Shown here: in pieces, positions 1 through 64,000 of the stretch
Numbering within the stretch: position 1 is the first letter of the stretch
Layout of the letters: each line of letters starts with the position of its first letter
NCBI RefSeq assembly: GCF_900107255.1
Contig: NZ_FNPH01000005.1
Span: 248,001-312,000, forward strand
Direction: 5' to 3'
Length of the DNA stretch: 64,000 nt
DNA from: Micromonospora pattaloongensis
Lineage (GTDB): Bacteria > Actinomycetota > Actinomycetes > Mycobacteriales > Micromonosporaceae
Position numbers and translations under genes: made by a program
The notes under the pieces: generated by a model
The model's database searches: none
What the model was told of the DNA's origin: nothing
Seen by the model: the letters and a program-made list of their open reading frames with translations, nothing else

Positions 1-171
1 GCGCCCGGCCCCCGGTTCGGCATCGACGGCACGCTGGAGCGCTTCCTCCGGTTGCCGTTCACGCTACCGGCCGCCGACCTGACCGACGCGGTGCAGCGGA
101 TCGCCGCGGTCCGCTACGACCTCGACCGGGCCGGCCGCCGCCAGTGGCGGGAACCGGCGGTCATCGCCTGA
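1..171 (+). CDS. C-terminal fragment of an aminotransferase-like (MocR/GntR-type) protein
   Basis: Only the last 56 codons are in the window. The reading frame opens at the window edge and ends in TGA at 169-171. The visible peptide contains FGIDGTLERFLRLPFTLP, which resembles the C-terminal end of PLP-dependent aminotransferases, particularly the aminotransferase half of MocR-type GntR regulators. The catalytic lysine and any DNA-binding domain lie upstream, so enzyme versus regulator cannot be decided here. It converges with the acyl-CoA synthetase across a shared hairpin. Confidence 0.6.
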   Translation, partial: APGPRFGIDGTLERFLRLPFTLPAADLTDAVQRIAAVRYDLDRAGRRQWREPAVIA

Positions 172-198
172 GGCGCGCGCTGGCCCGGTCGTGCCCGG

Positions 199-240
199 TC
201 AAGGAGTTGTGCACACGGCGATGGGTGCGCAACTCCTTGA
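199..240. terminator. Bidirectional hairpin terminator
   Basis: A 16-bp stem (199-214 with 225-240) that includes one G-T wobble encloses a 10-nt loop. It lies between the convergent ends of the aminotransferase fragment and the acyl-CoA synthetase gene. There is no T-tract, as is usual for actinobacterial hairpins. Confidence 0.65.
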
Positions 241-268
241 CCGACGGCACGGGCCCACCGGGCGGGCG

Positions 269-2095
269 TCAGATCTCGGCGAGGGTGCCGGCGTACATCT
301 GCTCGATCTCGTCGCGGAAGTTGGCCTCCACGCCACGCCGCTTGATCTTCAGCGACGGAGTCATCTCGCCGTCCTCGATCGTGAGGTCGCGCGGCAGGAT
401 CACGAACTTCTTGATCGTTTCCCAGCGGTTGAGCTTGCTGTTCAGCTCCGCGACGTAGCCCTCCACCATCGCGTTCGCCTCCGGCGACGCGACGATCTCG
501 GCGTACGACTTGCCCTCCAGCGGGCCGCCCGCGGCCCACCCGACGATCGCGTCCGGGTCGAGCGTGACCAGCATCGTGCAGTAGTTGCGGGCCTGACCGA
601 TCACGACCGCCTGCGAGGTGTACGGGCAGATCGCCTTGAACGTGCCCTCGATGTGCGACGGGGCGATGTACTTGCCGCCCGACGTCTTGACCAGGTCCTT
701 CTTCCGGTCGGTGATCTTCAGGAAGCCGTCGGCGTCGAGCTCGCCGATGTCGCCGGTGCGGAAGAACCCGTCCTCCGTGAACGCGTTGGCGGTCTCCTCG
801 GGCAGGTTGTGGTACCCGCGCATCACCGGCGCGCCCCGCAGCAGGATCTCGCCGTCGGAGTCGATGCGGCATTCGAGATCGCCGAGTGGCTGCCCGACCG
901 TGCCGATCTTCAGCTGTCCGGGTCGGTTGACGAAGTTCGCTGCGCTCGACTCGGTGAGGCCGTACCCCTCGGAGATCGGCAGGTTGGCGGCGGCGAAGAA
1001 CTCGCCGATCTCCTTGCTCAGCGGCGCGGCGCCGGAGACCAGGATCCGGATCCGGCCGCCGAGACGCGCCTGCAGCTTGCTGAACACCAGCTTCTCGGCC
1101 AGCCCGTACCGGAGCTTGAGACCGAACGGCAGCGGCCGGCCCGCCTGCTCCAGCGCCACCTTCTCCTTGCCGACGCGGACCGCCCAGGCGAAAATCTTCG
1201 CCTTCGCGCCGCCCTCGCCCTGCGCGTTGGTGACGACCTTGTTGTAGACCTTCTCGAACACCCGCGGCGCCGCGCACATCAGGGTCGGGCGCACCACGCC
1301 GAGCAGGTCGATCAGCTTGTCGACCCGCCCGTCGACGTACGTCGGCAGGCCGACGTGGATGATGCCGCAGACCAGCGTCTTGCCGAACGAATGTGACAGC
1401 GGCAGCCACAGGTACTGCAGGTCGTCCGCGCGCATGATGCCGAGGTCGGCCTGCGCGACCGCCTCCCAGCACCAGCCCCCGTGCAGCAGTTCGACCCCCT
1501 TGGGTCGACCGGTCGTGCCGGAGGTGTAGATCAACGTGGCGAGCCGCTCCGGCCCGATCTCCTTCGCGATGTTGTCGATCATGTCCGGCTCGGCGGCGAG
1601 CGCCTCCGTCCCACGCGCCTCCAGCTCGGCGAGCGTGAGCTGCGGGGGGTTCGCGGCCGGGTCGGCCGCGCCGTCGATGACCACGACGTGGGTCAGCGCG
1701 GGCAGCTCGGCGCCCGAGATCTTCGCTGCCTGCGTCGGGTTCTCCGCGATCAGGACCTTCGAGCCGGAGTCGGCGATGATGAAACAGGCCTCCTCCGGCT
1801 CCGTCGTGGGGTAGACCGTCGTGGTCGCGCCGCCCGCGCACATGACGCCGAGGTCGGCGACGATCCAGTCGAGCCGGGTGTTGGCCAGGATGGCCACCCG
1901 GTCCTCGTCGCCGATCCCCAGGCCGCGCAGTCCGGCCGCGATCGCCTTGGCCCGCTGACCGACCTGCGCCCAGGTGAGCCAGACCGGTCCGGAGTCGTCG
2001 GGCGCGGGGTGCGCGAACGCGTCGCTGTCGGGCGACGCCGCCACGCGCTGCAGAAACATGTCCGGAATAGACCGGTATGGAACATCGAGAGCCAT
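269..2095 (-). CDS. Long-chain fatty acyl-CoA synthetase (AMP-binding, FadD15-like)
   Basis: Predicted to activate fatty acids to acyl-CoA through an acyl-adenylate, for lipid synthesis or beta-oxidation. The 608-aa protein has the adenylate-forming P-loop LIYTSGTTGRPKGV, the GYGLTESSA motif, and a C-terminal FRTGDIGELDADG...ITDRKKDLVKTSGGKYI stretch holding the hinge and catalytic lysine. The long insertions match the LACS subfamily. The ATG at 2093-2095 (MALDVPYRS) was chosen because GGAGG lies about 10 nt upstream. The frame stays open much further upstream, but that part is non-coding in character. Chain-length preference cannot be read from sequence. It appears monocistronic. Confidence 0.92.
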   Translation of the reverse strand: MALDVPYRSIPDMFLQRVAASPDSDAFAHPAPDDSGPVWLTWAQVGQRAKAIAAGLRGLGIGDEDRVAILANTRLDWIVADLGVMCAGGATTTVYPTTEPEEACFIIADSGSKVLIAENPTQAAKISGAELPALTHVVVIDGAADPAANPPQLTLAELEARGTEALAAEPDMIDNIAKEIGPERLATLIYTSGTTGRPKGVELLHGGWCWEAVAQADLGIMRADDLQYLWLPLSHSFGKTLVCGIIHVGLPTYVDGRVDKLIDLLGVVRPTLMCAAPRVFEKVYNKVVTNAQGEGGAKAKIFAWAVRVGKEKVALEQAGRPLPFGLKLRYGLAEKLVFSKLQARLGGRIRILVSGAAPLSKEIGEFFAAANLPISEGYGLTESSAANFVNRPGQLKIGTVGQPLGDLECRIDSDGEILLRGAPVMRGYHNLPEETANAFTEDGFFRTGDIGELDADGFLKITDRKKDLVKTSGGKYIAPSHIEGTFKAICPYTSQAVVIGQARNYCTMLVTLDPDAIVGWAAGGPLEGKSYAEIVASPEANAMVEGYVAELNSKLNRWETIKKFVILPRDLTIEDGEMTPSLKIKRRGVEANFRDEIEQMYAGTLAEI

Positions 2096-2377
2096 CGGGA
2101 GAGCCGCCTCCGGGGTTATGTGCTCGTGACCGCCGTCACGTATTCGTGTTACCGAAGAGTATTGCCAGGCGGCCGCTTCGGCTAGAGGGGACTCGCCCTG
2201 GGCTGCGGGAACGGGCCCCGCAGCGGCGCGCGACCCCGGCTCGCGGCCGCGGTATGGGGAGATCGATATAGAAGATAGTCGAGCGCTCCTGCCTACGATC
2301 CCGTCCATCGGTTTCCGGCTTTCCGCCCCGGGCGCAACCCGGCAGGCGGGACCGGAATGAGGGGAGGAGGGATCCAC

Positions 2378-3595
<1,218 letters not shown>

Positions 3596-3608
3596 CCATC
3601 GCGACACG

Positions 3609-3641
3609 GGTCCCCGGGCGCCACCCCCGCGCCCGGGGACC
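3609..3641 (+). terminator. Hairpin terminator after the subtilisin gene
   Basis: A perfect 13-bp stem (3609-3621 with 3629-3641) with a 7-nt loop begins 14 nt after the protease stop codon and is followed by a short pyrimidine stretch. Confidence 0.85.
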
Positions 3642-3673
3642 TTCGCTGTCCGCACCGCGGTGCCGCGTTGCCG

Positions 3674-4000
3674 CTAGGCCGGCGCGACCCGTGGGCCGGC
3701 AGTCCGTGCGGCCGCGCCCCGGCCGGCACGACCTCGGGACCGCGCCCGAGCCGCACGGAGAGCCGGAACCGGTGCTCCCCGCCGACGCGCCGCGGCCCGA
3801 ACGCCACGTGCGTGCCGGGCCGCAGCTCGAGGTCGGCGAGGAAGTCGGCGGCGCCGGCGGTGACCAGCTCGGCCGGCACCCGTGCGGCGAGCCCCAGCGC
3901 GCCGGCGAGTCGGGCCGCGCGGGCGGTCTGATCCGGCCAGACATACGCCCGCAGCCAGCGCGCCGTCGGCGGCCAGCGGGTCGATCGGGGCGAGGTCGCG
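3674..4000 (-). pseudogene. Decayed DUF2332-family gene remnant
   Basis: The minus strand encodes recognisable DUF2332 segments split between frames. The piece DLAPIDPLAADG reads in one frame (about 4000-3962). It continues as RWLRAYVWPDQTARAARL only after a one-base shift near 3961. A C-terminal piece ending ARPHGLPAH reads through to about 3690. The segment after LRPGTHVAF lacks the middle of the family (the usual conserved His-containing block), and most of the N-terminus is absent. No start codon or RBS gives a full protein. I read it as a gene broken by a frameshift and an internal deletion. The family's function is unknown. Confidence 0.65.
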
Positions 4001-4023
4001 TGGTGCCCCGGACCGGAGTATCC

Positions 4024-4254
4024 CGGAAAATTTCCGAGAGTTGCCCCGATGGTCGCCGCGCCGCGGCCCCCGGCTGACCAGCTCGGGAGATGTCGGTCGA
4101 CCGGAACGCGGGTGCCAGGCACGCGGAACCGGTGTGTTGTGCATCTCCGCACTTCCATCGATACTTTCAAATGTTCCGGCCCGGTGCCCGCGGCGTCGCG
4201 CCGGAGGAGGCCCGTCGTGTGCGCAGGAGTCGTGTGCGCAGGAAGGAAGCGATC
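4024..4254 (+). promoter_or_regulatory. Upstream region of the esterase gene with palindrome and AT-rich stretch
   Basis: This lies between the DUF2332 remnant and the esterase start. It holds a 13-bp palindrome of six-base arms around a central A at 4024-4036 (CGGAAAATTTCCG) and an AT-richer stretch at 4158-4175 (CGATACTTTCAAATGTTC). Such motifs often sit upstream of actinobacterial polysaccharide-degrading genes as regulator sites, but no regulator can be assigned from sequence. Confidence 0.35.
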
Positions 4255-5541
4255 ATGAAGATCCTGAGACGCGCTCTCGGCGCGTTGTGCGCCGCGGTCG
4301 TGTTCGCCGCGACGGCGGTGGCGTTCGCGCCGTCGGCGTCGGCGGCCACGTTGACCGAGGTGACCAACTTCGGCACCAATCCGAGCAACCTGCGGATGCA
4401 CCTGTACGTGCCCGATCGCGTCGCCGCCCGGCCGGCGATCCTGGTCGCGGTGCACTACTGCACCGGCACCGGCCCCGCCTTCTACTCCGGCACCCAGTTC
4501 GCCTCGCTCGCCGACCGGTACGGGTACATCGTCATCTACCCGTCCGCGACCCGCAGCGGGCAGTGCTTCGACGTCTACTCGCCGCAGGCGCTGCGGCGCG
4601 ACGGCGGCAGCGACCCGGTCTCGATCATGTCGATGGTCCGGTACGTCCAACAGCGGTACAACGCCGACCCGGCGCGGATCTTCGCCACCGGTTCCTCCTC
4701 CGGCGCCATGATGACCAACGTCCTGCTCGGCAACTACCCGGACGTCTTCGCCGCCGGCGCCGCCTTCGCGGGCGTGCCGCACAGCTGCTTCGCCACCACC
4801 GGCGGGTCCACCTGGAACAGCGAGTGCGCCAACGGCCAGGTGATCAGGAGCGCCCAGGAGTGGGGGAACCTCGTCCGCGCCGCGTACCCCGGCTACAGCG
4901 GCCGCTACCCGCGGATGCAGCTCTGGCACGGCACGAACGACGAGACGCTGCGCTACCCCAATTTCGGGGAAGAGATCAAACAATGGACGAACGTGCACGG
5001 GCTGAGCCAGACGCCGACGTACACCGACACGCCGCAGTCCGGCTACACCCGCACCCGGTACGGCGGCAGCGGGCCGACGGCCCCGGTCGAGGCGATCAGC
5101 ATGCAGGGGGTTTCGCACAACCTGCCCATCAACGCCGCCGAGGCGATCCGGTTCTTCGGGCTCGACTCGACGACCCCGCCGACCAACCCGCCCACGAACC
5201 CGCCGACCAACCCGCCGACGGGTGGCTGCACCGTCACCTACACCGCGAACAGCTGGACCGGCGGCTTCACCGGCAACGTCCGCGTCGTCAACAACGGCAC
5301 GGCCGCGATCAACGGGTGGACGCTGACCTTCACGTTCGGCGCCGGCCAGACCGTCACGTCGGCCTGGAACGCCACCGTCACCCAGTCGGGCAGCCAGGTC
5401 ACCGCCCGGAACGTGGCCTACAACGGCGGCATCCCCGCCAACGGCGGCGCGCAGAGCTTCGGTTTCCAGGGCAGCCACAGCGGAAACAACCCGGCGCCCA
5501 CCGGGTTCAGCCTCAACGGCACCGCCTGCCGGATCGGCTGA
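4255..5541 (+). CDS. Secreted CE1-type PHB-depolymerase/acetylxylan esterase-like enzyme with C-terminal CBM2
   Basis: 428 aa. A signal peptide (about 1-31, ending PSASAA) precedes an alpha/beta-hydrolase of the PHB depolymerase/feruloyl-acetylxylan esterase family. The nucleophile elbow is GSSSG, with Ser148. A Pro/Thr linker made of repeated TNPP units (about 305-322) joins a family 2 carbohydrate-binding module (about 323-428) that has the typical WxGGFxGxVxVxN start and paired terminal cysteines. CBM2 domains bind cellulose or xylan, so the likely role is removing ester groups from plant cell-wall polysaccharide rather than degrading PHB. The ATG at 4255 follows the purine stretch GGAAGGAAG. 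Exact substrate is not determinable. Confidence 0.88.
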
Positions 5542-5544
5542 CGC

Positions 5545-5587
5545 GCGCGCGTTCCGGGTGCGGCCGAGCCGCACCCGGAACGCGCGC
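5545..5587. terminator. Bidirectional 19-bp hairpin terminator
   Basis: A perfect 19-bp stem (5545-5563 with 5569-5587) with a 5-nt loop sits between the convergent esterase and PepSY genes. Its length and position fit a shared terminator. Confidence 0.88.
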
Positions 5588-5601
5588 ATGACGCCGGCCG
5601 G

Positions 5602-6126
5602 TCAGTCGTCGTCGCCGCCGCGGTGGCCGCCCTTGTCGTCGTACCCGCGGTCGTCGCTCGTGCCGGCGGGGCGCTGGCCGCCCTTGTCGTCGTACCCGCG
5701 GTCGTCGCTCGTGCCGGCGGGGCGCTGGCCGCCCTTGTCGTCGCGGCCCCGATCGTCACCGCCGCTGCGTCCGTCCCGGCCGGACGCCTTGACGATGTCG
5801 CCCGTCGCCACGTCGACGTACACGTCGTGGCGCGCGCCCCCGCTCATCACCCGCACGTGCCACGCCGGCCGGCCGTGCTCGACCTCCCGCTCCACCTTCA
5901 CGACGTCGCCGCCCCCCACGCGGGCGAGCGCGATCTCGGCGGCGCGCCGCCGATCGACCCCGTCGGGCGCCGCCGCCGAGGTCGCCCCGTCGTCCGCCGC
6001 CGGCGCTGTCGCGGCGCTGCTCGCTGACGGAAGCACCTCGCTGGCGGTCGCGCCGAGCGCGGTGCCGGTGGCGGCCAGCGCGGCCACGCCACCCATGACG
6101 AGTACGACCAAAGTCCTGCGCTTCAT
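5602..6126 (-). CDS. Exported PepSY-domain protein with Asp/Gly-rich tandem-repeat tail
   Basis: 174 aa. An N-terminal signal or anchor (about 1-27) is followed by a single PepSY domain (about 58-118; RRRAAEIALARVGGG ... DVYVDVATGDIV). The highly charged tail contains a 17-residue unit, DDKGGQRPAGTSDDRGY, twice and then partially. PepSY domains are thought to inhibit peptidases or to sense at the envelope. The start at 6126 has AGGAGG just upstream. It lies downstream of the two-component system on the same strand, separated by 112 bp, and may be its target. The tail could bind divalent cations; that is inference. Confidence 0.75.
   Translation of the reverse strand: MKRRTLVVLVMGGVAALAATGTALGATASEVLPSASSAATAPAADDGATSAAAPDGVDRRRAAEIALARVGGGDVVKVEREVEHGRPAWHVRVMSGGARHDVYVDVATGDIVKASGRDGRSGGDDRGRDDKGGQRPAGTSDDRGYDDKGGQRPAGTSDDRGYDDKGGHRGGDDD
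5625..5750. repeat. In-frame 51-bp tandem repeat inside the PepSY gene
   Basis: Repeat units begin at 5625, 5676 and 5727, spaced exactly 51 bp. The first two are essentially identical and the third is partial. The period is a multiple of three, so copy-number change would leave the frame intact. Confidence 0.9.
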
Positions 6127-6238
6127 TACGTACCTCCTGTTGGCTCCTGTGGACACGTCCACACTCGCCGCACCGCCGATAGCGCCGCGCTGTCCCACCC
6201 CTAACTCGGGGTTAAGACCCCACCGCGGGCGGGACGGG

Positions 6239-7501
6239 TCAGGGGGGTGGGGCCAGGTGGAGGGTGACGATGGCGCCGCCGGTGGGGGCGGTGGACAGGC
6301 GCAGGTCGCCGCCGTTGGTGCGGGCGGCGCGGCGGGCGATGTCCAGTCCCAGGCCCGTGGAGCGGGTGCTGGCGCCCCGGTGGGCCGCCCCGACCGGCAG
6401 ACCGGGACCCTCGTCGGCGATCGTGAGCACCGCGCCGCCGCCGGGGACCGCGGCGAGCGAGACCGCGAAGGCGGTGCCGTCGGGGGTGTGCGCGAAGACG
6501 TTGCCGAGCAACGCGTCGGCGGCGGCGGCGAGTTCGTCGTCGGCGACCGCGACCGGCAGCGGGCCGGGATCGAGGTCGAGCCGGAGCGTACGTCCGGTGT
6601 CCTCGGCGAGCACCGACCAGAACGCCACCCGGTCGCGCACCACGGCGGCCGCGTCACCCGGACCGGTCGGTGCCGCGCCACGGCGTCGCGCCTGCTGGAT
6701 CAGGCCGGTCACGGCGCGCTCGACCGCGTCCACCCCGGCAGTGATCCGCGCGGCGTCCGCCGGCTCGGCCAGCGATTCGGCCTCCAGCCGCAGCGCGGTC
6801 AGCGGCGTGCGCAGCCGGTGCGACAGGTCGGCGACCTGCTCCCGCTCCTCGCGCAGCAGCTCCTGGATCCGCCCGGCGAGCTGGTTGAGCGCGGCGGCGA
6901 CGTCCCGCACCTCGGGCGGCCCGGCCGGGCGGGCGCGGGCGGTCAGCTCGGCGCGGGCCAGCCGGTGCGAGACCGCCGAGAGCTCGGTGATCGGGGCGAC
7001 GAGCCGGCGGGCGAGCCGGTCGGCGACGAGCAGCCCCAGCAGCACCAGGGCGAGGCCGAGCCCGGCGAGGAGCAGCCAGGCGCGGGTGACGCCGCGGCTC
7101 AGCTCCGCTGTGGACACGACCGTCCGGATCACCGCGGTGCCGTCGGGCCGTCCCTGCACCGCCACCACGATCTCGCGTCCCTGCGGCGAGACGGCCGTCA
7201 GGCTGCGGCCGCGGGCGGCGAGCTCGACCGCCGGGGTACGGGCGGCCGGGGTGCCCAGCACGCTGCCGTCGGGCAGGTACACGGTGAGCGGGCGGGTCGC
7301 GGCCGCCTGCTCGATGGTCAGCCGCAGCGTGGTCGGGTCCGCGGTGCCGACCACCGAGACGATCGCCTGGACGTCGGCGGTGGCGGCCACCACCGCGCGG
7401 TCCTGGGCGACCGTGCGGACCAGCAGCGCCAGCGGCACCAGGAACGCCACCAGCACCAGGCAGGTGGTGGCCGCGACCAGCAGCGTGAGCCGGCGCCTCA
7501 C
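6239..7501 (-). CDS. Two-component sensor histidine kinase
   Basis: 420 aa. TM1 is at about 7-29, an extracytoplasmic sensor region at about 30-140, and TM2 at about 141-160. A HAMP domain (about 161-215) follows, then HisKA with phospho-acceptor His228 (LSHRLRTPL). The HATPase_c domain has an N-box-like GNVFAHTP, G1 DEGPGLP and G2 STGLGLDIA. It phosphorylates the response regulator encoded just upstream; the two genes overlap by 4 bp. The sensed signal is unknown. The N-box Asn is followed by FAH, a mild departure from the usual NAxxH spacing that is common in actinobacterial PrrB/CseC-like kinases. Confidence 0.92.
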   Translation of the reverse strand: MRRRLTLLVAATTCLVLVAFLVPLALLVRTVAQDRAVVAATADVQAIVSVVGTADPTTLRLTIEQAAATRPLTVYLPDGSVLGTPAARTPAVELAARGRSLTAVSPQGREIVVAVQGRPDGTAVIRTVVSTAELSRGVTRAWLLLAGLGLALVLLGLLVADRLARRLVAPITELSAVSHRLARAELTARARPAGPPEVRDVAAALNQLAGRIQELLREEREQVADLSHRLRTPLTALRLEAESLAEPADAARITAGVDAVERAVTGLIQQARRRGAAPTGPGDAAAVVRDRVAFWSVLAEDTGRTLRLDLDPGPLPVAVADDELAAAADALLGNVFAHTPDGTAFAVSLAAVPGGGAVLTIADEGPGLPVGAAHRGASTRSTGLGLDIARRAARTNGGDLRLSTAPTGGAIVTLHLAPPP

Positions 7502-8187
7502 CGGGGCTGTCCCGGTGCGTCGAGCCGCACCCCGACGCCGCGGATCGTGTGCAGGTAGCGCGGCTCCTGCGCGGTCTCGCCGAGCTTGCGCCGCAACCAG
7601 GACAGGTGCACGTCGACGGTCTTGTCCGCGCCGCCGTACGGCACCTGCCAGACCTCGGTGAGCAGCTCGCGCTTCGTCACCACCCGGCCGGCGCGGGCGG
7701 CGAGGTGATGCAGCAGGTCGAACTCGCGCGGCGTCAGGTCGAGCGCGACGCCGGCGAGGCTGGCGCGGCGGCCGCGGGGGTCGATCCGCAGCTCGCCCAC
7801 GATGACGGTCTGATCGGGCTCGTCGGGCGCCCCCCGGCGGAGCACCGCCCGCACCCGGGCGTCGAGTTGGGCGGCGGTGAAGGGCTTCACCACGTAGTCG
7901 TCGGCCCCGCCGTCCAACCCCCGGACGATCTCGGCCTCGTCGTCGCGCGCGGTCGCGATGATGACCGGCACGGCGCTGACCGCGCGCAGCATCCGCAACA
8001 GCTCCAGACCGTCCAGGTCGGGCAGTCCGAGGTCGAGTACGACCAGATCCGGGCGCTCGTCCAGCGCGCTCTGCAGGCCGCTCATCGCGGTGTGCGCGGC
8101 CGCGACCGCGTGGCCGCGCTCGCGCAACGCCCGGATCAACGGGGTGCGGATGGCGAGGTCGTCCTCGATGAGCAACAGGCGGGGCAC
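7498..8187 (-). CDS. OmpR/PhoB-family response regulator
   Basis: 229 aa. The receiver domain has the acidic pair EDD (8-10), phospho-acceptor Asp52 (VVLDLGLPD) and Lys101 (VVKPF). A winged-helix Trans_reg_C domain occupies about 128-225 and ends IRGVGVRLD. It is the transcriptional partner of the adjacent kinase. The GTG start at 8185-8187 has no clear Shine-Dalgarno. A TACGGT hexamer lies 7 nt upstream, which suggests a leaderless transcript. Likely targets are its own operon, the PepSY gene and the divergent small membrane gene. Confidence 0.93.
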   Translation of the reverse strand: MPRLLLIEDDLAIRTPLIRALRERGHAVAAAHTAMSGLQSALDERPDLVVLDLGLPDLDGLELLRMLRAVSAVPVIIATARDDEAEIVRGLDGGADDYVVKPFTAAQLDARVRAVLRRGAPDEPDQTVIVGELRIDPRGRRASLAGVALDLTPREFDLLHHLAARAGRVVTKRELLTEVWQVPYGGADKTVDVHLSWLRRKLGETAQEPRYLHTIRGVGVRLDAPGQPR

Positions 8188-8194
8188 AGCACGG

Positions 8195-8200
8195 ACCGTA
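8195..8200 (-). promoter_or_regulatory. Predicted -10 element giving leaderless mRNA of the response regulator
   Basis: TACGGT on the minus strand ends 7 nt before the GTG start at 8187, which puts the expected transcription start at or next to the start codon. No convincing -35 was seen. Confidence 0.45.
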
Positions 8201-8291
8201 TCGCGTTCGTCCGGCGCGACCAGCGTCTCTTTACCGCGTTTTAGGGTGCCGGGGCGCTCGCCTTAACCCGTGAGGGGGGATAGTCGGGGGC

Positions 8292-8774
8292 ATGACTCGG
8301 CGTGGGCTGTTCACCGTCGCCGGCTGGCTGGCCGCCGCGGTCGCGGCGACGCTGGTCGGACTGGCCGCCGTCCGCCTCATCGGCGCCGGCATCACCGGCG
8401 ACGCCAGCGGCGAGCTGCTCACCGCGGAGCAGGTCGCCGAGGCGCTCGCCGCCGCGTCGCCCACCGCCGCGCCCGCGCCGGCCACCGCGGCCCCACCGAC
8501 CACCGCGGCCTCACCGACCAGCGCGGCGTCGCCGTCGCCGGACCCGGCCCGGGCGGCGGTGTCCACCCCGGGCGGCACGGTCGTCGCCGCGTGCGCGAAC
8601 GGGCTGGTCCAGCTGCTGTCCTGGTCGCCGGCGTCCGGCTACGCGGGCTCCCATGCGGAGCCGGGGCCGGAGCGCCGGGCCAGGGTGCGGTTCGAGGGCG
8701 CGGAGCGGAAGGTCGACGTGGAGGTGGTCTGCGACGCCGGGCGGCCGGTGGCGTCGTGGAAGTCCGACGGGTAG
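8292..8774 (+). CDS. Membrane-anchored hypothetical protein with Ala/Pro/Thr-rich linker
   Basis: 160 aa, family not recognised. One hydrophobic segment (about 8-32) could be a signal anchor. It is followed by a low-complexity Ala/Pro/Ser/Thr linker (about 50-90) and a small C-terminal domain with two cysteines (VVAACANG and VEVVCDAG) that could form a disulfide outside the cell. A purine-rich GTGAGGGGG precedes the ATG by about 12 nt. It is divergent from the two-component operon, which suggests co-regulation or a role in that signalling. Confidence 0.65.
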   Translation: MTRRGLFTVAGWLAAAVAATLVGLAAVRLIGAGITGDASGELLTAEQVAEALAAASPTAAPAPATAAPPTTAASPTSAASPSPDPARAAVSTPGGTVVAACANGLVQLLSWSPASGYAGSHAEPGPERRARVRFEGAERKVDVEVVCDAGRPVASWKSDG

Positions 8775-8784
8775 CCGCCGGCGC

Positions 8785-9414
8785 CTAGAGGCCGAGCGGC
8801 GCCGTGCGGAGTCGCTCCGCCAGCGCCGGCGTCCCGTCCAGGTGCACGCGGGCCGCGGACTGCCGCCCGCTGAGGAAGATCACGAGCTCGGCGGGGGCGC
8901 CCTCCAGGCGCAGCGGCTCGCCGCCGGCGCCGGCCCTGACCTCGCCGAAGCCGACGGCCTGGATGAGCAGGGCGGCCGGGAAGCGCCGCAGCCGCAGCCG
9001 GGCCAGCAGCGACGCGGGCTTCCAGAGCGCGGCCTGCTGGCCGGGCGGCAGCTCCCGTGGCCGCCAGTCGGGCCGCGCCCGCCGTACGTCCTCGTGATGG
9101 ATGAAGAACTCCAGCGTGTTGGCGGGCCCGTCGGTGAGCGGGTTGCCCAGCGGACTCCACCACGGCGGGCGTCGGAGCTGGTCGATGAGGCGCGGGTACG
9201 GTTGCGCGGCCGCCGCCTGTCGGACCCGCTCGGTATAACGGCTCAGTGAGGGCAGCCGCAGCCCGGGCAGCGCGTCGGGCCGGCGCTCCCGCACGACCAG
9301 ATGCGCGGCGAGGTCGCGCGCCGTCCACCCCGCGTTGAGGGTGGGGGCGTCGGGGCCGACGGTGAGGAACAGGTCGGCGAGTTCCCGGCGTTCCGTCTGT
9401 GCGTACCGAGCCAT
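8785..9414 (-). CDS. TIGR03085-family (mycothiol-dependent maleylpyruvate isomerase-like/DinB-fold) protein
   Basis: 209 aa. The N-terminal four-helix part has the metal-binding-type WTARDLAAHLVVRERRPD segment and a central FFIHHEDVRRA. This matches the actinobacterial TIGR03085 family, related to mycothiol-dependent enzymes and DinB-fold metalloproteins. The reaction is unknown; family knowledge points to a thiol-linked transferase or isomerase. The frame runs 8785-9414 with a CTA (TAG) stop. It is convergent with the small membrane gene, 10 bp away. Confidence 0.8.
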   Translation of the reverse strand: MARYAQTERRELADLFLTVGPDAPTLNAGWTARDLAAHLVVRERRPDALPGLRLPSLSRYTERVRQAAAAQPYPRLIDQLRRPPWWSPLGNPLTDGPANTLEFFIHHEDVRRARPDWRPRELPPGQQAALWKPASLLARLRLRRFPAALLIQAVGFGEVRAGAGGEPLRLEGAPAELVIFLSGRQSAARVHLDGTPALAERLRTAPLGL

Positions 9415-9545
9415 GCGTCGATCCTAGGCGCGCGAGGCGGTCGCGTGGAGGGCGTGGCGGCCGACACAGTCGCGATCGGGTCGTCGCCGGGGATGCCGAT
9501 CGGTAAGGATGAGGATGACGACCAAGGCTTACGGCGGGGGAGAGT

Positions 9546-11393
9546 GTGGCGAGTAAGACGAGTCGAGACGTCCTCGTGCGGGGACTGCGGGTCCTGGGCC
9601 GCGCCATCCGGGAGGAGCCGAAGATCTTCGCCGTCGCCGTCGGCGGCAGCGTGCTGTTCGGGCTGCTGACGATCGGCAGCGCGTACCTCGTCGGGGCGAT
9701 CGTGGGCGACGTCGTGGTGCCCGCCATCTCCACCGGCCGCGCCGACACCGGTCTGCTCGCGCTCGGCGCCGCGGCCCTGATCGGGATCAGCGTGCTGAAG
9801 GTGGTCGGCATCTTCGGCCGCCGGCTCGGCGCCGGCTACATGCAGTTCCGGCTCCAGGCCGCCTACCGCCGCCGGGTCACCCGCCGTTACCTCGAGCTCC
9901 CGCTCGCCTGGCATCAGCGGCACGCCACCGGAACGCTGCTCTCCAACGCCAACTCCGACGTCGAGGCGACCTGGTTCCCGATCGCCCCGCTGCCGTTCGC
10001 GGTCGGCACCGTGGTGATGCTCGTCACCGCGTTCGCCTCCCTGTTCGCCACCGACTGGGTGCTCGCCCTCGTCGGCGTGGCGATCTTCCCGGCGCTGTTC
10101 GCCCTCAACGTCGTCTACTCCCGTCGGATGGCGCCCCGCCAGGCCCGCGCGCAGCAACTGCGGGCCGAGGTGAGCGAGATCGCCCACGAGAGCTTCGACG
10201 GCGCGCTGGTCGTCAAGACGATGGGGCGCGAGGCGCAGGAGACCTCGCGGTTCGCCGCCCGCGCCGGCGAACTGCGCGACGCGCTGATCTCGGTCGGCCG
10301 GCTCCGCGGCGTCTTCGACCCGATGCTGGAGACGCTGCCCAGCGTCGGCACCCTCGCCGTGCTGCTGATCGGCGCGTGGCGGCTGCGACAGGGCGCGGTG
10401 ACCGTGACCGAGCTGGTCAGCGTCGCGTTCCTGTTCACGGTGCTCGCCTTCCCGGTCCGCGCGATCGGCTGGGTCCTCGCCGAGCTGCCGCGCAGCGTCG
10501 CCGGCTGGGAACGGGTGCGGCACGTGCTCACCGCGACCGGCGAGATGCCGTACGGCGACGCGGAGCTCGACACCCGCGACACCCCGGCGACGCTCGCCTT
10601 CGACCGGGTCGGCTTCGGCTACGAACCGGCCGATCCGCAGCAGCCCGCGCAGCCGGTGCTGCACGACATCTCCTTCACCGTCCCGCCCGGTAGGACCGTG
10701 GCGCTCGTGGGCCCCACCGGCTCCGGCAAGTCGACCATCGCCGCCCTCGCCGTGCGGCTGGTCGATCCGCAGTCCGGCCGGGTCACCATCGACGGCCTCG
10801 ACGTCCGGTCGTTGCGGGCCGCGTCGCTGGCCGCCACGGCCGCGCTGGTGGCCCAGGTGCCGTTCGTCTTCGACGACACCGTCCGGGCCAACATCGCGCT
10901 CGACCGTCCCGGCGTGACCGACGACGAGGTCTGGGCGGCGCTGCGGCTGGCCGGGGCGGACGGGTTCGTGGCCCGGCTGCCCGACGGGCTGGACGCGATG
11001 GTCGGCGAGCGCGGCACCACCCTCTCCGGTGGGCAGCGCCAGCGGCTGACGCTGGCCCGGGCGCTGGCCGGCCGCCCCCGGCTGCTCGTCCTCGACGACG
11101 CCACCAGCGCCGTCGACCCGCGCGTCGAGGCGGCGATCCTCGCCGCGCTGCGTCGCGCCGACACCGCGACGTCGATCCTGGTCGTCGCGTACCGGCGGGC
11201 CACGATCGCGCTCGCCGACGAGGTCGTCTACGTCGAGCACGGCCGGGTGGTCGCGCACGGCACCCATCCGGAGCTGCTGGCGAGTTGTACCGGCTACGCG
11301 GACCTGGTCACCGCGTACGAGAAGGCCGAGGCGGAGCGGGAACGCGAGAAGGCGTACGAGGAGGCCACGTTGGACGCCGAGGTGGGGGCATGA
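9546..11393 (+). CDS. ABC exporter half-transporter, subunit 1 (degenerate catalytic residues)
   Basis: 615 aa: an N-terminal type I exporter TM domain (about 1-330) fused to a nucleotide-binding domain. Walker A is GPTGSGKST (about 389-397) and the signature is canonical LSGGQRQR (about 494). The residue after the Walker B aspartate is Asp, not Glu (LDDATSAVD), and the switch histidine is replaced by Tyr (VVAYRRAT). This is typical of the degenerate half of heterodimeric exporters. The GTG start is preceded by GGGGGAG. The gene overlaps the partner by 4 bp (ATGA), so the two are translationally coupled. The substrate is unknown; drugs, lipids or peptides are possible. Confidence 0.93.
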   Translation: MASKTSRDVLVRGLRVLGRAIREEPKIFAVAVGGSVLFGLLTIGSAYLVGAIVGDVVVPAISTGRADTGLLALGAAALIGISVLKVVGIFGRRLGAGYMQFRLQAAYRRRVTRRYLELPLAWHQRHATGTLLSNANSDVEATWFPIAPLPFAVGTVVMLVTAFASLFATDWVLALVGVAIFPALFALNVVYSRRMAPRQARAQQLRAEVSEIAHESFDGALVVKTMGREAQETSRFAARAGELRDALISVGRLRGVFDPMLETLPSVGTLAVLLIGAWRLRQGAVTVTELVSVAFLFTVLAFPVRAIGWVLAELPRSVAGWERVRHVLTATGEMPYGDAELDTRDTPATLAFDRVGFGYEPADPQQPAQPVLHDISFTVPPGRTVALVGPTGSGKSTIAALAVRLVDPQSGRVTIDGLDVRSLRAASLAATAALVAQVPFVFDDTVRANIALDRPGVTDDEVWAALRLAGADGFVARLPDGLDAMVGERGTTLSGGQRQRLTLARALAGRPRLLVLDDATSAVDPRVEAAILAALRRADTATSILVVAYRRATIALADEVVYVEHGRVVAHGTHPELLASCTGYADLVTAYEKAEAEREREKAYEEATLDAEVGA

Positions 11394-13165
11394 CCGCGCA
11401 GTCGGTCCGGCAGGAGTCGACGTGGCGGACCATGCGCCGTGGGCTGGCGCTCTCGCCGGAGCTGCGCACCGGGCTCGCCGGCACGATCGGGCTGGCGCTG
11501 GTGTCGATGGTCGGGCGGGCCGCCGTACCCGTGGCGGTGCAGCAGGGCATCGATCGCGGCCTGCGCGCGGCCGGCGGTCCGGACCTCGGCGTGGTCGGCG
11601 CCGTCGTGGCCGTGAGCGCCGCGGTGCTGGCGGTGACCACGCTCTGCGGCTACCTGATGATGCGCCGGCTCTTCACGGTCAGCGAGACGGCGCTGGCCGG
11701 CGTGCGCACCCGGGCGTTCCGGCACGTGCACGACCTGTCGATGCTGCACCAGCAGGGGGAGCGGCGCGGCTCGCTCGTCTCCCGGGTCACCAGCGACGTT
11801 GACCAGATCACCCAGTTCCTGCAGTGGGGCGGGGTGATCCTGCTGATCAGCGGCGGCCAGGTGGTGGTCACCGCGACCGTGATGGCCGTCTACTCCTGGC
11901 AGCTCACCCTGGTGGTCCTCGCCGCGTTCATCCCCGCGTTCGTGGTGATCCGGGCGTTCCAGAAGCGGCTGGCCGGCGCGTACGCGACGGTCCGGCAGCG
12001 GATGGGCGCGCTGCTCGCGGCGATCGCGGAGAGCGTGGTCGGCGCGCCGGTCATCCGGGCGTACGGGGTGTCGGCGCGCACCGCGAAGCGGCTCGACGAG
12101 GCGATCGAGGGGCAGCGGCGCGCGCAGCAGCGGGCGCTGCGCACGAGCGTGATCGGCTTTTCCACTGGCGAGATCGCCGCCGGGCTGGCGCTGGCCGCCG
12201 TGGTGGTGCTCGGGGTGCGGCTCGGCATCGACGGGTCCCTGACGATCGGCAAGCTCACGGCGTTCCTGTTCCTGGTGACGCTCTTCATCCAGCCGGTGCA
12301 GATCGCCACCGAGGTGCTCAACGAGGCGCAGAACGCCATCGCCGGCTGGCGGCGGGTGCTCGACGTGCTGGACGTCGCGCCGGATGTCGCCGACCCGGCG
12401 GAGAACGGCCGGGACCTGCCGCCCGGTCCGCTCGACGTCGCCTTCGTCGATGTCTGCTTCGCCTATCCCGGCGGCCCGCAGGTGCTCTCCGACGTCACCG
12501 TCGACATCCCGGCGAAGACCCGGGTGGCGGTGGTCGGCGAGACCGGCAGCGGCAAGACGACGTTCGCGAAGCTGCTGACCCGGCTGATGGACCCGACCTC
12601 CGGGCAGGTGCTGCTCTCGGGCGTGCCGCTGGACGAGGTGCGGTTCGCGTCGCTGCGGTCGCGGGTGGTGATGGTGCCGCAGGACGGCTTCCTGTTCAAC
12701 GCCACGGTCGCCGAGAACGTCCGGTTCGCCCGGCCGTCCCTGACCGACGAGCAGCTCACGCTCGCCTTCGCCGAGCTGGGGCTCACCGATTGGGTCGCCG
12801 GCCTGCCGGCCGGACTCGCCACCGAGGTGGGGGAGCGGGGCGAGGCGCTGAGCGTGGGCGAGCGGCAGCTGGTCGCGCTGGCCCGGGCGTACGTGGCCGA
12901 CCCCGATCTGCTCGTGCTGGACGAGGCGACCAGCGCGGTGGACCCGGCGACCGAGGTGCGGCTGCAGCGCACCCTCGACGCGGTGACCCGCGGCCGGACG
13001 ACCGTGGCGATCGCGCACCGGCTCTCGACCGCGCAGTCCGCCGACGAGGTGATCGTGGTCGACCGCGGGCGGGTGGTGCAGCGCGGCCCGCACGACGAGC
13101 TGGTCGGGGATCCGTCGTCGGTCTACGGCAAGCTCTTCGCCTCCTGGCTGGAGCAGACCCGCTGA
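11390..13165 (+). CDS. ABC exporter half-transporter, subunit 2 (degenerate signature motif)
   Basis: 591 aa with a TM domain (about 1-330) and an NBD. Walker A GETGSGKTT is at about 383. The catalytic Glu (LDEATSAVD) and switch His (IAHRLST) are present, but the signature is LSVGERQ instead of LSGGQ. Together with subunit 1 this gives one canonical and one degenerate ATP site, as in TM287/288-like heterodimers. The ATG at 11390 overlaps the upstream TGA. Earlier in-frame positions belong to the upstream gene. It is followed directly by a terminator. Confidence 0.93.
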   Translation: MTAQSVRQESTWRTMRRGLALSPELRTGLAGTIGLALVSMVGRAAVPVAVQQGIDRGLRAAGGPDLGVVGAVVAVSAAVLAVTTLCGYLMMRRLFTVSETALAGVRTRAFRHVHDLSMLHQQGERRGSLVSRVTSDVDQITQFLQWGGVILLISGGQVVVTATVMAVYSWQLTLVVLAAFIPAFVVIRAFQKRLAGAYATVRQRMGALLAAIAESVVGAPVIRAYGVSARTAKRLDEAIEGQRRAQQRALRTSVIGFSTGEIAAGLALAAVVVLGVRLGIDGSLTIGKLTAFLFLVTLFIQPVQIATEVLNEAQNAIAGWRRVLDVLDVAPDVADPAENGRDLPPGPLDVAFVDVCFAYPGGPQVLSDVTVDIPAKTRVAVVGETGSGKTTFAKLLTRLMDPTSGQVLLSGVPLDEVRFASLRSRVVMVPQDGFLFNATVAENVRFARPSLTDEQLTLAFAELGLTDWVAGLPAGLATEVGERGEALSVGERQLVALARAYVADPDLLVLDEATSAVDPATEVRLQRTLDAVTRGRTTVAIAHRLSTAQSADEVIVVDRGRVVQRGPHDELVGDPSSVYGKLFASWLEQTR

Positions 13166-13168
13166 AAG

Positions 13169-13208
13169 AAGGCCCCTTGTCATCGCTTTTCGGATAACAA
13201 GGGGCCTT
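13169..13208. terminator. Bidirectional hairpin terminator
   Basis: A perfect 12-bp stem (13169-13180 with 13197-13208) sits between the convergent ABC exporter and rpsD genes, with As on one side and TTTC on the other. Confidence 0.85.
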
Positions 13209-13213
13209 TCGGG

Positions 13214-13825
13214 TCAGCGCGAGTAGAACTCGACGACCAGCTGCTCGTCGCAGATGACCGGGACCTCGCTGCGGGCGGGCTCGCGCAGCAGCGTCGCCGA
13301 CAGGTCGGTCAGGCTGGCCGACAGGTACGGCGCGGTGGGGCCGTCGCCGAGGTGCGCGCCCGCGGCCGCGAGCTGGAACGGCGGCTTCTGCCGGCTCCGC
13401 TCCCGGACCTGCACGACCTGCCCGGGCCGAAGCCGGTACGACGGCCGGTCGACCTTCGCGCCGTCCACGGCGAAGTGGCCGTGCGCCACGAGCTGGCGGG
13501 CGTGGTAGATGGTGCGGGCCAGCCCGGCGCGGTGCACGACCGCGTCCAGGCGGCGCTCGAGGAGACCGACGAGGTTCTCACCGGTCTTGCCGCTCTTGCG
13601 CACCGCGTCGTCGAAGGTGCGGCGCAGCTGCGTCTCGCTGACGTTGTACTGGTGGCGCAGGCGCTGCTTCTCCAGCAGCCGTACCTGGTAGTCCGAGGTC
13701 TTACGGCGCTGCCGCCCGTGAACGCCCGGCGGGAAGGGACGGCGTTCGAAGTACTTCGCGCACTTCGGGGTCAGGGGGAGGCCGAGGGCGCGGGAGAGCC
13801 GCGCCTTGGGGCGGGCCTGGTTCAC
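13214..13825 (-). CDS. rpsD: 30S ribosomal protein S4, stand-alone gene (zinc-cluster-free form)
   Basis: 203 aa with the S4 fold. The N-terminal region (KLSRALGLPLTPKCAKYFE) lacks the four-cysteine zinc cluster. The S4 RNA-binding domain LDAVVHRAGLARTIYHARQ...HGHFAVDGAKVDRPSYRLRPG is intact, as is the conserved end VPVICDEQLVVEFYSR. It resembles the zinc-free Streptomyces form. It lies outside the alpha ribosomal operon, next to transport and iron-type genes, so it may be a second, conditionally expressed S4. The GTG start at 13823-13825 has AGAGGTG upstream. An iron-box-like palindrome lies about 20 bp further upstream. Confidence 0.92.
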   Translation of the reverse strand: MNQARPKARLSRALGLPLTPKCAKYFERRPFPPGVHGRQRRKTSDYQVRLLEKQRLRHQYNVSETQLRRTFDDAVRKSGKTGENLVGLLERRLDAVVHRAGLARTIYHARQLVAHGHFAVDGAKVDRPSYRLRPGQVVQVRERSRQKPPFQLAAAGAHLGDGPTAPYLSASLTDLSATLLREPARSEVPVICDEQLVVEFYSR

Positions 13826-13843
13826 GGGACACCTCTTTTCTTT

Positions 13844-13862
13844 TGAGGTTAGGCTGACCTTA
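13844..13862. promoter_or_regulatory. IdeR/DmdR-type iron box between rpsD and the DUF2470 gene
   Basis: TGAGGTTAGGCTGACCTTA matches 16 of 19 positions of the actinobacterial iron-box consensus TTAGGTTAGGCTAACCTAA. It lies 19 bp upstream of the rpsD start and 24 bp upstream of the DUF2470 start, where a bound Fe-dependent DtxR-family repressor would block either promoter. Confidence 0.7.
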
Positions 13863-13885
13863 CTAACACCCGGGAGGTTCCGGAT

Positions 13886-14650
13886 ATGCCACCCACCCCC
13901 GCCGAGCTCGCCCGCACCCTGGCCGCCGGCCGGCTGCCCGGTGTCGCACACGTCGCGTTCCGGCCCGGCCCGCATCCCGTCCGGCACGTCACCGACCCGC
14001 TCGGCCGGGTGCTCCTGCTCGTCCCGTCCGCGGGCCGGGCGGCCCGGGCGCTGCGGCCGGAGCCGGGCGTCGACGACGCCGCGATCGTGCTGGACGTCCC
14101 GGACGTCCCGCCGCTGCCCGGCGCGCCCGGGCTCGGCCGGGTGCGGATCTCCGGCTGGGTCAGCCCGCTCGCCGGCGAGGCGGCGCGGGAGGCCGCCCTG
14201 CAGTACGCCGACGTCGACCCGGCGGGGGACCTGCTCGACGTGGGGCGCGCGTTCACGCTGCACCGTGTCGAGGTCGCCGAGGTGCGGCTGGAGCGCGGCG
14301 GGACGACGGTCGAGGTCGACCCGGACGACTACCGGGACGCCGAGCCGGATCCGCTGCACGCCGTGGAGGCGGAGCTGCTCGCGGACCTGGCCGGTCACCA
14401 CGGGCCGGAGCTGGGCGACTACCTGCGGCGGCAGCTGCGGGTCGCCGGCCGGGACGGGGGTCCGGAGCCGCCGCGGGTGGTGCGGCTCGACCGGTACGGC
14501 TTCGTGGTGGCGCTCGGCGCCGGACGCGCGCCGTACGCCCGGCTCGCGTTTCCGCACCCGGTGCGCGATCGCGCGGAACTGGCCCGGCTGCTGCATCCGG
14601 TGCTCTGCCGACGCTGCGCCGGTCGCTGCGGCCGGCCGAGCGAGACCTGA
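13886..14650 (+). CDS. DUF2470-domain protein, possible haem/iron-linked function
   Basis: 254 aa. The N-terminal part (about 1-135) is loosely like the flavin-binding split-barrel fold. The C-terminal part (about 155-245; DPLHAVEAELLADLAGHH through VRLDRYGFVVALG) matches DUF2470, found fused to HugZ-type haem-utilisation proteins. Two CxxC-like cysteines (CRRCAGRC) lie near the C-terminus. The ATG at 13886 follows GGGAGG. It is divergent from rpsD across a predicted iron box. A role in haem or iron handling is inferred from domain and context; no catalytic motif is evident. Confidence 0.7.
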   Translation: MPPTPAELARTLAAGRLPGVAHVAFRPGPHPVRHVTDPLGRVLLLVPSAGRAARALRPEPGVDDAAIVLDVPDVPPLPGAPGLGRVRISGWVSPLAGEAAREAALQYADVDPAGDLLDVGRAFTLHRVEVAEVRLERGGTTVEVDPDDYRDAEPDPLHAVEAELLADLAGHHGPELGDYLRRQLRVAGRDGGPEPPRVVRLDRYGFVVALGAGRAPYARLAFPHPVRDRAELARLLHPVLCRRCAGRCGRPSET

Positions 14651-14680
14651 TCGCCCATCGCTGACGTTCCGCGCCGTGGC

Positions 14681-14734
14681 GGGGCCTGCTCCCGTAGCGG
14701 GGCCTGCTGCCGTGGTGGGGCCTGCTGCCGTGGT
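14681..14734. repeat. Three tandem copies of an 18-bp unit
   Basis: Units start at 14681, 14699 and 14717. The last two, GGGGCCTGCTGCCGTGGT, are identical and the first differs at a few positions. They lie just beyond the DUF2470 stop codon, in a 325-bp gap that holds no gene. Confidence 0.85.
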
Positions 14735-14758
14735 CGGGCGAGGTGCCTCCGCCCGTCA

Positions 14759-14841
14759 CCTTTGCTCTGCTTACCCGGAGGAAACACACGCTGTCCGATA
14801 TCCGGACAGTGGGTGTTGCGGATGAGGAAGCAGAGCAAAGG
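14759..14841. repeat. Nested inverted repeat (possible dispersed palindromic element)
   Basis: Outer 14-bp arms CCTTTGCTCTGCTT (14759-14772) and its complement (14828-14841) enclose an inner 7-bp inverted repeat CTGTCCG/CGGACAG (14791-14797 with 14803-14809). The whole can fold as a long hairpin with a central stem. No ORF inside looks genuine. Confidence 0.75.
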
Positions 14842-14887
14842 CGCCCGAACCGAGTTCCGGGCCGGCGTCGCGGCGCGGGAGTCGGGA

Positions 14888-14971
14888 CGGCGCGGGGAGT
14901 CGGCACCGCGCGGCGGGAAGTTGGCGCCGCGCGGGAAGTTGGCACCGCGCGGAGTCGGGACCGCGCGGGGA
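14888..14971. repeat. Degenerate GC-rich tandem repeats
   Basis: Imperfect units of about 16-21 bp built on CCGCGCGGGAAGTTGGCA and CGCGCGGAGTCGG variants run up to the stop codon of the TetR gene. The plus-strand frame across them yields short KLAPRG repeats but has no RBS, so I do not call a gene. Confidence 0.6.
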
Positions 14972-14975
14972 CGCG

Positions 14976-15590
14976 TCAGCGCAGGTGGTCGAAGGCGCCG
15001 GGTAGCTCGTCGGTGAGGTAGCGCTGGATGGTCGGCCCGACGGCGGCGACCAGCGCCCCGGTCGGGGCCGAGGCGAACGGCTCGACCTTGATGATGTAGC
15101 GGACCATCGCGAGCCCGACCAGCTGTGAGGCCACCAGCGGCACCCGCAGCGCCGCCTCCGCCGGATCGAGCTCGGCGGCCTTCACCATCGGGCGCATCAC
15201 CTGCGTCAGCATGAACTCACGCAACAGCCGCGCGGTCCAGTCGTTGCTCACCGCCGACCGCAGCAGGGCGACGGCGGCGGTGCCGGCCGGCGAGTCCCAG
15301 ATGCCGAGGAAGGCCCCGACCAGTCGCTCGCCGACTGCGTCCGGGTCGCCGTTCCAGACGCGCGGGATCAGCTCGCCCGGATCGATCGGCGAGTTCATGG
15401 CGGCGAGGAAGAGCTGGTCCTTGGTGCCGAAGTAGTGGTGCACCAGCGCGGGGTCGACTCCGGCGGCGGCGGCGATGGCACGGATCGAGGCCTGGTCGAA
15501 GCCCCGTTCCGCGAACGCCTCCCGGGCGGCCGCGAGGATCGCCTCCCGGGTGTCCGGGTTCCCGGGACGCCGGCCGGTCCGTCGTGCCAT
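14976..15590 (-). CDS. TetR-family transcriptional repressor
   Basis: 204 aa from the ATG at 15588-15590 (MARRTGRRPG). The N-terminal helix-turn-helix spans about 13-60 (REAILAAAREAFAERGF ... VHHYFGTKDQLF). The C-terminal ligand domain resembles the tetracyclin-repressor-like class found beside exporters. AGAGGA lies just upstream of the start; an earlier in-frame ATG at 15611 overlaps a hairpin and is less likely. It is downstream of and co-oriented with the ABC-2 exporter pair, so it is the probable repressor of that operon. Confidence 0.9.
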   Translation of the reverse strand: MARRTGRRPGNPDTREAILAAAREAFAERGFDQASIRAIAAAAGVDPALVHHYFGTKDQLFLAAMNSPIDPGELIPRVWNGDPDAVGERLVGAFLGIWDSPAGTAAVALLRSAVSNDWTARLLREFMLTQVMRPMVKAAELDPAEAALRVPLVASQLVGLAMVRYIIKVEPFASAPTGALVAAVGPTIQRYLTDELPGAFDHLR

Positions 15591-15604
15591 GCGGTCCTCT
15601 CTCG

Positions 15605-15662
15605 TGATCAAGGGCCCGGCGTCCCCGACGCGTGGGTCGGAGCGTCGCCGGCCCCTTGATCA
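15605..15662 (-). terminator. Long imperfect palindrome before the TetR gene
   Basis: Arms at 15605-15621 and 15646-15662 match at 16 of 17 positions. The element lies between the permease stop and the TetR RBS. It could terminate the exporter transcript or act as a regulatory leader for the repressor. Confidence 0.6.
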
Positions 15663-15686
15663 TCGCGCAGGCGGGCGGGGCAGGGG

Positions 15687-16442
15687 TCAGGGGGTGCGGC
15701 GGCGGAGCGTTGCGGCGGCGAGGACGAGCGCTACGACGACGGCGCCGGCGACCACCGCCACGTCCCGCCACATCGTGCCGGTCGGCTCGGCGTACGCGCC
15801 GACCTCCTGCAGCGCCTCGACCGCGTACGACAGCGGCAGCACGTCGCTGACCGCCTGCAGCCACCCCGCCATCTGCCCGCGCGCGACGAAGAGCCCGCAG
15901 AGCAGCAGCTGCGGGACCACCACGACCGGCATGAACTGCACGGCCTGGAATTCCGTCCGCGCGAAGGCGCTGCAGAACAGCCCGAGCGCCACTCCGAGCA
16001 CGGCGTTGACCACCGCGATCAGGATGACCAGCGCGGTGGGGCCGGCGGTCTCCAGGCCGAAGATCCAGTACGCCACCACGGCGGCGACGCTGGCCTGCAC
16101 CGCGGCGGCGGCACCGAACGCGATGCCGTATCCGAAGAGCAGGTCGAGCCGGCCGAGCGGGGTGGTGAGCAGCCGCTCCAGCGTGCCGGTGGTGCGTTCG
16201 CGCAGCATGGCGATGCTGGTCACCAGAAACATGATCACGAAGGGGAACACCCCGAGCATGACCAGCGCGATCCGGTCGAACATGGACGGTTGGCCGGGCG
16301 GCGTGGGCTGGTCCGCGTACATGAAGTAGAGGAGCGTCAGCAGCAGCGCCGGAACGACGAGCAGCAGGGCGACCGTACGCCGGTCGTGGCGCAGCTGCCG
16401 CAGGATGCGCCCGGTGGTCGCGGCCAGGATCCGCGGGCTCAT
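15687..16442 (-). CDS. ABC-2 type transporter permease
   Basis: 251 aa, about six hydrophobic segments (near 24-42, 58-80, 100-125, 137-160, 168-187 and 222-243). The RERTTGTLERLLTTPLGRLDLL segment is typical of ABC-2 permeases of the drug/lipid exporter type. The ATG at 16440-16442 overlaps the ATPase stop by 4 bp, showing coupled translation. It forms the membrane channel for the ATPase encoded upstream. The substrate is unknown; export of a toxic compound is likely given the TetR partner. Confidence 0.9.
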   Translation of the reverse strand: MSPRILAATTGRILRQLRHDRRTVALLLVVPALLLTLLYFMYADQPTPPGQPSMFDRIALVMLGVFPFVIMFLVTSIAMLRERTTGTLERLLTTPLGRLDLLFGYGIAFGAAAAVQASVAAVVAYWIFGLETAGPTALVILIAVVNAVLGVALGLFCSAFARTEFQAVQFMPVVVVPQLLLCGLFVARGQMAGWLQAVSDVLPLSYAVEALQEVGAYAEPTGTMWRDVAVVAGAVVVALVLAAATLRRRTP

Positions 16443-17182
16443 GACCGCACCGTCCCCTTCTCCGCGCCCGCCCGCTCGCGGTCCCGGATGATCCGCAGGA
16501 ACGCCTCGTCCAGGTCGTCGGTGCCGGCGGCGGCCCGGACCGCGGCGGGGGTGTCGTCGGCGACGAGCCGTCCCTCGCGGATGAGCAGCAGCCGGTCGCA
16601 GCGGCCCGCCTCGTCCATGACGTGGCTGGAGATCAGCAGCGTGGTGCCGGCCGCGGCGAGCGCGTGGAACCTCTCCCACAGGTCGGTCCGGAGCACCGGG
16701 TCCTGGCCGACCGTCGGCTCGTCGAGGACGAGTACCTCGGGGCGGCCGAGGATGGCGCAGGCCAGCGAGGCGCGGCTGCGTTGGCCGCCGGAGAGCGTGC
16801 CCACGAGTTGGGTGGCCGCGCCGGCGAGCCCGACGTCGGTGACCGCGGCGTCGGCGTCGGCGCGCGACAGGCCGTGCAGCGACGCGAAATAGCGTGCGTT
16901 CTCCCGCACGGTCAGGTCGGCGTAGACGCTGGGGGCCTGGGTGAGGTAGCCCAGCTTGCGGCGCAGAGGCGCACTGCCGGCGGGATGGCCGAGCACGGTG
17001 ACCGTGCCGGACCGGATGAGCTGCACGCCCACGACGGCGCGCATCAGGGTCGTCTTTCCGCTGCCGCTGGGGCCGAGCAGGCCGGTCACGGCGCCGCGCG
17101 GAACGGCGCACGAGATGCCGTCGAGCACCCGCCGCCCCCGCCGCTCGACGACGAGGTCCCGGACCTCGATCGCTGTGTCCAT
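16439..17182 (-). CDS. ABC transporter ATP-binding protein (ABC-2 exporter)
   Basis: 247 aa. Walker A is GPSGSGKTT (about 36-44), the Q-loop lies at YLTQAPSVY, the signature is LSGGQRSR, Walker B is VLVLDEPTVG, and the H-loop is ISSHVMDE. The CcmA/DrrA-like form fits a two-gene exporter with the following permease. The ATG at 17180-17182 has GAAGGA upstream. A candidate operator lies just before it. The longer in-frame extension upstream crosses the operator and is rejected. Confidence 0.92.
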   Translation of the reverse strand: MDTAIEVRDLVVERRGRRVLDGISCAVPRGAVTGLLGPSGSGKTTLMRAVVGVQLIRSGTVTVLGHPAGSAPLRRKLGYLTQAPSVYADLTVRENARYFASLHGLSRADADAAVTDVGLAGAATQLVGTLSGGQRSRASLACAILGRPEVLVLDEPTVGQDPVLRTDLWERFHALAAAGTTLLISSHVMDEAGRCDRLLLIREGRLVADDTPAAVRAAAGTDDLDEAFLRIIRDRERAGAEKGTVRS

Positions 17183-17203
17183 GGTGATCCTTCGATAGGG
17201 AAA

Positions 17204-17235
17204 CTCATCACCCGTTGAACTCAACGCTAGATGAG
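17204..17235. promoter_or_regulatory. Candidate TetR operator upstream of the ABC-2 exporter
   Basis: Two nested dyads are present: outer CTCATC (17204-17209) with GATGAG (17230-17235), and inner GTTGA (17214-17218) with TCAAC (17221-17225). Size and symmetry fit a TetR-family site in the exporter promoter, 22 bp upstream of its start codon. Confidence 0.55.
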
Positions 17236-17429
17236 ATTCGGCGGGGTGCACAAGCGGCCGTCCGACATCACCCGATCGGCCCGGTTTCCGCGTGCCGCTG
17301 CGGGCCGCGCCCCCGCGTCGCACGACAGTGGGGCCGAGCCGCCCGGGGAGGTGGCATCATGGGCGTCGGCAGCCGCTGTACCCCCCACTCACCCCCCGTG
17401 TCGGTCATCGCCCCACACGCGGAGGTTCC

Positions 17430-18137
17430 GTGCAGCACACGCCATCGCCCGACGACGGGCCCGCGCACCCTGTCCGCACCATTCGGCCCCGGCGACGGTT
17501 GCTCGCCACCGCGGCCGGCACGCGGCGACGGCGGATCGCCGCTCTGGTCACCGTGCTCGCCCTGTTCGGCGCGGTGGGCGCCGTCCTGACCGAGCAGCGC
17601 GTGCGGTCGGGCCGGCACCGCGCGGAGGAGGTCGCGCAGCGGCAGGCGCGCGCCGACGCCAACGCACGGGCCGACCGGGCCCAGCGGGACGCGGCGCCGC
17701 CCGAACTGAAGCCGGAGTGGGTGAGCCCGATGCCCGGCGCCCGCACCACCTCGTGCTTCGGGCAGCGGTGGGGCGTGTTGCACGCCGGCATCGACCTGGC
17801 GATGGCGGAGGACACCCCGATCCACGCCGCGGGCGCGGGCACGGTGAAGGCCGCCGGCCCGCTCTACAGCGGATACGGCAACTCGGTGGTGATCGACCAC
17901 GGCGGCGACGTGCTGACGCACTACGCGCACATGAACAAGACCGCGGTCGCGAAGGGGCAGCAGGTCGCGCCCGGCGACGTGATCGGGTACGAGGGCGCGA
18001 CCGGCGACTCCACCGGGCCGCACCTGCACTTCGAGGTGCACCTGGGCGCGCTGTGGAAGCAGGTCGACCCGCAGCCGTGGATGAAGGCGCGCGGGGTGGA
18101 CCTCAACTGCGGACCCGGAGCCCCGAGTCCCTCCTGA
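17430..18137 (+). CDS. Membrane-anchored M23-family peptidoglycan endopeptidase
   Basis: 235 aa. A basic N-terminus precedes a single TM helix (about 35-53) and a charged Ala/Arg/Glu helical linker (about 55-90). The LytM/M23 domain occupies about 100-225. The zinc ligands are visible in LHAGIDLA (HxxxD) and GPHLHFEV, with the catalytic-type THYAHM between. Thus it looks active rather than degenerate. Predicted to cut peptide cross-links in the cell wall from the outer membrane face. The GTG at 17430 has GGAGG 4 nt upstream. It is monocistronic. Confidence 0.88.
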   Translation: MQHTPSPDDGPAHPVRTIRPRRRLLATAAGTRRRRIAALVTVLALFGAVGAVLTEQRVRSGRHRAEEVAQRQARADANARADRAQRDAAPPELKPEWVSPMPGARTTSCFGQRWGVLHAGIDLAMAEDTPIHAAGAGTVKAAGPLYSGYGNSVVIDHGGDVLTHYAHMNKTAVAKGQQVAPGDVIGYEGATGDSTGPHLHFEVHLGALWKQVDPQPWMKARGVDLNCGPGAPSPS

Positions 18138-18160
18138 CGTCGAGTGGGCCGCGCCCGCCC

Positions 18161-18895
18161 CTAGAGGGCGAGGACCCGGTCCAGGAACTCCCGGTAGCGG
18201 CGCATCGCCACCCGCAGCGTCTCGGTGTCCGGCGACAGGCTCTGCCGGCGCGGGTCGAGGTCCGTCTGCGCGGCCAGCAGCGTCTCGGCGAGCGCGTGCA
18301 CGGCGTCGGTGACCAGGAACTGCGCCTGTGCCACGGCCGCCTCCGGCTCGTCGACGAAGAGCGCCTTCACGTCGTGCCACTGATCGTGGTACGCCTGCGC
18401 GCGTTCCTCGCTCCAGATCGCGATCGGGGTCTCCGGCAGATCGCCCGGGCGCAGCGGCGCGCCACCGGCGTCGACCTCCGGCTCGTCGTCGTCGATCTCC
18501 ACCTCCGGCTGCTCGTCGTCGTCGAACGCCTCGGCCGTGTCGAAGAGGTCGCCCGCGTCGCCGTGCGCGGTCACCGCCCACGCGTCATCCGGCTCGGGCT
18601 CGTCGCGCGGCGCCGGGCCCAGCACCTCCTCCGAATCGGTGCGCGGCTCGTCGACCGGCGCGGGCTCGGCGTCCACGGCGGGCTCCGGCCCGGTCTCCGG
18701 CTCCGGCGGGGCGTCCGGCTCGACGACGGTCTCCGGGTGCGCGTCCGGGTCGAACTCCGGTCCGGTCTGCGCGACCGGGCCGTCGGGTGGGACGCGGGAA
18801 CCCGGCACCGGCGCGTCCCCCGGCGGGAACGCCGCCGAGGGCTCGGGCGCTTCCGAAGGTGGGGGAGTGGGCATCGACATGGACATGGGCTGCAT
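18161..18895 (-). CDS. Acidic Pro/Glu-rich hypothetical protein
   Basis: 244 aa, not recognised. The N-terminal two-thirds is low-complexity and rich in Pro, Glu and Asp (about 1-150) and probably disordered. The C-terminal about 85 residues, from [14 protein letters not shown] to [11 protein letters not shown], look like a folded helical domain with conserved aromatic residues. No signal peptide or TM helix is seen. The ATG at 18893-18895 has GGAGG about 9 nt upstream; internal Met codons at residues 4, 6 and 8 are alternatives. It is convergent with the M23 gene. Confidence 0.7.
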
Positions 18896-19199
18896 GGCGT
18901 GGTCCTCCGTCCGCTGCTCTCGGCTGTCGCGGAAGGACCGGTCACCCCCGCACGTCCGGCGTGGCGTCGCCGGGCGCAGCGCAGCGCGCCTGACGTCGAC
19001 GGCGACGGTGCGAGGGGAGCCAGCGCGGCGCGACAGGTCCAGTGCCGGCGCACAGTCACGGTACCGCTCGGCGCCGCGCCGCACAGCCCCGAACATGAGG
19101 CCGGCGGGGCCGTCGAACGCGTTCCTGAAGGAGAGCCACGGAACACGGGCGTGGGCCACGTCGCCTGCGCCGACCGGCGGTGCGGAACAATCGGACGCT
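18896..19199. other. 304-bp gap between the acidic protein and hisI
   Basis: No gene is supported. It must hold divergent promoters for the acidic-protein gene and the hisI-trpE operon. An alternative hisI ATG exists at 19095 but lacks an RBS. AAGGAG at about 19127 has no start codon in the hisI frame at a suitable distance. Confidence 0.5.
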
Positions 19200-19672
19200 G
19201 TGCCCGTACCTGATGCGTCTGTAGCCGACACCCCACCGCGCGCGACCGGCCCGGCGGCGACCGGCCCCGCGCGCCCGTCCGCGCTCGACCCGGCGATCGC
19301 CGCGCGGTTGCGCCGCACCGCCGAGGGGCTGGTGGCCGCGGTGGTGCGCCAGCACGACTCGGGGGAGGTGCTGATGGTGGCGTGGATGGACGACGAGGCG
19401 CTGCACCGGACCCTGACCACGGGGCGGGCGACGTACTGGTCGCGCAGCCGGCGGGAGTACTGGGTGAAGGGGGCCACCTCCGGTCACCACCAGTACGTCA
19501 GGTCGGTGGCGCTGGACTGCGACGGCGACGCCGTGTTGGTCAGCGTCGACCAGGTGGGGGCGGCCTGCCACACCGGCAGCGGCAGCTGCTTCTTCACCGT
19601 GCTGCCGGCCACCGTCGGCGCGCCGGGCGACTCCGGCGACGCTGGTCCGGACCTGGCGGGGGAGGAGCGGCG

Positions 19673-19676
<4 letters not shown>
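19200..19676 (+). CDS. hisI: Phosphoribosyl-AMP cyclohydrolase (histidine biosynthesis)
   Basis: 158 aa from GTG at 19200. It hydrolyses phosphoribosyl-AMP to ProFAR in histidine synthesis. The core is clear: [28 protein letters not shown], and the zinc-binding [12 protein letters not shown]. It is the single-domain form with no HisE part. The N-terminal about 30 residues before [11 protein letters not shown] are Pro/Ala-rich and not conserved, so the start is uncertain. The stop overlaps trpE by 4 bp, linking histidine and tryptophan genes in one transcript, as in many actinobacteria. Confidence 0.93.
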
Positions 19677-21234
<1,558 letters not shown>

Positions 21235-21238
<4 letters not shown>

Positions 21239-21825
21239 CCGGGCCCGCGACCACCGCCGTGCGCAACCGCCGGCCCCTGACGTACGCGGTGCTGCTCGCC
21301 GCCGTCGGCGCCGGCCTGGCGCTGTTCGCCGCGACCCGCACCTGGGCGGTCGAGGTGACCGTGCGCCCGGCGCCGCTGCCGAGCGTGCGCACCGGGCAGT
21401 CCGGTGGCGCGCTGATGCCCTGGCTGCCGCCGCTGGCCGTGGTCGGCCTCGCCGGGGCCGGCGCGGTGATCGCGACGCGGGGACCGGCGCGCCGGCTGGT
21501 CGGTGGTCTGCTGGTGCTGATCGGCGTGGCGCTGACGCTCGGCGGCGGCTACGGGGCGGTCGCGGTGGACCGCGGTGCGGCGGGCGGCGCGGCGCTGGCG
21601 TGGCCGGTGCTGGGAGCCGTCGGCGGGCTGCTGGTGACCGCGGCCGCGGTGACGACGGTGGCGCGGGGACGGGACTGGCCGGCGATGGGCGCCCGCTACG
21701 AGCGGGCGGCCGGACGCGCTGGCGACGGGGGTGCGGTCGCGGGCCCGGCCGGCCGGGTCGAGGGCACCGGCACGACGCGCGCCTGGGACGCGCTCGACCG
21801 CGGCGAGGACCCGACGGTCAGTTGA
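21235..21825 (+). CDS. Trp-region conserved membrane protein (TIGR02234-like)
   Basis: 196 aa. Four TM helices are seen (about 16-34, 58-78, 86-105 and 121-143), plus a C-terminal cytoplasmic tail with RDWPAMGARYER, a hallmark of the actinobacterial Trp-operon-associated membrane protein. Its function is unknown; position between trpE and trpC is strongly conserved. The GTG start overlaps the trpE stop by 4 bp. Its 3' end overlaps the convergent small gene by 8 bp. Confidence 0.88.
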
Positions 21826-22075
21826 CGCGCTCGCGCCGGTCGGCGCCGACCCGGGTCGTGGCGAGCGCGGCGACGATGCGCCGCAGCTCGTCGCGCTGGT
21901 CGGCGCGGGCCCGGTCGGCGCAGATCGCCTCCCATGCGTTGCCGCGGGCGGTGCGCACCCGCGCCTCGCCGACCATCGCGCGCTCGACGTTGTGCACGAC
22001 GCCGGCGGCGACGGAGAGCAGGGCGCGCGGAAGATCGGCCAGATCGATCCGCGACTCGCGCTGCGCAGTGCTCAT
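21818..22075 (-). CDS. Small conserved hypothetical protein in the trp cluster
   Basis: 85 aa, MSTAQRESRIDLADLPRALL..., not recognised. It is predicted soluble, alpha-helical and rich in Arg and Ala, with no signal peptide. GGGGGAAG lies directly before the ATG at 22073-22075; a GTG four codons earlier is less likely. The gene sits opposite to the trp genes and its stop overlaps the stop of the membrane protein by 8 bp, so antisense effects on the trp transcript are conceivable. Confidence 0.65.
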   Translation of the reverse strand: MSTAQRESRIDLADLPRALLSVAAGVVHNVERAMVGEARVRTARGNAWEAICADRARADQRDELRRIVAALATTRVGADRRERVN

Positions 22076-22458
22076 GTCTTCCCCCACCGAGGTTGCTGCG
22101 GTCGGCGCCCGCCGCCGACCAGTGTGCCCGAAACCGATGCTGCCGGCGGTCGGTTTCCGGCTTGTGAACCCGCCGTCAAACGCTGTCGCCGATCAGCGCA
22201 ACGTGCCCTTCGTCGATGCTCTTCCTTGACGTCGGTCACAGTGCGGTGCCGCCGACGAGATGCCGGTCCATTGGAAGCTGTGTTCTCATCGCTTTATGCG
22301 CGCGGTCGGATCTGGCGTACCCTCGGTGATCTTATGTGCACAACAGGTGCGGGATTATGCCCCAGCCCATCCCGTGAGGCGCGCCATACCCCCGGCGTGG
22401 TCTGCCCTGTGGCGCCACCTAGCATCGGCCCATGACACCCGGAGAGGGGAGTCCCTTG
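22076..22458. other. 383-bp region upstream of trpC
   Basis: It contains an 8-bp inverted repeat GAAACCGA/TCGGTTTC (22130-22137 with 22150-22157) and, near trpC, a TAGCAT hexamer (22420-22425) as a probable -10. An open frame at 22260-22469 includes three scattered Trp codons but has no RBS, no Trp cluster and no following terminator/antiterminator pair. I therefore do not call an attenuator. Confidence 0.5.
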
Positions 22459-23322
22459 GTGACTGCTGAGCCTTCCTACGCGGGCGACGACGACGCCGGT
22501 GCGGCGCGGTCGGGAAGCGTGCTCGACGAGATCATCGCCGGGGTGCGCGAGGACGTCGCGCTGCGCGAGCAGCGCGTCCCGCTGGACCGGATCCGTGAGC
22601 TGGCCGCCGCCGCGCCGCCGGCGCGCGACGCCTACGCGGCGCTGCGCCGCCCCGGCGTCGCGGTGATCGCCGAGGTCAAGCGTGCGTCGCCGTCGAAGGG
22701 GCCGCTCGCCGACATCCCGGATCCCGCCGAGCTCGCCTCGGAGTACGCCTCCGGCGGAGCCCGCTGCATCAGCGTGCTGACCGAGGGGCGCTGGTTCGGT
22801 GGTTCCCTGGACGACCTCGCCGCGGTGCGCGCCGCCGTCGACATCCCGGTGCTGCGCAAGGACTTCGTGGTCTCCAGCTACCAGGTGCACGAGGCCCGGG
22901 CCCACGGCGCCGACCTGGTCCTGCTGATCGTCGCCGCGCTCGAGCAGAACGTCCTGATCGGGCTGCTGGAGCGGGTCGAGTCGCTGGGCATGACCGCGCT
23001 GGTCGAGGTGCACGACGAGGAGGAGGCCGACCGGGCGCTGGAGGCCGGAGCACGCGTCATCGGCGTCAACGCGCGTAACCTTCGAACCCTGGAGGTCGAC
23101 CGGTCGGTCTTCGAGCGGATCGCGCCGGGGCTCCCCAACACGGTCGTCAAGATCGCCGAGTCGGGGGTCCGCGGCCCGCACGACCTGATCCGGTACGCCT
23201 CGGCCGGCGCCGACGCCGTCCTGGTCGGGGAGGGTCTGGTGACCCAGAAGAGCCCGCGCGACGCGGTGGCCGAGCTGGTCAACGCCGGCAACCACCCCGC
23301 GACGCCCCGGCCGGTGCGCTGA
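22459..23322 (+). CDS. trpC: Indole-3-glycerol phosphate synthase
   Basis: 287 aa from GTG. It closes CdRP to indole-3-glycerol phosphate, the fourth step of tryptophan synthesis. TIM-barrel motifs are [50 protein letters not shown] and IAESGVRG. The strong GGAGAGGGGAG at 22441-22451 supports GTG 22459. An ATG at 22432 lies 6 nt after a -10-like TAGCAT and could initiate a leaderless product nine residues longer. The N-terminal 30 residues are variable. It heads trpCBA. Confidence 0.96.
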
Positions 23323-23383
23323 CCGGGTCACCGTCGATCCGTCGCCTCCGCCGATCCGCGCGTCCACGTGTGAAGGAGCTTTG

Positions 23384-24634
23384 ATGAGTGCCACGGCCAC
23401 GGCCGGCGAGTCCGGCCTGCTGCCCGACGCCACCGGTCACTTCGGCCGCTACGGCGGTCGGTTCGTTCCGGAGGCGCTGGTGGCGGCGCTCGACGAGCTG
23501 GACGCCGCCTACCGGCACGCGATGGCCGACGACGCGTTCCAGGCCGAGTTCGGCGCGCTGCTGCGCGACTACGCCGGCGCCCCCTCGCTGCTCTACCGCG
23601 CCGAGCGGCTCTCCGCCCGGGTCGGCGCGCAGATCCTGCTGAAGCGCGAGGACCTGAACCACACCGGCGCGCACAAGGTGCGCAACGTGCTCGGCCAGGC
23701 GCTGCTCAGCAAGCGGATGGGCAAGAATCGGGTGATCGCCGAGACCGGCGCCGGCCAGCACGGCGTGGCCAGCGCCACCGCGGCGGCGTTGCTCGACCTC
23801 GAGTGCGTGGTCTACATGGGCGAGGTCGACACGGAGCGGCAGGCGCTGAACGTGGCCCGGATGCGGATGCTCGGCGCGACCGTCGTGCCGGTCACCACCG
23901 GCTCGCGCACGCTCAAGGACGCCTGCAACGAGGCGCTGCGGGACTGGGTCGCCAACGTCGCGCACACCCACTACCTGCTCGGCACCGCGTCCGGCCCGCA
24001 CCCGTTCCCGTCGATGGTCCGTGACTTCGTCCGCGGCATCGGCGTGGAGGCCCGCCAGCAGTGCCTCGACCAGCTCGGCCGGCTCCCCGACGCGGTCACC
24101 GCCTGCGTCGGCGGCGGCTCCAACGCGATCGGCATCTTCCATGCCTTCGTGCCCGACGCCGACGTGCGGCTCTACGGCTTCGAGGCCGGCGGCGAGGGGG
24201 TCGAGACCGGCAGGCACGCGGCCAGCATCACCGGCGGGTCCCTCGGCGTGCTGCACGGCGCCCGCACCTACCTGCTGCAGGATGCCGACGGCCAGACCCT
24301 CGACTCGCACTCGATCTCGGCCGGCCTCGACTACCCGGCGGTCGGGCCCGAGCACGCCTGGCTCGCCGACGCCGGCCGCGCGACGTACGCGCCGGTGACC
24401 GACGCCGAGGCGATGGACGCGTTCCAGCTGCTGTGCCGCACGGAGGGGATCATCCCGGCGATCGAGAGCTCGCACGCGCTCGCCGGCACCCTGAAGATCA
24501 TCCCGGCGCTCACCGAGGAGCTCGGCCGGGAACCCACGATCGTGGTCAACCTCTCCGGCCGCGGGGACAAGGACGTCCAGACCGCCGGCACCTACTTCGG
24601 CATCCTCGACGGGCGGGACGGGCAGCACGGGTGA
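23384..24634 (+). CDS. trpB: Tryptophan synthase beta chain
   Basis: 416 aa. It condenses indole with serine using PLP. The PLP lysine is Lys98 in HTGAHKVRN; the phosphate-binding loop is GGGSNAIG, and ETGAGQHG is intact. It is the TrpB1 type, with the interface for TrpA. The ATG at 23384 follows AAGGAG with 5-nt spacing. The stop overlaps the trpA GTG by 4 bp, supporting coupled synthesis of the alpha-beta complex. Confidence 0.97.
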
Positions 24635-25431
24635 GCATCGCGGTGGCGTTCGAGAAGGCCCGCGCCGAGGGGCGCGCGCTGCTGGTCGGCTGCATGCCGG
24701 CCGGGTTTCCCACGGTCGACGGCAGCATCGCCGCGATGACCGCGATGGTCGAGGCGGGCGTCGACGTGATCGAGGTCGAGCTGCCCTACTCCGACCCCGT
24801 GATGGACGGGCCGGTGATCCAGAAGGCCAGCGACATCGCGCTCGCGAACGGGGTGCGGCTGGCCGACGGCCTGCGGGTGATCGAGGCGGTCGCCGCCACC
24901 GGCGCGCCCGTGGTGACCATGACGTACTGGAACCCGATCCAGAAGTACGGCGTCGACGCGTTCGCGCGGGACCTGGCCGCGGCCGGCGGCACCGGGCTGA
25001 TCACCCCCGACCTGATCCCCGACGAGGCCGACGAGTGGCTGGCCGCCTCGGACGCGTACGGACTGGACCGCACGTTCCTGGTGTCGCCGTCGTCGACCGA
25101 CGCGCGGATCGCGATGACCGTGGCGCACTGCCGCGGCTTCGTCTACGCGACCGCGCTGATGGGCGTGACCGGCGCGCGCGAGCAGACCTCGGCGGACGCC
25201 CCGGCGCTGGTCCGCCGGGTGCGGGCCGTCACCGATCTGCCGGTCGGTGTCGGCCTGGGCGTGGGCAACGGCGCGCAGGCGACCGAGGTGGGCTCGTTCG
25301 CCGACGGGGTGATCGTGGGCAGCGCGCTGATTCGCTGCCTGCTGGGCGCCCCGGACCTCGCGGCCGGCCTGGACGCGCTGCGCGCGCTCAGCACCGAGCT
25401 CGCCGCCGGCGTCCGCGCGGTCCGCCGCTAG
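24631..25431 (+). CDS. trpA: Tryptophan synthase alpha chain
   Basis: 266 aa. It cleaves indole-3-glycerol phosphate to indole, which is channelled to TrpB. Catalytic Glu48 ([11 protein letters not shown]) and Asp59 (MDGPVIQ) are present, with the phosphate-binding [10 protein letters not shown] near the C-terminus. The GTG start lies inside the trpB stop. It ends the trpCBA group; no strong hairpin follows immediately. Confidence 0.97.
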
Positions 25432-25478
25432 CGAACCGCCCGCGCTTGCGGGCGCGCGGCGGTGCGGGCCCGCGCCTT

Positions 25479-25531
25479 CCGGCCCGCTGGTGGTGCGGGC
25501 GGCGCACCTGCCGGCCCGCTGGTGGTGCGGG
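25479..25531. repeat. Direct repeat of 21 bp
   Basis: Two identical 21-bp copies (25479-25499 and 25511-25531; CCGGCCCGCTGGTGGTGCGG plus G) lie between the convergent trpA and Nudix ends. Each copy can form a short hairpin, so the pair may serve as terminator. Confidence 0.75.
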
Positions 25532-26035
25532 TCAGGCGGCGACGGCCGCCACCACCGGCTCCTGCTCGGGCTCGGTCGCGTCCGGGATTGCCGGCTCGGC
25601 GTCCCGGCGCACGTCGCACAGCACGCCGGCGCGCCCGGCCACCGCGTCGGCGAGCGCCGCGCGGGTCACCGGCGTCATGGGCTCCGGCAGCGCGGTCGGG
25701 TCGTGCCAGGAGAGCCGGCAGATCCGCCCGGGGGCGTTCACCGTGGCCTCCCCGGCGCCCACCCGGCCACGGAACACGTGGACGAGCACGTCGGGCAGCC
25801 CCTGCCCGGCGGCCTCGCCGGTCAGGTGGTAGATGCCGACCAGGTCCGCGATCTCCGTCTCCATCCCGGTCTCTTCGCGGATGTCGCGGACCGCGGCGTG
25901 CACGGGGCTCTCCGCCGGGCGGATCCGGCCGCCCGGCAGCCCCCACCGCCGGTGTCCCTGGGTCTGCTGGCAGAGCAGCACGCGGCCGGCGTCGTCGGAG
26001 ATGACGGCGGCGACCGCGGATGTGAGCGAGGTCAT
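25532..26035 (-). CDS. NUDIX hydrolase
   Basis: 167 aa. The Nudix box is complete: GGRIRPAESPVHAAVRDIREETGM fits GX5EX7REUXEEXGU. It hydrolyses a nucleoside diphosphate linked to another moiety; the substrate is unknown. The ATG at 26033-26035 (MTSLTS) has no Shine-Dalgarno, but a promoter with -10 TACGCT ends 8 nt upstream. That suggests a leaderless mRNA. It is divergent from lgt. The last 20 residues are Ala/Glu-rich. Confidence 0.9.
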   Translation of the reverse strand: MTSLTSAVAAVISDDAGRVLLCQQTQGHRRWGLPGGRIRPAESPVHAAVRDIREETGMETEIADLVGIYHLTGEAAGQGLPDVLVHVFRGRVGAGEATVNAPGRICRLSWHDPTALPEPMTPVTRAALADAVAGRAGVLCDVRRDAEPAIPDATEPEQEPVVAAVAA

Positions 26036-26043
26036 AGACAAAA

Positions 26044-26072
26044 AGCGTACGACCGTAGACAGCCGAAGTCAG
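26044..26072 (-). promoter_or_regulatory. Promoter of the Nudix gene (leaderless)
   Basis: Minus-strand CTGACT (26067-26072) as -35 and TACGCT (26044-26049) as -10 are separated by 17 bp. The start codon begins 8 nt after the -10. Confidence 0.55.
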
Positions 26073-26124
26073 CCATGGCGCAATGGTCGCCGGACCGGGG
26101 TGCCGCGCGGGCAGGTTCCGGCGG

Positions 26125-26130
26125 TAGCGT
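26125..26130 (+). promoter_or_regulatory. Predicted -10 element of lgt (leaderless)
   Basis: TAGCGT ends 8 nt before the GTG start codon of lgt, and no Shine-Dalgarno is present. No clear -35 was seen. Confidence 0.5.
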
Positions 26131-26138
26131 GTGCACCC

Positions 26139-27326
26139 GTGACAGTCGCTGCGATCCCCAGCCCGACCACTGCGGTGTGGCACCTCGGTCCGGTGCCGAT
26201 CCGGGCGTACGCGCTCTGCATCGTGCTCGGCATCGTGGTCGCCTGCGTGGTGACCGATGCGCGGCTGCGCCGCCGCGGCGCCCCGCCCGGGGCGGTCCTC
26301 GACATCGCCGTCTGGGCGGTGCCGCTCGGCATCGTCGGGGCGCGGATCTATCACGTGATCACCTCTCCCCAGCAGTACTTCGGGGCCGACGGTCACCCGC
26401 TCGGCGCCTTCAAGATCTGGGAGGGCGGGCTCGGCATCTGGGGGGCGGTCGCCGGCGGCGCGGTCGGGGCCTGGCTGGCCGCCCGGCAGCTCGGCCTGCC
26501 GTTCGCAATGGTCGCTGACGCGCTCGCGCCGGGCCTGCCGCTGGCGCAGGCCGTCGGGCGGTTCGGCAACTGGTTCAACAACGAGCTCTTCGGCGGTCCC
26601 ACCACGCTGCCGTGGGGGCTCGAGGTGCATCGGATGGCCGGCGGTCGGGCCGTGCGCGACCTCGAGGGCAACCCGATCACCGAGCCCGGCCTCTACCACC
26701 CGACCTTCGCGTACGAGGCGCTCTGGAACATCGGGGTCGCGGTGCTGGTGTTCGCCGCCGACCGGCGCTGGAAGCTGGGGCGGGGACGCGCGTTCGCCCT
26801 CTACGTGATGGGCTACACCGCGGGCCGGTTCTGGATCGAGCTGATGCGCACCGACCCGGCCAACGAGATCCTGGGGCTGCGGGTCAACGTCTGGACCGCC
26901 GTGCTGGTCTTCCTCGGCGCGCTGCTCTACTTCGTGCGCGTCCGCGGGCCGCAGGAGTTCCTGGTGCCGGTGGGCGCGACCCCGGTGGGCGGGGCCCCGG
27001 CGGGTGCCGACGCCGCCCCGGCGAGCGGCGTCTCCCAGGTCGACGTCTCGGCCACCGCGCGGCCCGTCGCGCCACCACAGGGCTACCGGGTGGTCGACGA
27101 GCCGACGTACCGGCGCTACCAGCAGACCGGCGAACTGCCCGACGATGACGACGACGCGCTGACCGACGACGGCGAGCTGCTCGACGACTTCGCCGACGAC
27201 GAACCCGACGACGACGAAATCGACCCGCCGGTGGTGGAGGACGCGAAGACGGCGCGGGCCGGCAACGCCCCGAGCGCGGGTGAGGGGGCGCAGCGCCCGG
27301 CGGCGCGCGGCGTCGAGGACCGCTGA
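26139..27326 (+). CDS. lgt: Prolipoprotein diacylglyceryl transferase with long acidic tail
   Basis: 395 aa. It transfers diacylglycerol from phosphatidylglycerol to the lipobox cysteine of prolipoproteins at the membrane. The core (about 1-275) has seven or so TM segments. The Lgt signature GRFGNWFNNELFGGPT and the conserved YHPTFAYE are intact. The C-terminal about 120 residues are an Ala/Pro then Asp/Glu-rich cytoplasmic tail (DDDDD run near 330) seen in actinobacterial Lgt and probably disordered. The GTG at 26139 lacks a clear RBS. Lipoproteins in this window (the liv and polar-amino-acid binding proteins) would be substrates. Confidence 0.95.
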   Translation: MTVAAIPSPTTAVWHLGPVPIRAYALCIVLGIVVACVVTDARLRRRGAPPGAVLDIAVWAVPLGIVGARIYHVITSPQQYFGADGHPLGAFKIWEGGLGIWGAVAGGAVGAWLAARQLGLPFAMVADALAPGLPLAQAVGRFGNWFNNELFGGPTTLPWGLEVHRMAGGRAVRDLEGNPITEPGLYHPTFAYEALWNIGVAVLVFAADRRWKLGRGRAFALYVMGYTAGRFWIELMRTDPANEILGLRVNVWTAVLVFLGALLYFVRVRGPQEFLVPVGATPVGGAPAGADAAPASGVSQVDVSATARPVAPPQGYRVVDEPTYRRYQQTGELPDDDDDALTDDGELLDDFADDEPDDDEIDPPVVEDAKTARAGNAPSAGEGAQRPAARGVEDR

Positions 27327-27355
27327 GCACGGCACTGACCGAGGGGACGGCGCTC

Positions 27356-28555
27356 ATGCGTACGGCCGTGGTGGTAGGCGCGGGGATCGCGGGACTCGCC
27401 GCCGCCGGCGCGCTGGCCCGCACGGGCTGGCAGGTGACGCTGCTGGAGCGCGACGACCGGGTACGGGCGGCGCGGTCGGCGCTGATCCTGTGGCCGAACG
27501 GAATCCGGGCGCTGCGTGCGCTGGGGCTCGGTGACGGGCTGGACGCGATCGCCACGCCGCTGCCGGACATGGGGGTACGCCGCCCGGACGGACACTGGCT
27601 GGTGCAGCCGCGGCCGACGACCGCCGATCGGGCGCCGGTGGTGGTGCACCGCGAGGACCTGCACGACGCGCTCGTGGCCGGGCTGGGCGACCGGGTCGAC
27701 ATCCGTACCGGCGTGACCGTGGACACCGTGCGGGCGCGTTCCGACGGGCGTCCGGCGGTCGGCGTCGGCCGGACCACCGTCGAGGCCGACCTGCTGGTCG
27801 GGGCCGACGGCATCGACAGCACGGTGCGGCGGCGGCTGGCCCCGGCCTCGAGCGTGGTCAGCTCGGGGTGCACGGCGTGGCGGGCGGTGATCCCCTGGTA
27901 CCGGGCGCCGCGGCTGGCCGACGACCGGCCGGTGACCGGCGAGACGCTCGGCGCGGGCTACCGGTTCGTGGCGGCGTCGCTGGGTGAGCGCGGTTCGGCC
28001 GGCGGGTCGAGCCGGGGCGGCATCTACTGGGTCGCGACGGCCGCGGGCGCCCCCCGGCCCGAGCAGCCCGCCACCCAGCTGGCGCTGCTGCGCCGGTGGT
28101 TCGCCGACTGGCCGGCCCCGATCGGCGAGCTGCTGGCCGCCACCGAGCCCGACGACCTGGTGCAGCAGGAGGTGCGCGAGCTGCGTCCGCTGCCGCGGGA
28201 GTACGGGTTCCCCGCCGGTTCCGGCGGGGTGGTGCTGATCGGGGACGCCGCGCACGCGATGCCGCACCACCTCGGTCAGGGTGCGTGTCTCGGGTTCGAG
28301 GACGCCGCCACGCTGCGGTCGGCGGTCCGCGACGCGGCGCCGGGGGAGGCACTGCGGGAGGCGGTGCGGGCGTACACCCGGTTGCGCCGCCCGCGCACCG
28401 TCACGATCGTCCGGCAGACGCGGCGGATGTCGGCGGTGCTGCAGGCGCGCGGTCGGCTGGCGCTGCGCGCCCGTGACGCCGCCCTCGGCACGATCACTCC
28501 CCGCCTCATGGGCAGCGCGTCCTCGGTCGCCGCCCAATGGACCCCACCCGCCTGA
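27356..28555 (+). CDS. FAD-dependent monooxygenase (PHBH/UbiH-like)
   Basis: 399 aa. Class A flavoprotein hydroxylase motifs are present: Rossmann GAGIAGLAAAGAL (9-21), the DG motif GADGIDSTVR (about 145), and the FAD-ribityl motif GDAAHAMPHHLGQGACLGFEDA (about 299). Typical reaction: NADH- or NADPH- and O2-dependent hydroxylation or epoxidation of an aromatic or isoprenoid substrate, unknown here. GAGGGG precedes the ATG at 27356 by about 11 nt. It follows lgt by 29 bp, so co-transcription is possible. It is convergent with the GNAT gene, 2 bp apart. Confidence 0.9.
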   Translation: MRTAVVVGAGIAGLAAAGALARTGWQVTLLERDDRVRAARSALILWPNGIRALRALGLGDGLDAIATPLPDMGVRRPDGHWLVQPRPTTADRAPVVVHREDLHDALVAGLGDRVDIRTGVTVDTVRARSDGRPAVGVGRTTVEADLLVGADGIDSTVRRRLAPASSVVSSGCTAWRAVIPWYRAPRLADDRPVTGETLGAGYRFVAASLGERGSAGGSSRGGIYWVATAAGAPRPEQPATQLALLRRWFADWPAPIGELLAATEPDDLVQQEVRELRPLPREYGFPAGSGGVVLIGDAAHAMPHHLGQGACLGFEDAATLRSAVRDAAPGEALREAVRAYTRLRRPRTVTIVRQTRRMSAVLQARGRLALRARDAALGTITPRLMGSASSVAAQWTPPA

Positions 28556-28557
28556 CC

Positions 28558-29403
28558 CTAGACAGTGGCGGCGGAGGGCTCGGCGATGCAGGCGGTGCCG
28601 ACGCGGTGGAAGCCGACGCGGAGGTAGACGCGGGCGATGTCCTCGCTTCCCGCGGTCAGGAAGACCAGGGTGGCGCCGGTGTCGAGGGCGCGGCGGGCCA
28701 GGGCCGCGGTGACCGCGGCCGCGAGGCCGCGCCGGCGGGCGGTGGGCAGCGTCGCGACGCCGACGATCTCGGCGACGTCGTCGACGCGCTGCACGACGCC
28801 GCTGGCCAGTGCCCCCTCGGTGGGGGAGTCTGCCAGCGCGGTGATCCGTCGACCGGCGACGGCCAGTTGCCGCTCCCGGCTGAGCTCGTCGCCGGCCGGC
28901 TCCCGCACCGCCGCGTCGCGTTCGGCGGCCCCGGCGTCACCGATCTCCAGGCCGGGGTCGGCGAAGCCGACGGCGGCGACCGCCGCGGCCCGCGCGACAT
29001 CCGTCCCGAACCGTTCGGAGGCCGGGTCGACCAGCCGCACCGGCACGTCGGACAAGTCCTCCGGCGCGGCCAGCGCCTCCGGACGGAGTAGCATCAGCGG
29101 CGCCTGCAACACGGACAGTCCGGCTGAGCGGGCGACGGCGAGCAGGTCGGGGCTGGTCTCGTGCACCCACTCGAACGCCTCGGGCACACCCAGCTCGCGC
29201 TGTCGGGCACGGGTCGCGGTAATGTCGGCGGCGGACGGGGCATGATCCGCGTTCCGCCGGGGCCGGGCGTAGAGCGGCCAACCCGCACCGTCGCGGACGA
29301 ACAGCACGAGCCCGCCGATCTCCTCGGCCCGCGCGATGTCGCGCGGCACGGCATCGTAGAAGCGTTCCAACCGGCCGAAAAGGTCACCGTCCCGCAGCGC
29401 CAC
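28558..29403 (-). CDS. GNAT-family N-acetyltransferase
   Basis: 281 aa. The N-terminal half (about 1-120) is variable. The C-terminal GNAT fold has the acetyl-CoA loop VGVATLPTARRRGLAAAVTAAL and the following GATLVFLTAGSEDIARVYLRVGFHRVG. The substrate is unknown. The GTG start at 29401-29403 has no RBS. TAGTCT (29410-29415 on the minus strand) lies 6 nt upstream, again suggesting a leaderless mRNA. Confidence 0.88.
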   Translation of the reverse strand: MALRDGDLFGRLERFYDAVPRDIARAEEIGGLVLFVRDGAGWPLYARPRRNADHAPSAADITATRARQRELGVPEAFEWVHETSPDLLAVARSAGLSVLQAPLMLLRPEALAAPEDLSDVPVRLVDPASERFGTDVARAAAVAAVGFADPGLEIGDAGAAERDAAVREPAGDELSRERQLAVAGRRITALADSPTEGALASGVVQRVDDVAEIVGVATLPTARRRGLAAAVTAALARRALDTGATLVFLTAGSEDIARVYLRVGFHRVGTACIAEPSAATV

Positions 29404-29476
29404 GCGGCGAGACTACACGTCCCAACACGTGGAAGTGTGATCTATCTGCACTGGTGAAGACCGCCGCACCCTAACG

Positions 29477-29482
29477 TAGACT
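29477..29482 (+). promoter_or_regulatory. Predicted -10 element of gltB
   Basis: TAGACT lies 66 nt before the gltB start, leaving a leader of about 60 nt with a normal RBS. No GlnR box was recognised around it. Confidence 0.4.
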
Positions 29483-29548
29483 CAAGAACCCAAGCCAGGG
29501 CCGACGTCGTCCCGATCTTCGTAACAGCCCACGACGACAGGAGGTCCG

Positions 29549-34151
<4,603 letters not shown>

Positions 34152-34159
<8 letters not shown>

Positions 34160-35630
34160 CCCGAATGGTTTCCTGCGGTACGAGCGGCAGCTGCCCACGC
34201 GTCGCCCGGTGCCGGTGCGTATCTCCGACTGGCGCGAGGTCTACCCGCCGGCCAGCGACGAGCTGATCCGCGAGCAGGCCACCCGCTGCATGGACTGCGG
34301 CATCCCGTTCTGCCACCAGGGATGCCCGCTGGGCAACCGGATCCCGGACTGGAACGACCTGGTCCGCACCGGCGGCTGGGCCGGCGCGATCGAGTCGCTG
34401 CACGCCACCAACAACTTCCCGGAGTTCACCGGGCGGCTCTGCCCGGCGCCGTGCGAGGCGGCGTGCGTGCTCGGCATCGGCGGCGGCCAGCCGGTCACCA
34501 TCAAGCAGGTCGAGGTCGAGATCATCAACCGGGCGTTCGACGCTGGGCTGGTGACGCCGCAGGCGGTGCCGGAGCCGTCGGGCAAGCGGGTCGCGGTGGT
34601 CGGCTCCGGTCCGGCCGGGCTCGCGGCCGCGCAGCAGCTCGCCCGGGCGGGGCACGAGGTGACCGTCTACGAGCGCGACGACGCGATCGGCGGGCTGCTG
34701 CGTTACGGCATCCCGGACTTCAAGCTGGAGAAGGAGCACATCGACCGGCGGCTGGCGCAGCTGGCCGCGGAGGGGGTGCGGTTCCGGGCCGGCGTCAACG
34801 TCGGCGTGGACGTGACGGCGGCGCAGCTGCGCGCCGACCACGACGCGGTGCTGCTGGCCTGCGGGGCGCTCGCCGGCCGCGACACGCCGGAGACGCCGGG
34901 GCGGGCCGCCCGCGGCGTGCACCTGGCGATGGAGCATCTGGTGCCGGCGAACCGGGTGGTGGCCGGCAAGGCCGACTCGACGCCGGTCGACGCCGCCGGC
35001 AAGCACGTGATCATCATCGGTGGCGGCGACACCGGGGCGGACTGCCTCGGCGTGGCGCACCGGCAGGGCGCGGCGAGCGTGACGCAGCTCGACCAGTACC
35101 CGCTGCCGCCGTCCGAGCGCGACGAGGCGCGCGACCCGTGGCCGACCTGGCCGTGGGTGCTGCGCAGCTACCCGGCACACGAGGAGGGCGGCGAGCGGAT
35201 CTTCGCGGTGGCGGTGCAGGAGTTCGTCGCCGACGACACCGGCGCGCTGCGCGCGATCCGGATCGCCGAGGTCACGGTGGAACGCCGGGACGGCCGCCGG
35301 GTGGTCACGGTGGTGCCCGGCTCGGAGCGCGAGCTGCCGGCGGACCTGGTGCTGCTGGCGATCGGCTTCGAGGGCACCGAGGAGCAGCCGCTGCTCGACC
35401 AGCTCGGGCTGGCCCGCAACGCCCGCGGCGCGATCGACGCGCGCCCGGACTGGCAGACCGACGTGGACGGGGTCTTCGTCGCCGGCGACATGCACCGCGG
35501 CGCCTCGCTGATCGTGTGGGCGATCGCCGAGGGCCGTTCCGCCGCCGCCGCGATCCACTCCTACCTCGGCGGCGCCGGCGACCTCCCCGCCCCGGTCACC
35601 TCCACCGACCACCCCCTAGCCCTCCGCTGA
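34152..35630 (+). CDS. gltD: Glutamate synthase small subunit
   Basis: 492 aa. It passes electrons from NADPH through FAD and Fe-S clusters to GltB. Cysteine motifs for the two 4Fe-4S clusters are seen ([17 protein letters not shown] and CPAPCEAAC). The FAD-binding [14 protein letters not shown] is at about 151, and the NADPH-binding [11 protein letters not shown] at about 293. The GTG at 34152 lies inside the gltB end and is preceded by GGAGGTGG, typical coupling. It is followed by an unusual alternative hairpin. Confidence 0.97.
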
Positions 35631-35635
35631 CCTAA

Positions 35636-35738
35636 CGCAAGATCCGCGTGATCCGCGGAAGATCCGCGTGATCAGGGAATAGCTCCGGCGTGTCATTGGC
35701 GCGTCGTGTTCACGCCCCCTGATCACGCGGATCTTGCG
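35636..35738. terminator. Three-arm alternative hairpin after gltD
   Basis: Two direct copies of AAGATCCGCGTGATC (within 35636-35653 and 35659-35677) face one inverted copy (35717-35738). The right arm pairs perfectly either with the second copy over 19 bp (35659-35677 with 35717-35735) or with the first over 18 bp (35636-35653 with 35721-35738). It probably terminates gltBD transcription. Confidence 0.75.
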
Positions 35739-35786
35739 TGTTCCGCTCTTTCGGGTAGCGATATGTTTCGATAGTATTACCGTCAA

Positions 35787-35814
35787 GTAACAACCGTTAC
35801 GGATCGGTTGTTAC
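35787..35814. promoter_or_regulatory. Perfect 10-bp inverted repeat operator in the SGNH hydrolase promoter
   Basis: GTAACAACCG (35787-35796) and CGGTTGTTAC (35805-35814) flank an 8-bp spacer, about 57 bp before the start codon. A TAGTAT hexamer at 35772-35777 could be the -10, placing the palindrome at the transcript start. This fits a repressor site. Confidence 0.6.
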
Positions 35815-35870
35815 GTTCCGGCCACGCGCGCGGCCACGAGGCACCATCCAGCCCTCGTGGAGGTACGTCC

Positions 35871-36665
35871 ATGCGACTCCGTCCGCCGCTGGTCCGCGCC
35901 GCACTCGCGCTGACCCTCGCTCTCACCGGCCTCGCCATCGCCGCACCGGCGCAGGCCGCCCCCGCCCTGACGTACGCCGCCCTCGGCGACTCCTACTCCT
36001 CCGGCACCGGCGCCCCGCCGTACGACTCCTCCGGCTGCGAGCGCAGCCAGCGGGCGTACGCCCCGCTCTGGGCCAGTGCCAACGCGGTGACCAGCTTCCG
36101 CTTCGTCGCGTGCAGCGGCGCCGTCACCGCCGACGTCCGCAACAACCAGGTCTCCGCCCTCGACACCAGCGTCAACCGCGTGACCATCACCATCGGCGGC
36201 AACGACGCCGGCTTCGCCAGCGTGCTGACCACCTGCCAGCTCGGCAGCGACTCCGCCTGCGCCACCGCCGTCAACAACGGCAAGGCGTTCGCCAGCAACC
36301 AGCTGCCGGCCCGACTGGACCAGACGTACGCCGCGATCCGCAGCCGTGCGCCCAGCGCCCGGCTGATCGTGCTCGGCTACCCGCGGATCTTCGAACTCAC
36401 CTCCAGCTGCGGGCTGTTCGGCATGAGCCTGTACAAGCGCACGGTCATCAACTCCGGCGCCGACCACCTCGCCTCGGTGATCGCCGCCCGGGCCGCGGCC
36501 GCCGGCGCGACGTACGTCGACGTCCGCTCCGCCTTCGCCGGCCACGGGGTCTGCGCCGGCAGCCCGTGGATCAACGGCCTGACCCTCAACTCCAGCGCCT
36601 ACCACCCGAACGCCAACGGCTACCGGTACGGCTACCTCGCCGCCCTCACCGCCGCCGGCGTCTGA
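35871..36665 (+). CDS. Secreted SGNH/GDSL hydrolase (lipase/esterase)
   Basis: 264 aa. A signal peptide (about 1-30, ending AQAAPA) is followed by an SGNH domain with block I GDSYSSG (Ser41), block III GGND (Asn about 110) and the catalytic His near 245 (SAYHPNANGY). It resembles the secreted Streptomyces lipase/esterase type with disulfide-bonding cysteines (six in the mature part). It probably hydrolyses lipid or carbohydrate esters outside the cell. The ATG at 35871 follows GGAGG. The gene is flanked by a palindromic operator and a strong terminator, so it is a single unit. Confidence 0.92.
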   Translation: MRLRPPLVRAALALTLALTGLAIAAPAQAAPALTYAALGDSYSSGTGAPPYDSSGCERSQRAYAPLWASANAVTSFRFVACSGAVTADVRNNQVSALDTSVNRVTITIGGNDAGFASVLTTCQLGSDSACATAVNNGKAFASNQLPARLDQTYAAIRSRAPSARLIVLGYPRIFELTSSCGLFGMSLYKRTVINSGADHLASVIAARAAAAGATYVDVRSAFAGHGVCAGSPWINGLTLNSSAYHPNANGYRYGYLAALTAAGV

Positions 36666-36680
36666 CCCTCGCCCGGTACG

Positions 36681-36708
36681 CGGGACGGCGCCGCCCGGCG
36701 CCGTCCCG
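36681..36708 (+). terminator. Hairpin terminator after the SGNH hydrolase gene
   Basis: A perfect 12-bp stem (36681-36692 with 36697-36708) with a 4-nt loop, 15 nt after the stop codon. Confidence 0.85.
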
Positions 36709-36921
36709 TTCGGCGTGCGCCTCATCTCCCGCCGTGACCGGCCGAAGGGGTGTTGTGGCGTCCGTCGCAGCCGTCGGTAAGCTGTCCCGCGCGGTCGTCG
36801 ATGCCCGCCACCACCGTTTGCGTACCGTCGACGCGCGTGTCAGGCAGACATTACGCAACGTTGGGTAACTGTTCGGATATCCGACGGGGGGTCGGCCGGG
36901 GGGCCGACCCGGGGGAGAGAC

Positions 36922-36927
36922 TAGCCT
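36922..36927 (+). promoter_or_regulatory. Predicted -10 element of pyk (leaderless)
   Basis: TAGCCT ends 7 nt before the GTG at 36935, and 1 nt before the alternative ATG at 36929. This spacing favours GTG as the real start. Confidence 0.5.
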
Positions 36928-36934
36928 GATGGGT

Positions 36935-38380
36935 GTGACACGTCGCGCAAAGATCGTCTGCACGCTTGGTCCCGCCACCGCCTCAACCGAGCGCATTCGC
37001 GGGCTGGTCGAGGCGGGGATGGACGTGGCCCGCCTCAACTTCAGCCACGGTTCGCACGCGGACCACGAGCAGGTCTACCGGCTCGTGCGCGAGGCCGCCG
37101 ACGCCTCCGGCCGGGCCGTCGCCATCCTGGCCGACCTGCAGGGCCCGAAGATCCGGCTCGGTCGTTTCGCCGACGGGCCGCACGAGTGGCGCACGGGTGA
37201 CTCCGTGGTCATCACCAGCGACGACATCGTCGGCACCCGCGAGCGCGTCTCCTGCACGTACAAGAAGCTGCCGCAGGAGGTCAAGGCCGGCGACCGGCTG
37301 CTCATCGACGATGGCAAGGTCGCGGTCGAGGTCAGCGACGTGGCCGGCAACGACATCCGCTGCCTCGTGGTCGAGGGCGGGCCGGTCTCCAACAACAAGG
37401 GCGTGTCGCTGCCGAACGTGGCGGTGAGCGTGCCGGCGCTGTCCGACAAGGACGCCGCCGACCTGCGCTTCGCTCTGCAGCTCGGCGTGGACCTGGTCGC
37501 CCTGTCGTTCGTGCGGTCGCCCGACGACATCAAGCTCGTGCACGCGATCATGGACGAGCTCGGGGTTCGTCGGCCGGTGCTGGCCAAGGTGGAGAAGCCG
37601 GAGGCGGTGACCCACCTCGAGGCCATCGTGGATGCCTTCGACGGCGTCATGGTCGCCCGCGGCGACCTCGGCGTCGAGCTGCCGCTCGACCAGGTGCCGC
37701 TGGTGCAGAAGCGGGCGGTGCAGCTGTGCCGCGAGAACGCCAAGCCGGTGATCGTCGCGACGCAGATGCTCGATTCGATGATCGAGAACTCGCGCCCCAC
37801 CCGCGCGGAGGCCTCCGATGTGGCCAACGCGGTGCTCGACGGCGCCGACGCGGTGATGCTCTCGGGTGAGACCAGCGTCGGCAAGTTCCCGGTGCTCACG
37901 GTCAGCACAATGGCGAAGATCGTCACGACCACGGAGGCGGGCTCGTTCGCCGTGCCGCGGCTGCAGCACGACCCGCGCACCCACGGCGGGGCGCTCACCG
38001 TGGCCGCCTCGCAGATCGCCCGCAACATCGGCGCCCGGGCCCTGGTCGCGTTCTCCCAGACCGGCGACACCGTGCGGCGGCTGTCCCGGCTGCACTGCGA
38101 GCTGCCGCTGCTGGCCTTCACCCCGGTCCCGGAGGTCCGCGCCCAGCTGGCGCTCTCCTGGGGCGTGGAGACCTTCCTGATGCCGTTCGTCGAGCACACC
38201 GACGCGATGTTCCGCCAGGTGGACCAGGCGCTGCTCGGGCTCGGCCGGTGCAACCCCGGCGACTACGTCGTGATCGTGGCGGGCAGCCCGCCCGGCACGC
38301 CCGGCTCCACGAACACGCTGCGCGTGCACCAGCTCGGCTCGTTGGTCGACGCCGCCGCGGCGGCGCGGGCGTTGCAGTGA
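36935..38380 (+). CDS. pyk: Pyruvate kinase
   Basis: 481 aa from GTG at 36935, giving MTRRAKIVCTLGPAT. It converts PEP and ADP to pyruvate and ATP. Catalytic motifs are NFSHG, LAKVEKPEAV (catalytic lysine) and the metal-binding VMVARGDLGVELPL. The C-terminal allosteric domain is complete. The ATG two codons earlier is possible, but it overlaps the end of the predicted -10. The stop overlaps the tesB GTG by 4 bp. Confidence 0.96.
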   Translation: MTRRAKIVCTLGPATASTERIRGLVEAGMDVARLNFSHGSHADHEQVYRLVREAADASGRAVAILADLQGPKIRLGRFADGPHEWRTGDSVVITSDDIVGTRERVSCTYKKLPQEVKAGDRLLIDDGKVAVEVSDVAGNDIRCLVVEGGPVSNNKGVSLPNVAVSVPALSDKDAADLRFALQLGVDLVALSFVRSPDDIKLVHAIMDELGVRRPVLAKVEKPEAVTHLEAIVDAFDGVMVARGDLGVELPLDQVPLVQKRAVQLCRENAKPVIVATQMLDSMIENSRPTRAEASDVANAVLDGADAVMLSGETSVGKFPVLTVSTMAKIVTTTEAGSFAVPRLQHDPRTHGGALTVAASQIARNIGARALVAFSQTGDTVRRLSRLHCELPLLAFTPVPEVRAQLALSWGVETFLMPFVEHTDAMFRQVDQALLGLGRCNPGDYVVIVAGSPPGTPGSTNTLRVHQLGSLVDAAAAARALQ

Positions 38381-39261
38381 CGGGCGACGGGCCGGTCGTC
38401 GGCCAGGCCGCCGTCGACCAGCTGCTCGAGGTGCTCGACCTGGAGCAGCTCGGCGCGGCGTCGTTCCGCGGCATCAGCCCCCCGGTCGGCCCGCAGCGGG
38501 TCTACGGCGGGCAGGTCGCCGGCCAGGCGCTCGTCGCCGCCGGCCGCACCGTCGACCCCGAGCGGTACGTGCACTCGCTGCACGGCTACTTCGTGCGGCC
38601 GGGGGATCCGGCGGAGCCGATCGAGTACCAGGTCGAGAACGTCCGCGACGGTCGGTCGTTCTCGGTGCGCCGCTCGGTCGCGCTGCAGCACGGCAAGCCG
38701 ATCTTCTTCATGTCCGCGTCGTTCCAGCGGGCGGAGAACGGGCTGGACCACCAGGCGCCGCAGCCGCCGGACGTGCCGGGCCCGGACGAGGTGCCCACGA
38801 TGGCCGACCGGCTGGCGCGCTACCCGGAGCGGCTCGGCATCTGGTCGATCATCCCGCGCCCCATGGACGTCCGCTACGTCGGCGAGCCCGGCTGGGTCCG
38901 CCCCGGCGACCGGCCGGCCGACCCGTACCAGCGGGTCTGGATGCGCATCGACGGGAAGCTTCCCGACGATCCGCTGCTGCACGCCTGCGCTCTGACGTAC
39001 GCCTCGGACCTGACCCTGCTCGACTCGGTCCTGTCGGTGCACGGCGAGGTCTGGGGTCCCGGCGGCGTGGTGGGGGCGAGCCTGGACCACGCGCTCTGGT
39101 TCCACCGGCCGTTCCGGGCCGACGAATGGTTCCTGTACGACTGCTGGAGCCCGTCGGCGTCGGGAGCGCGCGGGTTGGCCACCGGCCGGATGTTCACCCG
39201 CGACGGGCGGCACATCGCCAGCGCCGTCCAGGAGGGACTGCTGCGCCGGGTCGGGGAGTAG
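38377..39261 (+). CDS. tesB: Acyl-CoA thioesterase II
   Basis: 294 aa with a double hot-dog fold. It hydrolyses acyl-CoA to free fatty acid and CoA. Conserved segments are RVYGGQVAGQAL, VHSLHGYFVRPGD, ASDLTLLDSVL, and the C-terminal SLDHALWFHRPFRADEWFLYD with the catalytic Asp near 225. The GTG overlaps the pyk stop, so it is co-translated with pyruvate kinase, a common actinobacterial arrangement of unclear meaning. Confidence 0.93.
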   Translation: MTGDGPVVGQAAVDQLLEVLDLEQLGAASFRGISPPVGPQRVYGGQVAGQALVAAGRTVDPERYVHSLHGYFVRPGDPAEPIEYQVENVRDGRSFSVRRSVALQHGKPIFFMSASFQRAENGLDHQAPQPPDVPGPDEVPTMADRLARYPERLGIWSIIPRPMDVRYVGEPGWVRPGDRPADPYQRVWMRIDGKLPDDPLLHACALTYASDLTLLDSVLSVHGEVWGPGGVVGASLDHALWFHRPFRADEWFLYDCWSPSASGARGLATGRMFTRDGRHIASAVQEGLLRRVGE

Positions 39262-39305
39262 CGCCGCCGGCGGCCGGCGTCGCCCGCGGCGATAACCTGT
39301 GCGGT

Positions 39306-39773
39306 ATGCGTCTGTCTGCCCGGGTCGACTATGCGCTGCGCGCCGCCGCCGAACTGGCCGCCGCGGGCGCCGGCCCCGACCGTCCCCCCACTCCCGTCAC
39401 GGCGGAACAGATCGCCCGGGCCCAGGAGATTCCGCCGAAGTTCCTGGAGAGCATCCTGCTGCAGCTGCGCCGCGGCGGCATCGTGCACGCCCAGCGCGGG
39501 CCCGACGGCGGCTACTGGCTGGCGCGCCCGGCCCCGGAGATCTCGCTGGCCGAGATCATCCGTGTGATCGACGGGCCGCTGGCGCACGTGCGGGGCCAAC
39601 GTCCGGAGGACCTCGGTTACCGGGGCGCGGCCGGCGCCCTGCAGGAGGTCTGGATCGCGCTGCGCGCCAGCGAACGGCAGATCCTCGAACTCGTCACCGT
39701 CGCCGACGTCGCCGCCGCGACGCTGCCGGAGCGGGTGCGCGTTCTCGCCGCCGATCCCACCGCCTGGAGCTGA
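39306..39773 (+). CDS. Rrf2-family transcriptional regulator without Fe-S cysteines
   Basis: 155 aa. The winged-helix start MRLSARVDYALRAAAELA and wing RGPDGGYWLARPAPEISLAEIIRVIDGPL are typical of Rrf2. There is no cysteine at all, so it cannot carry the Fe-S cluster of IscR or NsrR. It is more like CymR-type regulators of sulfur metabolism. TAACCT at 39293-39298 ends 7 nt before the ATG, predicting a leaderless mRNA. The TauE/SafE exporter lies 100 bp downstream and is a likely target. Confidence 0.88.
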   Translation: MRLSARVDYALRAAAELAAAGAGPDRPPTPVTAEQIARAQEIPPKFLESILLQLRRGGIVHAQRGPDGGYWLARPAPEISLAEIIRVIDGPLAHVRGQRPEDLGYRGAAGALQEVWIALRASERQILELVTVADVAAATLPERVRVLAADPTAWS

Positions 39774-39833
39774 CCGGCGCGTCCCATTACCCGAACACGG
39801 GGTTGACCTTGCCGGCGCCCTGCGGCATTCTCC

Positions 39834-39848
39834 ACTAAGTCGGTAGGA
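39834..39848 (+). promoter_or_regulatory. Candidate Rrf2 site upstream of the TauE/SafE gene
   Basis: ACTAAGTCGGTAGGA, containing CTA-N6-TAG, lies just after a possible promoter (TTGACC at 39803-39808, CATTCT at 39826-39831, 17-bp spacing). Position over the transcript start suits a repressor. Confidence 0.4.
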
Positions 39849-39872
39849 AAACTGGTCAAGGGAGGTGGAGGC

Positions 39873-40805
39873 GTGCGGAAGCTGCTCGTGCTCGCGCTGG
39901 TCGGGCTCGCCGCGCAACTGGTCGACGGTGCGCTCGGCATGGCGTACGGCGTCACCTCGTCCACGCTGCTGCTGCTCGCCGGCGTGGCGCCCGCCTCGGC
40001 GTCCGCCTCCGTGCACCTCGCCGAGATCGGCACCACCCTGGCGTCCGGGGTCGCGCACTGGCGCTTCGGCAACGTCGACTGGCGGGTGGTGTTTCGGATG
40101 GCCATCCCCGGCGCGGTCGGCGCCTTCGCCGGCGCCACCTTCCTGAGCTCCATCTCCACCGAGGCCGCCGCCCCCTGGATGGCCGGCATCCTGCTCGCGC
40201 TCGGCACCTACCTGCTCGTCCGGTTCGCCCGGCCGCTGCGGCAGGTCACCACGCGCCGGCCGCTGCGCACCCGGTTCCTGGCCCCGCTCGGCCTGGTCGC
40301 CGGCTTCGTCGACGCCACCGGCGGGGGCGGCTGGGGGCCGGTCGCCACCCCGTCGCTGCTCGTCTCGGCCCGGATGGAGCCGCGCAAGGTGATCGGCTCG
40401 GTCGACACCTCCGAGTTCCTGGTCGCGGGCGCGGCCAGCCTGGGCTTCCTGATCGGGCTCGGCTCCGAGGGGTTCATCCTGCCGACCGTCGCGGCGCTGC
40501 TGATCGGCGGCCTCATCGCCGCGCCCATCGCGGCCTGGCTGATCAAGGTGGTGCCCGCCCAGCTGCTCGGCGCCGCGGTCGGCGGCGTGATCGTGCTGAC
40601 CAACGCCCGTACCCTGATGCGCGCCTTCGACGTCGCCGCCGGGATCCGTCCGGTGGTCTACGTCGCGATCGTGCTCGCCTGGATCGCCGCGGCCACGTTC
40701 GCGGTCCGCGCGCTGCTCCGCACCCGCCGCGCCGCCGCTGCCGCCCCCGCCCCCGCGCCCGCCGAGCCCGCCGAACCGGTCGGCGCCCTCTCGGGCTCCC
40801 ACTGA
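39873..40805 (+). CDS. TauE/SafE-family sulfite/sulfonate exporter
   Basis: 310 aa, eight or so TM helices in two repeats. The repeat signatures are seen as DGALGMAYGV...LLLAGVAPASASASVHLAEIGTT and the second VDATGGGGWGPVATPSLL. The family moves sulfite, sulfoacetate or related anions across the membrane. The GTG at 39873 follows GGAGGTGGAG. The Ala/Pro-rich C-terminus is cytoplasmic and variable. Rrf2 neighbour and family support a sulfur-anion role. Confidence 0.9.
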   Translation: MRKLLVLALVGLAAQLVDGALGMAYGVTSSTLLLLAGVAPASASASVHLAEIGTTLASGVAHWRFGNVDWRVVFRMAIPGAVGAFAGATFLSSISTEAAAPWMAGILLALGTYLLVRFARPLRQVTTRRPLRTRFLAPLGLVAGFVDATGGGGWGPVATPSLLVSARMEPRKVIGSVDTSEFLVAGAASLGFLIGLGSEGFILPTVAALLIGGLIAAPIAAWLIKVVPAQLLGAAVGGVIVLTNARTLMRAFDVAAGIRPVVYVAIVLAWIAAATFAVRALLRTRRAAAAAPAPAPAEPAEPVGALSGSH

Positions 40806-40816
40806 CCGCCAGGAGG

Positions 40817-41941
40817 TCACCGCGGGCGGCGCTGCTCGGGGATGCGCCCCCGGCCCGTGCTGGCCCGGACCGTCAGGCGCGGGCTCAGCAGCGTTCCCTC
40901 CGGGACCGGCTCGCCCGTGAGCTTGCGCATCAGCAGCGACACCGCCTGACGTCCCACCTCCTCGGCGGGGACCAGCACCGAGGTCAGCGCCGGGCCCGCG
41001 CGCTCCGCCACCTCGTCGGGGCAGATCGCCACCACGGACACGTCGTCCGGGACCGTCCGACCCAGCGCCGGCAGCGCAGCGAGCACGTGCGCGACCGCGG
41101 CCTCGTTGTGCACCACCAGCCCGGTCAGCTCCGGATGCCGCTCCAGCAGCCCGGCCACCGCCCGGCGCACCGCCTCGGGTTGCTCCTCGCACGGCTGGGC
41201 CACCGCCGTCATGCCGTGCCGCCGGGCGGCGTCGACGACGCCGGCCCGCGTGCGGTGCGCGAACCCGGTGTCGCGTTCGTAGACCACCGCCGGCGCGCCG
41301 AGCAGCGCGATGTCGCGGTGACCGAGCGCGGCCAGATGGTCGACGCAGGCCTCGCCGGCGCGGTGGAAGTCCAGATCGACGCAGGTCAGGCCGGCGGCGT
41401 CGTCGGGAAATCCGATCAACACGCTGGGCCGCTCCAGCTCCCGCAGGAACGGCACCCGCGGGTCGCGCATCTCCACGTCCATCACCACGACGCCGTCGAC
41501 CATCGCGCTCGCCGCGATCCGCCGCAGTCCCGCCGGCCCCTCGTCGGCGGTCAGCAGCAGCACGTCGTGGTCGTAGGTGCGGGCGGTGGTCACCACGGCG
41601 GTCGCGAACTGCATCAGCACCGGTAGATGTATCCCGGAGCGCAGCGGCAGCACCAGCGCGATGACGTTGGCCCGGCGGCTGGCCAGCGCCCGCGCCCCCG
41701 CGTTCGGGTGGTAGCCCAGGGTGCGGATGCTGGCGAGCACCCGCTGCCGCGTCGTGGCCGAGATCGCCCGCTTTCCACTGATCACATAGGACACCGTGCT
41801 CACCGCGACGCCGGCGTGCCGGGCGACGTCGGCGATGGTGACCATGTCGGCGCGTTTGGTCGACGGATCGCGGGCCTCCGGCGGCGTCGCCACGCCGGGC
41901 TGCTCGGCCGGCACGCCGGTGGCGGGTGATGCGTCGGACAC
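40817..41941 (-). CDS. LacI-family transcriptional regulator
   Basis: 374 aa from GTG at 41939-41941, chosen because GGAGG lies 7 nt upstream. A leader of about 33 residues precedes the helix-turn-helix (TIADVARHAGVAVSTVSYVISGKR) and hinge (NAGARALASRRANVIAL). The periplasmic-binding-like effector domain (about 95-370) should bind a sugar. It is divergent from the PL11 rhamnogalacturonan lyase and probably represses it until pectin-derived saccharides appear. An ATG at 42001 would add 20 residues and has no RBS. Confidence 0.9.
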   Translation of the reverse strand: MSDASPATGVPAEQPGVATPPEARDPSTKRADMVTIADVARHAGVAVSTVSYVISGKRAISATTRQRVLASIRTLGYHPNAGARALASRRANVIALVLPLRSGIHLPVLMQFATAVVTTARTYDHDVLLLTADEGPAGLRRIAASAMVDGVVVMDVEMRDPRVPFLRELERPSVLIGFPDDAAGLTCVDLDFHRAGEACVDHLAALGHRDIALLGAPAVVYERDTGFAHRTRAGVVDAARRHGMTAVAQPCEEQPEAVRRAVAGLLERHPELTGLVVHNEAAVAHVLAALPALGRTVPDDVSVVAICPDEVAERAGPALTSVLVPAEEVGRQAVSLLMRKLTGEPVPEGTLLSPRLTVRASTGRGRIPEQRRPR

Positions 41942-42084
41942 GTCGGCGCCTCCATTCCCGCCCCCGGCGGTGGTACGCCGGCGGCCGAAGCTGCTCCCCA
42001 TCGACGAACGTCAGCCAGCACACGGTAACGCGTCGGATACCGGAGAGTAGATGCCGGTGGCGGGGCGCCCGGTCCGTTGTGAGG

Positions 42085-42104
42085 GGAAAGCGGTTGCCGC
42101 TAGC
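42085..42104. promoter_or_regulatory. Candidate LacI operator upstream of the PL11 lyase
   Basis: AGCGG (42089-42093) and CCGCT (42097-42101) surround TTG in the sequence GGAAAGCGGTTGCCGCTAGC, in the intergenic region shared with the LacI-family gene. Confidence 0.5.
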
Positions 42105-42248
42105 ATGGCCGGAAGCGGGAGCCACTCACCCCCCTCGATCGCGCCCTCCGATCCGCGTCGCCGCACAGGTGGCGTACCGGCCGGCCGCGCCCCGGGCAGC
42201 GCAGGCACGGCGATCGGCGCGGCGCATCCCACCCGTACGGAGCCCCGC

Positions 42249-44087
42249 ATGCGACCACCCCGATCCCGCCTCCTGGCGCTCGCCGCCGCCGTCGCGACCG
42301 GCCTCACCGCCCTCGCCGGCGTTCCCGGCGCCGACGCCGCCCCCGACGCGCCGGCCACCCGAGCCGCCGCCGGCCCCCTCGCCGCCGCCCGACAACTGGA
42401 GAACCTCGACCGCGGACTGATCAGCGTCCGCTCCGGCGACGGCAACCTCGTCTCGTGGCGGCTGCTCGGCACCGACCCCGACGGCGCCGGCTTCCACGTC
42501 TACCGCGGCGCCACCCGGGTCACCGCCGCCCCCGTGACCGCGACGACCAACTACCTCGACGCCGGCGCCCCGGCCGGCGTCGCGTACACCGTGCGCGCCG
42601 TCGTCAACGGCGCCGAACAGCCGCCGTCGCCGGCCGCGCTGCAGTTCGCCGGCGGCTACCTCGACGTGCGGCTGCAGATCCCACCCGGCGGCACCACCCC
42701 GACCGGCGAAAGCTACAGCTACGCCGCCAACGACGCCTCCGTCGGCGACCTCGACGGCGACGGCCAACTCGAGATCGTCCTCAAGTGGGAGCCCTCCAAC
42801 GCCAAGGACAACTCCCAGTCCGGCTACACCGGCAACGTCTACCTCGACGCGTACCGGCTCAGCGGCGCCCGGCTGTGGCGTATCGACCTCGGCCGCAACA
42901 TCCGCGCCGGCGCCCACTACACCCAGTTCCAGGTCTACGACTACGACGGTGACGGCCGCGCCGAAGTCGCCGTCAAGACCGCGGACGGCACCCGCTCCGG
43001 CACCGGCCAGACCATCGGCTCCGCCTCCGCCGACCACCGCAACACCAGCGGGTACGTCCTCGCCGGCCCCGAATACCTGACCATGTTCGACGGCCGGACC
43101 GGCGGCGCGCTGGCCACCGCCGGCTACGAACCCGCCCGCGGCAGCGTCCCGTCCTGGGGAGACAGCTACGGCAACCGCGTCGACCGCTTTCTCGCCGCCA
43201 CCGCCTACCTCGACGGCGCCCGGCCCTCTCTGATCATGTCGCGCGGCTACTACACCCGTACCGTCATCGTCGCCTGGGACTTCCGCAACGGCGCCCTCAC
43301 CCGCCGCTGGACCTTCGACTCCAACTCCGCCGGCGGCCAGTACGCCGGCCAGGGCAACCACAACCTCGCCATCGCCGACGTCGACGCCGACGGCCGCGAC
43401 GAGATCGTCTTCGGCGCCATGGCGCTCGACGACAACGGCGCGCCACTGTGGAACACCCGCAACGGCCACGGCGACGCCCTGCACGTCGGCGACCTCGCCC
43501 CCGACCGCGCCGGCCTGGAGGTCTTCAAGGTCGACGAGGACGCCAGCAAGCCGTCGTCCTGGTTCGCCGACGCCCGCACCGGCCAGGTCCTCTGGTCCAC
43601 CCCCGCCTCCGGCGACAACGGACGCGGCGTCTCCGCCGACATCTGGGCCGGCAGCCCGGGCGCCGAATCCTGGTCCGCCGCGGTCGCCGGCCTGCAGGAC
43701 ACCCAGGGCCGGAACATCGGCCGCAAACCCTCGTCCACGAACTTCGTCATCTGGTGGGACGGCGACCCGCAGCGCGAACTCCTCGACGCCACCCGCATCG
43801 ACAAGTACGGCACCAGCGGCGACACCCGGCTGCTCACCGGCGCCGGCGTCGCCGCCAACAACGGCACCAAGGCCACCCCGGCGCTCTCCGGGGACCTGCT
43901 CGGCGACTGGCGGGAAGAGGTCATCTGGCGCACCACCGACTCCACCGCGCTGCGCATCTACGCCACCGGAATCCCCACCGACCGCCGGGTCCGCACCCTC
44001 CTGCACGACCCGCAGTACCGCCTCGCGCTCGCCTGGCAGAACACCGCCTACAACCAGCCGCCCCACCCCAGCTTCGCGATCCGGTGA
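42249..44087 (+). CDS. Secreted rhamnogalacturonan endolyase (PL11)
   Basis: 612 aa. A signal peptide (about 1-33, ending GADAAP) precedes an eight-bladed beta-propeller of polysaccharide lyase family 11. Typical blades are NDASVGDLDGDGQLEIVLKW, YDYDGDGRAEVAVKTADG, IADVDADGRDEIVFGAM and the end LGDWREEVIWR...TLLHDPQYRLALAWQNTAYNQPPH. Repeated DxDGD loops bind calcium. It cuts the rhamnogalacturonan I backbone of pectin by beta-elimination. No CBM is attached, unlike many homologues. The ATG at 42249 has CGGAG about 8 nt upstream. Regulation by the divergent LacI protein is likely. Confidence 0.94.
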   Translation: MRPPRSRLLALAAAVATGLTALAGVPGADAAPDAPATRAAAGPLAAARQLENLDRGLISVRSGDGNLVSWRLLGTDPDGAGFHVYRGATRVTAAPVTATTNYLDAGAPAGVAYTVRAVVNGAEQPPSPAALQFAGGYLDVRLQIPPGGTTPTGESYSYAANDASVGDLDGDGQLEIVLKWEPSNAKDNSQSGYTGNVYLDAYRLSGARLWRIDLGRNIRAGAHYTQFQVYDYDGDGRAEVAVKTADGTRSGTGQTIGSASADHRNTSGYVLAGPEYLTMFDGRTGGALATAGYEPARGSVPSWGDSYGNRVDRFLAATAYLDGARPSLIMSRGYYTRTVIVAWDFRNGALTRRWTFDSNSAGGQYAGQGNHNLAIADVDADGRDEIVFGAMALDDNGAPLWNTRNGHGDALHVGDLAPDRAGLEVFKVDEDASKPSSWFADARTGQVLWSTPASGDNGRGVSADIWAGSPGAESWSAAVAGLQDTQGRNIGRKPSSTNFVIWWDGDPQRELLDATRIDKYGTSGDTRLLTGAGVAANNGTKATPALSGDLLGDWREEVIWRTTDSTALRIYATGIPTDRRVRTLLHDPQYRLALAWQNTAYNQPPHPSFAIR

Positions 44088-44093
44088 GTACGC

Positions 44094-44128
44094 GACGGCC
44101 CCTGGCTCCGCATCGGCCAGGGGCCGTC
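44094..44128. terminator. Bidirectional hairpin terminator
   Basis: A perfect 13-bp stem (44094-44106 with 44116-44128) with a 9-nt loop lies between the convergent PL11 and LLM oxidoreductase genes. Confidence 0.88.
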
Positions 44129-44135
44129 CGCCGGC

Positions 44136-45146
44136 TCACTCCGGGCGGCGCAGCCCGCCCACCACCTTCTCCGCGACCAGCTCGAACGAACGCACCCGGT
44201 CGCCGACGTCGTACACCATCGTGGTCAGCATCAACTCGTCCGCCTTCGTGCGCGCCGACAGCTCCTCCAGCTGCCGCCGCACCGTCTCCGGCGACCCCAT
44301 GGCCTGCCCCTCACGGCGGCTCAGCACGAACTCGCGCTCCAGGTCGTTGTACGGGTACGCCGCCGCCTCCTCGGGCGACACCAGCGGCTCCGGGCGCCCC
44401 GCCCGCAGCTTCAGGAACGACAGCGCGCTCGGTCCGGCCAGCCACTCCGCGCGCTCGTCGGTCTCCGCGCAGATGACGTTCACGGCCACCATCGCGTACG
44501 GCCGCTCCAGCCACCGCGACGGCCGGAAATGCTGCCGGTACAGCGCCAGCGCCGGCAGCGTGTTCTCCGAACTGAAGTGGTGGGCGAACGAGAACGGCAG
44601 CCCAAGCATCCCGGCCAGCTGCGCGCTGAACCCGCTCGACCCCAGCAGCCAGACGCCCGGCATGTCCCCGCGCCCCGGCGTCGCGGTGATCCGCAACCGC
44701 GGGTCACCGGCGAAGTAGCCGATCAGATCCGCCAGCTCCTGCGGGAACCCCTCCGCCGACAGCCCCTCCATCGTCCGGCGCAGCGCCAGCGCCGTCGCCT
44801 GGTCCGTGCCCGGTGCGCGCCCGATCCCCAGGTCGATGCGGCCCGGATGCAGCGCCTCCAGCGTGCCGAACTGCTCGGCCACCACCAGCGGCGCGTGGTT
44901 GGGCAGCATCACCCCGCCCGAGCCGATCCGCATCGTCGCGGTGGCGGCGGCCAGGTGCGCGATCAGCACTGCCGGCGCGGACGAGGCGATGGAGGGCATG
45001 TTGTGGTGCTCGGCCACCCAGAAGCGGTGGTAGCCGAGCTGCTCGGTGCGGCGGGCCAGCTCGGTGGTGTGGCGCAGGGCCTCACCGACGGGGGCGCCGG
45101 CCGCGACCGGCGCGAGGTCGAGAACAGAGAGCGGTACGTTGATCAC
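44136..45146 (-). CDS. LLM-class flavin-dependent oxidoreductase
   Basis: 336 aa, luciferase-like TIM barrel of the MsnO8/alkanal monooxygenase-like subclass. Motifs are [50 protein letters not shown] and [11 protein letters not shown]. It uses FMN(H2) or F420; this subclass is usually called FMN-dependent. The GTG at 45144-45146 follows GGAGGAG with 3-nt spacing; a TTG four codons earlier begins inside that RBS and is rejected. The substrate is unknown. Two micro-ORFs precede it on the same strand. Confidence 0.9.
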
Positions 45147-45188
45147 ACGCTCCTCCAACCTGGTTCGGACGTGGTTTCTTCCGGCCCG

Positions 45189-45269
45189 TCACGATTTCGG
45201 CCCGACGTGCCGGTCCAGCGCGGCGACCCAGTTCCGTTTCGCCACCGACGGCGAGTTGCGCCGGTTCAT
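45189..45269 (-). CDS. Micro-ORF B upstream of the LLM oxidoreductase
   Basis: 26 codons, basic (MNRRNSPSVAKRNW...), ending 42 bp before the LLM start. Its ATG overlaps the stop of micro-ORF A by ATGA, a typical coupling signal. GC at third positions is high within it. A longer frame through the same codons (up to 45677) has low third-position GC further upstream and is less convincing. Function unknown; it might be a leader peptide or the 3' end of a decayed gene. Confidence 0.3.
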   Translation of the reverse strand: MNRRNSPSVAKRNWVAALDRHVGPKS

Positions 45270-45343
45270 CCGCCACTCGACGCCGACCAGGTCACGCCCC
45301 ACCGGCAGGGCCCCATGATGTCGCGCGACTCGGTGGTGAACAT
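45266..45343 (-). CDS. Micro-ORF A upstream of the LLM oxidoreductase
   Basis: 25 codons from ATG at 45341-45343 (MFTTESRDIMGPCRWGVTW...), containing one Cys and two Trp and ending in the ATGA overlap with micro-ORF B. A TTG start 12 codons earlier is possible. No Shine-Dalgarno is visible. TTGGAC and a TCTATC-like hexamer lie upstream at promoter spacing. I do not recognise the peptide; real expression is unproven. Confidence 0.3.
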   Translation of the reverse strand: MFTTESRDIMGPCRWGVTWSASSGG

Positions 45344-45618
45344 GTAACGCGGATAGACGCCAGACCTTGTCGCGTCCAACTAAATGCCCCGGATGGGCGG
45401 CCGCTAACTCCCGTTGCCGGTCGGTCGGCAGGATCGGCCGGTCGTGCTTTGTGCCGGTGCGGGGCGGGGGCGTAGACCGGCACCGGTGCTCCGCGTAGCT
45501 CCGCATGCCGACACGGCCCTGCTTGGCGAACCCGCGGCGCGGTGGCCGCCAATGCGGCGCGCATCGCCGCCTTGCGGGCGTCGACGAGGTTCGGTCAGGT
45601 GCCGTTGTAGAACAAAGC

Positions 45619-45705
45619 TGGTGCCGGGAGCGGGACTCGAACCCGCACGCCCTTTCGGGCAAATGCTTTTGAGGCATTCATGTCTGCCGATTCCATCATC
45701 CCGGC
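45619..45705 (-). tRNA. tRNA-Leu (anticodon CAA)
   Basis: On the minus strand the acceptor GCCGGGA pairs with TCCCGGC and is followed by A and an encoded CCA. The anticodon stem AATGC/GCATT holds loop CTCAAAA with anticodon CAA, reading UUG codons. The long variable arm (GCCC-GAAA-GGGC) and T-arm GCGGG-TTCGAGT-CCCGC are typical of class II tRNA-Leu. TTG codons are rare here, so this is a low-use isoacceptor. Confidence 0.95.
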
Positions 45706-45802
45706 GTAGCCATCCCGAAGGATGCGGCCCACTGTACCCGACTAGTCTCATGCGTAAGCATTGGTGGTGCTGGTTCAGGACAGGTGTGGGGGGTAGGGGT
45801 TC

Positions 45803-46414
45803 GTGGCCGAGACGCAGGCGGGTGCCGAGCGCAGGCGGGTGCTGATCGCCGAGGACGAGGCGTTGATCCGGCTCGACCTGGCGGAGATGCTCGCCGAGGA
45901 GGGCTACGACGTCGTGGGCGAGGCCGCCGACGGCGAGACGGCGGTGCGGCTGGCCGAGGAGCTCAAGCCGGACCTGGTGATCCTCGACATCAAGATGCCG
46001 ATCATGGACGGGCTCGCCGCCGCGGAGCGGATCGCCGGCGCCCGGATCGCCCCGGTGATCATCCTGACCGCGTTCAGTCAGCGGGACCTGGTGGAGCGGG
46101 CGCGGGCGGCGGGCGCGATGGCGTACCTGGTGAAGCCGTTCCAGAAGAGTGACCTGGTGCCGGCGATCGAGATCGCGCTGTCGCGGTACGCGGAGATCGC
46201 GACCCTGGAGTCCGAGGTCGCGGGCCTGACCGACCGGTTGGAGACCCGCAAGGTGGTGGAGCGGGCCAAGGGGGCGCTGATGACCACGTACGGCATGACC
46301 GAGCCACAGGCGTTCAAGTGGATCCAGCGGATGGCGATGGACCACCGGATGACCATGCGGGAAGTGGCCGAACGGATCTTGACGGAGACGCCCAGCCCGT
46401 CTGGCCAGGGATAA
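45803..46414 (+). CDS. pdtaR: ANTAR-type response regulator (transcription antiterminator)
   Basis: 203 aa. The receiver domain has EDE (17-19), Asp62 (LVILDIKMPI) and the KPF lysine. The C-terminal ANTAR RNA-binding domain (about 137-195) contains VVERAKGALMTTYGMTEPQAFKWIQRMAMDHRMTMREVAE. By analogy with mycobacterial PdtaR it acts in PdtaS-dependent antitermination, binding paired RNA hexaloops. The GTG follows the purine-rich GGGGGGTAGGGG. The partner kinase is not adjacent. Confidence 0.92.
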   Translation: MAETQAGAERRRVLIAEDEALIRLDLAEMLAEEGYDVVGEAADGETAVRLAEELKPDLVILDIKMPIMDGLAAAERIAGARIAPVIILTAFSQRDLVERARAAGAMAYLVKPFQKSDLVPAIEIALSRYAEIATLESEVAGLTDRLETRKVVERAKGALMTTYGMTEPQAFKWIQRMAMDHRMTMREVAERILTETPSPSGQG

Positions 46415-46618
46415 TGTTAGATGTCTGTTACAGCAACGTCATTGATAGGCGCATCGTACGTAACGGTTTAGCCAACGCCGCTGTTCAGACCTTACGGGCA
46501 CCCTCGCCGGTGGGATAACGTCCCGCCCCAAGACCGGTTCACGGTCAGCTTCGTCGCACCTGCAAGAGCCAATCGGCGGTGGGTGGCACGGGGCCTGGAC
46601 GGAGGAGGGGTTCGAGCC

Positions 46619-47779
46619 TTGAGGCAGAAGCTCGCACGCGTGCTCGGTGGCGTCGCCCTGATGGCGCTCGTCACCGGCGCCGCGGCCTGCAGCAGCGGCG
46701 GCGGCGACGACACGGCTGGTGGCGACTCTTGTGGCAGCAAGATCGCATTCTTTGGCGCGTTGACCGGCAGCTCGGCGGCGCTGGGCATCAACGAGAACAA
46801 CGGCGTGAAGCTCGCCGTCGATAAGTACAACAAGGAGAACGCCGACTGCAAGGTCGAGCTGGTGCCGCTGGACTCGCAGGGCAGCCCGGACCAGGCGCCG
46901 CAGCTGGCCCAGAAGGCGATCGACGACGAGAAGATCGTCGGCATCGTCGGCCCGGCGTACTCGGGTGAGTCCGAGGCCGCGAACCCGCTCTTCTCCGAGG
47001 CCGGGCTGGTGCACCTGACCGCGTCCGCGACCCGGCCGAGCCTCGCCGACCAGAACTGGAAGACCTTCTTCCGGGTGGTCGGCAACGACCTGAGCCAGGG
47101 GCCGGCGGCCGGACGGTACATCAAGGACGTGCTCAAGGCGGAGAAGGTCTTCGTCATCGACGACCAGTCCGCGTACGGCGCGGGCCTGGCCGACGAGGTC
47201 AAGAAGGTCCTCGGCGCCGCGGTCGCCGGCAACGACAAGGTGCAGGGCGAGGGCAAGCAGACCGACTTCTCCGCCACGGTCACCCGCGTCAAGTCCTCCG
47301 GCGCCACCGCCGTCTTCTACGGTGGCTACTACCAGGAGGCGGGCCTGATCCGCAAGCAGCTCACCGCTGCCGGGGTCAAGGCCGTGCTGGTGGCCGGCGA
47401 CGGCGTCAACGACCCCGCGTACATCAACTCCGCCGGTCAGGCCGCGGCCGAGGGCACGATCCTGACCTGCCCGTGCGCGCCGGCCACCGAGGCCCGCGGC
47501 ACGTTCGCGGCGGACTACAAGGCGCTGCACGGCACCGACCCGGGCACCTACAGCGACACCGCCTTCGACGCGGCGAACATCCTGCTCGCCGGCATCAAGG
47601 CGGGCAAGGCGACGCGTCCGGCGATGCTCGAGTTCGTGAAGGGCTACACCGGCGAGGGTGTCGCGGCGAACTACAAGTTCACCGAGACCGGCGAGCTGGA
47701 CCCGGCCGAGGTCAAGGTCTGGGCGTTCAAGGTCCAGGGCGGCAAGGTCGTGCCGGACCAGGAGATCCCGAAGGCGTGA
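46619..47779 (+). CDS. livJ: Branched-chain amino-acid ABC transporter substrate-binding lipoprotein
   Basis: 386 aa from TTG at 46619 (GGAGGAGGGG ends 8 nt upstream). The lipoprotein signal is a basic start MRQKLARVLGG, a hydrophobic core, and cysteine in TGAAAC. The mature part is a type I periplasmic-binding protein (KIAFFGALTGSSAALG; IVGPAYSGESEAANP; SATRPSLADQ; DDQSAYGAGLADEV). It captures leucine, isoleucine, valine or related ligands. It is the first gene of livJHMGF; a GC-rich hairpin then separates it from livH, which should favour excess binding protein. Confidence 0.93.
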   Translation: MRQKLARVLGGVALMALVTGAAACSSGGGDDTAGGDSCGSKIAFFGALTGSSAALGINENNGVKLAVDKYNKENADCKVELVPLDSQGSPDQAPQLAQKAIDDEKIVGIVGPAYSGESEAANPLFSEAGLVHLTASATRPSLADQNWKTFFRVVGNDLSQGPAAGRYIKDVLKAEKVFVIDDQSAYGAGLADEVKKVLGAAVAGNDKVQGEGKQTDFSATVTRVKSSGATAVFYGGYYQEAGLIRKQLTAAGVKAVLVAGDGVNDPAYINSAGQAAAEGTILTCPCAPATEARGTFAADYKALHGTDPGTYSDTAFDAANILLAGIKAGKATRPAMLEFVKGYTGEGVAANYKFTETGELDPAEVKVWAFKVQGGKVVPDQEIPKA

Positions 47780-47821
47780 CCGGCCGGCTTCCCGCTGGGC
47801 GGTAGTAGCTGTGTGATCGCG

Positions 47822-47852
47822 GGTGCGGCCGGGAGCAGCTCCCGGCCGCACC
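47822..47852 (+). terminator. Strong intra-operon hairpin between livJ and livH
   Basis: A perfect 14-bp stem (47822-47835 with 47839-47852) with a 3-nt loop lies 42 bp after livJ. It probably attenuates transcription into livH or protects the livJ mRNA 3' end. Confidence 0.75.
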
Positions 47853-47884
47853 TCCGTCTTTCCAAGCCTGATGGAGCACCCTCC

Positions 47885-48831
47885 TTGGACTTCAACGAAC
47901 TCTTCTCCAATTTCGGGGAACTCACCACGACCGGCCTGACGATCGGCGCGATCTACGCGCTCGTGGCGCTCGGCTACACGCTGGTCTACGGCGTGCTACG
48001 ACTGATCAACTTTGCGCACTCCGAGGTCTTCATCGCCGGGGCGTTCGCGGCCATCTGGACCTGGGGCGCCTTCGGCCTCAACCAGGACTCGAACGTGACC
48101 GGCTTCGGCGCGATCGTGTTCTATCTGCTGATCGCGATGCTCGTCGCCGCGCTGGCCTCGGCCGCGACGGCGACGGTGGTGGAGCGGGTGGCCTACCGGC
48201 CGCTGCGCAAGCGCAACGCGCCGCCACTGGCCTTCCTGATCACCGCGATCGGCGCCTCGATCGCCATCTCGGAGGCGTTCGGCATCTACACCCGCCGCCT
48301 GCCGGAGAGCGGGCCGCGCCTGGTGAGCCAGGATCCGCTCTTCCACGTCTTCGGCGTGCCGATCAACCCGGTGCAGCTGCTGACCATCGGCGGGGCGCTG
48401 CTGATGATGATCCTGCTGGACATGTTCATCAACCGCAGCCGCGTAGGCCGGGGCATCCGGGCCGTGGCCCAGGACCCGAACACCGCCGCGCTGATGGGCG
48501 TGAACAAGGACCGGATCATCCTGATGGTCTTCGTCGTCGGTGGGGCGATGGCGGGCGTCGCCGGTCTGCTCTACGACGTGCGGATCCAGACGCTGACGTA
48601 CAGCGTCGGCTTCCTGCTGGGGCTCAAGGCGTTCACCGCCGCGGTGCTCGGCGGCATCGGCAACCTGCGCGGCGCGCTCCTCGGCGGTCTGCTGCTGGGC
48701 CTGGTGGAGAACTACGCCTCGGCGGTGTTCGGGACGAACTGGAAGGACTTCGCCGCCTTCGCGGTGCTGGTCGTGCTGCTGATGTTCCGGCCGACCGGTC
48801 TGCTGGGTGAGTCGCTGGGGAGGGCGCGGGC

Positions 48832-48835
<4 letters not shown>
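47885..48835 (+). CDS. livH: Branched-chain amino-acid ABC transporter permease
   Basis: 316 aa, about eight TM helices. LivH features are GAIYALVALGYTLVYGVLRLINFAHSEVFI, the central coupling-type segment RAVAQDPNTAALMGVN, and GLKAFTAAVLGGIGNLRGALLGGLLLGLVE. The TTG at 47885 has GGAG 8 nt upstream; alternatives further up run through the hairpin. Its end overlaps livM by 4 bp. Confidence 0.95.
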
Positions 48836-49933
<1,098 letters not shown>

Positions 49934-49941
<8 letters not shown>

Positions 49942-50773
49942 GACCGTGCAGACCGACGCCCCGCAGGACGAGAGCGCGGCGGTTCCGGCCGGGGGCGGCC
50001 GGGAGCCGCTGCTCGAAGTGGACAACGTCACGCTGCGCTTCGGCGGTGTCGTCGCACTGGACAACGTGGACTTCACCCTCTACAAGGGCGAGATCCTCGG
50101 GCTGATCGGGCCGAACGGCGCCGGAAAGACCACCTGCTTCAACGCGATGACCGGCATCTACCGGCCGACGCAGGGTGAGATCCGGTTCCGTGGCGAGCGG
50201 ATCAGCGGCCGGAAGAAGCACCAGATCACCCAGATGGGAATGGCGCGGACGTTCCAGAACATCCGGCTCTTCCCCGAGATGACCGCGCTGGAGAACGTGC
50301 AGGTGGGCGCGGACGCGCACCACAAGACCAGCGTCATCTCGGCGCTGTTCCGGCTGCCGCGGCACTGGCGCGAGGAGCGCGAGGGCATCGAAAAGGCCGA
50401 GCGGCTGCTGGAGTTCGTCGGCATCGCCCACCGGATGCACGAGACGGCCCGCAACCTGTCGTACGGCGAGCAGCGGCGGCTGGAGATCGCCCGGGCGCTC
50501 GCCACCGACCCGGTGCTGCTCTGTTTGGACGAGCCGGCCGCCGGCTTCAACCCGGCGGAGAAGGAGGAGCTGCTGCAGCTCATCCGGCAGATCCGGGACC
50601 GGGGGATCACGGTGCTGCTCATCGAGCACGACATGCGGCTGGTGATGGGTGTCACCGACCGGATCGTGGTGCTGGAGTTCGGAAAGAAGATCGCCGAAGG
50701 GCTCCCCGCCGAGGTGCGGGAGAACCCGAAGGTGATCGCGGCCTACCTGGGAGTGCCGGACGATGCTGCTTGA
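49934..50773 (+). CDS. livG: Branched-chain amino-acid ABC transporter ATP-binding protein
   Basis: 279 aa with an N-terminal extension of about 22 residues. Walker A is GPNGAGKTT (about 59), the signature region is LSYGEQRRLEIARAL, Walker B LLCLDEPAAG, and the H-loop IEHDM. The LivG-type insertion (TQMGMARTFQNIRLFPEMTALENV) is present. It energises LivHM together with LivF. GGAGGTGATC lies just before the GTG. Its end overlaps livF by 11 bp. Confidence 0.95.
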
Positions 50774-51473
50774 GATCGACAATGTCAGCCTGCTCTACGG
50801 GCGGATCCAGGCGCTGCACGGCATCAGCCTGACGGTCAACGAGGGCGAGGTGGTGGCGCTGATCGGCGCGAACGGCGCCGGCAAGTCCACCACCATGCGG
50901 GCGATCTCCGGGATCCGGCCGATCGCGTCCGGCAGCATCAGGTTCGAGGGCGAGGACATCTCGAAGCTCCGCGCCGATCTGCGGGTGCGGCGCGGGCTGT
51001 GCCAGGCGCCGGAGGGGCGGGGGATCTTCCCCGGCATGACGGTGCTGGAGAACCTCGACATGGGGGCCTACACCCGACGCGACCGCGCGGGCATCAACGC
51101 CGACCTGGAACGGGTGCTGGAGCTGTTCCCGCGGCTGCGGGAGCGGCGCAAGCAGCCGGGCGGCACCCTCTCCGGCGGCGAGCAGCAGATGCTCGCGGTC
51201 GGGCGGGCGCTGATGAGCCGGCCGAAGCTGCTGCTGCTCGACGAGCCGTCGATGGGGCTCGCGCCGATGCTGATCCAGCAGATCTTCTCGATCATCACGG
51301 AAATCAACCAGCAGGGCACGACGGTGCTGCTGGTGGAGCAGAACGCCCAGCAGGCGCTCTCGCGGGCACATCGGGCGTACGTCCTCGAGACCGGGCGGAT
51401 CGTCAAGAGCGGCACCGGGCAGGAGCTGCTGCACGACCCGGCCGTCAAAGAGGCCTACCTGGGCGTGGCGTAG
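50763..51473 (+). CDS. livF: Branched-chain amino-acid ABC transporter ATP-binding protein
   Basis: 236 aa. Walker A is GANGAGKST (about 36), the signature LSGGEQQMLAVGRAL, Walker B LLLLDEPSMG, and the H-loop VEQNAQ (LivF-type Gln/Asn in place of His). GLCQAPEGRGIFPGMTVLENL is typical of LivF. The next transporter gene starts only 37 bp downstream with no terminator, so read-through is expected. Confidence 0.95.
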   Translation: MLLEIDNVSLLYGRIQALHGISLTVNEGEVVALIGANGAGKSTTMRAISGIRPIASGSIRFEGEDISKLRADLRVRRGLCQAPEGRGIFPGMTVLENLDMGAYTRRDRAGINADLERVLELFPRLRERRKQPGGTLSGGEQQMLAVGRALMSRPKLLLLDEPSMGLAPMLIQQIFSIITEINQQGTTVLLVEQNAQQALSRAHRAYVLETGRIVKSGTGQELLHDPAVKEAYLGVA

Positions 51474-51509
51474 CCCGTCGGGTACGTTGGGCAACCCTGG
51501 AGGACACGA

Positions 51510-52418
51510 ATGTTTATCGCGAATAACCGCGGCCGTCGCGCCGCACTCGGACTCGCCGGTGCCGCGGCACTGGCGCTCTCCCTCACCGCCTGCGGCGAGA
51601 AGGAGGCCACGGACCAGCCGGGCGGGGGCGCGAGCGTGGCCACGTCGGTCGACGCGGCGCTGGCCGGCAAGGTGCCGGACGCCATCAAGTCGGACGGCAA
51701 GATCGTGGTTGGCACGGACTCGACGTACGCGCCCGCCGAGTTCCTGGACACCGACGGCAAGACGGTGATCGGGTTCGACGTCGACCTGTTCACGGCGGTC
51801 GCCGGCAAGCTCGGCCTGAAGGCCGAGTTCGTCTCCGCGCCGTTCGGCGACATCATCCCCGGCGTCGACACCGGCAAGTACGAGATCGGCGTCTCGTCGT
51901 TCACCGTCAACGACGAGCGCAAGGCCGCCGCGCAGATGGTGAGCTACTTCCAGGTCGGCACCCAGTGGGCGACCAAGAAGGGCAACCCGGCCGGCATCGC
52001 GATCGACAACGCCTGCGGCAAGAAGATCGCGGTCCAGAAGGACACCGTGCAGGTCGAGGACATCACCAAGCGGTCCAAGGCCTGCACCGACGCCGGCAAG
52101 CCGGCCATCACGATCGACCAATACCCCGGCCAGGACCAGGCGACGGCCGCGGTCGTGTCCGGCAAGGACGACGCGATGCTCGCCGACTACCCGGTCGGGG
52201 TGTACGCGGTGACGCAGTCCAACGGGCAGCTGGATCTGCTGGGCGACCAGTACGAGGCGGCGCCGTACGGCTACGTCGTCGACAAGGACCAGACGGCGTT
52301 CGCCGAGGCGGTCCGCGACGCCGTGAAGGCGCTGATCACGGACGGCTCGTACAAGACCATCCTCGAGAAGTGGAAGGTGCAGGGCGGCGCGATCACCGAT
52401 CCCGCCATCAACCCCTGA
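51510..52418 (+). CDS. Polar amino-acid ABC transporter substrate-binding lipoprotein
   Basis: 302 aa. The lipoprotein signal ends LSLTAC (lipobox Cys about 28). The SBP_bac_3 domain has GTDSTYAPAEFLD, VIGFDVDLFTAVAGKLG, and DDAMLADYPVG. The family binds polar amino acids such as glutamate, glutamine, arginine or cystine; the exact ligand is unknown. The ATG follows GGAGG 6 nt upstream. Directly followed by its own permease and ATPase. Confidence 0.93.
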   Translation: MFIANNRGRRAALGLAGAAALALSLTACGEKEATDQPGGGASVATSVDAALAGKVPDAIKSDGKIVVGTDSTYAPAEFLDTDGKTVIGFDVDLFTAVAGKLGLKAEFVSAPFGDIIPGVDTGKYEIGVSSFTVNDERKAAAQMVSYFQVGTQWATKKGNPAGIAIDNACGKKIAVQKDTVQVEDITKRSKACTDAGKPAITIDQYPGQDQATAAVVSGKDDAMLADYPVGVYAVTQSNGQLDLLGDQYEAAPYGYVVDKDQTAFAEAVRDAVKALITDGSYKTILEKWKVQGGAITDPAINP

Positions 52419-52427
52419 TCGAATTCG

Positions 52428-53414
52428 ATGACGATCACCGAAGCGACAACCGAACGGGCACGGCCTGAACCCATCAGGGCCGTGCCCGTGCGGCACCCCG
52501 GCCGCTGGCTGGCGGTGGCCGTGCTGGCCGTGCTGACCGCGATGTTCGTGCACATGCTGGTCACGAACGACGCGTTCCAGTGGGCCTTCATGGTCGACAA
52601 CATGTTCCGCCCGCCGATCATCGAGGGGCTGGTGCGCGGCACCGTCGTGATGACGATCTGCGCCATGCTCCTCGGCGTCACGCTGGGCGTCGTGATCGCG
52701 GTCATGCGGTTGTCCGACAACCCGATCCTGCGCGCGGTGGCCTGGTTGTACACCTGGTTCTTCCGGGCGGTGCCCCGGCTGGTGCTGTTGGCCGTCTTCG
52801 GCAACCTCGGCATCCTGTGGAGCCGGATCGAGTTCGGCGTGCCCTTCGACACGCAGATCGGCCGGCTCTTCGGCATCGACAACCTGGAGCTGCGGGCGTT
52901 CGGTTTCACCTCCCGCGATGTGCTGACCGGGTTCATGGCGGGGCTGCTGGGGCTGGCGCTCTCCGAGGCCGCCTACATGGCCGAGATCGTGCGCGCCGGC
53001 ATCCAGTCCGTCGAAGGGGGGCAGGCCGAGGCGGCGACGGCTCTCGGCATGAGCCGGGGGCAGACGCTGCGCCGGGTGGTGCTGCCACAGGCGATGCGTG
53101 TGATCATCCCGCCGACCGGCAACGAGACGATCGCCATGCTCAAGGACACGTCGCTGCTGCTGTACGTGCCGGTCTCGATGGAGTTGTTCTTCCAGCTCGA
53201 CGCGGTCGGCAAGCGCACGTTCCAGATCTTCCCGATGTACGTCGCCGCCTGCCTGTGGTACCTGCTGCTCACCAGCGTGCTGCTGGTCGGGCAGTACTTC
53301 CTGGAGCGGCACTTCTCGCGCGGGTACGGACAGCAGGCTCGGGCGCGGATGAAGCTGCGCGGCTTCGCGGCTGAGCAGGGCGGCGGCGGTGGCGGAACGG
53401 GGGCCGTCGGATGA
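52428..53414 (+). CDS. Polar amino-acid ABC transporter permease
   Basis: 328 aa. His/Glu/Gln/Arg/opine family permease. An N-terminal tail and TM helix (about 27-46) precede the core, which has the EAA-type loop [33 protein letters not shown] and [19 protein letters not shown]-like segment ([14 protein letters not shown]). A longer periplasmic loop (about 115-150) is unusual. The C-terminal Gly run is cytoplasmic. The end overlaps the ATPase start by 4 bp. Confidence 0.93.
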
Positions 53415-54178
53415 GCGACGAGTTGATGGTGCGGGCGGAGAACGTACACAAGTCGTTCGGCCCGCTGGAGGTGCTCAAGGGCGTCGACCTGGCGGTGCGG
53501 CCCGGCGAGGTCTCGTGCGTCATCGGCCCCTCCGGCTCCGGCAAGTCGACGTTCCTGCGCTGCATCAACCACCTGGAGAAGATCAACGCCGGCCGGATCT
53601 GGGTCGACGGCGAGCTGGTGGGGTACCGCGAGCGCGGCGGCAAGCTGTACGAGATGCGCGAGAAGGAGGTCGCCGCGCAGCGCCGGTCGATCGGCATGGT
53701 GTTCCAGCGGTTCAACCTCTTCCCACACATGACGGCGCTGGAGAACGTGATGGAGGCGCCGCTGCGGGTGCGCCGCGAGTCGCGTGCCGAGGTGCGCGAA
53801 CGCGCGACGGCGCTGCTCGACCGGGTGGGCCTGGCCAGCAAGATCGGCAACTATCCGGGGCAGCTGTCGGGCGGCCAGCAGCAGCGGGTGGCGATCGCGC
53901 GGGCCCTGGCGATGCGGCCGAAGCTGATGCTCTTCGACGAGCCCACCAGCGCGCTCGACCCGGAGCTGGTCGGCGAGGTGCTCGACGTGATGAAGGACCT
54001 CGCGCGGGACGGGATGACGATGATCGTGGTCACCCACGAGATCGGTTTCGCCCGCGAGGTCGGCGACTCGTTGATCTTCATGGACGGCGGCGTGGTGGTG
54101 GAGAGCGGCGCGCCGGACGAGGTGCTCGGCAACCCGCGGCACGATCGCACGCGGACGTTCCTGAGCAAGGTCCTCTAG
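53411..54178 (+). CDS. Polar amino-acid ABC transporter ATP-binding protein
   Basis: 255 aa, GlnQ/HisP type. Walker [10 protein letters not shown] (about 38), the signature [15 protein letters not shown], Walker [15 protein letters not shown] and the H-loop [10 protein letters not shown] are complete. It drives import through the preceding permease. The ATG overlaps the permease stop. It ends an eight-gene run of amino-acid uptake genes that starts at livJ. Confidence 0.95.
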
Positions 54179-54284
54179 CCCCGCGCCCCGTGCCGCGGCA
54201 TGAAAGCCGCGTGCGCGGGAATCCCCTGGCCGGCTCGCCGGACCGCTCGCGACACGGTCCGGTCGGATCTCGGGGTGGGATGGG

Positions 54285-54743
54285 ATGAGGGCGCGGAAGA
54301 TGTTCGCGGCCGTCGGCGCCGCCGCGGCGGTGGCGGTCGGCGCCGTCGTCGGCGTCGCGTCGCCGGCCGCGGCCGGGACGTGCGGCACGCCCGGCTGCGG
54401 CGGCACGGTCGTCAACCAAGGCAGTGCGGCGCCGATCCGGGTCGCGAACCAGTGGTGCTGGACGGCGCTGCAGCGTTTCGTCGGCCCGGAGCTGGAGTGC
54501 GTGAAGAACCACGACAGCTGGGCGGCGCGCGAGGCGGACGCCTGGCTGGCCTTGGGCGAGAGTTCGAGCGCCAAATCGGCGTACTACTACGACGTCGACG
54601 CGTTCATGGTCCGCGGTGGCTGCCGGACGACCTTCTACTACGGCGACGCGGTGGCGAAGCCGCGGACCGAGGCTCCCGGCAGCGACATGTGGATCCGCAT
54701 CACCGGCACCACCCGGGTCTCCGTCACCCGCGTCGCGTGCTGA
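54285..54743 (+). CDS. Small secreted cysteine-containing protein
   Basis: 152 aa, not recognised. A clear signal peptide (about 1-30, ending SPAAAG) precedes a mature domain of about 120 residues starting TCGTPGCGG. Six cysteines remain in the mature part (TCGTPGC, QWCW, LECV, GGCR, VAC), suggesting three disulfides, plus a YYYDVDAFMV segment. GGGGTGGGA precedes the ATG at 54285. It is flanked by unrelated housekeeping genes and may be a single unit. Confidence 0.75.
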   Translation: MRARKMFAAVGAAAAVAVGAVVGVASPAAAGTCGTPGCGGTVVNQGSAAPIRVANQWCWTALQRFVGPELECVKNHDSWAAREADAWLALGESSSAKSAYYYDVDAFMVRGGCRTTFYYGDAVAKPRTEAPGSDMWIRITGTTRVSVTRVAC

Positions 54744-54761
54744 CCTGTCGGAGTCACGGAC

Positions 54762-54767
54762 TAGAGT
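54762..54767 (+). promoter_or_regulatory. Predicted -10 element of polA (leaderless)
   Basis: TAGAGT ends 8 nt before the GTG start. CTGACC at 54740-54745 (16-bp spacing) could be a -35. No Shine-Dalgarno is present. Confidence 0.5.
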
Positions 54768-54775
54768 CGTCTGAC

Positions 54776-57463
54776 GTGACCGACAACGTGCCCCGCCTGC
54801 TCCTTCTCGACGGCCACTCCCTGGCCTACCGGGCGTTCTTCGCCCTTCCGGTCGAGAACTTCTCCACCTCGACGGGGCAGCCGACGAACGCGGTCTACGG
54901 CTTCACCTCCATGTTGATCAACGTGCTCCGGGACGAGCGGCCCACCCACATCGTGGTCGCGTTCGACGTGTCGCGCCGGTCGTTCCGCACGGAGCGGTAC
55001 GCCGAGTACAAGGCGGGGCGCGCGGAGAGCCCGGCCGACTTCGCCGGGCAGGTGAGCCTGGTGCAGGAGGTGCTCGCGGCGCTGCGGATCCCCGTGGTGC
55101 AGAAGGAGGGCTACGAGGCGGACGACGTGATCGCCACCTTGGCCTGGCAGGGGCGGGACGCCGGCATGGACGTGCTGATCTGCACGGGCGACCGTGACGC
55201 GTTCCAGCTCGTCGGCGACCGGGTGACCGTGCTGTACCCGCGCAAGGGCGTCTCCGACCTGGCCCGGATGGACCCCGCCGCGGTCACCGACAAGTACGGC
55301 GTCGGTCCCGACCACTACCGCCACCTCGCCGCGCTGGTGGGGGAGACGAGCGACAACCTGCCCGGGGTGCCCGGCGTCGGCCCGAAGACCGCCGCCAAGT
55401 GGATCAACCTGTACGGCGGCCTCGAGGGCGTCATCGCGCACGCCGACGAGATCAAGGGCAAGGCCGGCGACAGCCTGCGGGAGCGGCTGGCCGACGTGAT
55501 CCGCAACTTCGAGATCAACTGCCTGGTGTCGGACCTGGAGCTGCCGGTGCGGCCGGAGGATGCCCGTTGGGCCGGCTGGGACCGCGAGGCGGTGCACCAG
55601 GTCTTCGACACGCTGCAGTTCCGGATCCTGCGCGACCGGCTGTACCAGTACCTGGAGGCGGTCGAGCCCGAGGCCGAGGCGGGCTTCGAGCTGGCGGGGG
55701 AGATCCTGCGGACGGGCGGGATCGGGGCGTGGCTGACCGCGCACGCCCGCCCCGGCGTGCCGGTCGGGGTCGCGGTCGCGGGCACGTTCGGCCGCGGCAC
55801 CGGGTCGTTGACCGGGGTCGCGCTGGCCACCGCCGACGGCACCGCCGCGTGGTTCGATCCCGCGGGTCTCGACGCCGGTGACGAGGCCGCCGTCGCGGGC
55901 TGGCTCGGCGACCCGGAGCGGCCGAAGGTGGTGCACGACAGCAAGCCGGCCCGGTTGGCATTCGCCGCGCACGGCTGGACGCTACGCGGGGTGGGCCGGG
56001 ACACGGCCCTCGCCGCCTACCTGGCCCGACCCGACCAGCGCTCGTACGACCTGGTCGATCTGGCTCTGCGCTACCTGCACCGCGAGCTGCGGGTCGACGC
56101 CCCGGAGACCGGCCAGCTGACGCTGGACGGGTTGGGCGACGACGGCGAGGCCGAGCAGAACCTGATGCTGCGGGCGCGGGCGACGCTGGATCTCGCCGAC
56201 GCCATCGACGCGGAGCTGTCCCGCGACGGCGAGCAGTCGGCGCGGCTGCTCGCCGAGGTGGAGCTGCCGCTGGTGGAGGTGCTCGCCGGGCTGGAGTGGG
56301 TCGGGATCGCGGCCGACACGCACTACCTGTCGGAGCTCGAGGCGCATTTCGCGGCCGAGGTGAAGGCCGCGGCGCAGGGGGCGTACGAGGCGGTCGGTCG
56401 GGAGTTCAACCTCGGCTCGCCGAAGCAGCTGCAGGAGATTCTCTTCACCGAGCTCGGCCTGCCCAAGACCAAGAAGATCAAGACCGGCTACACGACGGAC
56501 GCGGACGCGCTGCAGTGGTTGTACGCGCAGAACCCGCATCCGGTGCTGGAGTACCTGCTGCGGCATCGGGACGTCGCGAAACTCAAGTCCACGGTGGACG
56601 GTCTGCTCAAGTCGGTGTCGCCGGACGGGCGCATCCACACCACCTTCAACCAGACGGTGGCCGCGACGGGCCGGCTCTCGTCGACCGACCCGAACCTGCA
56701 GAACATCCCGATCCGCACGGAGGAGGGACGGCGCATCCGCCGCGCCTTCGTGGTCGGTTCCGCGTACGAGTCGTTGATGACCGCCGACTACAGCCAGATC
56801 GAGATGCGCATCATGGCGCACCTCTCCGGCGACGAGGGGCTGATCGCGGCGTTCAACTCCGGCGCGGACTTCCACGCCGCCACCGCCTCGTCCGTTTTCG
56901 GGGTGCCGGTGGAGCAGGTCACCGGCGAGCAGCGCCGCCGGATCAAGGCCATGAACTACGGCCTGGCATACGGGCTGAGCGCGTTCGGCCTGTCCCAGCA
57001 GCTCGGCATCTCCACCGAGGAGGCGCGGGCGCTGATGGAGGACTACTTCGGACGATTCGGCGGGATCCGCGACTATCTGCGCACGGTCGTGGAGCAGGCC
57101 CGGCACGACGGGTTCACCGAGACGATCCTCGGGCGGCGGCGTTACCTGCCCGACCTGGTCAGCGACAACCGGCAGCGCCGCGAGATGGCCGAGCGGATGG
57201 CGCTCAACGCGCCGATCCAGGGATCGGCCGCCGACATCATCAAGGTCGCGATGCTGCACGTCGACGCCGCGCTGCGCGAGTCGGGGCTGCGGTCGCGGAT
57301 GCTGCTGCAGGTGCACGACGAGCTGATCTTCGAGATGGCGCCGGGGGAGCGGGACGCGCTGGAGGCGCTGGTGCGCCGCGAGATGGGCGGGGCGTATCCG
57401 CTCTCGGTGCCGCTCGAGGTGTCGGTCGGGCTCGGCCCGGACTGGAACAGCGCGGACCACTAA
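54776..57463 (+). CDS. polA: DNA polymerase I
   Basis: 895 aa from GTG. The N-terminal 5'-3' exonuclease (about 1-300) is intact (LLLLDGHSLAYRAFFA; GYEADDVIATLA; ICTGDRDAFQLV; PGVPGVGPKTA). The central proofreading domain lacks the acidic metal ligands (the usual DTET motif reads VAVAGTFG), so it is predicted exonuclease-negative, as known for actinobacteria. The polymerase motifs are TADYSQIEMRI, the O-helix RRRIKAMNYGLAYG with Tyr728 at the ddNTP-selectivity position, and LQVHDEL. It fills gaps in repair and Okazaki processing. No RBS; leaderless start predicted. Confidence 0.97.
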   Translation: MTDNVPRLLLLDGHSLAYRAFFALPVENFSTSTGQPTNAVYGFTSMLINVLRDERPTHIVVAFDVSRRSFRTERYAEYKAGRAESPADFAGQVSLVQEVLAALRIPVVQKEGYEADDVIATLAWQGRDAGMDVLICTGDRDAFQLVGDRVTVLYPRKGVSDLARMDPAAVTDKYGVGPDHYRHLAALVGETSDNLPGVPGVGPKTAAKWINLYGGLEGVIAHADEIKGKAGDSLRERLADVIRNFEINCLVSDLELPVRPEDARWAGWDREAVHQVFDTLQFRILRDRLYQYLEAVEPEAEAGFELAGEILRTGGIGAWLTAHARPGVPVGVAVAGTFGRGTGSLTGVALATADGTAAWFDPAGLDAGDEAAVAGWLGDPERPKVVHDSKPARLAFAAHGWTLRGVGRDTALAAYLARPDQRSYDLVDLALRYLHRELRVDAPETGQLTLDGLGDDGEAEQNLMLRARATLDLADAIDAELSRDGEQSARLLAEVELPLVEVLAGLEWVGIAADTHYLSELEAHFAAEVKAAAQGAYEAVGREFNLGSPKQLQEILFTELGLPKTKKIKTGYTTDADALQWLYAQNPHPVLEYLLRHRDVAKLKSTVDGLLKSVSPDGRIHTTFNQTVAATGRLSSTDPNLQNIPIRTEEGRRIRRAFVVGSAYESLMTADYSQIEMRIMAHLSGDEGLIAAFNSGADFHAATASSVFGVPVEQVTGEQRRRIKAMNYGLAYGLSAFGLSQQLGISTEEARALMEDYFGRFGGIRDYLRTVVEQARHDGFTETILGRRRYLPDLVSDNRQRREMAERMALNAPIQGSAADIIKVAMLHVDAALRESGLRSRMLLQVHDELIFEMAPGERDALEALVRREMGGAYPLSVPLEVSVGLGPDWNSADH

Positions 57464-57495
57464 CGCCTCGCCGGCGATCCGCCTGTCACGGGTGA

Positions 57496-57523
57496 CGGAC
57501 GCCCCCGGAGGTGGGGGCGTCCG
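57496..57523 (+). terminator. Hairpin terminator after polA
   Basis: A perfect 11-bp stem (57496-57506 with 57513-57523) with a 6-nt loop, 33 nt after the polA stop. Confidence 0.85.
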
Positions 57524-57593
57524 CCCTCGCGGGAGTCGGTCTGACGGGCCGCTGTGAAGCCTCGGCGCCTGCCAACCACCGCGGTCTCATGCG

Positions 57594-57767
57594 TTATCGG
57601 CGCCGACCGCCACCGCCACCGCCGCGGCCACCGTCGCCCTGCTGTCGGGCGTTCAGCTCGTCCAGCAGCTGGCCCTTGTTCTTGGCCTCGACATCCTGGA
57701 TCCCGGCCTCGCGGGCGCGCTGCTGCACCTCACCGGTCCGCACCGAACGCACGTTCCTGTCGCTCAC
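57594..57767 (-). CDS. Small Rho-N/SAP-like protein with Gly/Arg tail
   Basis: 57 aa from GTG at 57765-57767, with GGAGGTGAG 5 nt upstream. A helix-extended-loop-helix segment (about 12-42; EVQQRAREAGIQDVEAKNKG then LLDELNARQQ) resembles the N-terminal domain of Rho or SAP modules, which bind nucleic acid. The tail is Gly8-Arg3-like and RGG-type. It is probably a small RNA- or DNA-binding protein; targets are unknown. It converges with polA. Confidence 0.75.
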   Translation of the reverse strand: MSDRNVRSVRTGEVQQRAREAGIQDVEAKNKGQLLDELNARQQGDGGRGGGGGGRRR

Positions 57768-57931
57768 TAATCTCACCTCCGTGATGGCGTTCTGCCTTCG
57801 CCCATCGAATACCCGGGGCGGATGGCACCAACCACGGATCGACTACGGATTTGCTGCGGCGTCATCACGCATGGTGACTGACCGGGCTGGGGCGCGATCT
57901 CGGCGATCGGCACAGCGCCCACCACGTCGGT

Positions 57932-58762
57932 TCACGCGTCGTCGTTCGGTTTGTCGGCGACGAAGATGGCGGTGCCGGGGAAGAGCCGGCCGCGCAGCGG
58001 GCTCCACTGCCCCCAGATCTGCTCGTGACCCTCGGGCCACTCCGGCTCGATGAGGTCGCGCAGCACGAAGCCGGCGCCGACGATCTCGCGGATCCGGTCG
58101 CCGAGCGTGCGGTGCTGTTCGACGTAGGTGGGCACGCCGTGCGCGTCGTGTTCGACGTACGGCCGGCGGTCGAAGTACGAGTGGACCGCGACCAGGCCGC
58201 CCTCGCCGGGATCGTCGAGGAAGATCCAGCGCATCGGGTGGGTCACCGAGAAGACCCAGCGGCCGCCGGGGCGCAGTACCCGGAAGACCTCCCGCATCAC
58301 GGCGGCCGAGTCGGACACGAACGGCACCGCGCCGAAGGCGGTGCAGACGGTGTCGAACGCCGCGTCGGGGAAGGGCAGCGTCAGCGCGTCGGCCTGGACC
58401 AGCGGCACGCGTACCCCGGATCGGTCGGCGGCGGCCACCGCGTGCCGCAACATCCCCGCGGAGAGGTCCAGCGCGACCACCCGCGCCCCCTCGCGGGCCA
58501 GCCACCGCCCGGCCGCCGCGGCGCCGCAGCCGAGCTCCAGCACCCGCCGGCCGCGCACGTCGCCGAGCAGCCGGGCGTCCGCCTCGCGTAACCCCTCCGG
58601 ACACCACACGAAGTCGACGTCGCCGAGAAAGGCCCCGTGCTCGGCCTGGTAGGCGTCCGCGTCCCGGTCCCACCAGCCCCGGCTCGCCATCCGGGTCTGC
58701 GCGTCACTGACCTGCCGGCGCGTCACGCCCGGTCCGCCGGGCTCCACCGCCTCGTCGTTCAC
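57932..58762 (-). CDS. Class I SAM-dependent methyltransferase
   Basis: 276 aa from GTG at 58760-58762. The SAM-binding motif I is VLELGCGAAAAGRWLA (about 84), motif II VVALDLSAGML, and motif IV FDTVCTAFGAVPFV, followed by VLRPGGRWVFSVTHPMRW. It is a Methyltransf_11-type enzyme; the substrate is unknown. The N-terminal WWDRDADAYQAEHGAFLGDVDFVWCPEGL is characteristic of an actinobacterial subgroup. TAGCGT (58770-58775, minus strand) lies 7 nt before the start, predicting a leaderless mRNA. Confidence 0.9.
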   Translation of the reverse strand: MNDEAVEPGGPGVTRRQVSDAQTRMASRGWWDRDADAYQAEHGAFLGDVDFVWCPEGLREADARLLGDVRGRRVLELGCGAAAAGRWLAREGARVVALDLSAGMLRHAVAAADRSGVRVPLVQADALTLPFPDAAFDTVCTAFGAVPFVSDSAAVMREVFRVLRPGGRWVFSVTHPMRWIFLDDPGEGGLVAVHSYFDRRPYVEHDAHGVPTYVEQHRTLGDRIREIVGAGFVLRDLIEPEWPEGHEQIWGQWSPLRGRLFPGTAIFVADKPNDDA

Positions 58763-58769
58763 GGCGATC

Positions 58770-58775
58770 ACGCTA
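58770..58775 (-). promoter_or_regulatory. Predicted -10 element of the methyltransferase gene (leaderless)
   Basis: TAGCGT on the minus strand, 7 nt before the GTG start; the same hexamer and near-identical spacing are found at lgt. Confidence 0.5.
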
Positions 58776-59122
58776 CGGTGGGCCGCCCGGGCCCGGTGCG
58801 GCGGCCGTTCGCTGTGACCCCGGCGACACCCATTTCGCCCAGCAGAGGCCTTTTGCTGCGATTCAGAAGCACTCTCCCGTGGCAACCCGGGAGGGCTTGC
58901 ACGCTGTGGTAATGCGCACGGTAAGCTAGTCGATGCGCTCGCGGATCGTGTGCCTCGGCAGGGAGCAGGCCCGCGGTCGCCGGACACAACACATGATCAT
59001 CCTGATCGACATGATCACCCTGATCGGTGTGTGGTGCCCAGCGACGGGTCCGCTGGCGCGAAATGGTCACCGCGACGACTTCAGCCAGCAGTGACATCCA
59101 TCCGACCGGAGCAACCGCCCAC
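58776..59122 (+). promoter_or_regulatory. Promoter and long leader of rpsA
   Basis: TTGCAC (58897-58902) and TAAGCT (58922-58927), spaced 19 bp, could form the promoter, leaving a leader of about 190 nt. The leader contains GATC-flanked repeats (TGATCATCCTGATCGACATG then TGATCACCCTGATC) near 58992-59020. A CTCCCG/CGGGAG hairpin lies upstream. S1 leaders often mediate autogenous control, which is inference here. Confidence 0.4.
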
Positions 59123-60607
59123 ATGACGAGCAGCATCGAGGCCACCTCGAGCGCCCCCAAGGTCACCATCGACGATATCGGTTCCGAGGAAGCCTTCCTC
59201 GCCGCGATCGACGAGACCATCAAGTACTTCAATGACGGCGATATTGTCGAAGGCACCGTCGTCAAGGTCGATCGGGACGAGGTCCTGCTCGACATCGGCT
59301 ACAAGACCGAGGGCGTCATCCCCTCGCGCGAGCTGTCGATCAAGCACGACGTGGACCCGGCTGAGGTCGTGTCGGTCGGGGACCACATCGAGGCGCTTGT
59401 CCTTCAGAAGGAGGACAAGGAGGGTCGCCTGATCCTCTCGAAGAAGCGGGCGCAGTACGAGCGCGCGTGGGGCACGATCGAGAAGATCAAGGACGAGGAC
59501 GGCGTCGTCCGCGGGTCCGTCATCGAGGTGGTCAAGGGTGGCCTCATCCTCGACATCGGGCTGCGCGGCTTCCTGCCCGCCTCGCTGGTCGAGATGCGTC
59601 GCGTGCGCGACCTGCAGCCGTACGTCGGGCGCGAGCTCGAGGCCAAGATCATCGAGCTGGACAAGAACCGCAACAACGTGGTCCTGTCCCGCCGCGCGTG
59701 GCTGGAGCAGACGCAGTCCGAGGTGCGCACCGAGTTCCTCAACAAGCTGCAGAAGGGCCAGGTCCGCAAGGGCGTCGTCTCCTCGATCGTCAACTTCGGC
59801 GCGTTCGTCGACCTGGGCGGCGTGGACGGCCTGGTGCACGTCTCGGAGCTGTCCTGGAAGCACATCGACCACCCGTCCGAGGTCGTCGAGGTGGGCCAGG
59901 AGGTCGAGGTCGAGGTCCTGGACGTCGACCTGGACCGCGAGCGGGTCTCGCTGTCGCTGAAGGCGACGCAGGAGGACCCGTGGCGCCAGTTCGCCCGCAC
60001 CCACGCGATCCAGCAGATCGTGCCGGGTAAGGTCACCAAGCTCGTTCCGTTCGGTGCGTTCGTCCGCGTCGACGACGGCATCGAGGGCCTGGTGCACATC
60101 TCCGAGCTGGCCGAGCGTCACGTCGAGATCCCGGAGCAGGTCGTCCAGGTGGGTTCGGACGTCATGGTCAAGGTCATCGACATCGACCTGGAGCGTCGCC
60201 GGATCTCGCTGTCGCTGAAGCAGGCCAACGAGGGCTTCGTCGAGGGCGAGGAGCACTTCGACCCGACCCTCTACGGCATGGCCGCGACGTACGACAACGA
60301 GGGCAACTACATCTACCCCGAGGGCTTCGACCCGGAGACCGGGGAGTGGCTCGAGGGCTTCGACAAGCAGCGCGAGACGTGGGAGACCCAGTACGCCGAG
60401 GCGCGTACCCGCTGGGAGGCCCACACCAAGCAGGTGCAGAACGCCCGGGCGGCCGACGCGGACGCGGCGGCCAACCCGCCGGCCGCCGGCGCGACCACGT
60501 CGTCGACCCCGGCCCCGGCGCGTCAGGCGGAGGAGCCGGCCGGCACCCTCGCCACCGACGAGGCGCTCGCCGCGCTGCGCGAGAAGCTCGCCGGCGGCAA
60601 GAGCTGA
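59123..60607 (+). CDS. rpsA: 30S ribosomal protein S1
   Basis: 494 aa. Four S1 RNA-binding repeats are evident, at about 38-107 (GDIVEGTVVKVDRDEVLLDIG), 122-190 (GSVIEVVKGGLILDIG), 210-278 (GVVSSIVNFGAFVDLGGVDG) and 296-365 (GKVTKLVPFGAFVRVDDGIEG). The Ala/Pro-rich C-terminus (about 430-480) ends in a helical tail. It binds mRNA and helps initiation on structured leaders. ATG at 59123 was chosen over upstream in-frame codons because homologues begin near MTSSIEATSSAPKVTIDDIG and GGAG lies upstream. Confidence 0.96.
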   Translation: MTSSIEATSSAPKVTIDDIGSEEAFLAAIDETIKYFNDGDIVEGTVVKVDRDEVLLDIGYKTEGVIPSRELSIKHDVDPAEVVSVGDHIEALVLQKEDKEGRLILSKKRAQYERAWGTIEKIKDEDGVVRGSVIEVVKGGLILDIGLRGFLPASLVEMRRVRDLQPYVGRELEAKIIELDKNRNNVVLSRRAWLEQTQSEVRTEFLNKLQKGQVRKGVVSSIVNFGAFVDLGGVDGLVHVSELSWKHIDHPSEVVEVGQEVEVEVLDVDLDRERVSLSLKATQEDPWRQFARTHAIQQIVPGKVTKLVPFGAFVRVDDGIEGLVHISELAERHVEIPEQVVQVGSDVMVKVIDIDLERRRISLSLKQANEGFVEGEEHFDPTLYGMAATYDNEGNYIYPEGFDPETGEWLEGFDKQRETWETQYAEARTRWEAHTKQVQNARAADADAAANPPAAGATTSSTPAPARQAEEPAGTLATDEALAALREKLAGGKS

Positions 60608-60623
60608 GTTAGCCACACCGACA

Positions 60624-60663
60624 TCGGGCCCCGCCCGCGACGCGAGTCGCGGGCGGGGCCCGA
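60624..60663 (+). terminator. Strong hairpin terminator after rpsA
   Basis: A perfect 18-bp stem (60624-60641 with 60646-60663) closed by a GCGA tetraloop, 17 nt after the rpsA stop. Confidence 0.92.
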
Positions 60664-60742
60664 CGTCATTCCGGCGCGGCACCGGGCGGACGGCGCGTCG
60701 ATCGTGCGGTTGTGGTGCGTCGGGCGGTGGCGACGGGAGGGG

Positions 60743-61771
60743 TCAGGCGGCGCGGGGGAGGGTCACCGCGACCAGGCCGGCACCGGAATGTTTGGCCGCG
60801 TACATCGCCTCGTCGGCGGCCCGCACGATGTCCCGGGACTCCAGCGCCGTGCCGCTGGCGATGCCGACGCTGGCCCGCACCGGATGATCGGCGGGTCCGA
60901 CCTCGGCGAGCAGCCCGACCAGGCGTTCCGCGACGTCCCGGGCCGCGCGTTCCGGGTCGGCGTCGCGGACCAGCACCACGAACTCGTCGCCGGCCAGCCG
61001 GCACGGCAGGTCCTGGCGGTCGGCGCGCACCGAGCGGCGCAGCGCGTCCGCCACCTCGACCAGCACCCGGTCGCCGGCGTCGTGACCGAGGCGGTCGTTG
61101 ATCTGCTTGAAGCCGTCCAGGTCGATGAAGATCACCGCCGCCTCGGCGCGCTCCTCGCACGCCGCGCGTAGCGCCTCGACGAACACCACGCGGTTGTAGA
61201 GGCCGGTGAGGCTGTCGTGCTCGGCGAGATAGCGGAGCCGGTGCTGCAGGCTCTGCAGCCGGGCCGTCCGCCAGGCCAGCACCTCGCCGACGATGGCGAA
61301 GAGCGGCACCGCGTAGCTGATCGAGGCGAGCACGGACGGCGAGATCCCGTCGCGCAGCAGCGGCAGGACGTACGCCAGCAGCGCGAACGGCGTCATCTTC
61401 AGGCTGACCCACCGGGCCTCGAACAGCCCCATCCAGATGTAGACGATGAAGAAGAACGCCCCGTACCGGAAGGGGTCGTTGCCGGAGGCGACGTTGTGCA
61501 CGGCGACGAGCGCCATCGCGGCGGGCGCCAACGTCAGGCGCCCGGCGGTGGGGATCCGGTGCCACGGCAGCCGGCGCACGATCAGCCCGACGGTGACCGC
61601 GGCCAGCGCGACGATCGACACGGCCGCGTGGTTGAAGCCCGGTGGCGTCGGCAGCGGCAGGGTGATGAACCCGTAGAACCCGCACGCGACGAAGAGAAAG
61701 CCGGCCGTGCGTCCCGACACGGTCGCCCGGTCGTCGCCGAGGCCGCCGAGGCGGTGCGACGACACCGTCAC
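60743..61771 (-). CDS. Membrane-bound diguanylate cyclase (GGDEF)
   Basis: 342 aa. About six TM helices fill residues 15-175. The GGDEF domain (about 185-340) has HDSLTGLYNR, FIDLDGFKQINDRLGHDAGD and the active-site motif AGDEF, an accepted active variant. It is predicted to make cyclic di-GMP. The RxxD inhibitory site expected upstream of the motif reads DRQD, so product feedback may be absent. No EAL domain. The GTG at 61769-61771 has GGGAGG 5 nt upstream. It is convergent with rpsA and divergent from coaE. Confidence 0.9.
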   Translation of the reverse strand: MTVSSHRLGGLGDDRATVSGRTAGFLFVACGFYGFITLPLPTPPGFNHAAVSIVALAAVTVGLIVRRLPWHRIPTAGRLTLAPAAMALVAVHNVASGNDPFRYGAFFFIVYIWMGLFEARWVSLKMTPFALLAYVLPLLRDGISPSVLASISYAVPLFAIVGEVLAWRTARLQSLQHRLRYLAEHDSLTGLYNRVVFVEALRAACEERAEAAVIFIDLDGFKQINDRLGHDAGDRVLVEVADALRRSVRADRQDLPCRLAGDEFVVLVRDADPERAARDVAERLVGLLAEVGPADHPVRASVGIASGTALESRDIVRAADEAMYAAKHSGAGLVAVTLPRAA

Positions 61772-61871
61772 GTCGCCTCCCGAACACGCTGCACATGTCG
61801 CAGATCGGCCGCCGCACGCCGGAGTTGACCCTTCCGGCGGCGCCGACCCGACGGTGCGGTTGACTGTCCGG

Positions 61872-63056
61872 ATGCTCATGGTGGGACTCACCGGTGGGAT
61901 CGGGGCCGGCAAGAGCGCGGTCGCGGCGCGGCTGGCGGCCAACGGCGCGGTGATCGTCGACTCCGACCGCATCGCCCGGGAGGTCGTGCGGCCCGGCACC
62001 GACGGGCTCCGGGAGATCGTCGCCACGTTCGGCGCCGGTGTGCTCGCGCCGGACGGCACGCTGGACCGTCCCGCGCTCGCGGCGGTGGTCTTCGGCGACG
62101 ATTCGGCGCGGCGGGCGCTCGAGGCGATCACCCATCCCCGGGTCCGGGCCCGCAGCGCGGAGCTCGTGGCCGCGGCATCGCCCGACGCGATCGTCGTCAA
62201 CGACGTGCCGCTGCTGGTCGAGGTGGGGCTCGCCCCCACGTACCACCTGGTCGTGGTCGTGGAGGCCGGTCGGGCGGTCCGGCTGCGTCGGCTGGTGGAG
62301 CACCGGGGGATGACCGAGGCACAGGCGTACGCCCGGATCGCGGCGCAGGCCGGCGACGCCCAGCGGCGGGCGGTCGCCGACGTGCTGCTGCGCAACGACG
62401 GCAGCCTCGGGCAGCTCGAGGCCGCGGTCGACGCGACGTGGCGCGACCGGCTGCTGCCGTGCGAACGGAACGTGCGCGACCGACGACCGGCCCCCCGGCC
62501 CGCCGCGGCGGTCCTCGCGGACCCCGACCCGGGCTGGCCGGAGCAGTTCGCCCGGCTCGCCGCCCGGATCCGGTACGCCGTCGGCGCCGACCGGCGCGTG
62601 GAGCACATCGGCTCGACCGCGGTGCCGGGGCTGCCCGCCCGGGACGTGCTCGACGTCCAACTCGGCGTCGCGTCGCTCGACGAGGCCGACGCGCTCGCCG
62701 AGACGCTCGCCGCCGCCGGGCTGCCGCCGCGCCCCCGCCGGTGGTTCGATGCGCCGGAGCCGTCCGCGCCGGAGGCGGCCGCGGCGGCCACGCGGCTGCA
62801 CGGCAACGCCGACCCCGCCCGCCCGGTCAACCTGCACCTGCGGGTGCTCAACTCGCCCGGCTGGCGGTACGCGCTGCTGCTGCGGGACTACCTGCGGGCC
62901 GACCCGGAGGCCCGGGCCGGATATCTGGCGCTCAAGCGGAACCTCGTGGCCGCGACCGGCTCGGCCGAGTCGTACGCGGCGGCCAAGGAGCCGTGGTTCG
63001 ACGAGGTGCACCCGCGGGCCGAACGGTGGGCCGCGGCCACCGGCTGGGGGCGCTGA
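61872..63056 (+). CDS. coaE: Dephospho-CoA kinase fused to a GrpB-like domain
   Basis: 394 aa. The N-terminal half (about 1-195) is dephospho-CoA kinase, the last step of CoA synthesis, with P-loop GLTGGIGAGKS, DSDRIAREVV and NDVPLLVEVG. The C-terminal half (about 215-390) is a GrpB/UPF0157 nucleotidyltransferase-fold domain with VEHIGSTAVPGLPARDVLDVQLGV and NLHLRVL. This fusion is known in actinobacteria (as in mycobacterial CoaE), where the extra domain affects stability. ATG at 61872 or 61878 are both possible starts; neither has a clear RBS. Confidence 0.94.
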   Translation: MLMVGLTGGIGAGKSAVAARLAANGAVIVDSDRIAREVVRPGTDGLREIVATFGAGVLAPDGTLDRPALAAVVFGDDSARRALEAITHPRVRARSAELVAAASPDAIVVNDVPLLVEVGLAPTYHLVVVVEAGRAVRLRRLVEHRGMTEAQAYARIAAQAGDAQRRAVADVLLRNDGSLGQLEAAVDATWRDRLLPCERNVRDRRPAPRPAAAVLADPDPGWPEQFARLAARIRYAVGADRRVEHIGSTAVPGLPARDVLDVQLGVASLDEADALAETLAAAGLPPRPRRWFDAPEPSAPEAAAAATRLHGNADPARPVNLHLRVLNSPGWRYALLLRDYLRADPEARAGYLALKRNLVAATGSAESYAAAKEPWFDEVHPRAERWAAATGWGR

Positions 63057-63432
63057 GCTGCCGGGGCGTCCCTCCGACCGCGTCTCGGCTCCGCCTGGCT
63101 GCGGCGCGCCCAGCGGCGGGATCGGCCCGAGACGACGTGCAGGTGCCGCGGGGCAGCGCAATCGTGAGGTGGCGCTCGCGGCGGCCGGTCTGCGCTTCCG
63201 CGCGACCGCGTCCGGTGCGCACGCCAGCGAGATGCGGGGCAGCAACCACAGCGTCCGGGTCGATCAGCCGGTGTGGAGGCCCGATCGTTACCCGGCCGGC
63301 CGCCGCGAGCGGCCTACCCGTAGCACGGTAGTCTGGTGATCTTCGGCACACAATGGCTGGATCGAAGCGGATCGCGCACCCTCCGTCGCACGCGCCCCCG
63401 GATTGTCACAGGCCCGGCGTAACTTTGATGGC
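63057..63432. other. 376-bp region between coaE and uvrB
   Basis: Several frames are open because of GC content, but none has an RBS and recognisable residues. Near the right end, TAACTT (63420-63425) is a likely -10 for uvrB. No terminator hairpin was identified after coaE. Confidence 0.5.
63420..63425 (+). promoter_or_regulatory. Predicted -10 element of uvrB (leaderless)
   Basis: TAACTT ends 7 nt before the ATG at 63433; no Shine-Dalgarno is visible. Confidence 0.45.
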
Positions 63433-64000
63433 ATGGCGCTTGACATTCCGCGACTTGACGGCCGGTTCCGGGTCGTCAGCGACTACCAGCCGGCGGGCGA
63501 CCAGCCCGCGGCCATCGACGAGCTCGAGCGGCGGGTGCGCCGCGGCGACCGGCACGCGGTGCTGCTCGGCGCCACCGGCACCGGCAAGAGCGCGACGACG
63601 GCGTGGCTCGTCGAGCGGCTGCAGCGCCCGACCCTGGTGCTGGCCCCGAACAAGACGCTCTGCGCCCAGCTCGCCAAGGAGTTCCGCGAGCTGATGCCGC
63701 ACAACGCCGTCGAATACTTCGTCTCGTACTACGACTACTACCAGCCCGAGGCGTACATCCCGCAGACCGACACCTACATCGAGAAGGACTCCTCGATCAA
63801 CGAGGAGGTGGAGCGGCTGCGGCACTCGGCGACCATGTCGCTGCTCACCCGCCGCGACGTGGTCGTGGTCGCGACGGTCTCGGCGATCTACGGCCTCGGC
63901 ACCCCGCAGGAATACCTGGACCGGGCGGTCAAGGTCAAAATCGGCGAGGAGATCGAGCGGGACAAGCTGCTGCGGCGGCTCGTCGACATCCAGTACGCCC
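63433..64000 (+). CDS. uvrB: Excinuclease ABC subunit B, N-terminal part
   Basis: Partial, 189 codons running off the window. UvrB scans and verifies damage in nucleotide excision repair with UvrA and UvrC. Helicase motif I GATGTGKS and [13 protein letters not shown] are present. So is the damage-binding beta-hairpin region [16 protein letters not shown] with [26 protein letters not shown]. The ATG at 63433 gives [14 protein letters not shown], matching homologue starts; an ATG at 63428 is out of frame. No RBS; leaderless start predicted. Confidence 0.97.

Follow-up and report, generated by a model that had tools for sequence, protein, structure and literature searches.

Overlapping micro-ORFs behind a tRNA-Leu(CAA) gene of Micromonospora, almost certainly pieces of a decayed HTH-LAGLIDADG gene

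Free-standing homing endonucleases of cellular genomes are poorly understood. SegB, one of the free-standing enzymes, is a GIY-YIG nuclease. In phages T4 and T6 it is described as a homing endonuclease linked to tRNA genes (PMC13096335). The account of mycobacterial tRNA clusters in PMC6582537 describes HNH endonuclease genes within them, thought to be phage-derived, and includes a tRNA-Leu (TAG) with a short variable loop. Among the matches listed from the open-access literature, no description of a LAGLIDADG family linked to tRNA-Leu was found. The locus described here points to such a family, to the apparent control of its Micromonosporaceae copies by DNA damage, and to a puzzling tRNA that occurs in two forms.

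The window, a 64,000-nucleotide stretch of the Micromonospora pattaloongensis genome, contains two overlapping micro-ORFs of 25 and 26 codons on the minus strand, as the preliminary description reported. The ATGA that they share is at 45269-45266. The stop of the 26-codon ORF is separated by 42 nt from a GTG at 45146, which L006 suggests as the start of the LLM gene. The Trp/Cys-type residues ascribed to the 25-codon ORF were counted as two Trp and one Cys. The locus comprises the following features.

44136-45146, minus strand: LLM-class oxidoreductase, with nothing pointing to a functional link with the remnant (ORF reading, relatives' neighbourhoods)
45189-45594, minus strand: frame-broken remnant of an HTH-LAGLIDADG gene, ~residues 101-250 of intact relatives (frameshift-aware alignment)
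45269-45189, minus strand: 26-codon micro-ORF, MNRRNSPSVAKRNWVAALDRHVGPKS and stop (ORF reading)
45343-45266, minus strand: 25-codon micro-ORF, MFTTESRDIMGPCRWGVTWSASSGG and stop (ORF reading)
approx. 45366-45379, minus strand: internal deletion of ~15 codons with a change of frame, removing the second LAGLIDADG motif (alignment)
45595-45618, minus strand: gap between the tRNA end and the remnant, where ~100 N-terminal codons are gone, with the HTH and first LAGLIDADG motif (alignment)
45619-45705, minus strand: tRNA-Leu(CAA) with a long variable arm (tRNA scan)
45803-46414, plus strand: response regulator, presumably PdtaR/ANTAR-like, a conserved neighbour on the strand opposite to the family gene in 45/45 intact loci

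The micro-ORFs have a third-position GC content (GC3) of 0.92 each, compared with 0.77 for the 162-codon frame that covers them. The reported preference therefore stands; its value as an independent comparison does not, because the 162-codon ORF ends, in the same frame, with the 26-codon ORF. The head of the 162-codon ORF is part of the tRNA-Leu gene (45619-45705) read as protein. Positions 42500-48500 are overlapped by 62 ORFs of at least 20 aa. When pairs were counted in which both ORFs start with ATG and span 20-200 codons, the window yielded 5 ATGA-linked pairs and ten block-shuffled windows yielded 9-21. Such pairs are not commoner in the window than in shuffles, and the micro-ORF pair by itself is unremarkable.

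A DNA search with 45150-45618 matched 18 of 61 genomes at E 1e-3, most of the matches being short. Outside the window, the strong matches over the micro-ORF stretch reached 77% in G036, 78% in G001 and 72% in G006, across 165-173 nt, and the G035 match was 66% over ~380 nt. At the same place in G036, G001 and G035, directly downstream of tRNA-Leu(CAA), lies one ORF of ~250 codons. Frameshift-aware alignment of the remnant, with three intact relatives as references, revealed an extra nucleotide near 45519-45525 and the loss of one nucleotide near 45294-45300, and all three alignments place the frame change of the internal deletion at 45368-45377. The sequence FLRGLFHSDG, which is the second LAGLIDADG motif in relatives, is lost from the remnant. 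The window copy is thus without HTH, without both LAGLIDADG motifs and out of frame. The best alignment score over 45 intact proteins was 323; when this DNA was shuffled 60 times the score never exceeded 47, and the opposite strand gave 36. A protein search of the same genome returned the remnant locus as its sole match (E 5.8e-8), and no second copy of the family gene was found. At gathering scores the tRNA was the only known RNA family at the locus, and the DNA of this stretch had no match in a phage collection.

Both micro-ORFs align, in order, with the one larger gene of the relatives, and the earlier guess of a decayed gene was right. The 25-codon ORF (45266-45343) is the block that begins at the Met of YPRYMF and runs past the one-nucleotide lesion into a wrong-frame tail. 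The 26-codon ORF (45189-45269) is the C-terminal block, from WRMNRPNSLSVARR to VAALDRHVGPKS in relatives, and its ATG encodes the Met of the conserved WRMNR. The GC3 preference along the remnant changes frame and then returns, and this switching fits a broken gene. Judged from these alignments, the micro-ORFs are almost certainly two out-of-register pieces of one pseudogene of the HTH-LAGLIDADG family. The remnant in itself is an ordinary pseudogene scrap.

High GC3 and ATGA coupling are what a true tiny gene pair, or a leader peptide controlling the LLM gene, would display, and in G001 (L006) the LLM gene does come directly after the family gene. Nonetheless, the preliminary suggestions to this effect are hardly credible. 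A tiny gene pair fails because the same DNA in relatives is the middle and end of one ~250-codon ORF, with which both frames align in order, and the leader-peptide reading founders on the same fact. An LLM homologue was located inside the 5-kb flank in 41 of the 56 named relatives (L165-L220), typically ~1.8 kb beyond the family gene, so that it is non-adjacent in most relatives checked. The minus strand has no terminator-like or promoter-like site, and neither a conserved short ORF next to a regulated gene nor a terminator-antiterminator arrangement, as expected of an attenuator, was found; the ATGA pairs, moreover, are no commoner than in shuffles. On the plus strand, two overlapping terminator-like hairpins lie inside the remnant at 45416-45444, and nothing is known to use them. 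For annotation, the pseudogene reading carries a warning that a dead gene can leave behind tidy, ATGA-coupled micro-ORFs of high GC3.

In the intact protein of ~250 aa, an N-terminal HTH precedes two LAGLIDADG domains, and both catalytic Asp residues are present. A Pfam scan of three intact proteins identified HTH families, among them HTH_23, and LAGLIDADG_3, some at scores below the curated cut-offs, together with weak others; a GIY-YIG domain was absent at E up to 1. The GDG, HSDG and CxxC motifs are kept in 45/45 intact copies, which thus have the two motifs expected of a LAGLIDADG protein, and both catalytic Asp are invariant in two further family alignments (A2, A3). Searches of NCBIfam and PHROGs gave weak matches alone (HTH-type, terminase, DNA-binding, endonuclease and others), none specific, and a sequence search of the PDB with P0002 gave four weak matches, none of them a nuclease. 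The dN/dS ratio had a median of 0.25 (range 0.10-0.63) over 526 pairs of intact copies with dS below 1, and the living copies are therefore under purifying selection.

The AlphaFold2 model of the L165 protein from Micromonospora andamanensis (44 sequences, mean pLDDT 89.1, pTM 0.75) has the N-terminal HTH followed by two LAGLIDADG domains. The predicted structure displays the paired alpha-beta-beta-alpha-beta-beta-alpha fold and matches solved homing endonucleases by both Foldseek and VIA-align. The TliVMA intein endonuclease aligns with a VIA Z score of 16.5 and rmsd of 2.5 over 170 aligned residues, I-Tsp061I with a Z score of 15.8 and rmsd of 2.8 over 171 (Foldseek E 2.6e-7), WhiA with a Z score of 15.3 and rmsd of 3.2 over 172, and I-DmoI with a Z score of 15.1 and rmsd of 2.7 over 159. 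These four are almost tied, and I-AniI and intein endonucleases are also among the best solved matches. The intact protein is probably a DNA endonuclease, and the combined proposition that the remnant belongs to this family and has nuclease ancestry is highly probable.

The near tie with WhiA chains (Z 15.3), the presence of an HTH, and purifying selection together with mainly vertical inheritance are also what would be expected if the intact family were a domesticated WhiA-like DNA-binding regulator, perhaps targeting the tRNA or its own gene, with the window holding a dead copy. WhiA is said to have lost the LAGLIDADG catalytic acids. The family, by contrast, keeps both acids in all 45 copies and invariantly in the alignments. 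WhiA also has an N-terminal LAGLIDADG part, as stated in the title of a structure entry, and a C-terminal HTH, whereas the HTH of the family is N-terminal. Nor is it evident why a regulator should remain next to tRNA-Leu genes in a variety of arrangements, and this alternative is improbable.

Family matches were found in 194 of 354 genomes of the bacterial family (protein search, E 1e-3), in 88 of 394 genomes drawn from the class (E 1e-6) and in 29 of 396 drawn from the phylum (profile, E 1e-10), with some genomes occurring in more than one draw; most matched genomes of the bacterial family carry a single match. Two genomes contain neighbouring pairs of family genes, at G545:C1:600544-602204 (part of it L158) and G563:C7:148275-149905. 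In all 52 loci of a first set, the window included, a tRNA-Leu(CAA) on the gene's own strand lies just upstream; this set amounts to 50 distinct places besides the window, L007 being the same place as L044, and includes the broken copies L068-L071. In a scan of 100 loci, 97 have tRNA-Leu(CAA) in the same orientation no more than ~250 nt upstream; in L227 and L242 the tRNA is adjacent but divergent, and L210 ends at a contig edge. The phylum-draw loci adjoin a tRNA-Leu in 18/18 cases (15 CAA and 3 TAG) in several orientations, with some of the tRNAs behind the gene. The Actinomycetota members thus adjoin a tRNA-Leu gene in all scanned loci but the one at a contig edge. These counts are not independent, since some species occur among both the named and the unnamed loci and two loci (L302, L304) duplicate places of the class draw.

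Protein searches of the INPHARED phage collection and of a plasmid collection gave no family members. Viral contigs, several of them near copies of one another, yielded 13 distant relatives with 27-38% identity, and a tRNA gene lies close by in 10/10 of those scanned (Leu in 6, Met(CAT) in 3, Ala in 1). One viral contig (L265:4900-5900) has a family member whose single open frame contains a short tRNA-Leu(CAA), placed between the HTH and LAGLIDADG parts.

In most Micromonosporaceae copies, (y)TGTCRTAC-n4-GTTCGA-nnAT occupies about the first 30 nt behind the tRNA, and the start codon comes next. The PafBC P1 motif is given as tTGTCRgtg, 8 nt, TAnnnT (PMC5656591). Members of the LexA regulon carry the SOS box TCGAAC-n4-GTTCGA or a variant, that of Streptomyces venezuelae dnaE2 being TCGTACGTACGTTC (PMC9380542). 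The gap sequence looks like an overlay of these two damage elements, a PafBC-type P1 (TGTCR...A...T) and a LexA-type box (TCGTAC-n4-GTTCGA). Strict P1 words, from a list compiled after some loci had been seen, occur in 110/148 loci, including most of those from Micromonosporaceae, with 0.1 expected from shuffles. Putative LexA boxes with at most two mismatches occur in 98/148 loci, mainly in Micromonosporaceae, with 0.3 expected, and 87/148 loci have both. Because the strict list postdates sight of some loci, the fairer test is the set of 102 loci picked by TGTCRYAC alone, of which 102/102 have A at position 19 and T at position 23, those without GTTCGA included. The start codon lies 6-8 nt past the -10 T in 98 of these 102 loci, a spacing from which a leaderless mRNA is predicted. 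Neither element occurs in the 150 nt behind the tRNA in any of 26 gene-less relatives. In the window, TTTGTTCTAC in the gap after the tRNA may, by eye and with low confidence, be what is left of a TTGTCRTAC promoter element.

Related words stand at recA and lexA. A P1-type word (TGTCR[GT]ACCC) is present at recA in 12/12 genomes examined and a TCGTAC-n4-GTTCGG box in 10/12; the recA genes of G001 and G006 also have TGTCRTAC. At lexA itself, the exact box was found in only 4/18 loci and elsewhere just in forms with one or two mismatches; a form with at most two mismatches is present in 12/12 main lexA loci. Across seven genomes, TCGWACnnnnGTTCGA has 5-14 strand matches per genome and the reversed pattern 0-1. 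The promoter does not seem to be general, for the class-draw loci L146-L164, mostly outside Micromonosporaceae, have strict P1 in only 2/19 and the LexA box in 4/19, and several phylum-draw loci have P1-like words by a looser pattern, applied without a control. DNA-damage control of the Micromonosporaceae copies can be proposed with good confidence from these motifs. The recA matches of G035 and G001 (L255-L258) come in two pieces, and the open frames that contain them have 732 and 771 codons, a pattern that an intein would produce.

The presence of the response regulator in 45/45 intact loci fixes the locus as orthologous. The gene and the neighbouring regulator diverge in step (Spearman 0.83 for the 45 loci and 0.51 within the 28 Micromonospora-like loci), and since the two sets of distances agree, inheritance is mostly vertical, unlike that of a restlessly mobile element. 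The tRNA-Leu(CAA) of the window is identical over 85/85 aligned nt to that of a gene-bearing relative (L025). In the bacterial family, 160 of the 354 genomes had no match at E 1e-3. The regulator locus was recovered in 29 of 30 such genomes, and in 26 of these 29 the tRNA-Leu(CAA) is still there with other DNA behind it. One orthologous site is therefore occupied by the family gene in some relatives and empty in others. In a comparison of L063 with L072, both flanks are ~80% identical and the tRNA and gene head fail to align; the tRNA has a long variable arm in one and none in the other. L087 has a weak family match (E 3.5e-4) ~350 nt behind its tRNA-Leu(CAA). By eye, L074 keeps a promoter-like word and L092 a C-terminal scrap behind theirs. 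The scraps in L092, L074 and L087 suggest independent decay.

Purifying selection fits a host function equally well. The P1/LexA promoter architecture, the single match in most matched genomes and the dN/dS median of 0.25 would all be in keeping with a damage-response effector co-opted from a homing endonuclease, which might for example cut or rearrange tRNA-Leu genes or act on tRNA under stress. However, the frequent loss (160/354 genomes) and the broken copies L068-L071 indicate that the gene is dispensable, and such an effector seems unlikely.

The orthologous site carries tRNA-Leu(CAA) in either of two forms, as called by ARAGORN length, the normal one with a long variable arm and the other armless and 74-78 nt long (L028-L053, L072, L075-L097, L146). 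Long and short forms numbered 29 and 22 among 51 gene-bearing loci, 7 and 12 among 19, and 35 and 44 among 80 (one with none); 29 gene-less relatives had 7 long, 19 short and 3 none. The kind of tRNA differs even between species with regulator proteins identical over the aligned part, and the short form resembles tRNAs beside some of the viral-contig relatives. Among the matches read from a DNA search of 12 short-form genomes with the long tRNA, there was no second CAA tRNA; the search recovered tRNA-Leu(TAA) in 12/12 and CAG in the five that were read, and two partial matches gave no tRNA. According to a published Streptomyces table, UUG can be read by UAA as well as CAA anticodons (PMC4932002), so the CAA tRNA may be dispensable.

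Within the Micromonospora-like set, the kind of tRNA shows an association with the protein's HTH half (0/500 shuffles) and with its LAGLIDADG half (1/500), and a weak one with the regulator (9/500); for the LAGLIDADG half none is seen when all 45 loci are taken together (253/500). Common descent may be the source of the association, because the LAGLIDADG half and the regulator are also associated. Determination of the tRNA kind by the nuclease gene was considered and is not established: gene-less relatives have both kinds, and the regulator is weakly associated too.

The analysis shows the sequence and predicted fold of the family, its linkage to tRNA genes, the selection on it and the promoter words. 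From these we infer that intact copies encode a free-standing homing endonuclease, with its cutting, target, homing and induction deduced in the same way. DNA damage would activate PafBC and/or release LexA at an intact copy, and the damage promoter would give a leaderless mRNA and from it the HTH-LAGLIDADG nuclease. The presumed target of cutting would be a tRNA-Leu locus without the family gene, and recombination repair would copy the gene and linked sequence into the break. The window would represent the final stage of such a cycle, in which the site is occupied, selection is gone and the gene has mutated to scraps. Homing at the tRNA locus is an evenly balanced proposition. A broader reading, an Actinomycetota-wide module in which a damage-induced LAGLIDADG nuclease, paired with one kind of tRNA-Leu gene, attacks the other kind, with the linked tRNA as the cleavage-resistant allele and the window as a burnt-out site, is speculative and on the whole doubtful. 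A family tied to tRNA-Leu across the phylum, selected in many species, lost repeatedly in others and apparently damage-controlled in one bacterial family would show a selfish nuclease timing its cut to active recombination repair.

The mycobacterial HNH genes resemble the family in being endonuclease genes among actinobacterial tRNA genes, and differ in nuclease type and in their position within large imported tRNA clusters, as described in PMC6582537, rather than at one conserved tRNA-Leu(CAA) locus. WhiA, an actinobacterial sporulation regulator, has in common with the family a LAGLIDADG fold, an HTH and a chromosomal location in actinobacteria; the family differs in domain order, kept acids, tRNA linkage, damage-type promoter and patchy retention. 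I-Tsp061I, I-DmoI, I-AniI and PI-SceI match the modelled family fold as monomers with two LAGLIDADG domains and the acids kept. These enzymes are intron- or intein-encoded, whereas the family gene abuts a complete tRNA gene and its product has an N-terminal HTH and a CxxC motif. In its presumed way of life the family resembles SegB, a stand-alone nuclease gene described as often lying beside tRNA genes and acting on tRNA gene regions (PMC13096335). SegB is, in the same account, phage-encoded and linked to many tRNA isotypes (PMC13096335), whereas the present family consists of LAGLIDADG proteins with an HTH, is mainly chromosomal and tied to tRNA-Leu, and in many members has a bacterial damage-type promoter. 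The family would appear to work like SegB, and it belongs to another nuclease family.
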